Positions 1-41,930 of a DNA stretch of 41,930 nt are shown piece by piece. The first letter of the stretch is position 1, and each line of letters starts with the position of its first letter. The DNA lies in NCBI GenBank assembly GCA_020845955.1, contig JADLEU010000145.1:1-41930 (forward strand), read 5' to 3'. The stretch comes from Anaerolineales bacterium. Lineage in GTDB: Bacteria; Chloroflexota; Anaerolineae; Anaerolineales; UBA6663. The notes beneath the pieces are model-generated. The model saw only the letters and a list, made by a program, of their open reading frames with translations, made no database searches and had not been told where the DNA came from. Made by a program: the position numbers and the translations under genes.

Positions 1-57
1 CATGATCCGCAGATACTTCCGGCGCTCCTGGAGGGTCATTTGTTCCGTTTGGGCCAT
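1..57 (-). CDS. Transposase/integrase, N-terminal fragment cut by window edge
   Basis: Nineteen codons are visible, starting at the ATG at 57-55 and open to the window edge. The peptide includes the run MTLQERRKYLRIM, which resembles the N-terminus of integrase-type (DDE, IS481-like) transposases that begin with an ERRKYL-type segment. A GAGGA motif lies only three bases before the ATG, so the ribosome site is closely spaced. No catalytic residues are in view, so the family assignment is an inference from a short stretch plus the adjacent IS-like repeats. Confidence 0.5.
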   Translation of the reverse strand, partial: MAQTEQMTLQERRKYLRIM

Positions 58-63
58 AGTTCC

Positions 64-119
64 TCGGTGACATTATCATTTGAGCGAACTATAGCCCATC
101 GGTGTCATTTTAGATGACC
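64..119. repeat. Two imperfect direct repeats in IS end
   Basis: TCGGTGACATTATCATTTGA (64-83) and TCGGTGTCATTTTAGATGAC (99-118) share the TCGGTG-CATT core and are 35 bases apart. They are more AT-rich than everything downstream. I read them as transposase binding sites, with the outer copy near the element tip. Confidence 0.5.
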
Positions 120-131
120 TAACGCGCGCAA

Positions 132-160
132 TTGACACCCTCCGGGCGCGATGGTATGAT
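132..160 (+). promoter_or_regulatory. metK promoter, sigma-70 type
   Basis: A perfect -35 TTGACA (132-137) and a near-perfect -10 TATGAT (155-160) are separated by exactly 17 bases. Transcription should start near 167, about 25 bases before the riboswitch. The promoter sits only 12 bases inside the apparent IS boundary, so the IS inserted just upstream without removing it. Confidence 0.8.
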
Positions 161-191
161 GCGCGCACTACAATATAGCCCTATTACGGCG

Positions 192-300
192 CTCTTATCC
201 AGAGAGGCAGAGGGACCGGCCCAATGAAGCCTCGACAACCCGGCTGTGCGCAGCGCGGGTGCCAATTCCGGCAGATGCAGCACATTCTGGAAGATGAGAG
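192..300 (+). promoter_or_regulatory. SAM-I (S-box) riboswitch aptamer of metK
   Basis: The sequence carries the S-box signature: an AGAGGCAGAGGGACCGG-type 5' segment, ATGAAGCCTCGACAACC, GGTGCCAATTCCGGCAG and the closing TCTGGAAGATGAGAG. P1 forms between CTCTTATC (192-199) and GATGAGAG (293-300). GAGAGGG (296-302), which includes the 3' strand of P1, is exactly complementary to CCCTCTC (325-331) in the terminator arm, giving a seven-base-pair antiterminator. SAM binding should stabilise P1, free the terminator and stop transcription before metK. The S-box mechanism is established; the pairing was read directly here. Confidence 0.95.
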
Positions 301-320
301 GGTAACCAGCCGACCTGCTT

Positions 321-353
321 AGCCCCCTCTCGCCACGCGCAGCGGGGGCTTTT
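321..353 (+). terminator. Riboswitch expression-platform terminator (metK)
   Basis: AGCCCCC (321-327) pairs with GGGGGCT (344-350), followed by a short T run (350-353). It lies 20 bases after the aptamer and 26 bases before the metK start. Its 5' arm overlaps the antiterminator partner CCCTCTC, as expected for a SAM-off switch. Confidence 0.9.
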
Positions 354-378
354 GGTTAGGGATAAGGAGACGTATCAC

Positions 379-1623
379 ATGAGCAGCACTTTTATGTCCT
401 CGCCGCGGCTGATGTTCACATCCGAGTCAGTGACCGAGGGCCATCCCGACAAGATCTGCGACCAGGTCAGCGACGCGGTGCTGGACGCCTGCCTGGAGCA
501 GGACCCGATGAGCCGCGTCGCCTGCGAGACCGCGGTGAAGACCGGCTACGTGATGCTGTTGGGCGAGATCACCACGGGCGCTTTCGTCAACTTCGATGAG
601 CTGGTCCGGCGCGTGATCAGGGAAATCGGCTACGACAGCAGCGACAAGGGCTTTGACGGCAACACCTGCGGCGTGCTGTCGGCCATCGCGAGCCAGAGCC
701 CCGACATTGCGCTGGGCGTGGACCGCGCGTTGGAAGCCAAGGCCGGGGAGATGACCGACGACGAGATCGAGAAGATCGGCGCGGGTGACCAGGGCATGAT
801 GTTCGGTTTCGCCTGCAACGAGACCGAGGCCCTCATGCCCATGCCGATCTACCTGGCTCACAATCTCTCGCGCCGGCTGGCGCAGGTGCGCAAGGATGGG
901 ACGCTGCGCTGGCTGCGGCCGGATGGCAAGAGCCAGGTGACGGTTGAGTACGCCTACGGCCGCCCCAAGCGAGTGGATACGATTTTGATCAGCACGCAGC
1001 ACGCGCCCGAGATCAGCCAGGCCGAGATCCGCGCGGCCATCATCGAGCACGTGATCAATCCTACGATCCCGGCCGGCCTGCTCAACGGCAGCCCCAACAT
1101 CTACATCAATCCCACCGGGCGTTTTGTGGTGGGCGGCCCGATGGGCGACGCGGGCGTGACCGGCCGAAAGATCATCGTCGATACCTATGGCGGCATGGGC
1201 CGGCACGGCGGCGGCGCCTTTTCGGGCAAGGACCCGACCAAGGTCGACCGTTCGGCGGCTTACGCCGCGCGCTGGGTAGCCAAAAACGTGGTGGCGGCCG
1301 GCCTAGCCGAGCGCTGCGAGATCCAGGTGGCTTACGCGATCGGGGTGGCCCACCCCCTGAGCGTCAACGTCGAGACGTTCGGCACCGGCAAGGTCTCAGA
1401 CAGCGACATCGTGCGACTGGTCAACGAGCACTTCGATCTGCGGCCCGGCGCGATCATTCGCGATTTGAACCTGCGCCGCCCGATTTATCGGCGGACGGCG
1501 ACCTACGGGCATTTTGGCCGCACCGACATCGAAGCGCCCTGGGAGAACACCAACAAGGCCGCTGCGCTGCGGGCTGCCGCTCACCTGCCCGCGCCGGCCG
1601 TGGCGGTGCCTGTCGGCGTCTGA
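379..1623 (+). CDS. metK: S-adenosylmethionine synthetase
   Basis: MetK makes S-adenosylmethionine from ATP and L-methionine in the cytoplasm, releasing phosphate and pyrophosphate. The 414-residue product shows GHPDK at residues 21-25, the GAGDQG segment near 134 and the glycine-rich [12 protein letters not shown] loop at 277-288, all hallmarks of the family; length is normal. I chose the ATG at 379 because AAGGAGA (364-370) lies eight bases upstream. A TTG at 352 is in frame but falls in the terminator tail. It is transcribed from the promoter at 132-160 and controlled by the SAM-I riboswitch, so product SAM feeds back on its own gene. Confidence 0.97.
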
Positions 1624-1746
1624 GCGACTTGCCGCAGCGCCGCTGCGCTCGCCGATTTTGGGCGTGCCGAAAATGGGTGATGCCGGCCGGGAAAATGCTG
1701 GAGGCCGGCTGATACTATCTGGTGGCGCAAGCGAAGGAGAAAGCGC

Positions 1747-2103
1747 ATGCTAACAAAACGCAACCTTGGGCGCGGCAAAGTGCGCGTCACCTTCACCATG
1801 CCGCCTCTGGAGGGGGTGACGTCGATGGCGCTGGTGGGCGACTTCAACAATTGGAGCATTGTGGAGCACCCGCTGCGGCGCAACAGCGATGGCAGTTGGA
1901 CGACGGCCGTGACCCTGGAGAGCGGCCGCGACTACCAGTACCGCTATTTTGCCAACGGGACGGATTGGCATAACGACTGGAAAGCCGATGCCTATGTCGC
2001 CAATGAGTATGGCACGGACAATTCGGTCGTGAGCACTCAGGCCGCGAACATGCCAGCCGCCAGAACGGCCAAGAAACCCAGCAGCAAGAAGAAGGCCGCC
2101 TAA
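1747..2103 (+). CDS. Stand-alone CBM48/AMPK-type glycogen-binding-like protein
   Basis: A 118-residue protein dominated by one early-Set (isoamylase N-terminal, CBM48) beta-sandwich, about residues 10-95. Diagnostic pieces are VTSMALVGDFNNW and DYQYRYFANGTDWHNDW, the tryptophan-bearing strands that contact alpha-glucan in this family. The last 20 residues are an Ala/Lys/Ser tail (AKKPSSKKKAA) that is probably disordered. There is no catalytic domain. GAAGGAGA sits just before the ATG. Similar small proteins occur in bacteria as free carbohydrate-binding or regulatory modules; the ligand here is unknown. It follows metK by 123 bases and may be a separate unit. Confidence 0.8.
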   Translation: MLTKRNLGRGKVRVTFTMPPLEGVTSMALVGDFNNWSIVEHPLRRNSDGSWTTAVTLESGRDYQYRYFANGTDWHNDWKADAYVANEYGTDNSVVSTQAANMPAARTAKKPSSKKKAA

Positions 2104-2132
2104 GCACGAACAGCGACCCAGCCTGATACCTG

Positions 2133-2164
2133 GCCCGGGCCATGCTGGCGCCCGGGCATTGTGT
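2133..2164 (+). terminator. Probable intrinsic terminator after CBM48 gene
   Basis: GCCCGGGC (2133-2140) and GCCCGGGC (2150-2157) form a perfect eight-base-pair stem with a nine-base loop, followed by the T-rich ATTGTGTTT. It begins 30 bases after the stop codon. Confidence 0.6.
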
Positions 2165-2294
2165 TTAAGAGCGAAGCGGCGGCCTGTGCCGCGCTGGGAC
2201 CGCGGCAGCCGCGAATCGGCGGCTGTTTCTGCTATACTTGCCTATCCGTCGCGGCCTTGGGTCGTTTCCCCACACCATCTGGAGCTTGTGATCC

Positions 2295-3875
2295 GTGTCT
2301 GAAGTCGAGGCCATCTTGGAGGAAACCGTCCCGCAGTTGAAGGCACTGCGGACCGCCTACAGCCTGGCTGAATGGGAGGCTGCGACCACGGGCACGCCTG
2401 AAGCCAACCGCCAGAATCAGGCCGCCCAGGCGGCTCTGATGCGCTTCCTGGCCGATCCACGGCGATATGCTGCCCTGAAACGGCTTTATGAAGCCGGGGG
2501 CGCGGCGGACCCCTTGCTGGCGAGGCAGCTCAAGCTGCTCTATCTTCAGGCGGCTGAGAACCAGCAGGATGAGGCCGCCATCGAGCGCCTGACGCAGCTC
2601 GAAGCCGCGGTCCGTGATCGGTATTACAACTTCCGCGGCGTGGTGGGCGGCCGGGCGCAGAGCGACAACGAGCTCGACAACCTGCTGGCCAACAGCACCA
2701 ACACGGCCGTGGCCCGGGAGGCCTGGGAGGCCAGCAAACAGGTGGGGGGTGAGGTGGCCGGCCTCGTGCGGGAGCTGGCGCGGACCCGTAACGCCGCTGC
2801 CCAGCGCCAGGGCTTTCGCGATCATTTCCACCGCGCGCTGGAGCTGGGCGAGATCGAAGAGCAGTACCTCTTGAGCCTCTTCAAGCATCTAGAACGGGCC
2901 ACCGACGAACCCTTTGCGCGGTTGAAGGCCAGCCTGGACGAGGCTCTGGCCCGGCGCTTTGCCCTGCCGGCCGGCGCGCTAGGCCCCTGGCATTATGGCG
3001 ACCGCTTTTTTCAGAAGCCGCCGTCCGTGGGTGAGGTCAACTTCGACGGTCTGTTCGCCGGCAAGGACCCGGTGGCCCTGGCGCTGGCGACCTACGATGG
3101 GCTCGGTTTGGAGGTCCGCGACATCCTGGAGCGCTCGGACCTGTATGCCCGGCCGGGCAAGAACCAACACGCCTTCTGCACTGACATCGACAAAGAAGGC
3201 GATGTGCGCACCCTGAACAACCTCGAGCCCACGCATCGCTGGAACGAGACGCTGCTGCACGAGCTGGGGCACGCGGTCTACGACAAGTATCAGGACCGCG
3301 GCCTGCCGTGGCTGCTACGCGGTTACCCGCATGTGCTCTCGACCGAGGCGATTGCCATTCTGCTGGGCTCGCTGTCCAACGACCAGGAGTGGCTCACGAC
3401 CATCGTGGGCGTGCCGGCGGCCGAGGCCGAGCGGGTGGCTCGGGCCGCCCAGGCCTTCGCGCGTGCCAACGCCCTGATCTTCAGCCGCTGGGTGCTGGTC
3501 ATGACCCACTTCGAGCGCGGGCTGTATGCCCACCCAGACGGCGACCTCGACAGCCTGTGGTGGGATCTGGTGGAACGCTACCAGGGTCTGCGGCGGCCGG
3601 GCGATCGCCGGGCCCCCGACTGGGCTGCCAAGATCCACATCGCCCTGTACCCGGTGTACTACCACAACTATGAGCTTGGGAACCTGGTGGCGGCGCAGCT
3701 GCGGCACTGTCTGGACCAGGCGGCGGGTGGCCTGACCGGGCGCTCCGGGGCCGGCCGCTGGCTGGTCGAGCACTACTTCTGGCCCGGCAACCGCCAGGCC
3801 TGGCCCGAGCACATCACGGCGGCAACCGGCGAGCCGCTCAACCCCGACTATTTCGTGCGAGCGCTGGACGGATAG
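2295..3875 (+). CDS. M2/M3-like zinc metallopeptidase (carboxydipeptidase type)
   Basis: A 526-residue, mostly alpha-helical cytoplasmic-looking protein with no signal peptide. The zinc motif HELGH is at residues 322-326, and a downstream glutamate in STEAIAILLG (E351) sits at nearly the spacing of the third ligand in the angiotensin-converting-enzyme (M2) family. This makes it a gluzincin that likely cuts peptides, probably as a peptidyl-dipeptidase or oligopeptidase. The segment LPWLLR between the two motifs also fits M2. The start is a GTG with GGAG ten bases upstream. M3 oligopeptidase F relatives are the main alternative. It heads the tight gene run ending at 8544. Confidence 0.8.
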   Translation: MSEVEAILEETVPQLKALRTAYSLAEWEAATTGTPEANRQNQAAQAALMRFLADPRRYAALKRLYEAGGAADPLLARQLKLLYLQAAENQQDEAAIERLTQLEAAVRDRYYNFRGVVGGRAQSDNELDNLLANSTNTAVAREAWEASKQVGGEVAGLVRELARTRNAAAQRQGFRDHFHRALELGEIEEQYLLSLFKHLERATDEPFARLKASLDEALARRFALPAGALGPWHYGDRFFQKPPSVGEVNFDGLFAGKDPVALALATYDGLGLEVRDILERSDLYARPGKNQHAFCTDIDKEGDVRTLNNLEPTHRWNETLLHELGHAVYDKYQDRGLPWLLRGYPHVLSTEAIAILLGSLSNDQEWLTTIVGVPAAEAERVARAAQAFARANALIFSRWVLVMTHFERGLYAHPDGDLDSLWWDLVERYQGLRRPGDRRAPDWAAKIHIALYPVYYHNYELGNLVAAQLRHCLDQAAGGLTGRSGAGRWLVEHYFWPGNRQAWPEHITAATGEPLNPDYFVRALDG

Positions 3876-3888
3876 GCGGCGAGCGGGG

Positions 3889-4230
3889 ATGGATCTGCGC
3901 GAGCTGACCGAGGCCATGCATGCCTTTGTCGCGTCCAAGGGCTGGTACGCGGCGGATAGCCCGCGCCCACAGACGCCGCGCAATCTGGCGGCCTCCCTGG
4001 CGATCGAGGCGGCCGAGGTGTTGGAACACTACCAGTGGAGCGAGGCCGCCGCTCCAGCCGAGTTGGCGGGTGAGCTGGCGGACGTGGCGCTGTACCTACT
4101 GCAATTGGCCAGCGTGACCGGCATCGATCTGGAGCAAGCGATCCTCGCCAAGCTAGAGCGCAACTACGCACGCCAGTGGGGCGCGCCGCCCGGCACGCCG
4201 GCCCAGCCGCCCGGCGGCGCCAGCGCGTGA
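3889..4230 (+). CDS. MazG-like nucleotide pyrophosphohydrolase
   Basis: A 113-residue protein of the all-alpha NTP pyrophosphatase superfamily (MazG/RS21-C6 dCTPase type). The metal-binding pattern ExxE...ExxD is visible as E40-x-x-E43 and E62-x-x-D65, and the C-terminal half reads VTGIDLEQAILAKLERNYAR, the usual third helix. These enzymes hydrolyse (deoxy)nucleoside triphosphates to the monophosphate and pyrophosphate, often to remove non-canonical nucleotides; the substrate here is not known. It starts 13 bases after the peptidase gene, and its stop overlaps the next start by four bases, implying translational coupling. Confidence 0.85.
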   Translation: MDLRELTEAMHAFVASKGWYAADSPRPQTPRNLAASLAIEAAEVLEHYQWSEAAAPAELAGELADVALYLLQLASVTGIDLEQAILAKLERNYARQWGAPPGTPAQPPGGASA

Positions 4231-4925
4231 AGATCCTGGCGATTAGCGACGAAGTGGTTGACCTGCTCTACAGCGCGCGCCTGCGCCAGAACTTTGGCCA
4301 CGTCGACCTGGTGCTGGGCTGCGGCGATCTGCCTTTCTACTACCTGGAATACATCGTCACCGCGCTCGACGTGCCGCTGTATTACGTGCCGGGCAATCAC
4401 GATCGGCTGGAGCAGTATCTGAGCGATGGCCGTATCATCCACCAGGCCGAGGGCTGCGAAGCGCTGGACGGGCGCGCGGTCGACGCCGCGCGACAGATTG
4501 GGGCCAGGCTGCGCTCCACAGGCCAGGCGGCGAGCGGCTCGCCGGCGCTGCTGGTGGCCGGGCTGGGCGGCAGCATGCGGTACAACGCCGAGGGCATCCA
4601 CCAATACACGGAGGCTGAGATGTGGGTCCGGGCGGCGCGGCTGGCGCCGTCGCTGCTGCGCAACCGCCTGCGCTATGGCCGCTTTCTGGATATCCTCGTG
4701 ACGCACGCCCCGCCGCGCGGGATCCACGACGACACCGACCCGGCGCACATAGGCTTTCAGGTATTTCGGACCCTGATGGACGTGTTCCGGCCACGGTTGC
4801 TGCTGCACGGCCACGCGCACGTCTATCGCTCCGACACGGTTACCCGCACGCGCTACAAGGATACCCAGGTGATCAACGTCTATCCCTATCGCCTGATCGA
4901 ATGGGATGGCGCGGACCATGACTGA
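4227..4925 (+). CDS. Calcineurin-like metallophosphoesterase
   Basis: A 232-residue binuclear metal phosphoesterase. Visible motifs in order are SDEVVD (D8), GCGDLP (D34), GNHD (57-59), THAPP (H160) and LHGHAH (194-198). The first motif lacks the usual DxH histidine, having D8-E-V, so metal coordination at that site may be altered. I start it at the GTG at 4227, which overlaps the preceding TGA as GTGA; the longer open frame upstream encodes only low-complexity Arg/Ala residues inside the MazG gene. Substrate could be a nucleotide, phosphoprotein or sugar phosphate. Confidence 0.85.
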   Translation: MKILAISDEVVDLLYSARLRQNFGHVDLVLGCGDLPFYYLEYIVTALDVPLYYVPGNHDRLEQYLSDGRIIHQAEGCEALDGRAVDAARQIGARLRSTGQAASGSPALLVAGLGGSMRYNAEGIHQYTEAEMWVRAARLAPSLLRNRLRYGRFLDILVTHAPPRGIHDDTDPAHIGFQVFRTLMDVFRPRLLLHGHAHVYRSDTVTRTRYKDTQVINVYPYRLIEWDGADHD

Positions 4926-5808
4926 TTTGAGTTCGCTGCGCGCCCAGGCCGACTTCAGCGCCGCCCGCGCCAAGGCCCTGTTTCGCGAGCTGGCGGCGCT
5001 GGTCACGGGGCGTGACAACAAACTGCTGGCTTTCGAGACGGTGCGCGAGAAACTGCGCGTGGGCGGGCCCATCTACCGCGGCGTGCAAGCCGTGCGGCTC
5101 GATCAGATCGTGGGCAGCGTCAACCGCTACCGGGACTTCGATCGCGCTTTTCTGCCGACCCAGGCCCACACGGCCGACCGCTGGCGCAAGATCTCGCGCG
5201 CCTGGTACGATGAAGTGAGCCTGCCGCCCGTGCTGCTGTACAAGGTCGGCGAGATCTATTTCGTGGTGGACGGCAACCACCGGGTATCGGTGGCGCGTGA
5301 GCAGGGCCAGGAGTATATCGACGCCGAGGTGCGTGAGTGCGAGGTGAAGGTGCCGGTGACGCCCAACCTGGGGCCGGATGACCTGGAAGAGTTGGGGGCC
5401 AAGGTGGAGTTTCTCGAGCGCACCCGTCTGGATGATCTGCGCCCGGCGGCGGACATCACCGTCACGATCCTGGGTGGATACGCCCGCATGCTGGAGCACG
5501 TCGCCGTGCACCGCTACTTTATGGGCCTGGACTTCCGGCGGGACGTGGCGGAGGCCGAAGCGGTCGAACACTGGTATGATACGGTCTACTCGCCGGTGAC
5601 GCGCGTGATCCGCGCCAGCGCGGTCATGCAGGCCTTCCCCAACCGGACCGAGGCCGACTTCTACCTGTGGGTGCTGGATCACCGCCACTACCTGGTGTCG
5701 CAGGGCAAGGCCAACCTGGTGGAGCCGGGGCAGGTGGCCGAGGAGTTTGTGCGCCTGTATTTTCGGCAGACGACGCTGAGGCCGCCGAGTGAGCTGCCTC
5801 GCACCTGA
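4918..5808 (+). CDS. ParB/Srx-fold protein
   Basis: A 296-residue protein with the ParB/sulfiredoxin-fold signature DGNHRVSVAREQG starting at residue 118, preceded by LPPVLLYKVGEIYFVV. The N-terminal 80 residues are helical (YRGVQAVRLDQIVGSVNRYR) and the C-terminal half is helical too, with no recognisable helix-turn-helix, so this is not a chromosome-partition ParB. ParB/Srx-fold relatives include CTP-binding switches, nucleases and free-serine kinases. The ATG at 4918 overlaps the phosphoesterase stop by eight bases; another ATG at 4906 adds four residues. Function unknown, but tied by overlap to the two phosphate-handling genes before it. Confidence 0.65.
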   Translation: MTDLSSLRAQADFSAARAKALFRELAALVTGRDNKLLAFETVREKLRVGGPIYRGVQAVRLDQIVGSVNRYRDFDRAFLPTQAHTADRWRKISRAWYDEVSLPPVLLYKVGEIYFVVDGNHRVSVAREQGQEYIDAEVRECEVKVPVTPNLGPDDLEELGAKVEFLERTRLDDLRPAADITVTILGGYARMLEHVAVHRYFMGLDFRRDVAEAEAVEHWYDTVYSPVTRVIRASAVMQAFPNRTEADFYLWVLDHRHYLVSQGKANLVEPGQVAEEFVRLYFRQTTLRPPSELPRT

Positions 5809-5823
5809 GCGCATAGGTGCGCC

Positions 5824-6882
5824 GTGGCCTGGCCCTTTACCAACGCCGAACTGACCGCCGGGCTGCGCCGCTATTTTGCCCAACCCGGGCTACGCGTGCG
5901 CGGCGCCAGCGACTATCCGCCAGCGGCGCCGCGCCTGCAAGGCCGGGCGGCGCAAGGCGTGCGCGGGCTGCGGGTGGACTATGTGGTTGGCGAAGCCGCT
6001 TCGACCGTCGATTGCGTGGTGAAAGAGCCGGTGGGCCGGACGGGCCTGGCCAGCCCCGGCCTGTGCGAGGCCGGCCTCTACCGCTCGCTGGCCATGCAGC
6101 TGCCCATGCCGACCCCGGCGCTGATCGCGGCCGACCCTGACGGCGCCTGGCTGGTGCTGGAGGCGGTCGAGGCGGTCGAGGCGCCTGGGGCCTGGGGCGC
6201 CGAGGAATTCTACGCGGCCGTGAAGCTGCTGGCGCGGCTGCACGAGCGGTTCTGGGGCCTGGCCGATGACCTGGATACCTATCTGTGGCTGCTTCGGCCG
6301 TTGACGCGTGACTACGGGATCCACGTTCAGGCCGCGGCGCATGCCCTGGGCCAAATGGTGCGGGACGAATGGCCGCCGCTCATCGCGCACTCGCCCCAGA
6401 TCGTAGGCGCCTTGGGGCAGATCATCTCGCAGGCTGAGCAGGTGGTGGCGCCGTTGCGCGCCCAACCGTTCACGCTGCTGCACGGCGACTATTGGGCGGG
6501 CAGCATCGTGCGCGACGAGACCGGCGACATGATCGTGCTGGACTGGGGGCTGGCGGGGCTGGGGCCAGGCGTGTTGGACCTGGTGACGACGGTTACGACC
6601 AGCCAGTGGTTGGCGGGCGAGCTGCCCGTGCCGGCGGAGAGGCTGGCGGCCCGCTACCGGCGCGAGGTCGCGGCGCTGGTGGGACGGCGCTGGTCGGAAG
6701 CGGAATGGTCTGAGCAGTGGGACCATGCGCTGCTGTGGCGCTTTATGCAAGAAATGCTTACCTGGGTGGCGAGCGCGCCCCGTGAGATCTACCAGGCGCG
6801 CGCCCAACAATTCGAGGACGTGTGGCTGCGGCCGGCGCTGGCTGCGGCCGGGCGGCGCCTGCCGCCACTATCTGGCTTGTAA
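5824..6882 (+). CDS. Aminoglycoside-phosphotransferase (APH)-family kinase
   Basis: A 352-residue protein with the APH-family catalytic loop HGDYWAGSIV at residues 220-229 (catalytic D222) and the metal-binding DWG at 240-242 in place of DFG. The N-terminal ATP-binding lobe contains VVKEPVGRTGL and LVLEAVEAVE, with a glutamate-rich hinge. Family members phosphorylate small molecules such as aminoglycosides, choline, homoserine or sugars; no resistance role can be inferred. It begins with GTG 15 bases after the ParB-like gene and is followed after 52 bases by the M19 gene, consistent with one operon. Confidence 0.8.
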   Translation: MAWPFTNAELTAGLRRYFAQPGLRVRGASDYPPAAPRLQGRAAQGVRGLRVDYVVGEAASTVDCVVKEPVGRTGLASPGLCEAGLYRSLAMQLPMPTPALIAADPDGAWLVLEAVEAVEAPGAWGAEEFYAAVKLLARLHERFWGLADDLDTYLWLLRPLTRDYGIHVQAAAHALGQMVRDEWPPLIAHSPQIVGALGQIISQAEQVVAPLRAQPFTLLHGDYWAGSIVRDETGDMIVLDWGLAGLGPGVLDLVTTVTTSQWLAGELPVPAERLAARYRREVAALVGRRWSEAEWSEQWDHALLWRFMQEMLTWVASAPREIYQARAQQFEDVWLRPALAAAGRRLPPLSGL

Positions 6883-6934
6883 GCCGGGCCAGCGCGGACA
6901 GCCCAGCACAAGCCAAGCCGAACAAAGAGCCGAT

Positions 6935-8017
6935 ATGCCCATCCTTGTGGACGCTCACCAAGACCTGGCCTGGAATGTATTGACGTTTGGCCGCGACTAT
7001 TCGCGCAGCGCCCTGGAGACCCGCGCGCTCGAGCAGAGGGACGGCCTGGCCGTGCAGCACAACGGCAGCACGCTGCTGGGGCTCCCGGAGTACCTGCAAG
7101 GCCAGGTGGCCGTGATCTTTGCGACTTTGTTTGCTGCGCCCGCCCGGCATCTGAGCGGGGCCTGGGATACGCAGAAGTACGCCACGCCGCAAGAAGCGCA
7201 CGCGCTGGCGCAGGCCCAGTTGGACGTCTATCACCGGCTGGCGGATGAGAATGAGGCCTTTGAGCTGATCGGGACCCGCGCCGACCTGGAGCGGGTGCTG
7301 GCCGCTTGGGTCGGGCCGGCGGATGGCCGGCGCGTGGGCCTAGTGCCGCTGATGGAGGGCGCGGACCCGATCCGCGAGCCGCCGGAGGCCGAGGCCTGGA
7401 TGTCGCGCGGGGTGCGCATCGTGGGACTGGCCTGGTCCGGCACGCGCTACGCCGGGGGCACCGGCGAGCCGGGCCCCCTGACGCCCGATGGCCGGCGGCT
7501 GCTGGAGACGATGGCCGCGGCGGGGCTGATCCTGGATTTGTCGCACGCCTCCGACGAGTCGTTCCTGGAAGCGCTCGACCGCTTTTCTGGCACGGTTATT
7601 GCTTCGCATGCCAACGCGCGCGCGCTGCTGAAGGACTTTGCGCGGCCGGAACGGCTGCTGTCGGACGAGATGATCCGCCGGCTGGCGGGGGCGGGGGGCG
7701 TGATCGGCGTGGTGCCCTACAACCGCTTTCTCAAGGCCTGGCAGCCTGGCGACGGCAAGGCGGCCGTGACGCTGGCCGACGTGGCGGCGCACATCGATCA
7801 CATCTGCCAGGTGACGGGCAGCGCCGCGCACGTGGGGCTGGGATCGGATTTTGACGGGGGCTTCGGCGTGGAGCGCACGCCAGCCGAGATCGACACGATT
7901 GCCGATCTGCAGAAGCTGGACGGGGCGCTGCGCAGCCGGGGCTATTCGCCGGCCGACGTGGCCGGCATCCTGGGGCAGAACTGGATCGATCTCCTGCGAC
8001 GAGGACTGCCGGGATGA
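6935..8017 (+). CDS. Membrane-dipeptidase (peptidase M19) family protein
   Basis: A 360-residue amidohydrolase-fold peptidase. Zinc ligands of the renal dipeptidase family are visible: H8 and D10 in VDAHQDLAWN, the bridging E141 in LMEGAD, and histidines in DLSHASD and IASHANAR; GLGSDFDGG near the end is another M19 hallmark. The family cleaves dipeptides, including those with a D-residue at the C-terminal position. There is no signal peptide, so the protein is probably cytoplasmic. I use the ATG at 6935; the reading frame extends upstream only through the APH gene. Its TGA overlaps the next ATG (ATGA, 8014-8017). Confidence 0.92.
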   Translation: MPILVDAHQDLAWNVLTFGRDYSRSALETRALEQRDGLAVQHNGSTLLGLPEYLQGQVAVIFATLFAAPARHLSGAWDTQKYATPQEAHALAQAQLDVYHRLADENEAFELIGTRADLERVLAAWVGPADGRRVGLVPLMEGADPIREPPEAEAWMSRGVRIVGLAWSGTRYAGGTGEPGPLTPDGRRLLETMAAAGLILDLSHASDESFLEALDRFSGTVIASHANARALLKDFARPERLLSDEMIRRLAGAGGVIGVVPYNRFLKAWQPGDGKAAVTLADVAAHIDHICQVTGSAAHVGLGSDFDGGFGVERTPAEIDTIADLQKLDGALRSRGYSPADVAGILGQNWIDLLRRGLPG

Positions 8018-8544
8018 CTTCGCCGGGCCGTCCGGTTGACCGGCCGGAGGCGGCCGCCCAGGCCCCCCAGCCAGACGGAGCCGGCCGGCCCGACCCGGCG
8101 CCCCAGCCGGAAACGCAGCCGCCCGCGCCCAACCTCAGCACCAGCCGCCTGGCGCGTTTCGGCGTGGGCCTGGTCGTCTTTGGCTTCTTTGTGTTTGTCA
8201 TCGGCGTCTTTCCTGACCTGATTCGCCTGAGCCTGACGCCGGGGATCGGGCTGCTGCAAATCACGAGCCTTCTGCTCGGCGTGACCGTCATGACGCTGGG
8301 GGCGTACATCTATGCCTACGCCACCCGCCACCGCGCGCAGCCGCGCCGCCTGCGCGAAGACATCGGCCTGCGGCTGATGGCCACCGGCTTGGTGGTGGCG
8401 TACGCCACTGGGTATGCGGACGTGCTGGGCATCGGCAGCCACTACGGCACCGAACGGCCCCTGTTGGGCCTGCTGCAGGCCAGCGGCATCGCCCTGGGCA
8501 TCTTCATCACCGTCGCCGGCATCGTGCTGTACGCGCGGCGCTGA
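8014..8544 (+). CDS. Four-helix membrane protein, unknown
   Basis: A 176-residue protein with a Pro/Ala-rich, probably cytoplasmic N-terminus of about 45 residues and four hydrophobic helices: near 48-70 (GVGLVVFGFFVFVIGVF), 78-105, 121-141 and 152-174. Charged residues (RHRAQPRRLRED) follow helix two. I do not recognise a named family. It is translationally coupled to the M19 gene through an ATGA overlap and looks like the last gene of the run starting at 2295. Confidence 0.75.
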   Translation: MTSPGRPVDRPEAAAQAPQPDGAGRPDPAPQPETQPPAPNLSTSRLARFGVGLVVFGFFVFVIGVFPDLIRLSLTPGIGLLQITSLLLGVTVMTLGAYIYAYATRHRAQPRRLREDIGLRLMATGLVVAYATGYADVLGIGSHYGTERPLLGLLQASGIALGIFITVAGIVLYARR

Positions 8545-8578
8545 CACGCCTCTGTCCCCGTTTGCCCCTGAAATTGGT

Positions 8579-8587
8579 GTATACAAG
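8579..8587. promoter_or_regulatory. Palindrome resembling a GntR-type operator (weak)
   Basis: The eight-base palindrome TGTATACA (8579-8586) sits in the gap before the M48 remnant. TTGTATACAA-type palindromes are bound by FadR/HutC-class GntR regulators. No promoter pair with proper spacing or intact gene accompanies it here, so this may be a relic or chance. Confidence 0.2.
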
Positions 8588-8640
8588 ACGCGTCATTCGA
8601 CAGCCGGGCACCCGGTCCGCGCCCTGGGAGCGGTTGATTA

Positions 8641-8826
8641 TCGCCCGCGGGCTACGACCCGCGCGCCATGGTGGAAGTGATGCAGATCCTGGCCGAGGCC
8701 GGCGGCCCGAACCGCCAGCCGGGGTTCTTCAGCACGCACCCCAACCCGGACAACCGGATCGAGAACATCGAAGCCGCCATCGCGGCCGAGTTCCGCAACG
8801 GCGCGCCGGATGGGCTGACGCGCTGA
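8641..8826 (+). pseudogene. M48-family metallopeptidase, C-terminal remnant
   Basis: About 60 codons remain open between an in-frame TGA at 8635-8637 and the stop at 8824-8826. They read AGYDPRAMVEVMQILAEAGG, then FFSTHPNPDNRIENIEAAI, which matches the extreme C-terminus of periplasmic or membrane M48 (BepA-like) zinc peptidases. The HExxH catalytic core and all earlier sequence are missing, and there is no sensible start codon or ribosome site. It is a decayed or deletion-joined fragment, next to the atypical M23 gene. The flanking 8545-8640 and 8827-8980 hold no gene. Confidence 0.7.
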
Positions 8827-8905
8827 GGCGCCGGCCGGCGACGGCGGACGACAGAACAAGTCCTGCGCCAACGGAAGGGCCAACGGACCCTGCAACCCTG
8901 GCCAA

Positions 8906-8936
8906 GCCCGCCAGGGCGGGTGAGCCCGCAGGGCGG
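8906..8936. repeat. Tandem GC-rich palindromic repeat
   Basis: GCCCGCCAGGGCGG (8906-8919) is followed after four bases by GCCCGCAGGGCGG (8924-8936). Each can fold as a short hairpin (CCCGCC/GGCGGG). It lies between the convergent M48 remnant and M23 gene. No T tract follows on either strand, so it is not a standard terminator; the rest of 8827-8980 shows nothing else. Confidence 0.4.
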
Positions 8937-8980
8937 TGTCAACGGATCAGGCGACGCCGTGCACGCGAACGGAGGCCGCG

Positions 8981-10924
8981 CTAGGGAGCAAAAGCACGAA
9001 CGGGGACGGCCGTGTAGCCAATCCCGCGGCCGTTAGAATTCGTGGCGTGCGCAACGGCCACCACCGGAGCAGATTGTGCTTCCACGTAGATCGAATGCAC
9101 ACCCGCGACCAACTGGCTGTAGACCTCCCGTGACTGGCGTGCTGGCAGTTGAAAGACGTACGTGTAGACTGGGGTGCCGGCAGCCTCGTATTCCGAGAGC
9201 ACTACCCAGGTCGCCGTGGCGCCAGGATTGAACACGGTCACGCTCGCTTCCCATCCCCCAGTGCCGTCAATGATCCACGGCAGGTACAACCCATAGGCGC
9301 CTCCGCTGAGGGCCGGATAGCCCAGGGCCCAGAAGCCCTGGGCGTGGTGCGCGGCAGTCGTTACCCGGCGGTTGCTGCTGACCAGATAGCGGCCCGCCCC
9401 CTGGCCGGTCGGGAAGACTTGACTGGCGCCCAGGTAGATCTCCGGCCCGCCAGCCAGGTTGAGGTTGAAGCTCTCGCTCCCGCTTGGCGAATAGTACGCG
9501 TTAACGGTCGTGGCCACGTCGTACGTCTCCTGGGTGGAGGAACTGGAATTCCATCCCCAGTAGTCCTTGAACAACGAGGCCGCGAAGTTGCCGGCTCCGC
9601 CTTCGGTTGCGCCCACGTACGCGATCGTATCGGCGCCGGCATTCTCGTGACGCACGCCTGCCACAATCGGCTTGGTGTAGTCAGCGGACATGACGCGCAC
9701 CGATCCGCGCGCTGTTCCGTTGAGCGAGAAGGTGTGGCTTGCTCGTGGCCCCAACGGCACGTTGGAAAGCCAATTGACGAGCACGCCCGCGTCGTCGTAG
9801 AGCTGCGCGTTGAAAGTCACGCCGCCCGGGTTCAAATTGTGGACCGTCAGGGTGGAATTCCAACCGTAGTAGTTCACCAGATTGCTGGGGATGTAGCTCC
9901 TGGCGCTGGTACCCAACCCTCCGTGGGAGGTCCCGCTGGGGACAGCCTCAATGGCATAGCTGCGCGTGCCGTTGTCCACGATGGCCACCGCCGAGAGGTT
10001 CTCGGCGCCATCGAGGTGTGCGGCCCCCTGAAAGCTCGCCGGGGCCGCCTGGGAGCACGTGGCCGAGGGTGCGAGATTGCTGCAGGAAGACGTGCTGACA
10101 TTCGTGCCGGCCGCGTTGTAGTACCGGATGGAGACGTTCCGGGGCACCGTGCCGTTGTTGCGCACGTACAGGGTCGTTCCCCAACCCGATCCGGTTCGCA
10201 GGTCGGAGAGATACAGGCGTCCGTTGACGCTGGTGTAGGTTCCGAAATCGGCCAACCCGGTCTGGCCCGTGTCGGTCAGCATCCGGCTCGGCTGATGCCC
10301 CTGGGGCGCCTGGGGAGTGGCCAGCGCATCACAATTGCTGGCACATAGCGATCGATAAGCGCCGCCGTCCAGGCGCCGATAGCCAAAATGCAGGTGTACT
10401 CCGCCCGTGGTCCCGGTTTCCCCAACCAAGGCGATCAGATGAGACGAAGATACTTGAAGCCCGACGCTTACTTTGTCAACATTGATTAGGTGAGCATAGT
10501 GAGACTGATAATAATCACCAGTACGGCTTACGAGATGATTGATCTTGATGTTGCAGCCATAGCCGGGACCTGGATCGCAGTTCGCGTATGATACTTGTCC
10601 GTGTGCTACTGGGAGCACCGCTGCACCGTAATCACCCGCCCGGTTCCAGTCGGTGGCATAGTAGTCATTATAGGGGTTGCAGTGCAGGTTGTTTCCGTAG
10701 AAAGAGCCGGCAGCACCGACGACCCAGGCCTCGCCAGCGATGAATGGCATTTGAAGCTCAAGGCTACTGGTAGGCGCTTCGGTTCCTGGATTTGTGGTGC
10801 CAGTCGAGCAAGGGCCTTGTGCGTAGGCTGTTGAGTACCACAGGTCTAGGGGACTAGCTGAGATCAGCATGACGGTTATTAGGCCGAAGTGGAACGCCGC
10901 ATGCTTATGCAGTTGGATTGACAT
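8981..10924 (-). CDS. Secreted M23 (LytM)-type peptidase with repeated beta modules
   Basis: A 647-residue protein with an N-terminal signal peptide (hydrophobic stretch, probable cleavage near AYAQG, about residue 36). Residues 60-195 form an M23 peptidoglycan-endopeptidase-like domain: NDYYATDWN, SHYAHL and HLHFG (177-181). The first zinc histidine is not in its usual place; an upstream LHCNP may supply it, so activity is uncertain. From about 225 to the end there are three or four related beta modules of about 110 residues, each with a GW-S-LTV-N core followed by a YY-x-AG strand. GGGGGAG precedes the ATG. GC content drops to 42 percent in 10441-10560 (51 of 120 bases), far below the neighbours. 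Confidence 0.75.
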   Translation of the reverse strand: MSIQLHKHAAFHFGLITVMLISASPLDLWYSTAYAQGPCSTGTTNPGTEAPTSSLELQMPFIAGEAWVVGAAGSFYGNNLHCNPYNDYYATDWNRAGDYGAAVLPVAHGQVSYANCDPGPGYGCNIKINHLVSRTGDYYQSHYAHLINVDKVSVGLQVSSSHLIALVGETGTTGGVHLHFGYRRLDGGAYRSLCASNCDALATPQAPQGHQPSRMLTDTGQTGLADFGTYTSVNGRLYLSDLRTGSGWGTTLYVRNNGTVPRNVSIRYYNAAGTNVSTSSCSNLAPSATCSQAAPASFQGAAHLDGAENLSAVAIVDNGTRSYAIEAVPSGTSHGGLGTSARSYIPSNLVNYYGWNSTLTVHNLNPGGVTFNAQLYDDAGVLVNWLSNVPLGPRASHTFSLNGTARGSVRVMSADYTKPIVAGVRHENAGADTIAYVGATEGGAGNFAASLFKDYWGWNSSSSTQETYDVATTVNAYYSPSGSESFNLNLAGGPEIYLGASQVFPTGQGAGRYLVSSNRRVTTAAHHAQGFWALGYPALSGGAYGLYLPWIIDGTGGWEASVTVFNPGATATWVVLSEYEAAGTPVYTYVFQLPARQSREVYSQLVAGVHSIYVEAQSAPVVAVAHATNSNGRGIGYTAVPVRAFAP

Positions 10925-11012
10925 ATGCGCACTCCCCCAAGCGGATTGTGAGGCAACAATAGCCTCTCAGGCAACTGCGGTGCTGAGCCAGCTCTGGACC
11001 AAGTACGTCGAT

Positions 11013-11795
11013 TCAGGGCAGGAAATCTAGTGTGCTTAGGATTTGAAGAGCATCGTCCCGAGCAGAGGCTCCCTCCTGGCTGTCGGCAGGGTTGATGGAG
11101 ACTGAAGCAAGGCGACGCTCGTCAATCCTAAGGAACATGAGCAGCCACACGTCATCGTCCGGTACGATCACAGAATAACCGGTGCCAGCGTACTTCCCGA
11201 GCGTGACCGGCTCGGGTTCCGTAAGTGTGGTCCCCAAAGGTACGCCATACTCGGGGGAGGTTTGTCTGGCCATCTGATCAGACAACCACATTTCGAAGGT
11301 CGTGTCGCCAGGGAGGGTATGCGTCGATATTCTGACGGCCACAAAGTCACTCGGTCGTTCTGGGTTGGCCTCAAGCGCCTCATGGGTGTAGTTCAGAAAC
11401 GTGGCCATGCCCATTGCTGAGTCGGGGGGCGGGAGATAGGCATGCCAGCCCGGCAGCAGCCGAATGCTGAACCGGTTCAGCAAGTCGTACGTGACGCCGC
11501 CGGCATAGGCGGCGGTGGCGGTGGCCCGCAGGGGATCGGTGGTCGGCGGCGGCGCCGCGGTTCCGGTGATGAGGGGGCTGGCCGCGGCCGTCGGCGGGCC
11601 TGGATACGGCCCCGGCTGGGTGGTCGGGGTGGGCCCCGCAGCGGGATAACCGCTCGCCGAAGTCGGGCTTTCGGTGGAGACGGGCTGCGCGGGGCCGCTC
11701 CCGAGCGCCTGCCCCCCCAGCCACACGCCCCCGATCAGCACCAGGACGGTCAGCACGACCGCCTCCCAACCCCAGGTGCGCTGGCGCTGCTGCAT
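11013..11795 (-). CDS. Membrane-anchored extracytoplasmic protein, unknown
   Basis: A 260-residue protein with one N-terminal membrane helix (about residues 10-31, VVLTVLVLIGGVWLGGQAL), then an 80-residue Pro/Thr/Ser/Ala-rich linker and a globular C-terminal domain (about 110-260) with YDLLNRFSIRLLPGWHAYLP. That domain resembles small surface domains that begin with a strand followed by LPxGW; I do not know its function. The ATG at 11795 has GGGGAG upstream, so I reject the longer frame from 11876. The linker half is GC-rich while the C-terminal half is noticeably less so. It is 88 bases upstream of the M23 gene on the same strand and may share its transcript. Confidence 0.65.
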   Translation of the reverse strand: MQQRQRTWGWEAVVLTVLVLIGGVWLGGQALGSGPAQPVSTESPTSASGYPAAGPTPTTQPGPYPGPPTAAASPLITGTAAPPPTTDPLRATATAAYAGGVTYDLLNRFSIRLLPGWHAYLPPPDSAMGMATFLNYTHEALEANPERPSDFVAVRISTHTLPGDTTFEMWLSDQMARQTSPEYGVPLGTTLTEPEPVTLGKYAGTGYSVIVPDDDVWLLMFLRIDERRLASVSINPADSQEGASARDDALQILSTLDFLP

Positions 11796-11957
11796 GTGGG
11801 TCTCCCCTTTGACGACAACTGGCCAATCGATTGTAAGACGCCGGTGGGTCGCGTGGTGTTCCCCTCCGCGCGGCAAGCAGGACCAGGCTCAGCGTACGCT
11901 GGGCGGGACCGGGGTGTCAAGTGACGAATATCAGCCAAACTCGTCTCAATCTCGCGT

Positions 11958-11963
11958 TATAAT
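11958..11963 (+). promoter_or_regulatory. -10 element for flavoprotein gene
   Basis: A consensus TATAAT lies 63 bases before the TTG start of the reductase gene in the 231-base divergent gap. No good -35 is seen at 16-18 bases spacing, so confidence is moderate. The rest of the gap shows nothing else. Confidence 0.45.
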
Positions 11964-12026
11964 CGGCCTCAACCAACGCAGGCGCCCCAGGCGGCCCGAA
12001 CGGCCGCCCGCCGCAGGAGGACGACT

Positions 12027-13379
12027 TTGGCATTCAATCATGGGAGTCAGTATCTGGTCGCCGTGGTCGGCGCGGGACCCGCGGGCCTGTTTGCGGCCCG
12101 GCAACTGGCGCAGGCAGGCGCGCATGTGGTGATCTTCAACCGCGACATCAAGCCGGGCGGCTTGGCCGAGTATGGGATTTATCCCGACAAGCACAAGATG
12201 AAAGAGGGGCTGCGCAAACAGTTTCGCCAACTGCTGGCCCTGCCGCAAATCGAATACTACGGCAACGTCACCATCGGCCAGCACGGCGATTTGACCCTGG
12301 ACGACCTGCGCGCGGCCGGGTTCCAGGCCATCCTGGTGACGGTCGGCGCCCAGGGCACCAAGTGGCTGGGGCTGCCGGGCGAGGACCTGCGCGGGGTCTA
12401 CCACGCCAAGGACCTGGTCTATCACTACAACCGGCTGCCGCCCTACAGCCAGCAGACGTTTTCGATTGGGCGCCGGGTGGCGATCGTGGGCGTCGGCAAT
12501 GTGATGCTCGACATCGCGCACTGGCTGATCCATGACCTGAAGGTGGAGGAGGTGGTGGCCGTGGCCCGCCGCGGCCCGAACGAAGTCAAGTTCGACAAGG
12601 CCGAGATGGAGTACGTGGCGGCCAACCTGGACGTGCCCGCCCTGGATGAAGAGCTGGAGCGGGTGCGCGCGCGGGTGGAGGCGGTTGGGCAGGACGTGGC
12701 CAAGGCGCGCAGCTACATCCTGGCAGCGCTGCCCGGCGCGCACCCGCGGATTTCCGATACGCGCTTTCGGCTGGAGTTCCTGGGCTCGCCGCACGCCATC
12801 GTCGACGATGGGCATGGCGGTGTGGCCGGGCTGCAGGTCGAGGACACCACGCTGGTAGCCGCCAACGGCGACACCAAGGCGCGCGGCACGGGCGCCTACC
12901 GGGTGATCCCGGCCGACACGGTGGTCTTCGCCATCGGCGACCGGGTGGACGAGGGCTTCGGCCTGCCCGTCAAGTGGAACGCCTTTGTGAAGCACCCCGA
13001 GCCGTGCTTCCCGGTCGGCGGCCTGTGCTACGAGGTCTACGACCCGGCCGCCGGCGCGCCGGTGCCAAGCGTGTTCGTGGCCGGCTGGTCGCGCGAGGCC
13101 AGCACCGGTCTGGTGGGGGCGGCGCGCAAAGACGGCACCAGCGGCGCGCAGGCGGTGCTGCAGTACCTGCGCACGCTGCCAACCGCGCCGGGCGCCGACC
13201 TGGAGGCGCTGCGCGCCAGGCTGGCCGGTCTGCCCGGCCCGGTGGTGACCAAGGCCGACTGGCAGCGCCTGGAGGCAGCGGAAGCGGCCGAGGCGCAGCG
13301 GCTGGGGCTGGCCGAGTTCAAGTACAGCACTAACGCCGAGATGCTGGCCGCAATGGGGCTGGAAATAGCGGAAACGTAA
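12027..13379 (+). CDS. FAD-dependent ferredoxin-NADP(+) reductase-like oxidoreductase
   Basis: A 450-residue two-dinucleotide-binding-domain flavoprotein. The FAD site is VVGAGPAGLFAAR (residues 12-24), followed by FNRDIKPGGLAEYGIYP, as in adrenodoxin reductase/FprA and glutamate synthase small subunits. The NAD(P) site is VAIVGVGNVMLDIA near 152, and a second FAD contact is PSVFVAGWSRE. No iron-sulfur cysteines are seen. It probably moves electrons between NAD(P)H and ferredoxin or a similar carrier. The start is TTG, supported by GCAGGAGG six bases upstream. The DUF1786 gene follows after 14 bases, so the two are likely co-expressed. Confidence 0.85.
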   Translation: MAFNHGSQYLVAVVGAGPAGLFAARQLAQAGAHVVIFNRDIKPGGLAEYGIYPDKHKMKEGLRKQFRQLLALPQIEYYGNVTIGQHGDLTLDDLRAAGFQAILVTVGAQGTKWLGLPGEDLRGVYHAKDLVYHYNRLPPYSQQTFSIGRRVAIVGVGNVMLDIAHWLIHDLKVEEVVAVARRGPNEVKFDKAEMEYVAANLDVPALDEELERVRARVEAVGQDVAKARSYILAALPGAHPRISDTRFRLEFLGSPHAIVDDGHGGVAGLQVEDTTLVAANGDTKARGTGAYRVIPADTVVFAIGDRVDEGFGLPVKWNAFVKHPEPCFPVGGLCYEVYDPAAGAPVPSVFVAGWSREASTGLVGAARKDGTSGAQAVLQYLRTLPTAPGADLEALRARLAGLPGPVVTKADWQRLEAAEAAEAQRLGLAEFKYSTNAEMLAAMGLEIAET

Positions 13380-13393
13380 GCCTGGTTTGGTCG

Positions 13394-14557
13394 ATGCGCG
13401 TTTTGACGGTCGATATCGGCACTGGCACACAAGACATCTTCCTCTACGACTCGGCGCTCGACCTGGAAAACGGCTACAAGCTGGTGATGCCGTCGCCGAC
13501 GATGATGGTCAACCGCCGGCTGAAGGCTGCCACCGCCCGGCGTGAGGCGGTGGCGCTGACGGGCTACCTGATGGGGGGCGGACCCAGCCAGTGGGCGGCG
13601 CGCGACCACGTGCGGGCCGGCGGGGTGCTGTACGCCACGCCGCAGGCGGCGCGCACGTTCAACGACGACCTGGACTACGTGGCGCGCGACATGGGGGTGC
13701 GCCTGGTCAGCGACGACGAGGCGCTGGCGCTGGACCCGGCCGTGGTGCGGCTGGAGTTGAAGGACTTCGATTATGCGCTGATCGCGCGCGCCTGCGAGCA
13801 GTTTGGGTTGTCGCTGCAGGTGGACGCGGCGGCCGTGGCGGTATTCGATCACGGCGACGCGCCGCCCGGGTATTCCGACCGGCAGTTCCGTTTCGATTAC
13901 TTGGATGCCCACTGCCGGGCCGTGGCGGGCCGGGCGCGCGCCGAGGCGCAGCTGGCCGGGTTTGCGCATCGCGCGGCCGACATTCCAGCCAGCATGACGC
14001 GGCTGCGCGCCGTGGCCGCCGCCGCCCAAGCGCAGGGCCTGGAGGCGCCGCTGCTGGTGATGGACACGGCCCCGGCGGCTGTCTTGGGGACGCTGCTGGA
14101 CGCGCGCGTCGGCGCGGCCGTGGAAACCGGGGCGCTGGTGGCCAACGTGGGCAACTTTCACTGCCTGGTGTTCCGGCTCGGCGCGGGCGGCGTCGAGGGG
14201 ATCTTTGAGCACCATACGGGCGAGTTGACGCGGGCCAAGCTGGATAGCTTTATCAGTGCCCTAGCGCGCTCGACGCTGCAGAATCGCGATGTGTTCGACG
14301 ATATGGGGCACGGCGCGCTGGTCTACGACCCGCGGCCCCTGGACGAGCCGTATTTCCTGGCGGTAGCGGGCCCGCGCCGGGCGCTGCTGCAGGGCTCGGC
14401 CCACCGACCGTACTTTGCCGCGCCAGGCGGTGATATGATGTTGGCAGGCTGTTTTGGCTTGCTGCGTGCTCTGGCCGAGGCCTGGCCGGAGTTCGGCGAG
14501 CCGATCTTGCGCTCGCTGGCTGGCGGCGGTGGACTGGCGCCGTGGGAGACGAATTGA
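13394..14557 (+). CDS. DUF1786 (ASKHA-fold) protein
   Basis: A 387-residue protein beginning MRVLTVDIGTGTQDIFLYDS, the signature of DUF1786 proteins, whose DIGTGTQD loop resembles the phosphate-1 loop of actin/Hsp70/sugar-kinase ATPases. A second glycine-rich nucleotide-like segment, ETGALVANVGNFHCLVFRLG, occurs near residues 237-256. The family has been linked by annotation to pyruvate-formate-lyase activation, but I know of no firm biochemical function. It starts 14 bases after the flavoprotein gene and is followed 49 bases later by the S41-like lipoprotein gene, all on one strand. Confidence 0.8.
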   Translation: MRVLTVDIGTGTQDIFLYDSALDLENGYKLVMPSPTMMVNRRLKAATARREAVALTGYLMGGGPSQWAARDHVRAGGVLYATPQAARTFNDDLDYVARDMGVRLVSDDEALALDPAVVRLELKDFDYALIARACEQFGLSLQVDAAAVAVFDHGDAPPGYSDRQFRFDYLDAHCRAVAGRARAEAQLAGFAHRAADIPASMTRLRAVAAAAQAQGLEAPLLVMDTAPAAVLGTLLDARVGAAVETGALVANVGNFHCLVFRLGAGGVEGIFEHHTGELTRAKLDSFISALARSTLQNRDVFDDMGHGALVYDPRPLDEPYFLAVAGPRRALLQGSAHRPYFAAPGGDMMLAGCFGLLRALAEAWPEFGEPILRSLAGGGGLAPWETN

Positions 14558-14606
14558 CAGGCTGAGCGGTGTGCGGAGGGTAGACCTGGACGGTCCGGAG
14601 GCTGCT

Positions 14607-15866
14607 ATGCCGAGAGGGATTGTGTTGCGCGGGGTGCTGGCCGGCCTGCTGGCGATGACGCTGGCCTGCAGCGGGCTGCAGCGCGCGGCGCCGACGGCCA
14701 CGCCAGCGCCGACAGCCGCGGCGACCGAACGCCACCTGCGAGTCTTCGAGGCGGCCTGGGAGGCGGTGCGCGATCAATACCTGCTGACGGACTACGGCGG
14801 CGTGGACTGGGAAGCAGTCGGCGAGGAGTACCGCGCCAAAATTGCGGCCGGCTTGACTGAGGACGAGTTTATCGCCGCCATGGACGCCATGTTGGCGACC
14901 CTGCCGAGCGACCAGGCGCTGTACCAGACGCGGGCCGAACGGTTGGAAGAAGAGACGACTGATCAGTCGGTCTATCACGGCATCGGGGCCTTTATCGGCT
15001 TCCGCGAAACCCCGCAGCCGCACGTGGTGATCCTGGCCGTGATCCAGGAGTCGCCGGCGGAGGCCGCCGGGCTGGAGGCGCACGACAGCATTTATGCCGT
15101 CGACGGCGTGCCGTTTGCAGTGGAGGACGCGCGCGGTCCGGCCGAGCGCATCCGCGGCGCTCCGGAGACCAGCGTAACGCTAACGGTCCAGTCGCCCGGC
15201 GAGGAGCGGCGCGACGTGGTCGTCCCGCGGCAGGAGATCCGCGCGACGGATGTGCTGCGCGGCGGGCTGCTGACCACGCTGGAGGTCGCTTACTACCGGG
15301 TGCCGGTGATCGCGACCGCCAGCCTGGCCTCGGCGATTGCCGGCGACCTGGAGGCGATCAGCGCGACAACCCAATTGCGGGGCATCGTGCTGGACCTGCG
15401 CGTGTCGCGCTCAGGGACCGGCGAATGGCCGCTGGGCGAAATGTTGGCGATCTTCGGCAATGGCGCGCTGGGTGAGTTCTATACCCGCACCACGACCGAC
15501 CCGGTGACGGTCGAGGGCCGAGACGTGGGCGGCTCGCAGACGCTGCCGCTCATCCTGCTGGTAGGGCGCGACACCGAGGGCACCCCCGAGATCTTCGCGG
15601 CGGCGATGCAGGCTTCGGGGCGCGCGCAGGTGCTGGGCCAACCCACGCCGGGCTCGGTCGAAGGCTTTGACGAGATCGCGCTGCCTGACGGATCGCGCCT
15701 GTTCCTGGCGACCTCATCGTTTCGCACCAGCGACCACGTGGACCTGGCGCGGTCCGGCATCACGCCCGACCAGGAATTCGACGCCGACTGGGACCAGGTC
15801 TCGATTGACGACGACCCGATCCTGGGCGCCGCGCTGAGCCTGTTGGTATCGGCACAGCCGCATTGA
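14607..15866 (+). CDS. S41-family (C-terminal processing protease) lipoprotein, catalytically degenerate
   Basis: A 419-residue exported protein: hydrophobic N-terminus ending TLACSG (likely lipoprotein cysteine), Ala/Thr/Pro linker, helical region, a PDZ domain about 125-215 (IQESPAEAAGLEAHDSIYAV), then an S41 core. The core aligns without gaps to the Prc/CtpA catalytic region around EIFAAAMQ. The nucleophile serine is replaced by Gly325 (15579-15581), and the lysine 25 residues later by Ser350 (15654-15656). It is thus probably an inactive homologue that binds peptides. GGAGG five bases before the ATG at 14607 fixes the start. The TGA stop overlaps the -35 of the next promoter. Confidence 0.85.
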   Translation: MPRGIVLRGVLAGLLAMTLACSGLQRAAPTATPAPTAAATERHLRVFEAAWEAVRDQYLLTDYGGVDWEAVGEEYRAKIAAGLTEDEFIAAMDAMLATLPSDQALYQTRAERLEEETTDQSVYHGIGAFIGFRETPQPHVVILAVIQESPAEAAGLEAHDSIYAVDGVPFAVEDARGPAERIRGAPETSVTLTVQSPGEERRDVVVPRQEIRATDVLRGGLLTTLEVAYYRVPVIATASLASAIAGDLEAISATTQLRGIVLDLRVSRSGTGEWPLGEMLAIFGNGALGEFYTRTTTDPVTVEGRDVGGSQTLPLILLVGRDTEGTPEIFAAAMQASGRAQVLGQPTPGSVEGFDEIALPDGSRLFLATSSFRTSDHVDLARSGITPDQEFDADWDQVSIDDDPILGAALSLLVSAQPH

Positions 15867-15891
15867 CAGCCGCTCAGACGCATAGTAACAT
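15863..15891 (+). promoter_or_regulatory. metH operon promoter
   Basis: TTGACA (15863-15868) and TAACAT (15886-15891) are exactly 17 bases apart. The -35 contains the TGA stop codon of the preceding S41-like gene. Predicted start near 15898 precedes a GC-rich hairpin and the second SAM-I aptamer. Confidence 0.65.
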
Positions 15892-15908
15892 CCCCAAACA
15901 ACCGCATA

Positions 15909-15926
15909 GCGGCGCGGCAGCGCCGC
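15909..15926 (+). other. GC-rich hairpin just before second riboswitch
   Basis: GCGGCGC (15909-15915) and GCGCCGC (15920-15926) form a perfect seven-base-pair stem with a GGCA loop, four bases before the aptamer P1. It has no T tract. It may insulate the aptamer fold or be a weak terminator for the upstream gene. Confidence 0.5.
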
Positions 15927-15930
15927 GGAC

Positions 15931-16056
15931 GCTCATCCAGAGAGGCGGAGGGACCGGCCCGATGAAGCCTCGGCAACCTGCACGGCCGGTTGGTGTGCCA
16001 CACACCGGCCGAGCCCCCAAGGTGCCAATTCCGGCAGAGCATTCTGGAAGATGAGG
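15931..16056 (+). promoter_or_regulatory. SAM-I (S-box) riboswitch aptamer of metH operon
   Basis: The conserved core is nearly identical to the metK aptamer: AGAGAGGCGGAGGGACCGG, ATGAAGCCTCGGCAACC, GGTGCCAATTCCGGCAG and TTCTGGAAGATGAG. P1 pairs CTCATC (15932-15937) with GATGAG (16050-16055). The P3 arm is longer than at metK: CGGCCGGT/ACCGGCCG plus an inner GTGT/ACAC. GAGGC (16053-16057) can instead pair with GCCTC (16081-16085) in the terminator arm as antiterminator, so SAM should switch the operon off. Confidence 0.95.
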
Positions 16057-16079
16057 CAGACCGAGCAGGATTGACAGCG

Positions 16080-16110
16080 GGCCTCTCCTTTTGGAAGAGG
16101 CCTTTTGTTT
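16080..16110 (+). terminator. Riboswitch expression-platform terminator (metH)
   Basis: GGCCTCTCC (16080-16088) pairs with GGAAGAGGCC (16093-16102) with one bulged A, followed by TTTTGTTT (16103-16110). It lies 34 bases before the metH start and is the regulated attenuator of the SAM-I switch. Confidence 0.9.
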
Positions 16111-16144
16111 CGGCGCTTGTTTCGATCGGAGGCGCGACACACGC

Positions 16145-19100
16145 ATGGGCAGGTCAATGGACGGATCGCGACGGTATCTCGAGGCGCTGGCGGAGCGCGT
16201 GCTCATCTTTGACGGCGCCATGGGCACCAGCCTGCAGCGCTTTTCGCTCTCGGCGGCCGACTTCGGCGGCGAAACGCTGTGGGGCTGCAACGATAACCTG
16301 GTGATCAGCAAGCCGGCGGTGGTCGAAACCGTGCACGACGGCTTCCTGGCCGCCGGCTGCGATGTGGTGGAAACCTGCACCTTTCGAGCCAACCGGCTGA
16401 CCTTGCGCGAATATGGCCTGCAGGACCAGATCGTGACGCTGAACCGCACGGCGGCGCAGCTGGCGCGGCGCTGCGCCGACCGCTACGCCACGGCCGGCCG
16501 GCCGCGCTTTGTGGCCGGCTCGATCGGCCCCAGCGGCCTGCTGCCCTCCGCCGACGATCCCATGCTGTCGAATATCACTTTTGACGAGCTGGCCGAGGCC
16601 TTTCGCGAGCAAGGGGTGGGCCTGTTGGAAGGCGGCGTGGACGTGCTGCTGATCGAGACTTCGCAGGACATCCTGGAAGTCAAGGCCGCCATCTGGGGGC
16701 TGCGGCAGGCCTGCGCCGGCACGGGCCGGCAGGTGCCGATCCAGGTGCAGGTGACGCTCGACACCACCGGACGCATGCTGCTGGGCACCGATATTGCCGC
16801 CGCGCTGGCCACGCTGGAGCGCCTGGCGATCGACGTGGTCGGCCTAAACTGCTCGACCGGTCCCGAGCACATGCGCGAGCCGATCCGCTACTTGGCGGAG
16901 AATTCCAGCCTGCCAGTGGCCTGCATCCCGAACGCCGGGCTGCCGCTCAACGTGGACGGGCAGGCAGTCTACCCGCTGGAGCCAGAGCCGTTTGCGACGG
17001 AGTTGGCCGAGTTCGTGACCCAGCACGGGGTGAGCACGGTGGGCGGCTGCTGCGGCACGACGCCCGAGCACATCCGGCTGCTGGTGGAGCGCGTGGGCGG
17101 CCGGCGCCAGGCGCCGCGCCCGGCGCTGCCGCTGCCGCTGGTGTCGTCGGCGATCCGGGCCACCGGACTGCAGCAGGCTCCGCCGCCGATGCTGATCGGC
17201 GAACGGCTCAACTCGCAGGGCAGCCGCAAGATGAAGGATTTGCTGCTGGCCGACGACTACGACGGCATGCTGGAGCTGGCGCGCGAGCAGGTGGCCAGCG
17301 GCGCGCACACGCTGGACGTGTGCGTAGCGCTGACCGAGCGCGCCGACGAAGCGGCCCAGATGCGGGCGCTGGTGAAAAAGCTAAGCATGAGCATCGAGGC
17401 CCCGCTGGTGATCGACACCACCGAGCCCGACGTCGTGGCGGCGGCGCTGAAGGCCGCACCCGGCCGCGTGATCGTCAACGCCATCAACATGGAAAACGGC
17501 CGCCAGCGCATCGACGCCGTGGTCCCGCTGGTCAAGGCGCACGGCGCCGCGGTGATCGCCTTGACGATCGACGAAGCGGGGATGGCCAAGACGGCGGCGC
17601 GCAAGCGCGAGGTGGCCGAGAAGGTCTACGCCCTGGTGGTGGGCGAATATGGCCTGCGGCCCGACGCGCTGATCTTCGACGACCTGACCTTCACGCTGGC
17701 GACCGGCGAAGCCGAGTTCGCCAACTCGGCGGTCGAAACCATTGAGGGCCTGCGGCAGATCAAGGCCGGTCTGCCAGGAGTGCTCACGTCGCTGGGCGTC
17801 AGCAACGTTTCCTTCGGCTTCAAGCCGGCGGCGCGGGCGGTACTGAACAGCGTCTTCCTCTACCACTGCGTCCAGGCCGGCCTGGATATGGCCATCGTGA
17901 ACCCCAAGCACATCACGCCCTATGCCGAGATCCCGGCCGAACAGCGCGTCCTGGCCGACGACCTGATCTTCAACCGGCGGCCCGAGGCCCTGGCGCGCTT
18001 CATCAGCTTCTTCGAGGCGGTCAACCTGCCGACGGCTGAAGCGGTGGACGAGCTGGATGGCATGACGGCCGAGCAGCGCGTGCACTGGCGCATTCTGCAC
18101 CGCAAGAAGGACCAGGTGGAGGCCGACTTGGACGAGATCCTGGAACGGCTGGTGCGCCAGGCTGGCGGGGTGGCGGACTTCCGGCGCCAGCCCGGCTACG
18201 TTTACCCCAACGCGGACACCTCGCGCGCCGTGGTGCAGGTGCTCAACCAGGTGCTGCTGCCGGCCATGAAAGAAGTCGGCGACAAGTTCGGCGCCGGCGA
18301 GCTGATCCTGCCCTTCGTACTGCAGTCGGCCGAGGTGATGAAGAAGGCCGTGGCCCACGTCGAGCGCTTCTTGGAGCGGCAGGAAGGCGTGACCAAGGGC
18401 AAGGTGGTGCTGGCCACGGTTTACGGCGACGTGCACGACATCGGCAAGAACCTGGTGAAGACCATCCTGGCCAACAACGGCTACACCGTCTTCGACCTGG
18501 GCAAGCAGGCGCCGGCCAACGTCATCATCGACAAGGCGGTAGAAGTGGGCGCCGATGCCATCGGCTTGAGCGCGCTGCTGGTCAGCACCTCCAAGCAGAT
18601 GCCGCTGGTCGTTCAGGAGCTGCAGCGGCGCGGGCTGGCTATCCCGGTGCTCATCGGCGGCGCGGCCATCAACCGCAAGTTCGGCCGCCGCATCCTGTTC
18701 GTGGACGCCGAGCAGCAGAGGCCGTACGCGCCGGGTGTGTACTACTGCAAGGACGCTTTCGAGGGCCTGGAGACGATGGACCGCCTGCAAGACCCCGCGC
18801 AGCGGGCGGAATTTGTGAGCCGGGTTCAGCAGGCGGCGGCGCGCGAGGTCAGCCAGCAGGCCGCCACGGGCCCGCGGCCCGCGCCGGGCGCCCGCTCAGC
18901 GGTGGCCCAGCGCCGGGCGCAGATCCCGGCGCCGGCCGTGTGGGGACCGCGCGTGATCGAGCGCATGCCGCTCGAGCTGGTGTTCGAGTGTCTCGACCAG
19001 GATGAGCTCTTCCGGCTCTCGTGGGGGGCCAAGAACGCGCACGGCGCCGAATGGGAGCGGCTGCGCGGCGAGTTTGAGGCGCGGCTGGCCGCGATGAAGC

Positions 19101-19735
19101 GCGCGGCCCTGGCGCAGGCGTGGTTTGCGCCGCGGGCCGTCTACGGGTTCTGGCCGGCGCAGTCTGAAGGCGACGACCTGCTGATCTACGACGCCGCCTC
19201 CGCTCAGAATGGCGGCGGGCTGCGCGCGCTGGCCCGCTTTACTTTCCCACGCCAGCCCGGCCAGGATGTCTTGTGCCTGGCGGACTACTTTGCGCCGGTC
19301 GACTCCGGGGTGATCGACGTCGCCGCCTTCCAGGTGGTGACGGTTGGGCCGCGGGCTACCGAGCGCTTCGACCGCCTGCAGGCCAGCCACGCCTACACCG
19401 ACGCGTATTTCTTTCACGGCCTGGCCGTGCAGACGGCCGAGGCCACGGCGGAATACGTGCACCGCCACCTGCGGCGCGAGCTGGCGATCGCTCCGGGCCG
19501 AGGCAAGCGGTACTCGTGGGGCTATCCGGCCATCCCAGAGTTGGACGATCACCGCAAGGTGTTCGACCTGCTGCCGGCCAAGCAGGCGCTGGGCATGGCG
19601 CTGAGCCCGGCCTGCCAACTGATCCCCGAGCAATCCACCGCCGCGATCGTGGTGCATCATCCCGAGGCGCGCTACTTCACCATCGGCGGCAGCCGGATCG
19701 AGCAGCTCGAGCGGGAGATGAGCAAGCTGGAGTAG
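16145..19735 (+). CDS. metH: Cobalamin-dependent methionine synthase
   Basis: MetH moves a methyl group from 5-methyltetrahydrofolate to homocysteine through cobalamin. All modules are present in the 1196 residues: homocysteine/zinc domain about 1-320 (GAMGTSLQ, NCSTGPEHM, GGCCGTTPEH near 300); pterin-binding domain about 348-620 (LIGERLNSQG); B12 cap and Rossmann domain about 630-880 with the cobalamin-lower-ligand motif DVHDIG near 762; and the AdoMet reactivation domain about 920-1196 (RYSWGYPAIPELDD, PEQSTAAIVVHHPEA). ATG 16145 is preceded by GGAGG; an ATG at 16157 is possible. SAM-I control and co-transcription with the next gene complete a methionine-regeneration operon. Confidence 0.97.
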   Translation: MGRSMDGSRRYLEALAERVLIFDGAMGTSLQRFSLSAADFGGETLWGCNDNLVISKPAVVETVHDGFLAAGCDVVETCTFRANRLTLREYGLQDQIVTLNRTAAQLARRCADRYATAGRPRFVAGSIGPSGLLPSADDPMLSNITFDELAEAFREQGVGLLEGGVDVLLIETSQDILEVKAAIWGLRQACAGTGRQVPIQVQVTLDTTGRMLLGTDIAAALATLERLAIDVVGLNCSTGPEHMREPIRYLAENSSLPVACIPNAGLPLNVDGQAVYPLEPEPFATELAEFVTQHGVSTVGGCCGTTPEHIRLLVERVGGRRQAPRPALPLPLVSSAIRATGLQQAPPPMLIGERLNSQGSRKMKDLLLADDYDGMLELAREQVASGAHTLDVCVALTERADEAAQMRALVKKLSMSIEAPLVIDTTEPDVVAAALKAAPGRVIVNAINMENGRQRIDAVVPLVKAHGAAVIALTIDEAGMAKTAARKREVAEKVYALVVGEYGLRPDALIFDDLTFTLATGEAEFANSAVETIEGLRQIKAGLPGVLTSLGVSNVSFGFKPAARAVLNSVFLYHCVQAGLDMAIVNPKHITPYAEIPAEQRVLADDLIFNRRPEALARFISFFEAVNLPTAEAVDELDGMTAEQRVHWRILHRKKDQVEADLDEILERLVRQAGGVADFRRQPGYVYPNADTSRAVVQVLNQVLLPAMKEVGDKFGAGELILPFVLQSAEVMKKAVAHVERFLERQEGVTKGKVVLATVYGDVHDIGKNLVKTILANNGYTVFDLGKQAPANVIIDKAVEVGADAIGLSALLVSTSKQMPLVVQELQRRGLAIPVLIGGAAINRKFGRRILFVDAEQQRPYAPGVYYCKDAFEGLETMDRLQDPAQRAEFVSRVQQAAAREVSQQAATGPRPAPGARSAVAQRRAQIPAPAVWGPRVIERMPLELVFECLDQDELFRLSWGAKNAHGAEWERLRGEFEARLAAMKRAALAQAWFAPRAVYGFWPAQSEGDDLLIYDAASAQNGGGLRALARFTFPRQPGQDVLCLADYFAPVDSGVIDVAAFQVVTVGPRATERFDRLQASHAYTDAYFFHGLAVQTAEATAEYVHRHLRRELAIAPGRGKRYSWGYPAIPELDDHRKVFDLLPAKQALGMALSPACQLIPEQSTAAIVVHHPEARYFTIGGSRIEQLEREMSKLE

Positions 19736-19744
19736 GTCTGTCCA

Positions 19745-21628
19745 ATGATGACACCGTTGCTGCTTGAGCGGCTGAACCGCGGACCGCTTCTGGCCGATGG
19801 GGCCATGGGCACCATGCTGCACGCGCGCGGCGTGCCCTTTGCCGACAGTTTCGACGCCCTCAACCTCAGCCGGCCGGCGCTGGTGGCGGAGATCCACCGC
19901 GCCTACATCGAGGCCGGGACGGAAATCGTCGCTACCAATACCTTTGGCGCCAATCGCTACAAGCTCGGCCAGCACGGCCTGGCCGGCCAGGCGCGTGACG
20001 TCAACGCGGCCGGCGTCGCGCTGGCGCGACGCGTAATCGCCGCGACCTATAAGGAAGTGCTCGTGGCGGGGAGCGTGGGGCCGCTGGGGGTGCGGCTGGC
20101 GCCGTTTGGCCGCGTGAAGTCTGAGCAAGCCTACGCCGCCTTTCACGAGCAGATCGCGGCCTTGGTCGAGAGCGGCGTCGACCTGGTCCTGATCGAGACG
20201 ATGAGCGACCTGTTCGAGATGGCCGAGGCCGTGCGGGCGGCCCGGCTGGTGGGGCGGGCGCCGGTGGCGGCCAGCATGACGTTCACGCGCGACGACCGCA
20301 CGCTGCTAGGCGACACCCCGGCCAAGGTGGGCGAGGCGCTGGCGCGGCTGGGCGTCGACTTCGTCGGCGTCAACTGCTCGGGCGGCCCGGCCCAAGTGCT
20401 GCGAATCCTGCAGGCGCTGCGGCGGGCCGCGCCAGACGCCCGCCTGCTGGTCAAACCCAATGCGGGCTGGCCCGAGCACGTTGGCGGCCGGATCATGTAC
20501 CCCGCCACGCCCGAGTATTTCGGTGAGTACGCGTTGGCGTTTGTGGCGGCCGGGGCCAGCATTGTGGGCGGCTGCTGCGGCACCACGCCCGACCACATTG
20601 CCGCGATGCGCCAGGCGCTGGACGCGCCAGCGCAGCCGCAGCTGGAGGCCGGCCTGGCGCTGACCCGCGAGGTGGAGCGGCGCGAGGACGGCAGGGCGGC
20701 CGACGCGCCCACCGCCCTGGCCGAGAAGCTGGCCGCCGGCAAATTCGTGGTGGGGGTGGAGGTGGACCCGCCGCGCGGGTTCAGCCCTCACAAGCTCCTG
20801 GCAGGGGCGCACCTGCTGGCCGAGGCCGGAGCGGACATTATCAACGTCGCCGATTCGCCCATGGCGCGCATGCGCATGTCGGCCTGGGCCGTGGCGCACC
20901 TGATCCAGCGCGAGGTGAAGCTGGAGACGGTGCTGCACTTTCCCACTCGCGGCCGGAACCTGCTGCGGGTGCAGGGCGACTTGCTGGCGGCGCATGCCCT
21001 GGGGGTGCGTAACGTTTTCGTCGTGATGGGCGATCCGACGGCGATCGGCGACTACCCCAACGCCATGGACAACTATGACCTGGTGCCGTCGGGCCTGATC
21101 AAGCTCATCAAACAGGGCTTCAACGCCGGGGTGGATCACTCGGGGGCCGATATCGGCCAGCCGACTTCTTTCCTGGTGGGGTGTGCCCTCAACCTGGCCG
21201 CGGTCGACCTGGACAAGGAGGTCAAAACGCTGCACCGGAAGATCGCGGCCGGCGCCGACTTCGCGTTGACCCAGCCGCTGTACGAAGCCGCTCCGGCGCG
21301 CGCCTTTCTCCAACGCTACGCCCAGGCCCATGGGCCGCTGCGGCTGCCGCTCCTGGTGGGGGTGCTGCCACTCTACAACGCGCGGCACGCGGCCTTCCTG
21401 CACAACGAGGTGCCGGGGATCGCGATCCCGGCGGCGCTGCGGGAGCGCATGGCGGCGGCCGGCGAGCAGGGCCCGGCCGAGGGCGTGCGCCAGGCCGTGG
21501 CGCTGCTGGCCGAGCTGCGCGGCGTGGTTCAGGGCGCCTACCTGATGCCGCCGTTTGGGCGCTATGACCTGGCCGCGGAGATCCTCGACAGCGTGCGCGC
21601 AGGCGCCGGGCAGGCAGCGCGCCGCTAG
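19745..21628 (+). CDS. Fused homocysteine S-methyltransferase / methylenetetrahydrofolate reductase
   Basis: A 627-residue bifunctional protein of the YitJ type. Residues 1-295 are a homocysteine methyltransferase with the zinc-cysteine motifs NCSGGP and GGCCGTTPDH; residues about 330-620 are a MetF-like TIM barrel (VGVEVDPPRG, FPTRGRN, NVFVVMGDP, DFALTQPLYE). The reductase half makes 5-methyltetrahydrofolate, the methyl donor for MetH, while the N-terminal half may use another donor such as S-methylmethionine. It starts nine bases after metH, with ATG 19745 or 19748. With MetH upstream, the operon encodes two homocysteine-methylating modules and the methyl-folate supply. Confidence 0.93.
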   Translation: MMTPLLLERLNRGPLLADGAMGTMLHARGVPFADSFDALNLSRPALVAEIHRAYIEAGTEIVATNTFGANRYKLGQHGLAGQARDVNAAGVALARRVIAATYKEVLVAGSVGPLGVRLAPFGRVKSEQAYAAFHEQIAALVESGVDLVLIETMSDLFEMAEAVRAARLVGRAPVAASMTFTRDDRTLLGDTPAKVGEALARLGVDFVGVNCSGGPAQVLRILQALRRAAPDARLLVKPNAGWPEHVGGRIMYPATPEYFGEYALAFVAAGASIVGGCCGTTPDHIAAMRQALDAPAQPQLEAGLALTREVERREDGRAADAPTALAEKLAAGKFVVGVEVDPPRGFSPHKLLAGAHLLAEAGADIINVADSPMARMRMSAWAVAHLIQREVKLETVLHFPTRGRNLLRVQGDLLAAHALGVRNVFVVMGDPTAIGDYPNAMDNYDLVPSGLIKLIKQGFNAGVDHSGADIGQPTSFLVGCALNLAAVDLDKEVKTLHRKIAAGADFALTQPLYEAAPARAFLQRYAQAHGPLRLPLLVGVLPLYNARHAAFLHNEVPGIAIPAALRERMAAAGEQGPAEGVRQAVALLAELRGVVQGAYLMPPFGRYDLAAEILDSVRAGAGQAARR

Positions 21629-21641
21629 AGCTGGAGCCGCC

Positions 21642-22199
21642 TTACCGCTGGCGGCTGGGCAGCCAGGCGCCCAGCAGGGCCGTGGCGCTGCCTAGCACGG
21701 CCCCGGCCAGGATCATAGCCAGCCCCGCAGCCGTGAGCCAATAGCCTCGCTCAAGGGTGAAGGCCTCGCCGGCGAGCCCCGAGAAGAGACCCAACTCGCT
21801 TTCCAACTGGCTCTGCGCGGCGCGCAGGCTGGTGTAGACCACCACCAGCGGCGCCGCGGCGGCCACGGCCAGCAGTCCCACCAGTCCCGACGCCAATATC
21901 AAGGCGACCGGCGGTACGCGGCGCCAGGCGGCCAAGGGGACGATGCTGAGCGCGATCCCCAGGCAGCCGATGGCCAGGAAGGGCACGAGATAGATCCACG
22001 CCAGGTTCTGCCCCTGCGGACCGGGCTGCCCCGCGATCTGCAGGCCGCTCAACGGTTGGCCGGCGCAGGACGCCCAGGGCAGGAGGAAGCCGATGAGGGC
22101 CAGCACCGCGCCCAGCATGCTCAGCGCGCCGCCGGCGATAGGGCCACCGCGCCCGACGGCGTTCTTGGGTGTCAGCCAGGCATCGCTCTCAGACGGCAT
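21642..22199 (-). CDS. Four-helix membrane protein, unknown
   Basis: A 185-residue protein with four hydrophobic helices: LSMLGAVLALIGFLLPWASC, IYLVPFLAIGCLGIALSIV, VALILASGLVGLLAVAAAAP and an Ala/Gly/Leu-rich last helix near 157-180. A 45-residue Gly/Gln-rich loop after helix one is probably extracytoplasmic. I do not recognise the family; such proteins are common beside FHA genes. The ATG at 22199 has GCGAGG upstream and avoids a long low-complexity extension. Its end is 13 bases from the convergent HMT/MTHFR stop. It lies 95 bases downstream of the FHA gene stop, separated by a hairpin. Confidence 0.7.
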   Translation of the reverse strand: MPSESDAWLTPKNAVGRGGPIAGGALSMLGAVLALIGFLLPWASCAGQPLSGLQIAGQPGPQGQNLAWIYLVPFLAIGCLGIALSIVPLAAWRRVPPVALILASGLVGLLAVAAAAPLVVVYTSLRAAQSQLESELGLFSGLAGEAFTLERGYWLTAAGLAMILAGAVLGSATALLGAWLPSRQR

Positions 22200-22235
22200 G
22201 GCGGCCTCGCGGGGTGTGGATCTAATGATGACGAA

Positions 22236-22259
22236 ACAGGCCCTCGCGGGAGGGCCTGT
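22236..22259 (-). terminator. Stem-loop between FHA gene and membrane-protein gene
   Basis: ACAGGCCCTC (22236-22245) and GAGGGCCTGT (22250-22259) form a perfect ten-base-pair stem with a four-base loop. Read on the minus strand it is followed by TTCGTCATCATT, a modest T-rich tail, 35 bases after the FHA stop. It probably terminates or attenuates the FHA transcript. Confidence 0.65.
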
Positions 22260-22293
22260 CGGCGAAGGCTGCTGGTTGACAGGTGGGCGTTGC

Positions 22294-22971
22294 CTACAAG
22301 CCCAGCATCGTCCTGATGGCGCCGAGGTTGGTCCACACGACCGCCAGGAGGCCGATGCAGCCGCACAGCGCCAGGCAGCCGCAGCCAATCCCCACGTACC
22401 GCATGGTATTGTCTCGTTTTGGGGCCGGCGGCGGGGCTGGCGGCGGCGGGGCCGGCGGCGGCAGCGGACTGCCGCCGGTGCTCAAGCTGATGGGCTCGGG
22501 TGCGGGCGGCGGCGCCATGGGTGGCATGGTGGCCGGTTCAGAAATGACTGGCTCGGCCATGGTCGACAGCGACGCTGGCTCAGGTTCGGGCGGCGGCGCC
22601 ATCATCGGTTCGCCCGCCACGTGTGGCGGCAGCCCCGCGGCCACGACTGTCGCGCCAGCATCGGCCACCTGGTTGAATTCGAGCACAATCGTCTCGCCCA
22701 GACCGACGACATCGCCTGGGTTCAGCAGTTTCGGACCAATCAGCCGCTGGCCATTGACAAAGGTGCCGTTGGTGCTGGCCAGATCCTCGATCAAGTAGCC
22801 GCCCGATTGGGCGGTCAGGCGGGCGTGATTGCGCGACACCTCGGCATCGTTCAGGACGACGTCGTTATTGACATCACGCCCAATGGTCAGCACATCCTTG
22901 CCCAGCTCGTAGATTTTGCCCGGCGCCGGCCCTTGCCGGACAGTCAGCCGACTACTGCCTGTGGACTGCAT
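22294..22971 (-). CDS. FHA-domain protein with C-terminal membrane anchor
   Basis: A 225-residue protein. Residues about 8-105 are a forkhead-associated domain that binds phosphothreonine peptides, with TIGRD, EVSRNHARL and DLASTNGTFVNG containing the usual Gly-Arg, Ser-Arg-xx-His and Asn-Gly contacts. A Pro/Ala/Glu-rich linker (about 110-187) leads to a single C-terminal transmembrane helix rich in Gly and Cys (YVGIGCGCLALCGCIG). The FHA domain is expected on the cytoplasmic side. It implies Ser/Thr kinase signalling, but no such kinase is in the window. AAGGAGG five bases before the ATG and a good promoter (23022-23050) support it. Confidence 0.92.
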   Translation of the reverse strand: MQSTGSSRLTVRQGPAPGKIYELGKDVLTIGRDVNNDVVLNDAEVSRNHARLTAQSGGYLIEDLASTNGTFVNGQRLIGPKLLNPGDVVGLGETIVLEFNQVADAGATVVAAGLPPHVAGEPMMAPPPEPEPASLSTMAEPVISEPATMPPMAPPPAPEPISLSTGGSPLPPPAPPPPAPPPAPKRDNTMRYVGIGCGCLALCGCIGLLAVVWTNLGAIRTMLGL

Positions 22972-23021
22972 ATCGCCTCCTTAGCGGTGGACGCTCTGGT
23001 TTGCAGGGCGCAATGTCCCGG

Positions 23022-23050
23022 AGTATAGACGGACTAAGCATCAATGGCAA
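23022..23050 (-). promoter_or_regulatory. FHA gene promoter
   Basis: Reading leftward, TTGCCA (23050-23045) and TATACT (23027-23022) are separated by exactly 17 bases. Transcription should start near 23015, giving a leader of about 45 bases. It sits right after the NfeD stop, so the FHA gene can be expressed independently. Confidence 0.7.
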
Positions 23051-23058
23051 CTGGGAAA

Positions 23059-24372
23059 TTAGCCCTTTTTAAGGTGAACGAGCACACGCAGGCCGCGCAC
23101 GGCAGCCACGACGACCTTCTGGCCGGGCTCGAGCGCGCCGGCGGCAGGGTCTTCTGGCTCGGCTGACCACAACTCGCCAGCGACCTGGACCGAGGTGGGG
23201 GTGCGCACCTCGCCTACCTGCCCGACCAGGCTCTCGACGCCGACGACCACCGGCCGGCGCTGAGCGCGCAGGGCAAAGGTCATGATCGTGATGACGCCGG
23301 CAGCCAAGGCCAGGGCGGTGCCGATCACCAGGGGCACGCTGACGCGGAAGAACACTGGCGAGCCGGGCGAGTTGAACAGCACCAGGGCGCCGATGATGAG
23401 CGAGCCGACACCGGCCGCCGCCAGCCCGCCATGGGTCGGCGTGTTAACTTCCATGATGAAGAGCACGAAGGCCAGACCGATGAAGATGATGCCGAACCAG
23501 TTGACGGGCAGCACCCCCAGCCCATAAAAGGCCAGTAGCAGCGCCACCAGGCCCGCGAAGCCGGCGACCCAGCCGCCCGGGCTGGACAGCTCCACCAGGA
23601 TCAGCAGCGGGCCAAGCGAGAGCAGCAGGAAAACGACGTTGGGGTTGGTGAGCAGGTTGAGCAGGCTCTCGATGAAGGTCATGGGGACATCGCTGACCGA
23701 CAGGCCGGCCGTCTGCAAGACCCGCTCGCCGTCGTCCAGGCGGACGGTGAAGCCATCCAACTGCTGCAGCAGGTCGGGCACGTCGTCGGCCATGAAGTCG
23801 ATCATGCCGGCCGCATAGGCTTCGGCCACGGTGGCGGCCTTGGCGCTGTCGATGGCGCTCTCCGCCAGGGCGATGGCCTGCGGGGGGCGGTGGGCGGCCA
23901 GGACGCGCACCTTGGCCTTGAGATCCTCTTTGATTTTGGCCGAGAGCGTTTCGTCGAGGTCTTCGCCCTGCCCGCCCACCGGGCTGGCCGCCCCGATGAC
24001 GGTTTCGGGCGCCATGGCCGAGGCGTGCCCGGCCAGGGTAATGATGGTCCCGGCACTGCCGGCCGTGGCGCCGCGCGGCGCCACAAAGACCACTACCGGC
24101 ACTTCGCTGGCACGGATCTGGGCCACCAGCTGGTCCATCAAGTCGAGCTGGCCGCCGGGGGTGTTGAGGCGCAGGATGACGACCTCGGCGTTGGCGCGGT
24201 CGGCCTGGCCGAGGCCGCGTTCCAAGTAAAGCGAGTGGACTGCCGTCAGCGGGCCATCGATCGTCAACACCAAGGCCCCGCCGGATTGGGCAGCAGCGCT
24301 GCCCACCAGGGTAAGCGCCAGGAGGGCGGCCAGCAGGCAGGCGGCGAAGCGGCGGCTAAGGGCAGTCGGCAT
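23059..24372 (-). CDS. nfeD: ClpP-NfeD family membrane serine protease
   Basis: A 437-residue NfeD1-type protein: signal peptide 1-28, a ClpP-like protease domain about 33-215, four or more membrane helices about 238-370, and a C-terminal OB-fold NfeD domain about 375-437 (GQVGEVRTPTSV). The catalytic serine is S106 in GATAGSAGT and lysines near 146-154 could supply the general base, as in the archaeal 1510-N protease. Relatives cleave membrane proteins, often stomatin-type partners, but no stomatin gene is adjacent. GGGAA precedes the ATG. It is divergent from the phospholipase C-like gene over 43 bases. Confidence 0.92.
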   Translation of the reverse strand: MPTALSRRFAACLLAALLALTLVGSAAAQSGGALVLTIDGPLTAVHSLYLERGLGQADRANAEVVILRLNTPGGQLDLMDQLVAQIRASEVPVVVFVAPRGATAGSAGTIITLAGHASAMAPETVIGAASPVGGQGEDLDETLSAKIKEDLKAKVRVLAAHRPPQAIALAESAIDSAKAATVAEAYAAGMIDFMADDVPDLLQQLDGFTVRLDDGERVLQTAGLSVSDVPMTFIESLLNLLTNPNVVFLLLSLGPLLILVELSSPGGWVAGFAGLVALLLAFYGLGVLPVNWFGIIFIGLAFVLFIMEVNTPTHGGLAAAGVGSLIIGALVLFNSPGSPVFFRVSVPLVIGTALALAAGVITIMTFALRAQRRPVVVGVESLVGQVGEVRTPTSVQVAGELWSAEPEDPAAGALEPGQKVVVAAVRGLRVLVHLKKG

Positions 24373-24388
24373 ATTTCCCTCGACTCCG

Positions 24389-24396
24389 ATTATACT
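24389..24396. promoter_or_regulatory. Overlapping divergent -10 elements
   Basis: TATACT on the plus strand (24391-24396) and TATAAT on the minus strand (24394-24389) share four bases in the 43-base gap between divergent genes. Neither has a good -35. The plus start would leave a leader of about 13 bases. Confidence 0.45.
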
Positions 24397-24415
24397 GGCT
24401 TTATCCTAACCGCCT

Positions 24416-25183
24416 ATGCCGACGCCGTTTACCCACCTCGCGACGGTCCCTGAAATCCTCGATCATCCCAGCCTGACCGGCGGGGCGCGCGAAGCGCTGC
24501 GTGTTGAGCTGCCGGCTTTTATGCTGGGCAACATCGCGCCGGATGTGCAGACGCTGTCCGGCCAGACGCGCGAGGCCACACACTTCTTCCCGGTGCCCCT
24601 CGAGGCGGGACCGCCGGCGCAGGCGCGCCTGCTGGCGCTGCATCCCAGCCTGGCCCGGCCGGGGGCGCTGCCGCTGGCCCAGGCCTCCTTCGTGGCCGGT
24701 TACCTGGCGCATCTGGTGCTCGACCAGCTCTGGGTGGCCGAGATCTTCGAGCCGGTGTTTGGGCCGGCGCAGCCCTGGGCCAGCTTTCGCGATCGGCTGT
24801 ATCTGCACAATGTGCTGCGCGCTCATTGGGATGCGGCCGACCTGGCTCGGCTGCAGCCGGGCACAGCCGGGCAGCTTCAGGCGTCCCAGCCCGCACACTG
24901 GCTGCCGTTTGTGCGGGACCCTCACCTGCGCGCCTGGCGTGATCAGGTGGCGGGGCAGTTGGAGCCGGGCGCGGCACGCACCGTGGAGGTCTTTGCCGAG
25001 CGCATGAACGCCGACCCGCGGGCCCTGGCCGAGTTGCTGGCGTCGCCGGACGAGCTCGAGCGCCAGGTCTTTGCGCATCTGCCGGCCGGGGCGCTGGAGC
25101 GCTACCGCACGGCGGCGGTGGGCGCCGCGGCCGGCGTGATCGAGGCGTACTGGAGCGGCCAGCTCCAGGCGGCTCGGTTATAA
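24416..25183 (+). CDS. Zinc-dependent phospholipase C-like protein
   Basis: A 255-residue, mostly helical protein beginning MPTPFTHL and containing FMLGNIAPDVQTLSG, THFFPVP and FVAGYLAHLVLDQLW. These His/Asp-bearing helices match the zinc-dependent phospholipase C (S1/P1 nuclease-like) family widespread in Chloroflexi and Firmicutes, whose members include many of unknown substrate. There is no signal peptide, unlike secreted phospholipases, so a cytoplasmic role on another phosphodiester or lipid is likely. No clear ribosome site precedes the ATG and the predicted leader is very short. Its TAA stop is embedded in the -10 of the following gene. Confidence 0.75.
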   Translation: MPTPFTHLATVPEILDHPSLTGGAREALRVELPAFMLGNIAPDVQTLSGQTREATHFFPVPLEAGPPAQARLLALHPSLARPGALPLAQASFVAGYLAHLVLDQLWVAEIFEPVFGPAQPWASFRDRLYLHNVLRAHWDAADLARLQPGTAGQLQASQPAHWLPFVRDPHLRAWRDQVAGQLEPGAARTVEVFAERMNADPRALAELLASPDELERQVFAHLPAGALERYRTAAVGAAAGVIEAYWSGQLQAARL

Positions 25184-25184
25184 T
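25179..25184 (+). promoter_or_regulatory. -10 element overlapping upstream stop codon
   Basis: A consensus TATAAT contains the TAA stop (25181-25183) of the phospholipase-like gene. It is 30 bases before the RmlD-like ATG, giving a leader of about 23 bases that includes the GAGGTGG ribosome site. No clear -35 is seen. Confidence 0.45.
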
Positions 25185-25214
25185 CGCCGGCATCTGATCA
25201 GCGCGAGGTGGCGC

Positions 25215-26039
25215 ATGCGGGTGTATATCACCGGGCACCGCGGCCAGTTGGGCCAGGCCCTGCTGAAACGGCTGCCCCAGGCCAGCGGCGGAGATCTGCC
25301 CGAGCTGGATATTACCAATCCGGTTTCAATTGGCACGGCCCTGGCGGAGGCGGGCGCGGAGCTGGTGGTGCACTGCGCGGCGCTGACCGACGTCGACGGC
25401 GCCGCGCGCGACCCCGAACTGGCCTATCGCGTCAACGGATTGGGCACGCAGAACGTGGCGCTGGCGGCGGCCCAGGCGGGCGCGGCGCTGGTGTACGTCA
25501 GCACCAACGAGGTCTTCGATGGCGCGCGCGGCCAGCCGTACTACGAGTTCGACACGCCCAACCCCATCAACGCCTACGCGCGCTCGAAGCTGGCGGGCGA
25601 ATGGTTCGCCGCGCATTTGCTGGCGCGCAGCTACATCGTGCGCACGGCCTGGCTATCGGCGCCCGGCGGCCGCAACTTCGTTCATCGCATCCTGCAGCTG
25701 GCGGACGAGCGCGGGTCGCTGCGTGTAGTGACCGACGAGGTGGCCAACCCCACGTTCGTGGGCGACCTGGCCGAGGCGCTGCTGCGGTTGATTGCCACCG
25801 GGCGCTACGGGATCTATCACCTGACCAACGCCGGCTACTGTTCGCGCTACGAGTATGCCTGCCGGATCCTGGCGCTGAGCGGGCGCGGGCACGTGCCGGT
25901 AGAGCCAATCAGCCTGGCGCAGTACCCGCGGGCCTCCACGCCGCCGCCCTTCGGCGCGCTGGCCAACACGGCCGCGGCCGCGCTGGGTGTCACTCTGCGG
26001 CCGTGGCAAGACGCCTTGGCTGACTTCCTAAAGGCGTGA
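25215..26039 (+). CDS. RmlD-like dTDP-4-dehydrorhamnose reductase (SDR)
   Basis: A 274-residue extended short-chain dehydrogenase. The NAD(P)-binding TGHRGQLG is at residues 6-13, the RmlD-like VHCAALTDVDGAARDPE follows, and the active-site YxxxK is Y121-ARS-K125. RmlD proteins reduce dTDP-4-keto-L-rhamnose to dTDP-L-rhamnose. Other RmlD-like proteins act on other nucleotide sugars or as MAT2B-type regulators, and RmlC is absent from the window. RmlA and RmlB genes lie about 6.5 kb downstream on the same strand, supporting a sugar-nucleotide role. GAGGTGG precedes the ATG. Confidence 0.85.
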   Translation: MRVYITGHRGQLGQALLKRLPQASGGDLPELDITNPVSIGTALAEAGAELVVHCAALTDVDGAARDPELAYRVNGLGTQNVALAAAQAGAALVYVSTNEVFDGARGQPYYEFDTPNPINAYARSKLAGEWFAAHLLARSYIVRTAWLSAPGGRNFVHRILQLADERGSLRVVTDEVANPTFVGDLAEALLRLIATGRYGIYHLTNAGYCSRYEYACRILALSGRGHVPVEPISLAQYPRASTPPPFGALANTAAAALGVTLRPWQDALADFLKA

Positions 26040-26053
26040 GCTCCCCCAGGCGC

Positions 26054-26108
26054 CTCAAGCCTCTCCGCTCCGTCGAACAGCGGGTTCGCCGGGGCCGATC
26101 GGCTTGAG
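26054..26108 (+). other. Long symmetrical stem-loop, possible structured leader
   Basis: In the 81-base gap, CTCAAGCC (26054-26061) pairs with GGCTTGAG (26101-26108). Inside, GCTCCG (26067-26072) pairs with CGGGGC (26090-26095, one T-G wobble) and CGAAC (26074-26078) with GTTCG (26084-26088), closed by AGCGG. The internal loops are symmetrical (five bases per side, then one per side). It ends 12 bases before the GTG start of the next gene and has no T tract, so it looks more like a leader structure than a terminator. Confidence 0.5.
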
Positions 26109-26120
26109 CGCGGCGCGGTT

Positions 26121-27074
26121 GTGTCCACTCCACTGGCGTCCCTGATCATCCCGAACTGGAACGGCGCGGCGCACCTGCCCACCTGCCTGGAGGCGCTGCG
26201 CGCGCAGACCTGCCGCGCGTTTGAAGTGCTGGTAGTGGACAACGGCTCGACCGACGGGTCACAAGCGCTGCTGGCGCGCGACTTTCCGGAAGTGCGCCTC
26301 CTGCCGCTGGATCGCAACCTGGGGTTTACTGGAGCCTGCAACGCCGGGCTGCGCGCCGGGCGAGGCGCCGTGCTGGTGCTGCTGAACAACGATACCGAGG
26401 CGCGGCCCGACTGGCTGGCGGAAGTGCTGGCGGCTTTTGAGCGGCACCCACAAGCCGGCAGCGTGGCCTCGAAGATGCTGCTGTTCGACCGGCGCGACAC
26501 CCTGCACGCGGCGGGCGACCTGTTCCGCCTGGACGGCACGCCGGGCAACCGCGGCGTGTGGACGCTGGACCGAGACCAGTTTGCCGAGGGGCCGGTGTTC
26601 TCGGCCAACGGCGGCAGCGCGGCCTACCGGCGGGCCATGCTGGAGGAGGTGGGCCTGCTGGACGAGGACTTCTACTTTTCGCTCGAAGACGTGGACCTGG
26701 GCTGGCGGGCGCAGCTGCGCGGCTGGCCCTGCATTTACGCGCCGCGCGCCGGGCTGTATCACAAGCTCTCGGCCACGGGCGGCGGGGTGATCCACAGCTA
26801 TTACAATGGGCGCAATTTCCTGTACATCTTGGCCAAGGATGTGCCCAGCGACCTGTGGCGCCGGTATTGGCCGCGCATGCTACGCGCCCAGCTCGCCATT
26901 ACGGCCGAGGCGATGCGCGCTTGGCGCGGGCGCGAGGCGCGCGCCAGGCTGCGCGGGCAACTGGCCGGCCTGGCCGGCCTGCCGCGGATGCTGGCCAAGC
27001 GCAAGGCCGTGCAGGCGGGGCGCAAGGTGCCGCTGGGCTATTTGGAGAGCCTCCTGGAACGAGAAGAGATGTGA
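26121..27074 (+). CDS. Glycosyltransferase family 2
   Basis: A 317-residue GT-A enzyme. The nucleotide-sugar domain shows LIIPNWNGAAHL, VVDNGSTDGS, LNNDTEARPDW (the DxD-type motif) and, further on, DEDFYFSLEDVDLGWR, typical of rhamnosyltransferase-like (WcaE/RfbF) GT2 enzymes. The C-terminal 80 residues are Arg/Ala-rich helices that could lie along the membrane. The donor and acceptor are unknown; rhamnose is a reasonable guess from the neighbours. The start is GTG with no strong ribosome site, immediately after the stem-loop at 26054-26108. Its stop overlaps the next GTG by four bases (GTGA, 27071-27074). Confidence 0.9.
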   Translation: MSTPLASLIIPNWNGAAHLPTCLEALRAQTCRAFEVLVVDNGSTDGSQALLARDFPEVRLLPLDRNLGFTGACNAGLRAGRGAVLVLLNNDTEARPDWLAEVLAAFERHPQAGSVASKMLLFDRRDTLHAAGDLFRLDGTPGNRGVWTLDRDQFAEGPVFSANGGSAAYRRAMLEEVGLLDEDFYFSLEDVDLGWRAQLRGWPCIYAPRAGLYHKLSATGGGVIHSYYNGRNFLYILAKDVPSDLWRRYWPRMLRAQLAITAEAMRAWRGREARARLRGQLAGLAGLPRMLAKRKAVQAGRKVPLGYLESLLEREEM

Positions 27075-27832
27075 GGCGGACGCCAGTGTTCTTGTCGATC
27101 ATCATTCCCGCTCATAACGAAGAGCTGCGGCTGCCGCCGACGCTGAAAGCGATTGACGCCTATCTTGAGAAACAGCGCTACGAGAGCGAAGTGGTGGTGG
27201 TGGAAAACGGCAGCCAGGACCTGACGGCCATCGTGGCCGAGGCGTTCGCGGCCGATCACGGGCGGGTGCGCGTGCTGCGCGAGCGCGGCCGCGGCAAGGG
27301 CCTGGCGGTGCGGCGCGGCATGCTGGAGGCTGCTGGTGACTATCGCTTTATTTGCGACGCTGACCTATCCATGCCCATCACGGAGCTCGCTAAGTTCCTG
27401 CCGCCGGCGTTGGACGACTACGAGGTGGCCATCGGGTCGCGCGAGGCGGCCGGCGCGCGGCGCTTCAACGAGCCGCGCTATCGTCACATTCAAGGGCGGG
27501 TTTTCAGCAACCTGGTGAAGTTATTTGCGCTGCCTGGCTTTGAAGACACGCAGTGCGGCTTCAAGTGCTTCACCGCCGCGGCCGCGGCCGACCTGTTCCG
27601 CGCGCAGCGCTTCGACGGCATGAGCTTCGACGTGGAGGTGCTCTACATCGCACGGCAGCGCGGCTACCGCATCCGCGAAGTGCCGATCGATTGGTACTAC
27701 CGGTCGGAGAGCCGGGTGCAGCCGCTGGCCGATCCGCTGCGGATGCTGCGCGACATACTCGCGATCCGGCGCAACTGGAGCCAAGGCGTGTACGGCCCGC
27801 TTCCGGCGAATGAGGCGGCGCCCCGGCCGTGA
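27071..27832 (+). CDS. Dolichyl-phosphate beta-glucosyltransferase-like GT2
   Basis: A 253-residue GT-A glycosyltransferase of the ALG5/DPG-synthase type. Motifs are LSIIIPAHNEELRLPPTL, VVVENGSQD, ERGRGKGLAVRRGM, ICDADLSMP (DxD), DTQCGFKCF and MSFDVEVLYIARQRGYRI. Such enzymes transfer a sugar, usually glucose, from a nucleotide donor to a polyprenyl phosphate. No C-terminal membrane helices are seen. I use the GTG at 27071 that overlaps the previous stop; a GTG at 27086 is an alternative. Its own TGA overlaps the RNase HII GTG in the same way. Confidence 0.88.
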   Translation: MRRTPVFLSIIIPAHNEELRLPPTLKAIDAYLEKQRYESEVVVVENGSQDLTAIVAEAFAADHGRVRVLRERGRGKGLAVRRGMLEAAGDYRFICDADLSMPITELAKFLPPALDDYEVAIGSREAAGARRFNEPRYRHIQGRVFSNLVKLFALPGFEDTQCGFKCFTAAAAADLFRAQRFDGMSFDVEVLYIARQRGYRIREVPIDWYYRSESRVQPLADPLRMLRDILAIRRNWSQGVYGPLPANEAAPRP

Positions 27833-28488
27833 GCAAGGCCCGGCCGCGCCTGGCACAGGAACGGCGCTGGTGGCGCCAGGGGTACCAGCGCGTGGCGGGC
27901 CTGGACGAGGTGGGCCGCGGCGCCTGGGCCGGGCCGGTGGTGGCGGCGGCCGTGATCCTGCCGCCAGACCAGCCGGGGCTGAGCGCGGCCCTGCGCGGCG
28001 TGACGGATTCGAAACAGCTCACGGCGCGCCAGCGCGAGCGGCTGGCCGAGGTGATCGGCCAGGTGGCGCTGGCCATCGGCGTGGGCGGCGCCGGCGCGGG
28101 GGAGGTCGACCGCGATGGGCTGATCGGCGCGACGCGCGCCGCCATGCAGCGCGCCATCGGCATGCTGGCCCTGGCGCCCGAGGCGCTGCTGATCGATGCG
28201 CTGGACCTGACGCCGGTGGCGCCGCTGCCGCAGCAGGCCGTGATCTTCGGCGAATCGGTGTCGCTGAGCATTGCGGCGGCTTCGATCATTGCCAAGGTCA
28301 GCCGCGACCGCTGGATGGCGGGGCTGGACGCGCGCTATCCGGGCTACGGGTTTGGGCGGCACAAAGGCTATGGCACACGCGGCCACAGCGCCGCTCTGGC
28401 GCAGCTTGGCGTGAGCGATGTTCACCGGCGGAGCTACGCGCCGATCGCGCGGCTGTGCTCCGAAGGGCGCCTGGCGCGGCCCAAGTGA
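27829..28488 (+). CDS. rnhB: Ribonuclease HII
   Basis: A 219-residue RNase HII, which nicks RNA-DNA hybrids and removes single ribonucleotides from DNA. The catalytic motif GLDEVGRG holds D26 and E27; the third acidic residue is D123 in LLIDALDL, and the family motifs DSKQLTARQRERL, ASIIAKVSRD and GRHKGYGTRGH are all intact. The start is GTG, coupled by GTGA overlap to the glycosyltransferase. Its place among polysaccharide genes is probably incidental, though the overlap forces co-translation. Confidence 0.96.
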   Translation: MSKARPRLAQERRWWRQGYQRVAGLDEVGRGAWAGPVVAAAVILPPDQPGLSAALRGVTDSKQLTARQRERLAEVIGQVALAIGVGGAGAGEVDRDGLIGATRAAMQRAIGMLALAPEALLIDALDLTPVAPLPQQAVIFGESVSLSIAAASIIAKVSRDRWMAGLDARYPGYGFGRHKGYGTRGHSAALAQLGVSDVHRRSYAPIARLCSEGRLARPK

Positions 28489-28513
28489 TTACCGTCACGC
28501 CCGACGCGGCGGC

Positions 28514-28519
28514 TATAAT
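28514..28519 (+). promoter_or_regulatory. -10 element placing +1 at the ATG (possible leaderless mRNA)
   Basis: A consensus TATAAT ends six bases before the ATG of the GT4 gene at 28526. With the usual seven-base distance the transcript would begin at the start codon itself. A weak TTACCG (28489-28494) lies 19 bases upstream. No ribosome site is present. Confidence 0.5.
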
Positions 28520-28525
28520 GCCGGC

Positions 28526-29617
28526 ATGCCCCCTGCCCTGGTGCACGATTGGCTCAACCAAATCGGCGGCGCGGAGGACGTGCTCGCGGCGCTGGTCGGT
28601 ATGTTCCCCGGCGCGCCGGTCTACACCTCCATTTATTGGCGCGAAAAGATGCCGGCCGGCTATCGCCAATGGCCGATCCGCGTGTCCTTCATGGACCGGC
28701 TGCCGGGGGTGCACCGGCACCATCAGCCGTACTTGCCGCTCTACCCTTTGGCGTTCGAGCGCTTTGACCTGCGCGGCCATGACTTGATTCTGTCCAACAA
28801 GAGCGGGTTCTGCCATGGCGTGCGCAAGCCGCCGGGCGCGGCGCACGTGTGCTATTGCCTGACGCCGACGCGCTACGTCTGGGACTTTGACGCCTATGCC
28901 GGGCGAGAGGGGCTGGGGCGGGCGGCCCGCCTGCTGCTGCGCCCGCTGCTGGCCTGGTTGCGCGGCTGGGACCGGGCCGCGGCGCAGCGGGTAGACCACT
29001 TCATTGCCATCTCGACGGAGGTTCAACGGCGGATCGCCCGGTTCTACCGGCGCGATTCCGTCGTCATCTATCCACCGGTGGAGACGGCCCGCTTCGCCCG
29101 CGCGCCAGCCGAGGCGGGTGCGGGAAATTACTATTTAAGCCTCGGGCGGCTTATCCCATACAAGCGCGTGGACCTGGCAGTGCGGGCGTGCACGGCCCTG
29201 AGGTTGCCGCTACTCGTGGGGGGCGACGGGCGCGACCGGGCGCGGCTGGAAGCCCAGGCGGGTCCTACAGTACAATTCCTCGGCCGCGTGGCCGACAACG
29301 ACCTGCCCGCGCTGATAGCGGGCTGCCGCGCTTTCATCTTTCCTGGGCTGGAGGATTTCGGCATCACGCCGGTGCAGGCCCTGGCCGCGGGCCGGCCGGT
29401 GGTAGCCTTTGCTGGAGGCGGCGCGCTGGACATTGTCCAGGACGGCGTGAATGGGGTGCTGTTCGACCAGCCGACAGCGGCCAGTCTGTGTGCCGCGCTC
29501 GAACGGGTTGAGCGCCTGCGCTTCGATGCCGATGCGCTGCAGGCCTCGGCCGGGCGGTTTGACCGGGCGCGGTTTGTGGACGCCATGACAGACTTTCTGG
29601 CGCGGAATAGAGGCTAG
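28526..29617 (+). CDS. Glycosyltransferase family 4
   Basis: A 363-residue GT-B enzyme. The acceptor domain begins LVHDWLNQIGGAEDVL; the linker AISTEVQRRIARFY and IYPPVETARF leads to the donor domain with YYLSLGRLIPYKRVDLAV, LLVGGDGRDR and the nucleotide-sugar site FPGLEDFGITPVQALAAGRPVVA shown only in part here (ExFGxxxxE variant, with Q in place of the final Glu: DFGITPVQALA). It likely adds a hexose to a lipid-linked saccharide in the cytoplasm. I place the start at ATG 28526, directly after a TATAAT; an upstream frame exists only as the RNase HII shadow. Confidence 0.9.
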   Translation: MPPALVHDWLNQIGGAEDVLAALVGMFPGAPVYTSIYWREKMPAGYRQWPIRVSFMDRLPGVHRHHQPYLPLYPLAFERFDLRGHDLILSNKSGFCHGVRKPPGAAHVCYCLTPTRYVWDFDAYAGREGLGRAARLLLRPLLAWLRGWDRAAAQRVDHFIAISTEVQRRIARFYRRDSVVIYPPVETARFARAPAEAGAGNYYLSLGRLIPYKRVDLAVRACTALRLPLLVGGDGRDRARLEAQAGPTVQFLGRVADNDLPALIAGCRAFIFPGLEDFGITPVQALAAGRPVVAFAGGGALDIVQDGVNGVLFDQPTAASLCAALERVERLRFDADALQASAGRFDRARFVDAMTDFLARNRG

Positions 29618-29635
29618 CACGCTAGGCGAGGCCTT

Positions 29636-30316
29636 ATGGAACTTCGCGACTATGCCAGGATCGCTCGGCGCTGGTGGTACCTGCTGCTGCTGCCGCCGCT
29701 GGTGGTGGGGGCGTACGGGCTGGCCACGTACCAGGCGCCAGTCGGGGGCTATGCGGCCGGGGTGCGCTACATGGTCGGGCAGCCGGCCGGGCTGGCGGAG
29801 ACAAGCGGCTACGATCCCAACTACTACCGCTGGCTGACGTCGGAGTACATCACAACGGCGCTGAAGGATTGGGTGCGCACCCAGCGGTTTGCCGAGGCCG
29901 TCAGCGCTCAACTGGCGACGACGGGGGTCGTGGCGCCTCCCGCGGCGCTGCAAAGCGCGTTGATCTCCGACAACGCGCGCAGTATTCTGACAGTATCGCT
30001 CACCTGGGGCAATGCCGAGCAGGTGCCGGCGATCTTCGAGGCCGTGGCTGTCGTGCTGGGCCGCAACGCCGAGGCATTCCCGCAACTTGGCGGGCTGGCG
30101 GCCGAGGTTGTGCCGCTCGATGCCGGCATCCCCGGGCCGGCGGCGCCCTCGCTGCGAGCGCGGCTCGACCTGCCGCTCAAGTTGGCCGTGGGGTTGGTCG
30201 CCGGGGCCGCCCTGGCGCTGGCGGCGCACTACTTCGACCCATTTGTGCGCGACCGGCGCGATCTGGAGGGGCTGGGAGTGGCCGTCCTGGGCGAAATTCC
30301 GAAGGGGGAACGCTGA
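29636..30316 (+). CDS. Wzz-like polysaccharide chain-length/co-polymerase protein (1)
   Basis: A 226-residue membrane protein with the Wzz plan: cytoplasmic ELRDYARIARRWW, first helix about 15-31, a periplasmic domain of about 150 residues, and a second helix about 182-202 followed by a short cytoplasmic tail ending GVAVLGEIPKGER. This layout matches polysaccharide co-polymerases that set chain length and partner a CpsD-like ATPase. The tail resembles the bridge into the kinase domain of one-piece Wzc proteins. It begins 18 bases after the GT4 gene and is followed by a second Wzz-like gene. Confidence 0.82.
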   Translation: MELRDYARIARRWWYLLLLPPLVVGAYGLATYQAPVGGYAAGVRYMVGQPAGLAETSGYDPNYYRWLTSEYITTALKDWVRTQRFAEAVSAQLATTGVVAPPAALQSALISDNARSILTVSLTWGNAEQVPAIFEAVAVVLGRNAEAFPQLGGLAAEVVPLDAGIPGPAAPSLRARLDLPLKLAVGLVAGAALALAAHYFDPFVRDRRDLEGLGVAVLGEIPKGER

Positions 30317-30363
30317 GCGCGCCGATTGCCCCATCTGGTACAATTACCCGGCCCGGAGAGGTC

Positions 30364-31059
30364 ATGTCAGTCAACGATTACGTCCGCATCCTGCGGCGCT
30401 GGTGGTGGATCATGGCCCTGCTGGCGCTGCTCACCTCCGCCAGCGCTTATGTCTTCAGCGCGCTCCAGACGCCGATCTACAAGTCCACGGTGTTTGTAGG
30501 TGTGCAGCCCTCGCGACCGGATTTTGGCCTGAGCCAGAGCACCCAGGCGCTGCTGCGCTTCTACGTATCGGTGATCAACACCGAGACCTACGCGCGGAAG
30601 GTGATCGATGTGCTCCAATTGGATATGACGCCTGGCGAGCTGCTGGGCGACGTCACGATTGCGTCGGATAACTCGCGCTTCGTCATCCAGATCGATGTCG
30701 AGAACCCTAACGGCGACGTGGCCAACGACATCGCCCGAACATGGGCACTGGAGTTCAAGGCCTGGCGCGATGCAGAGAATGCCCAGATTGCGCGCGAGGA
30801 TCAGGTTGAGGCCTTTATCCTGGACAACCCGCGCTACAGCCTGTTCCGCCCGCAAAAGAACATCAACACCCTGGCCGGCGGTATCCTCGGACTGTTGATC
30901 GGCGGCCTCATTATCTTCCTGGTCGAGTATCGCGACGCCTCGGTCATCCGGTTTGCCGAGGACGTCGAGCGCGGTCTCGGGCTGCCGGTGTTGGGCGTCA
31001 TTCCCACGGCCGAGGCCGCCATGGGGGGGCGCGGCCGGACGGCGCGGGGCCGCAAATAG
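30364..31059 (+). CDS. Wzz-like polysaccharide chain-length/co-polymerase protein (2)
   Basis: A 231-residue paralogue of the preceding gene product: NDYVRILRRWWW, first membrane helix about 15-33, a periplasmic domain rich in helix-forming segments, then a second helix about 172-192 (LAGGILGLLIGGLIIFLVEY) and the tail GLPVLGVIPTAEA. The sequence similarity to the first copy is mainly at the termini and helices. GGAGAGG precedes the ATG. With the CpsD-like ATPase starting nine bases after its stop, it is the more likely direct partner of the ATPase. Confidence 0.87.
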   Translation: MSVNDYVRILRRWWWIMALLALLTSASAYVFSALQTPIYKSTVFVGVQPSRPDFGLSQSTQALLRFYVSVINTETYARKVIDVLQLDMTPGELLGDVTIASDNSRFVIQIDVENPNGDVANDIARTWALEFKAWRDAENAQIAREDQVEAFILDNPRYSLFRPQKNINTLAGGILGLLIGGLIIFLVEYRDASVIRFAEDVERGLGLPVLGVIPTAEAAMGGRGRTARGRK

Positions 31060-31068
31060 GTGGAGCGC

Positions 31069-31725
31069 ATGCCGTCTACGATGCCGCAATTGATCACCCT
31101 GACCGATCCGCGCTCGCCGCTGGCCGAGGCCTACCGCACGCTGCGCACCAACCTGATGTTTTCGGGCCTGGACAAGCCGCTGACGACGCTGCTGGTGACC
31201 TCGGCGGCGCCAGATGAGGGCAAGAGCCTGACCCTGGCCAACCTGGCCGTGACCATGGCCCAGGGCGGGCGCAGCACGATCTTGGTGGACTGCGACCTGC
31301 GCCGCCCGCGCCAGCACGAGATCTTTGGCGTGCCGGCCGAGCCGGGGCTGAGCAACGCCATTCTAGAAAAGGTGGAAGCACCGGCGCTGGTGGCGACCAG
31401 CGTGGACGGGCTGTCGCTGCTGCCGGCCGGTGGCCTGCCGCCCAGTCCGGCCGACCTGCTCGGCTCGCGGCGCATGGAAGCCCTGATCGCCAACCTGAAG
31501 AGCCGGGCCGACTTCGTGCTGTTTGACGCGCCGCCGGTGATTGCCGTCACCGATGCCGCCCTGCTGGCCTCCAAGCTAGACGCGGCGCTGCTGGTGGTCA
31601 GCGCCGGCCATACGCGCCGCGAGCACGCCCAGCGCGCAAAGGATCTTCTGGAAAAGATCCACGTCCGCATCGTGGGCGCGGTGCTGACCAACGCGGCCGT
31701 CGACCGGGGTGTCAACGCCTATTAG
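31069..31725 (+). CDS. CpsD/CapB-like BY-kinase-family ATPase
   Basis: A 218-residue P-loop ATPase of the bacterial tyrosine kinase family. Walker A is SAAPDEGKSLT (K52), the Walker A' is TILVDCDLRRPR and Walker B is FVLFDAPPV; LAEAYRTLRTNLMF at the start is the usual oligomerisation and activator-contact helix. It should control export or polymerisation of exopolysaccharide through the Wzz-like proteins. Unlike most such kinases there is no tyrosine cluster at the C-terminus, only a final VNAY. ATG 31069 is preferred because AGGTGGAG lies before it; a GTG at 31060 is also possible. Confidence 0.87.
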   Translation: MPSTMPQLITLTDPRSPLAEAYRTLRTNLMFSGLDKPLTTLLVTSAAPDEGKSLTLANLAVTMAQGGRSTILVDCDLRRPRQHEIFGVPAEPGLSNAILEKVEAPALVATSVDGLSLLPAGGLPPSPADLLGSRRMEALIANLKSRADFVLFDAPPVIAVTDAALLASKLDAALLVVSAGHTRREHAQRAKDLLEKIHVRIVGAVLTNAAVDRGVNAY

Positions 31726-31760
31726 GCCGGCCGGGCGCACGGCCTGCCCCTAGGAGCTTT

Positions 31761-32828
31761 ATGAAAGGTCTCATCCTCTCTGGCGGCAAGGGCACGCGTC
31801 TGCTGCCCCTCACCTATCGGCGCGCCAAACAGTTGATCCCGGTAGCAAACGAACCCGTGCTGTGCCGCGTCATCCGCGCCATCCGCGACGCGGGCATCAC
31901 CGAGGTGGGCATCGTGGTGGGCGATACCGAGCCTGAGATCCGCGAGGCCGTCAACGGCGGTGAGCGCTGGGGCGTAAACATCACCTATATCCGCCAGTCG
32001 GCCCCGGCCGGGCTGGCGCACGCCGTCAAGGAGGCGCTGCCATTCCTGGGCGACGACCGCTTTGTGATGTTCCTGGGCGACAACGTCATCCAGGGCGGCA
32101 TCAGCTCGCTGATCCGGCAGTTTGCCGACAGCGATTGGAACAGCCAGATCGTGCTGAAGCGCGTGCCCAACCCGCAGCAGTTCGGGGTGGCCGAGCTGAC
32201 CGCCGAGGGATCCATCCGGCGCCTGGTGGAAAAGCCCAAGCAGCCACCATCCGACCTGGCGCTGGTCGGGATTTATATGTTCGACCGGCACGTGCGCCAG
32301 GCAGTGGAGAGCATCCGGCCCTCGGCGCGCGGCGAGCTGGAAATCACCGACGCGATCCAGTGGTTGGTGGACCACGGCTTCCGGGTGCATCCCTATATCC
32401 ATGACGGCTGGTGGATCGACACCGGGAAGATGGCCGACATGCTGACGGCGAATGCCTATGTGCTGGACGAGCTGGCGCCCAGCAACGAGGGCCGGGTGGA
32501 CGAAAACTCAACCATTGGGCGGCGGGTGACCTTGCAGAAAGGGGCCGAGATCATCAGTAGCCAGGTGCGCGGCCCATCGATCATCGGCGAGAACACGCGC
32601 ATCATCAACAGCTACATCGGTCCCTATACCTCAATCTACAACGGCGTGGTCATCGAGAACAGCGAGATCGAGCACTCGATTGTGCTGGAGAACTCGCACA
32701 TTGAGAACGTCGGCGCCCGCATCCAGGACTCGCTGATCGGCCGCAACGCTCATGTGGCCCAGACCGTGCGCAAGCCGAAGTCGATCTGCCTGAACCTGGG
32801 AGACTATTCGCAGATCGATCTGGTATGA
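31761..32828 (+). CDS. rmlA: Glucose-1-phosphate thymidylyltransferase, long form
   Basis: RmlA joins dTTP and glucose-1-phosphate to give dTDP-glucose. The 355-residue protein starts MKGLILSGGKGTRLLPLT, the nucleotidyltransferase signature; VMFLGDNVIQGG, VEKPKQPPSDLALVGIYMF and GWWIDTGK follow. After about residue 240 there is a left-handed beta-helix tail (TIGRRVTLQKG, IIGENTRIINSYIGPY), giving the long type (about 355 residues) rather than the 290-residue enterobacterial type. AGGAG lies four bases before the ATG. It precedes rmlB by 69 bases. Confidence 0.94.
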   Translation: MKGLILSGGKGTRLLPLTYRRAKQLIPVANEPVLCRVIRAIRDAGITEVGIVVGDTEPEIREAVNGGERWGVNITYIRQSAPAGLAHAVKEALPFLGDDRFVMFLGDNVIQGGISSLIRQFADSDWNSQIVLKRVPNPQQFGVAELTAEGSIRRLVEKPKQPPSDLALVGIYMFDRHVRQAVESIRPSARGELEITDAIQWLVDHGFRVHPYIHDGWWIDTGKMADMLTANAYVLDELAPSNEGRVDENSTIGRRVTLQKGAEIISSQVRGPSIIGENTRIINSYIGPYTSIYNGVVIENSEIEHSIVLENSHIENVGARIQDSLIGRNAHVAQTVRKPKSICLNLGDYSQIDLV

Positions 32829-32897
32829 GGGCCGCGGTCCATCGACGGGGGCTGGCGAAGGACGAAGGGCGAACGGCGGCGAGGCATAGGCGATAAG

Positions 32898-33917
32898 ATG
32901 CAGAACATACTCGTCACGGGCGGCGCCGGGTTCATCGGCTCGAACTTTGTGCGCCATCTGCTGCGCGAATATCCCAGCTACCACGTGGTGGCCTACGACA
33001 AGCTGACCTACGCCGGCAACCTGAAGAACCTGCTGGAGGTGCACGACGAACCGCGCTACCGTTTCGTGCGCGGCGATATCGCCGATAAACACAGCCTGGC
33101 GCAGGCGATCCGCGAGCACAACATCGACACGATCGTCAACTTCGCGGCGGAGAGCCACGTGGACCGCTCGATCTTGGAGCCGGACGCCTTCATCCACACC
33201 GACGTGGTCGGCACTTACGTGCTGCTGGAGGCGGCGCGCCAGTTCCAGCTCGAACGATTTCACCAGGTGAGCACGGACGAGGTCTATGGCTCGATCCCGG
33301 AGGGCTTCTTCAAGGAAGGCGACCCGCTGGAGCCGAACAGCCCCTACTCGGCCAGCAAGGCGGGCGGGGAGCTGATGGTGCGCGCCTATCACGAGACCTA
33401 CGGCCTGAACACGGTCGTTACGCGCGGCAGTAACACCTTTGGACCCTACCAGTACCCGGAGAAGGTGGCGCCACTTTTCATCACGAACGCCATCGACGAT
33501 GAGCCCTTGCCGCTGTACGGCGACGGGCGGCAAGTGCGCGATTGGCTGTACGTGGAAGATCACTGCTCCGGCATTGACCTGGCGCTGCACCGCGGGGCGG
33601 CTGGCGAGGTTTACAATCTGGGCGGCGGCAACGAGCGCCACAACATCGACGTCACGCGATTGATTCTGAGGCTGCTCGGCAAGCCCGACAGTCTCATCCG
33701 GCCGGTCGCCGACCGCCCCGGCCATGATCGGCGCTATGCGCTGGACTGTGCCAGGCTGCGCGCGCTCGGCTGGCAGCCGGCCTGGGGTTTCGAGGCGGCC
33801 ATGGCCGAGACGGTTGCCTGGTACCGGCAAAATGAGTGGTGGTGGCGGCCGATCAAGAGCGGCGAGTTCAAAGCCTATTACCAGCAACAATACGGCCAGC
33901 GACTGACGGCCGGCTAG
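32898..33917 (+). CDS. rmlB: dTDP-glucose 4,6-dehydratase
   Basis: RmlB converts dTDP-glucose to dTDP-4-keto-6-deoxyglucose using bound NAD. The 339-residue extended SDR shows ILVTGGAGFIGSNFVRHLL (NAD site), NFAAESHVDRSI, STDEVYGSIPEG with the catalytic Asp-Glu pair, YSASKAGGE (YxxxK) and RGSNTFGPYQYPEK. These are all diagnostic for RmlB. It follows rmlA, so the dTDP-sugar pathway is begun here; RmlC is not found in the window and an RmlD-like gene is at 25215. Confidence 0.96.
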   Translation: MQNILVTGGAGFIGSNFVRHLLREYPSYHVVAYDKLTYAGNLKNLLEVHDEPRYRFVRGDIADKHSLAQAIREHNIDTIVNFAAESHVDRSILEPDAFIHTDVVGTYVLLEAARQFQLERFHQVSTDEVYGSIPEGFFKEGDPLEPNSPYSASKAGGELMVRAYHETYGLNTVVTRGSNTFGPYQYPEKVAPLFITNAIDDEPLPLYGDGRQVRDWLYVEDHCSGIDLALHRGAAGEVYNLGGGNERHNIDVTRLILRLLGKPDSLIRPVADRPGHDRRYALDCARLRALGWQPAWGFEAAMAETVAWYRQNEWWWRPIKSGEFKAYYQQQYGQRLTAG

Positions 33918-33933
33918 CCGTGCCGAGCACGGC
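33917..33933 (+). other. Short hairpin after rmlB
   Basis: GCCGTG (33917-33922) pairs with CACGGC (33928-33933), loop CCGAG. It begins on the last base of the rmlB stop codon and has no T tract; it may be a weak terminator. A 12-base palindrome GGCCCGCGGGCC follows at 33956-33967. Confidence 0.35.
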
Positions 33934-34027
33934 GGCGCGCCTGGCTGCCACGGGTGGCCCGCGGGCCTATCGGCGGCGCTGGCCGGCAGGCCGGGCGGGC
34001 GTCCTATTGCGCATGGCGCGGCTGTCA

Positions 34028-34056
34028 TTGACGGGCCTTATCGAGGGTGATAAAAT
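34028..34056 (+). promoter_or_regulatory. Citrate synthase promoter
   Basis: TTGACG (34028-34033) and TAAAAT (34051-34056) are exactly 17 bases apart. Predicted start near 34063 leaves a leader of about 125 bases before the ATG at 34188. Apart from this and the hairpin at 33917 I see nothing firm in the 33918-34187 gap. Confidence 0.65.
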
Positions 34057-34187
34057 CGCCGCCAATCATGGGCTGCTGCGCACCCCTCTGCAATAATCCG
34101 CCCAACAGAGTCCAACCCATTCTGCAATGCTGGCGGCGGGCTTCCGCGGCCGGCGTTGTTTTCACTTCGTATAAGGAGTAGATCGCT

Positions 34188-35336
34188 ATGAACATGACCC
34201 CCGCCGCTGCGCCGCCCTTCGCCAAAGGCCTGGTTGGTGTCGTGGCCGCACAGACCGCGCTTTCGTCGGTAGATGGGACGAATGGCGTCCTCACCTATCG
34301 CGGCTACAACATTCACGATCTGGCCGGCAAGGCCTCGTATGAAGAGGTTGTGCATCTGCTGCTGCGCGGCCACCTGCCCGCTCGCGCTGAGTTGGGCGCC
34401 TTGGACCAGTCCTTGAGAGGCAATCGCGGGCTGCCGCAGCCGGTATTGGACCACATCGCGGCGGCCCCGGCCGGGGCCACCCCGATGGACGTGCTGCGCA
34501 CGGCGGTGTCCATGCTGGCCTACTTCGAGGCCGAAACAGAAGACATCTCGGTGGAGGCCACGCTGCGCAAAGGCTTGCGACTGGTGGCGCAGTTCCCAAC
34601 CATTGTGGCCGCCATCCATCGGCGCCGCCAGGGCCAGGCGGCCGTGGCGCCTGATCCGGCGCTGGGGCACGCGGCCAACTTCCTCTACATGCTGCACGGC
34701 CAGGCGCAGAGCGATCTTCAGAACCAGGCGGCCAACCTATACCTGGTGCTGCTGGCTGATCACTCGCTGAATGCGTCGACGTTTACGGCGCGCGTGGCGG
34801 CCAGCACCAACGCCGACCTGCACGCCGCCGTCACCGCCGCTATTGGGGCGCTCAAGGGGAACCTGCACGGCGGCGCGGCCGAAGCCACCATGAACATGCT
34901 GCTGGAGATCGGCCCGATCGAGCAGGTGGACCCGTTTGTCGATCGGGCCTTTGAGACCAAGCGCAAGATCATGGGCATCGGGCACCGGATCTACAAGAGC
35001 GGCGACCCGCGCGCCCGGCACCTGCTGGAGTGGGCACGGCGGATGGAGGCGGCGCAGGGGCGCGGCGCCAATTACGTCGACATGGCCCTGGGCGTGGAGA
35101 GGGCTGTGCTGCGCCATAAGGAGTTGTATCCCAACGTGGACTTCTTCTCAGCGCCCATGCTCTATTACCTGGGCATTCCCACCGACCTGGATACGTGCGT
35201 CTTCGCGACTTCCCGCGTCGTAGGCTGGACCGCGCACGTCATCGAGCAATACAACGATGCTACGCTGATCCGGCCCGGCGCCGATTACGTCGGGCCGAAA
35301 GCGCAGAGCTATGTCGAGCTAGACAAGCGCGGCTAG
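34188..35336 (+). CDS. gltA: Citrate synthase
   Basis: The enzyme condenses acetyl-CoA and oxaloacetate to citrate at the entry of the TCA cycle. The 382-residue protein carries the catalytic triad equivalents H227 (GNLHGGAAE), H266 (GIGHRIYKSGDPRA) and D318 (NVDFFSAP), with a further conserved H192 in LADHSLNAS; spacing fits the family. The opening SSVDGTNGVLTYRGYNI is typical of the short bacterial type II-like enzymes that also include 2-methylcitrate synthases, so substrate preference is not certain. AAGGAG lies ten bases before the ATG. It has its own promoter and looks monocistronic, closed by a long inverted repeat. Confidence 0.94.
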   Translation: MNMTPAAAPPFAKGLVGVVAAQTALSSVDGTNGVLTYRGYNIHDLAGKASYEEVVHLLLRGHLPARAELGALDQSLRGNRGLPQPVLDHIAAAPAGATPMDVLRTAVSMLAYFEAETEDISVEATLRKGLRLVAQFPTIVAAIHRRRQGQAAVAPDPALGHAANFLYMLHGQAQSDLQNQAANLYLVLLADHSLNASTFTARVAASTNADLHAAVTAAIGALKGNLHGGAAEATMNMLLEIGPIEQVDPFVDRAFETKRKIMGIGHRIYKSGDPRARHLLEWARRMEAAQGRGANYVDMALGVERAVLRHKELYPNVDFFSAPMLYYLGIPTDLDTCVFATSRVVGWTAHVIEQYNDATLIRPGADYVGPKAQSYVELDKRG

Positions 35337-35347
35337 CGCCAGTGAGT

Positions 35348-35382
35348 GCCGTGCGGTCCGCGCCAGGCGTGGACCGCACGGC
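35348..35382. terminator. Twelve-base-pair inverted repeat after citrate synthase
   Basis: GCCGTGCGGTCC (35348-35359) is perfectly complementary to GGACCGCACGGC (35371-35382) across an 11-base loop. It starts 11 bases after the citrate synthase stop. No T tract follows, so it would be an atypical terminator or an mRNA 3' stabiliser. Confidence 0.5.
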
Positions 35383-35414
35383 TGGGCGGCAGCGCTTCCA
35401 GGAACCCTGAGACG

Positions 35415-35738
35415 ATGCGCCTGGGTGATCCCCGTTTTGCAGACTTTCCCACGACGCCTGGCGCGGCGCAGCTGCGTTGGTACATCCGCAAGACCGCCCA
35501 GGGCACGCTGACGGTCCGCGAATTCCTGGCCGACTTCCGGGCGCTGCACGAGACGATCGAGCAGACCGGCGCTCCCGAATTCGCCTCGCAGGAAGAGGCG
35601 CGGGCGGTCTGGGATGCGCTGTGGGCGGTGGAGTTTTGCTCGACCGATCTCTCCAAGGAAGAAAACCCAGAGGATTGGTACAGTCCCGACGACGTGCTGG
35701 CGATCGTCAAGCGTTCGGCGACCAAGCTCGCGGCCTGA
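35415..35738 (+). CDS. Small acidic protein, unknown
   Basis: A 107-residue, probably all-helical acidic protein (RWYIRKTAQGTLTVREFLADF, EEARAVWDALWAVEFCSTD and EDWYSPDDVLAIVKR are shown as separate segments). The order of a helix ending in a REF-DF segment, a central WDALW helix and an Asp/Glu-rich segment is loosely reminiscent of colicin-type immunity proteins, but I cannot support that call. It begins at ATG 35415 and ends three bases before the next ATG, so it is probably co-translated with the Big_5/TolB gene. Confidence 0.6.
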   Translation: MRLGDPRFADFPTTPGAAQLRWYIRKTAQGTLTVREFLADFRALHETIEQTGAPEFASQEEARAVWDALWAVEFCSTDLSKEENPEDWYSPDDVLAIVKRSATKLAA

Positions 35739-35741
35739 AGC

Positions 35742-37193
35742 ATGGCGCTTTCGGCCTATGGCCCGCGCCGCGCGAGCAGTTGTTCGACCTGGTGGGCGGG
35801 ACTGGGCAGCCTGGGGCTGCTGCTGGGGTTGGGCCTGGCGGCCTTCGTTTCGCTCCCGCGCCTGACCGCCGTCTACCCGGCGAATGGGACCACCCAGGTC
35901 TCCGCGCGCGCTCCAATCAAGCTCGAATTCAGCCGGCCGATGGACACCACCTCGGTGGAGCAGGCCTTGGCGATCACGCCAGACGTTCCTGGCCGGCTGA
36001 CCTGGGTCGGGAATACGCTGATCTTTACACCGGCGCTGGCCTGGCCGCTAAATGCCACGATCAACGTCGCGTTGGCGGGCGCCCGCAGCCAGCGCGGGCT
36101 GCCGCTGTTGGGCGGGGAAGCCTGGTCGTTCCAGATCGGCACGCGGCGCCTGGCCTTCCTGGCCGGCAGCCAGAGGCCGAACCTGTGGGTGTTGCCGGTA
36201 GAGGCGGGCAGCTCGGCTCAGCCCCTAACGGACGAGCCGTACGGCATCTATGACTACGCCGTCAGCCCAGACGGCACGCGGATTGTCTACGCCGCGCGGC
36301 GCGCGGATGGCGGCGCCGATCTACGACAGATCAACGCCGACGGAAGCGGCCGGCGGGATGTGCTGGTGTGCTCCGGCGAGGCCTGTGTCTCGCCAGCGAT
36401 TGCCCCCGACGGCGAACGGCTGGCTTACCAGCGGCACGCGTTAGTGCCCGGATTGACGGGAGCGCTGGGGCTGGGGGCGGCGCACGTGTACGTGCGCCCG
36501 GTGGACGCGCCCGCCAATGATCCCGGCCAGCAGATGAGCGAGAACGAAGCGCGCTTTCCGCGCTGGGCGCCGGATGGGCGGCTGAGCTACCTGGACACCG
36601 GGCGTGAAGCGGTCGTGATCCACGACCTGGTGACTGGCGCGTTGAGCCTGATCCCAAACTCGTCTGGCGAGATGGGCGCTTGGTCGCCAGACGCCACGTT
36701 CATCGTCTATCCCGAGCTCGCTTTTCCAGCCGGCGCCGCGCGCGCCTCGGATCACCCTGGCCCGCCCGAAGCGGTGGGCGGTTTTTACACCTCCCTGACG
36801 CGCGTCACCATTGCCACCAACGTTCGGCAGACGCTGTCGGGGCCGGGCCTGGTCGACGACTCCTCGCCGGCCTTTTCGCCGAGCGGCGGCTGGCTGGCCT
36901 TTGGCCGCAAGCGGCCGGAAGGGGAACAATGGACGCTGGGGCGGCAGCTTTGGCTGATGCGGCCCGATGGCAGCGAAGCGCATGCATTAACCGCCGATCC
37001 ACTCTATAATCACAGCGCCTTTACCTGGAGCCCAGACGGCCAACTGCTGGCTTACATGCGCTTCAACACGGACAACCTGGAGGCCCCGGCCGAGATCTGG
37101 TTGACGAGTATTGACCCGGCCGGCCAGCTTGGGCCCGGCGCGGCGGGTCCGCGCCGGCTGACACAGGGCTATCTACCGGAGTGGCTGCCGTGA
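35742..37193 (+). CDS. Exported Big_5 / TolB-like beta-propeller protein
   Basis: A 483-residue envelope protein: one N-terminal membrane helix (about 19-39, LGSLGLLLGLGLAAFVSL), then a Big_5 (SbsA Ig-like) domain about 42-125 with YPANGTTQV and IKLEFSRPMDTTSVE, then TolB/WD40-like propeller blades carrying repeated SPDGTRIVYAA, APDGERLAYQ, SPSGGWLAFGR and SPDGQLLAYMR strands. It is probably anchored in the membrane with the propeller outside, binding a protein or glycan. Its TGA overlaps the GTG start of the redoxin gene. Confidence 0.85.
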   Translation: MALSAYGPRRASSCSTWWAGLGSLGLLLGLGLAAFVSLPRLTAVYPANGTTQVSARAPIKLEFSRPMDTTSVEQALAITPDVPGRLTWVGNTLIFTPALAWPLNATINVALAGARSQRGLPLLGGEAWSFQIGTRRLAFLAGSQRPNLWVLPVEAGSSAQPLTDEPYGIYDYAVSPDGTRIVYAARRADGGADLRQINADGSGRRDVLVCSGEACVSPAIAPDGERLAYQRHALVPGLTGALGLGAAHVYVRPVDAPANDPGQQMSENEARFPRWAPDGRLSYLDTGREAVVIHDLVTGALSLIPNSSGEMGAWSPDATFIVYPELAFPAGAARASDHPGPPEAVGGFYTSLTRVTIATNVRQTLSGPGLVDDSSPAFSPSGGWLAFGRKRPEGEQWTLGRQLWLMRPDGSEAHALTADPLYNHSAFTWSPDGQLLAYMRFNTDNLEAPAEIWLTSIDPAGQLGPGAAGPRRLTQGYLPEWLP

Positions 37194-37750
37194 ATCGAGC
37201 TGCCTCACGAGACCACCCAGGCGAACCGCATTATTGGCTCAACCGTTTAGCGCCTGATTTCACGCTGCCGATAGTCGATGGCGGCCGCCTGTCGCTGTCT
37301 GATCTGCGCGGCTTTATCGTCATCGTCAATTTCTGGTCGGCTGAATGTGCCTGGAGCCGGCGTGGTGATGTGCTGCTGGTCTATCGCGCGTTGACGTGGG
37401 AAACGCGCGGGGTGCGCGTGGTCGGCGTCGCCGCCAACGTGAATGAGCCCGAGATCCAGATCCGCTACGAGTTGCAGAGCCGTCACGTGCGCTACCCGCT
37501 GGCGCTCGATCTGGATCAGCGCGTGGCTGACCTGTACAAGGCCGAGGCCACGCCCCACTTCTTCGTGCTCGACCGCCAGGGGATCGTGCGTTACATCGGC
37601 GCATTGGACGATGCCACGCAGGACCGGCGCGACGGCAAGAACTTCTACCTGGATCAGGCCGTTACTGCGCTGCTGAACAATCGCTCGCCAGATCCAGCCT
37701 GGACTCCCGCCTATGGCTGCCCGTTGGTGCGCCAGCCGGCCGCGCGCTGA
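37190..37750 (+). CDS. Thioredoxin-fold redoxin with CxxS active site
   Basis: A 186-residue AhpC/TSA-TlpA-like protein: LAPDFTLPIVDGGRLSLSDL, IVIVNFWSAECAWSRR, then TPHFFVLDRQGIVRYIGALDD, which carries the cis-proline. The active site is C53-A-W-S56, so the second cysteine of CxxC is a serine; another cysteine occurs in YGCPLVR at the C-terminus, which recurs in this redoxin subfamily and may act as resolving residue. No signal peptide is evident, so it is likely cytoplasmic. I start at GTG 37190, overlapping the upstream stop as GTGA with GGAG eight bases before. Confidence 0.82.
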   Translation: MNRAASRDHPGEPHYWLNRLAPDFTLPIVDGGRLSLSDLRGFIVIVNFWSAECAWSRRGDVLLVYRALTWETRGVRVVGVAANVNEPEIQIRYELQSRHVRYPLALDLDQRVADLYKAEATPHFFVLDRQGIVRYIGALDDATQDRRDGKNFYLDQAVTALLNNRSPDPAWTPAYGCPLVRQPAAR

Positions 37751-37773
37751 CGGATCTCCAGACTGAAGGACGC

Positions 37774-38859
37774 ATGAAGGTTGAAACCCTGCTGGATGTG
37801 CTCGGGCTCGGGCTGCGCGTGGCGAGGACTGTTGTGAACCGCCAGGCTGCCAGGCCGAAGGTGCAAACAGGCGCCCGGCTGGCGCGGCGCGTATTGCCCG
37901 CGACGGAGGCGGCGCTGCAGCGCGCGGCTCCACGGGCGCGCGCCGGCCGGGCGCGCCAGCGGGCTGAACGCCGGCGGTCGGCGTTGAGCCGGTTGGCCGC
38001 CACCACCGTGGGCGCCCTCGCGGCCGGCAGCGTCGCCTACGTCGTGGTTAAGGAGCAGCAGCGGGTCCGGGAGCGTTATCGCCCGCAGCGGGCGCCCTTC
38101 CCCGAGGCGCTGCTGGAAGTGCTGTCGGCGCCGGGCGGCGGCGGCCGGCTGACCTTTTCTCGCCAGAGCCTCAGCGATTCGCAGACGGGCGCCGAATATG
38201 GCGTGATCGACGGAATCCCCGATTTTATTGCGCCGGCCTCGCCGGCCGAGCAAATGGCCAGCGAGGACAGTTGGGTGCAGGACCTGGTGCGGCCGATGGC
38301 CCTGCTGATGTTGGGACGCAATCACACTGGCAACGCGGCCTATGCCGGGGCCATGGCAGCCGGCGTCGGCCAGGGCTGGGTGCTGTCGGTCCCGGCTGGG
38401 CGCGGCACGTACGAGGTCGAAATGGCGCGGGCCAACCCCCAGGCGCGCATCCTGTGCCTGAGCAACAATTGGGACGTGCTGCTGGAGGTGCGCCGGCGCG
38501 CTAACGCGGTCGGGCTGGGCAACCTGTTCTACGCGCGCGGCATCCCGCGCCTGCTGCCGCTGCAGGACCAGGTGTTCCACGGCGTGTGGACGGGCGGGGG
38601 GCTGCACCGCTACCCCGCGCCCGAGCGCGAACTGACGCAGATGATGCGGGTGGCGCGGCCGGGAGCGCTGGTGGCGGGCGTGTCCCTGGTGTTGGGGGGC
38701 CCGCCGGTGCGAGACAGCCTGCTGCGCCTGGGCGCGCGCTTTGCTCCCGGCCTGCACAGCCAGGCCGCCCACCTGGCGCTCCTGCAGGCGGCCGGGCTGC
38801 GCGACGTGCGCCTGGCCCGAGACGGCGCCTTTCTGCGCTTCAGCGCGGTCCGCCGTTAG
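37774..38859 (+). CDS. Membrane-tethered methyltransferase-like protein
   Basis: A 361-residue protein with a basic N-terminal 75 residues, a possible membrane helix about 73-92 (LAATTVGALAAGSVAYVVV), a Trm112-like segment ending GVIDGIPDFI near 150, and a class I methyltransferase-like domain from about 175. The SAM motif I is VLSVPAGRG instead of the common D-x-G-x-G, and the post-motif acidic residue is replaced in ILCLSNNW, so SAM binding is uncertain. The later VWTGGGLHRYP and RVARPGALVAGVSLV are typical of UbiE-type enzymes. It follows the redoxin gene by 23 bases. Confidence 0.65.
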   Translation: MKVETLLDVLGLGLRVARTVVNRQAARPKVQTGARLARRVLPATEAALQRAAPRARAGRARQRAERRRSALSRLAATTVGALAAGSVAYVVVKEQQRVRERYRPQRAPFPEALLEVLSAPGGGGRLTFSRQSLSDSQTGAEYGVIDGIPDFIAPASPAEQMASEDSWVQDLVRPMALLMLGRNHTGNAAYAGAMAAGVGQGWVLSVPAGRGTYEVEMARANPQARILCLSNNWDVLLEVRRRANAVGLGNLFYARGIPRLLPLQDQVFHGVWTGGGLHRYPAPERELTQMMRVARPGALVAGVSLVLGGPPVRDSLLRLGARFAPGLHSQAAHLALLQAAGLRDVRLARDGAFLRFSAVRR

Positions 38860-38952
38860 ACCCGCAAAAAACGATCAGGAGGACAGATACAAGCCCGGCC
38901 GTGGTGCGTATTAGGATTGGTCGAGCTGCTGGCGGCGGGTCGGATGGCAGCG

Positions 38953-39096
38953 CGGCCAGGAATGGCCGATCGAATGCATCCCACAGACTGATGAGGGATT
39001 GATGGCGCTCGGGGCTCAGGCCGGCCGGAGGCATTGGCGCGCCCCTATGACTGCTGGTAATTGCGCGATCAGGCCCCGGTGCAGCCGGCCTGGGCC
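38953..39096 (+). other. Intergenic structured region
   Basis: The 38860-39145 gap has no plausible gene but several stems: CGGCCA/TGGCCG with a GGAA (GNRA) tetraloop at 38953-38968; ATCCC/GGGAT at 38978-38999; and a 13-base-pair helix of GGCTCAGGCCGGC (39013-39025) with GCCGGCCTGGGCC (39084-39096), one T-G wobble. Together they could form a compact noncoding RNA or processed leader. A TAGAAT (39125-39130) just downstream may be the -10 of the next gene. Confidence 0.4.
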
Positions 39097-39145
39097 TCAG
39101 GCGCCTGGCGTTTGTCGAAGGCTGTAGAATAGTAAGGGCACGTCA

Positions 39146-39868
39146 ATGTCGAACGATCTCCACGTCCAGGAGCTATTGCCCGCCTACGTCATCGGCGCCC
39201 TGGAGGTCGAGGAGGCTCAAAGGGTCGACGAACACGTGCGGGCGTGTTCGCAATACCAGCGGGAGTTGGGCGAATACGCGGGGGCGGCGAAGGCGTTGGC
39301 GTTATGGGCCCCAGACGTCGCTCCCCGTCCTGAAGTCAAAGAGCGCCTGATGCAGCGCATCCGGGCGGCGCGCTCGGCCCCACCACCAGGGCGGCCTACG
39401 GCCCGCGCCTGGCCGCCCCGCTGGCTGGCGGTGTGGAGAACGGCCAGCGCGCTGCTCGTCGTGGCGCTGCTGGCCGCCAACCTGGCACTTTGGCAGCGCA
39501 CCCGAAACATCGACGCGATCGCAGCGCCGGGAGGAATGGTGGCCATTGCGCTGACGGCCAGCGACGCGCTGCCGGATGCCACGGGTTTTGTGTTGATCGG
39601 CGCCGATGGGCGTAACGGGGCGTTGGTCGTCGACCGCCTGCCGGCCCTGCCGGATGGCCAAACCTACCAGGTCTGGCTCATGCGCCAGGGCGAAGAAGCG
39701 AGTGGGGCGCTGTTCTCCACCGGTGAGGCCGGCTACCGCGGCGTGCGCCTGAAGGCGCCGCGCTCGCTTCTGGAGTACACCGCGGTCGACATCACGATCG
39801 AGCCTGCTGAGGGGAGCGCGCGCCCCACGGGGGTGCGGGTGCTGGGCGGCGCGCTGGTCATTCCATGA
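39146..39868 (+). CDS. RskA-like anti-sigma factor
   Basis: A 240-residue single-pass membrane protein. The N-terminal cytoplasmic region (HVQELLPAYVIGALE, DEHVRACSQYQREL) resembles the anti-sigma zinc-binding domain, but the HxxxCxxC motif reads H30-x3-C34-x2-Y37, losing the second cysteine. A membrane helix lies about 98-112 (ALLVVALLAANLALW) and the outer domain (about 125-240, VDRLPALPDGQTYQVWL, RPTGVRVLGGALVIP) matches the RskA anti-sigma-K domain. It should hold an ECF sigma factor, yet no sigma gene is adjacent. AAGG precedes the ATG. Confidence 0.82.
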   Translation: MSNDLHVQELLPAYVIGALEVEEAQRVDEHVRACSQYQRELGEYAGAAKALALWAPDVAPRPEVKERLMQRIRAARSAPPPGRPTARAWPPRWLAVWRTASALLVVALLAANLALWQRTRNIDAIAAPGGMVAIALTASDALPDATGFVLIGADGRNGALVVDRLPALPDGQTYQVWLMRQGEEASGALFSTGEAGYRGVRLKAPRSLLEYTAVDITIEPAEGSARPTGVRVLGGALVIP

Positions 39869-39894
39869 CCCTTCGAGCCGCTACCGGTCCGAAA

Positions 39895-39930
39895 CAGACA
39901 ACGACCCGCCGGACGGCGGGTCGTTGTCTG
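39895..39930. terminator. Perfect 16-base-pair stem-loop
   Basis: CAGACAACGACCCGCC (39895-39910) and GGCGGGTCGTTGTCTG (39915-39930) pair perfectly around GGAC. It begins 27 bases after the anti-sigma stop. The 3' arm is T-rich and on the minus strand it is followed by TTTCGG, so it may terminate in both directions despite lacking a long T tract. Confidence 0.7.
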
Positions 39931-40061
39931 CATGCTGCTCAAGGCGACAGCCGTCGAAGGAACGTCGATTGCGAAAGCCGCCGCCGGCAGATTGCTGGCG
40001 GCATCGAGAGCGGCGGCCAGCCGTTAGGCTCGGCGACTGCTTCAGGTAAGGGAGAACGGTC

Positions 40062-41612
40062 ATGACGATGCAAGCAGAGGGAGCCAGCAGCAGGCAGCGG
40101 CCAGCCTGGCCAATCGCGGTGGGATGCGCGGCCCTGGCGGTCTGCCTGGGTCTGGCCGGCATTGCCGGCGCCGGCGCGCTGTGGTTCTCGCGACGCGCGG
40201 CGGGCTCAGGCCGCCAGCCGGCAGTGGAGTACATCCTGGACGCCTCGCCGCGCATGGCCCTGCCCGCCCAGGGCGCGCAGGCCTCGCGGCTGGTCGTGGC
40301 GCAAGGCGTGCTGGCCGAGATCGTGCGCCCGGCCGACCCGGGCGTATCGGCCGGGCTGCGCGTGTTCGGCTCCGGCGCCTTGCCCGATGCCTGCCGCGAC
40401 ACCGACCTGCTGGTGCCGCTGGGCACGGCCAACCAGGGTGAGATCTCGGACCGGGTGCAGGCCCTGCAGGCCGGCGCCGCGGCGGATGCCGCTATGGCCG
40501 AAGCGATGGTCGCCGCGATCCGCGACCTGGCCGACCCAAGCGGCCCGCACACCCTGGTGGTCGTCACCGGCGGGTCCGACTCGTGCAACCCCGAGGCGGG
40601 CGAGTTGATCGCGCGCGAAGCCGAGCGCGCCGGCATCGACCTGCAGCTCTTCGTGGTCGGCTACCAGGTGAGCGACGAAGACGCCGCGGCCATCAAGGGC
40701 ACGGTGGAGGAAAGCGCCGGCACCTACCTGGCAGCGCTGACCGAGGACGACCTACGCGCCATCCTGGAGGCCATCCAGGCGTACATCGACGAGGGGACGA
40801 CGGCGCTGCTGGAACAGGCGCAGGCGCTGGCGACGCCCGAGACGCTGGCCACGGCCGTGGCGGCGGGCGGGTTCACGCCCGCGCCACCCCAGCCCACGGC
40901 GCAGCCGGGCGAGGCGACCCCCACGGGCGCGGCGGCCACGGCGGGGCCCGGCGAGCCGACGGCCGCGCCCACCGCCGGCGGGACAGCCGGCTATGAGGCC
41001 CAAAGCGCCTGCGACCACCCCTACTTTCCACTGCGGCAGGGCGCGACCTGGACCTATAGCTCAGAGTTCGGCGACTATACCTGGACCGTGACCGAAGTCA
41101 CCGGCGACCTGCAGAACGCCACGGCCACTTTGCAGATGGCGGTGCTCGATGGGACCATCACCTACCATTGGAACTGCTCGGCGGAGGGCGTGGTGTCGTA
41201 TGACTTCGGCAATATTGCCGTGAGCGGCGCCGAGGGCGGCATGCAAATGGATATCGTGTCGAGCGAAGGCGCCTGGCTGCTGCCGGCCGACGAGATGGAA
41301 GCCGGCGCCAGTTGGACACACAGCTATTCCCTCCAGATGGCGTCGCCGGATGGATTGACGATCACGTCCGAGGTATCGCAGAGCTTTACCGCGGCGGGCC
41401 TCGAGACGACGGAGACCGAGGCCGGAAGCTTTGAATCGCTGCGCGTGGATGGGACAGCGGTCAACACGACCAGCATAGCCGGCATATCGACGACCAGCAC
41501 AGACAGCTCGGTGACCTACTGGTTGGCGTACGGCATAGGCATGGTGCGGTCGGACAGCGTTACCGACGGCGAAGTTAGTTCGGCGGTGCTGGTGAGCTAT
41601 TCCATCCCGTAG
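40062..41612 (+). CDS. Membrane-anchored vWA-like protein with C-terminal beta domain
   Basis: A 516-residue protein with a membrane helix about 16-41, then a von Willebrand A-like domain about 52-250 with VEYILDASPRM, HTLVVVTGGSDSC and LQLFVVGYQV. The metal site DxSxS reads D60-A-S62-P-R64, so the third position is Arg and metal binding may be weakened. A Pro/Thr/Ala linker (about 270-305) leads to a beta-rich C-terminal domain (WTYSSEFGDYTWTVTEV, SESLRVDG-like strands) probably outside the cell. It follows the anti-sigma gene and hairpin with GGGAG before the ATG. Ligand unknown. Confidence 0.8.
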   Translation: MTMQAEGASSRQRPAWPIAVGCAALAVCLGLAGIAGAGALWFSRRAAGSGRQPAVEYILDASPRMALPAQGAQASRLVVAQGVLAEIVRPADPGVSAGLRVFGSGALPDACRDTDLLVPLGTANQGEISDRVQALQAGAAADAAMAEAMVAAIRDLADPSGPHTLVVVTGGSDSCNPEAGELIAREAERAGIDLQLFVVGYQVSDEDAAAIKGTVEESAGTYLAALTEDDLRAILEAIQAYIDEGTTALLEQAQALATPETLATAVAAGGFTPAPPQPTAQPGEATPTGAAATAGPGEPTAAPTAGGTAGYEAQSACDHPYFPLRQGATWTYSSEFGDYTWTVTEVTGDLQNATATLQMAVLDGTITYHWNCSAEGVVSYDFGNIAVSGAEGGMQMDIVSSEGAWLLPADEMEAGASWTHSYSLQMASPDGLTITSEVSQSFTAAGLETTETEAGSFESLRVDGTAVNTTSIAGISTTSTDSSVTYWLAYGIGMVRSDSVTDGEVSSAVLVSYSIP

Positions 41613-41615
41613 GGA

Positions 41616-41930
41616 CTACTCGACGGCCGTCACGACCAAGTCGTCGAATTCCACGATCAGCGCTCCCGGCGCGCGCAGCCCGGCTAGCAGGCCCACGTCG
41701 CCGGCGATGGGGGCGGGGTCGCCGGCCTCAGCCAGCGCCTGCCCGGCTGCCTCCAGCCGCAGCCCGTCGCCGGCGCAGGTGGCGGCCAGGCTTTGAGGCG
41801 TGCCCAGGCTCAGCGCCAGGTCAGGCGCCTCGGTCCAATCCACCAGCCAGGTGGTGCGGCCGAGGCGCTTTTGCCAGATGGCGTAGTGGCCGTCGGCGCT
41901 CAGGCCCAGGGCGGTGTAGTTGTCATTGTC
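41616..41930 (-). CDS. C-terminal part of a LamG/concanavalin-like surface protein (cut by edge)
   Basis: The visible 104 codons plus stop read from the right edge and end at 41616, three bases from the convergent vWA stop. The sequence shows YTALGLSADGHYAIWQKRLG, TTWLVDW, LAATCAGDGLRLEAAGQ and GLLAGLRAPGALIVEFDDL. This alternation of strands ending in VEFDDLVV is typical of the last part of concanavalin/LamG or GH16-related (DUF1080-like) jelly-roll domains common in secreted Chloroflexi proteins. Start, signal peptide and other domains lie outside the window. Confidence 0.65.
   Translation of the reverse strand, partial: DNDNYTALGLSADGHYAIWQKRLGRTTWLVDWTEAPDLALSLGTPQSLAATCAGDGLRLEAAGQALAEAGDPAPIAGDVGLLAGLRAPGALIVEFDDLVVTAVE

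Follow-up and report, generated by a model that had tools for sequence, protein, structure and literature searches.

How should we read an apparently intact bacterial gene whose product has the fold of a carboxyl-terminal processing protease (CTP) but not its catalytic residues, and what might such a protein do? The question is raised by a gene for an S41/PDZ lipoprotein on a 41,930-nucleotide contig of an Anaerolineales bacterium, here called the window. The first-pass annotation of this DNA had proposed that the protein is a pseudoprotease without its catalytic Ser-Lys pair, which binds peptide ends, perhaps as an adaptor or decoy in the envelope. We therefore compared the protein with its orthologues, its active relatives and known S41 structures, and examined the genes that accompany it in related genomes.

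Gene organization and predicted fold

The features of the locus are collected in Table 1. The frame is intact and preceded by a good ribosome-binding site, and a flavoprotein/DUF1786 gene pair lies directly upstream, in agreement with the first-pass annotation. The PDZ and exported lipoprotein layout that it described is likewise kept. Specifically, Pfam matches the protein to Peptidase_S41 (8.5e-16; PF03572, 58.4 bits against a cut-off of 24), Tricorn_C1 (3.4e-12) and PDZ_6 (3e-07; 30.5 bits against a cut-off of 27), the last supported also by a structure match, and an N-terminal signal with a Cys, typical of bacterial lipoproteins, is present in all of the first-found orthologues. The protein matches none of the defence-system models. 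Since the SAM riboswitch downstream begins the next unit, the pseudoprotease gene probably closes a unit of its own. The window carries two SAM riboswitches in 42 kb, the other one at 192–300, and the downstream riboswitch is followed by two consecutive methionine synthase-type genes (16154–19735 and 19745–21628). Judging from its sequence, a large open reading frame on the reverse strand (8981–10924) may encode an exported M23-like peptidase with repeated domains behind it.

Table 1 Features of the pseudoprotease gene and its surroundings, in window coordinates
Feature	Position	Strand	Basis or remark
Flavoprotein gene, glutamate-synthase-small-subunit-like, NAD(P)-binding	12027–13379	+	Upstream of the DUF1786 gene
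DUF1786 protein gene	13394–14557	+	Pfam; 49 bp upstream of the pseudoprotease gene
GGAGG ribosome-binding site	14597–14601	+	5-nt spacer; read in the sequence
Pseudoprotease gene, S41/PDZ lipoprotein	14607–15866	+	419 aa, ATG start, frame intact, no catalytic residues
Lipoprotein signal peptide to Cys21	14607–14669	+	Lipobox TLAC of the window protein is weak
N-terminal helical domain (residues 46–97)	14742–14897	+	Tricorn_C1 match; helices in the predicted structure
Former His loop, here LPSDQAL, then clade-specific Arg109 and Arg112	14898–14942	+	L-x-D-x-H-S in active relatives
PDZ domain (residues 121–213), conserved	14967–15245	+	Pfam match; structure match; invariant G125-I126-G127
S41 core domain (residues 247–390)	15345–15776	+	Pfam; high-confidence part of the model; D1 protease Z 27
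Site of the lost N-x-G-G loop (residues 267–270), then clade-specific Trp274-Pro275	15405–15416	+	Alignment
Gly325 codon GGC, nucleophile position	15579–15581	+	Alignment with D1 protease and orthologues
Ser350 codon TCG; Lys in Ser-Lys enzymes, Asn in the nearest active relatives	15654–15656	+	Alignments
SAM riboswitch opening the next unit (methionine synthase)	15930–16057	+	77.9 bits

The predicted structure of the window protein (pLDDT 87.5, pTM 0.82) keeps the S41 core and the tunnel loops, which are modelled with high confidence. The closest known structure is that of D1 protease (Z 27 over 345 residues), followed by CtpA and CtpB, while SaNSR, the IRBP modules (Z about 19), CPAF and Tricorn match with lower Z. 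Additionally, the PDZ part was compared with PDZ structures (VIA-align) and matches, for example, 6bxg with Z 13.6 over 90 residues.

Loss of the catalytic residues

A single-sequence search of the genome contigs gave mostly ordinary CTPs among the matches listed. The window's dead S41 clade, here named P1, is represented by 33 orthologues found in related genomes of 18 genera. The motif region aligns without gaps with the D1 C-terminal processing protease (1fc6), whose GTASASE lies over DTEGTPE and whose TFGKG lies over TPGSV; the catalytic Ser is thereby matched by Gly325 and the Lys by Ser350, as had been assigned at first pass, so that the window protein has neither the Ser nucleophile nor the Lys general base of an S41A CTP. 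Position 325 is Gly in 32 orthologues and Ala in one, whereas it is Ser in 47/47 of the nearest active relatives, which makes Gly325 more than a matter of chance, and no orthologue carries the normal Ser and Lys. The expectation that both replacements would be conserved across a clade holds for the Gly only. Position 350, Asn in all 47 active relatives, is free in P1, where it is occupied by twelve different residues; Lys occurs there in 5/33 orthologues, each time without Ser at 325.

The loss reaches well beyond these two positions. Position 103 (Gln in the window protein) is never His in the 33 orthologues but is His in 47/47 active relatives, and Asp101, Asn267, Gly269 and Gly270, likewise found in all 47, are also gone from the clade. 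Position 381 is Glu in 46 of the 47 relatives (98%), within the motif W-E-x-x-G, versus Ala in the window protein and Gly in 76% of the clade. The two marks of a Ser-His type S41 enzyme, the His of the L-x-D-x-H-S loop and the C-terminal acidic residue, are both missing. The split between dead and active proteins is complete, with no intermediate seen among the 33 orthologues and 47 active relatives.

These comparisons also modify the description of what was lost. The residues of the Ser-Lys pair named in the first-pass annotation are indeed absent, but the 47 nearest active relatives, which include a paralogue in the window genome (C71), all carry Ser, His and Asn together with N-x-G-G, not Ser-Lys, and P1 has lost the His, the Asn/Gly-Gly and the Glu as well. 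The active site lost by P1 may thus have been of the Ser-His type. The canonical CTPs of the window genome are Ser-Lys enzymes, one of which (L001) has the His as well, so that we can only infer which kind of active site the direct ancestor of P1 had.

An alternative Ser-Lys pair around the site is ruled out, since the window protein holds a single lysine, Lys78, and no second pair can be built there. P1 might still be a different hydrolase that keeps this fold but works through another residue, for which the retained fold and tunnel loops and the high conservation of Ser371 and Thr347 could be taken to speak; we consider this very unlikely. Ser371 aligns with a Thr common in active relatives, Thr323 and Glu328 are shared with the active enzymes, and the corresponding Glu is structural in SaNSR (PMC4698656). 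The 33 orthologues share no conserved Lys, and the sole conserved His of the clade, His159, lies in the PDZ domain and is common to the active relatives.

Purifying selection and repeated loss of catalysis

With the motif columns left out of the tree, the P1 clade has a support of 100/99. In eight close P1 pairs dN/dS is 0.05–0.12, compared with 0.08–0.14 in active relatives. P1 has conserved residues of its own, namely Pro100, Arg109, Arg112, Pro136, Pro138, Arg181, Trp274, Pro275 and Leu359, several of which adjoin the former active site in sequence, and its PDZ domain retains the invariants G125-I126-G127, R183-G184, R202 and R208. The low dN/dS and the signature residues indicate that the protein is functional and was reshaped, not abandoned. 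Judging from the sequences, it is almost certain that P1 has kept its fold and PDZ domain under purifying selection and lost all catalytic elements clade-wide, which sustains the first-pass reading of a real, conserved pseudoprotease. The window's assembly is a draft one, in 431 contigs. Even so, an ordinary protease gene with a sequencing error or local decay has a negligible probability as an explanation and is ruled out by a loss common to 33 orthologues of 18 genera, whose frames are open and whose dN/dS is about 0.1.

One possible outcome of such reshaping is that the dead S41 core became a pocket for a small hydrophobic ligand (a lipid or similar), as in RBP3 (IRBP), with the PDZ domain left over or regulatory. 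The known precedent is RBP3, whose S41 fold is devoid of the protease residues and serves to carry retinoids and fatty acids (PMC11750400); the P1 model matches the IRBP modules, and the clade-specific Trp274-Pro275 stands right after the lost N-x-G-G loop. However, the PDZ domain is strongly conserved, with invariants throughout the clade, and would be superfluous in a protein that only carries a ligand. We consider this reading unlikely, although it is the main rival to the adaptor role proposed below.

Catalysis has also been lost elsewhere in the family. A second dead clade, P2, contains ten proteins, mostly of family f18 (L155, L156, L159, L160, L163, L164, L202, L203, L206 and L207), in which the nucleophile is replaced by Gly and the His and the Gly-Gly are missing; several of them have active paralogues in the same genomes. 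Additionally, one locus (L148) holds tandem S41 genes at 1–1125 and 1159–2649, one with intact Ser-His-Asn and one dead, in which the Ser motif has Gly-Gly and the His is replaced by Gln, while both genes are intact in a related locus (L157). P2 and the dead L148 copy show that catalysis was lost at least twice, the tree branches forcing two changes; by the AU test, P1 and P2 may share one origin (p 0.37). The family is thus a natural experiment in which one fold lost catalysis at least two times and kept its PDZ domain. In the tree, a Roseiflexus contig sequence (L036) groups with the same-phylum sequences L198–L201, which points to Chloroflexota as the phylum.

The presence of active paralogues bears on the rival that ranks next, regulation of another S41 protease, in which P1 would compete for substrates or form mixed oligomers with the Ser-His paralogue or a Ser-Lys CTP. 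The window genome encodes C71 and three other S41 proteins, the tandem in L148 sets a dead copy beside an active one in one related genome, and in 32/33 P1 genomes one or more further S41 proteins were detected at E ≤ 1e-30. On the other hand, Ser-Lys CTPs are nearly universal and their co-occurrence with P1 says little, and no active S41 gene adjoins P1 in the neighbourhoods examined. There are near-complete P1 genomes (G260, 100%; G194, 98%; G123, 97%; G074, 93%; G059, 92%) that lack the close active paralogue, which is therefore not an obligate partner. The decoy suggested at first pass is accordingly disfavoured as an obligate decoy of this paralogue, and regulation of an S41 enzyme in general appears doubtful.

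Association with a propeller lipoprotein and an FtsH-like protease

P1 lies immediately upstream of a beta-propeller lipoprotein gene in 11 genomes (families f8, f11, f38 and f49), and in six of these the two genes overlap by 4 bp. The partner is a lipoprotein of ~430 residues, whose beta-propeller fold is supported by a predicted model. In one sample of 400 genomes of the order, in which the presence/absence counts are affected by the incompleteness of metagenome-assembled genomes, P1 was found in 30, the propeller in 49 and both in 28. The propeller accompanies 28/30 P1 carriers versus 21/370 non-carriers (Fisher 1.7e-27, phylogeny ignored); counted by genus, it occurs in 14/15 with P1 versus 13/115 without (p 1.2e-10, phylogeny likewise ignored). 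Only a few candidates were scored per genome in the large genome samples, and genes in the high-GC sequences were called by a simple script, which concealed the gene in two loci. P1 almost never occurs without the propeller, while the propeller often occurs without P1 (21 genomes). A partial P1-like open frame, probably a broken copy, precedes the propeller gene in one genome (L245:5456–6019, G733).

The two P1 carriers of this sample without a propeller are a 63%-complete genome and the window's own. The window's own assembly, which is estimated to be complete, yielded no propeller orthologue (best match 7.7e-12), so that the link between P1 and propeller may not hold there and the proposed partner may be absent from this organism. 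As for an FtsH-type protein, the same assembly has only one of 35% identity.

A divergent FtsH-like AAA-M41 protease gene adjoins the propeller gene in many of the P1-propeller genomes, and the two are convergent in many genomes. This family scores about half of the NCBI FtsH cut-off (examples are L214:9903–12137 and L126:10373–12316). Its gene stands with the propeller but away from P1 in members of f1 and f4, and between the two in f5. P1 and propeller are apart in f1, f4 and f15, where P1 adjoins genes for DUF1786, a PIG-L deacetylase or (by eye) a dipeptidase. DUF1786 neighbours P1 in f1, f3 and f4 only, other metabolic genes taking that place elsewhere; as a functional partner it is disfavoured, though conceivable.

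Proposed function

The best explanation, which we put forward tentatively, is that P1 is a dead S41 adaptor or sensor of the envelope that works with the propeller near the FtsH-like protease, most likely binding peptides as the adaptor of a quality-control module at the membrane. By its sequence, P1 is a lipoprotein anchored to the outer side of the cell membrane, where its PDZ domain and former substrate tunnel may still accept peptide ends or unfolded tails, and a bound peptide would be held without being cut. Together with the propeller lipoprotein, where that link is readable, and beside the divergent FtsH-like membrane protease, P1 would pick substrate for another protein. The active site of FtsH is cytoplasmic and P1 lies outside, so any coupling would have to pass through the membrane. 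The adaptor role envisaged at first pass is compatible with these data, and the propeller lipoprotein and the FtsH-like protease that are linked to P1 add new support for it.

A more specific arrangement, to which we assign a low probability, is a split, dead Tricorn-like receptor. Propeller and P1 would assemble into one complex at the outer membrane surface of the cell, recognize damaged or unfolded protein ends, and pass the ends or a signal to the FtsH-like protease. If true, a pseudoprotease would stand at the centre of a quality-control module of the bacterial envelope.

Comparison with known systems

Rhomboids and a few other families have well-studied pseudoproteases. The precedent that we found for an S41-fold pseudoprotease is vertebrate RBP3; our searches of the open-access full-text literature gave other protease families, and no family of S41 pseudoproteases from bacteria was described there. 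Domain-based naming would label P1 proteins "S41 family peptidase", and the partner genes make the function of P1 testable.

P1 resembles the S41A CTPs, such as D1 protease, CtpA, CtpB and Prc, in its PDZ-inserted fold, its export and its Pfam S41 and PDZ matches, but the Ser nucleophile and Lys base of these enzymes are absent from the whole clade. Among the Ser-His enzymes, the nisin resistance protein SaNSR has the dyad Ser236-His98, with Asn265 and Thr263 orienting the His, and consists of a helical bundle, a cap and a core with no PDZ domain (PMC4698656). The nearest active relatives of P1 share its Ser, His and Asn pattern; P1 itself differs from SaNSR in having a PDZ domain. For CPAF, the catalytic residues are cited as His105-Ser499-Glu558 in PMC8787135, and the motif order of the active relatives, with the His loop, the Ser and an acidic residue near the C-terminal end, agrees. 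In contrast to SaNSR, CPAF and Tricorn, these residues are all missing from the window clade.

Tricorn is composed of one or more propellers, C1, PDZ and C2. By analogy, the P1 system offers a similar set of a propeller, C1, PDZ and S41 core, the propeller being a neighbouring gene in many genomes. Here, however, there are two lipoproteins, a single propeller and a dead protease part, and the likeness is drawn as an analogy. The whole profile of the active relatives spans Tricorn end to end, and the profile of their N-terminal part matches D1 protease and two S41 structures from Bacteroidales but does not match Tricorn.

The CTP adaptors NlpI and LbcA would resemble P1 in a possible role as envelope substrate adaptors. 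LbcA is a TPR spiral (PMC8764530). P1 has the S41 fold instead, and Pfam gives no TPR match in the window protein. RBP3, a vertebrate eye protein with a retinoid or fatty acid ligand, is built of repeated modules without a PDZ domain and differs from P1 in these respects. The two proteins are alike in an S41 fold that has lost its catalytic residues, and RBP3 illustrates how such a fold can take on a new binding role (PMC11750400).
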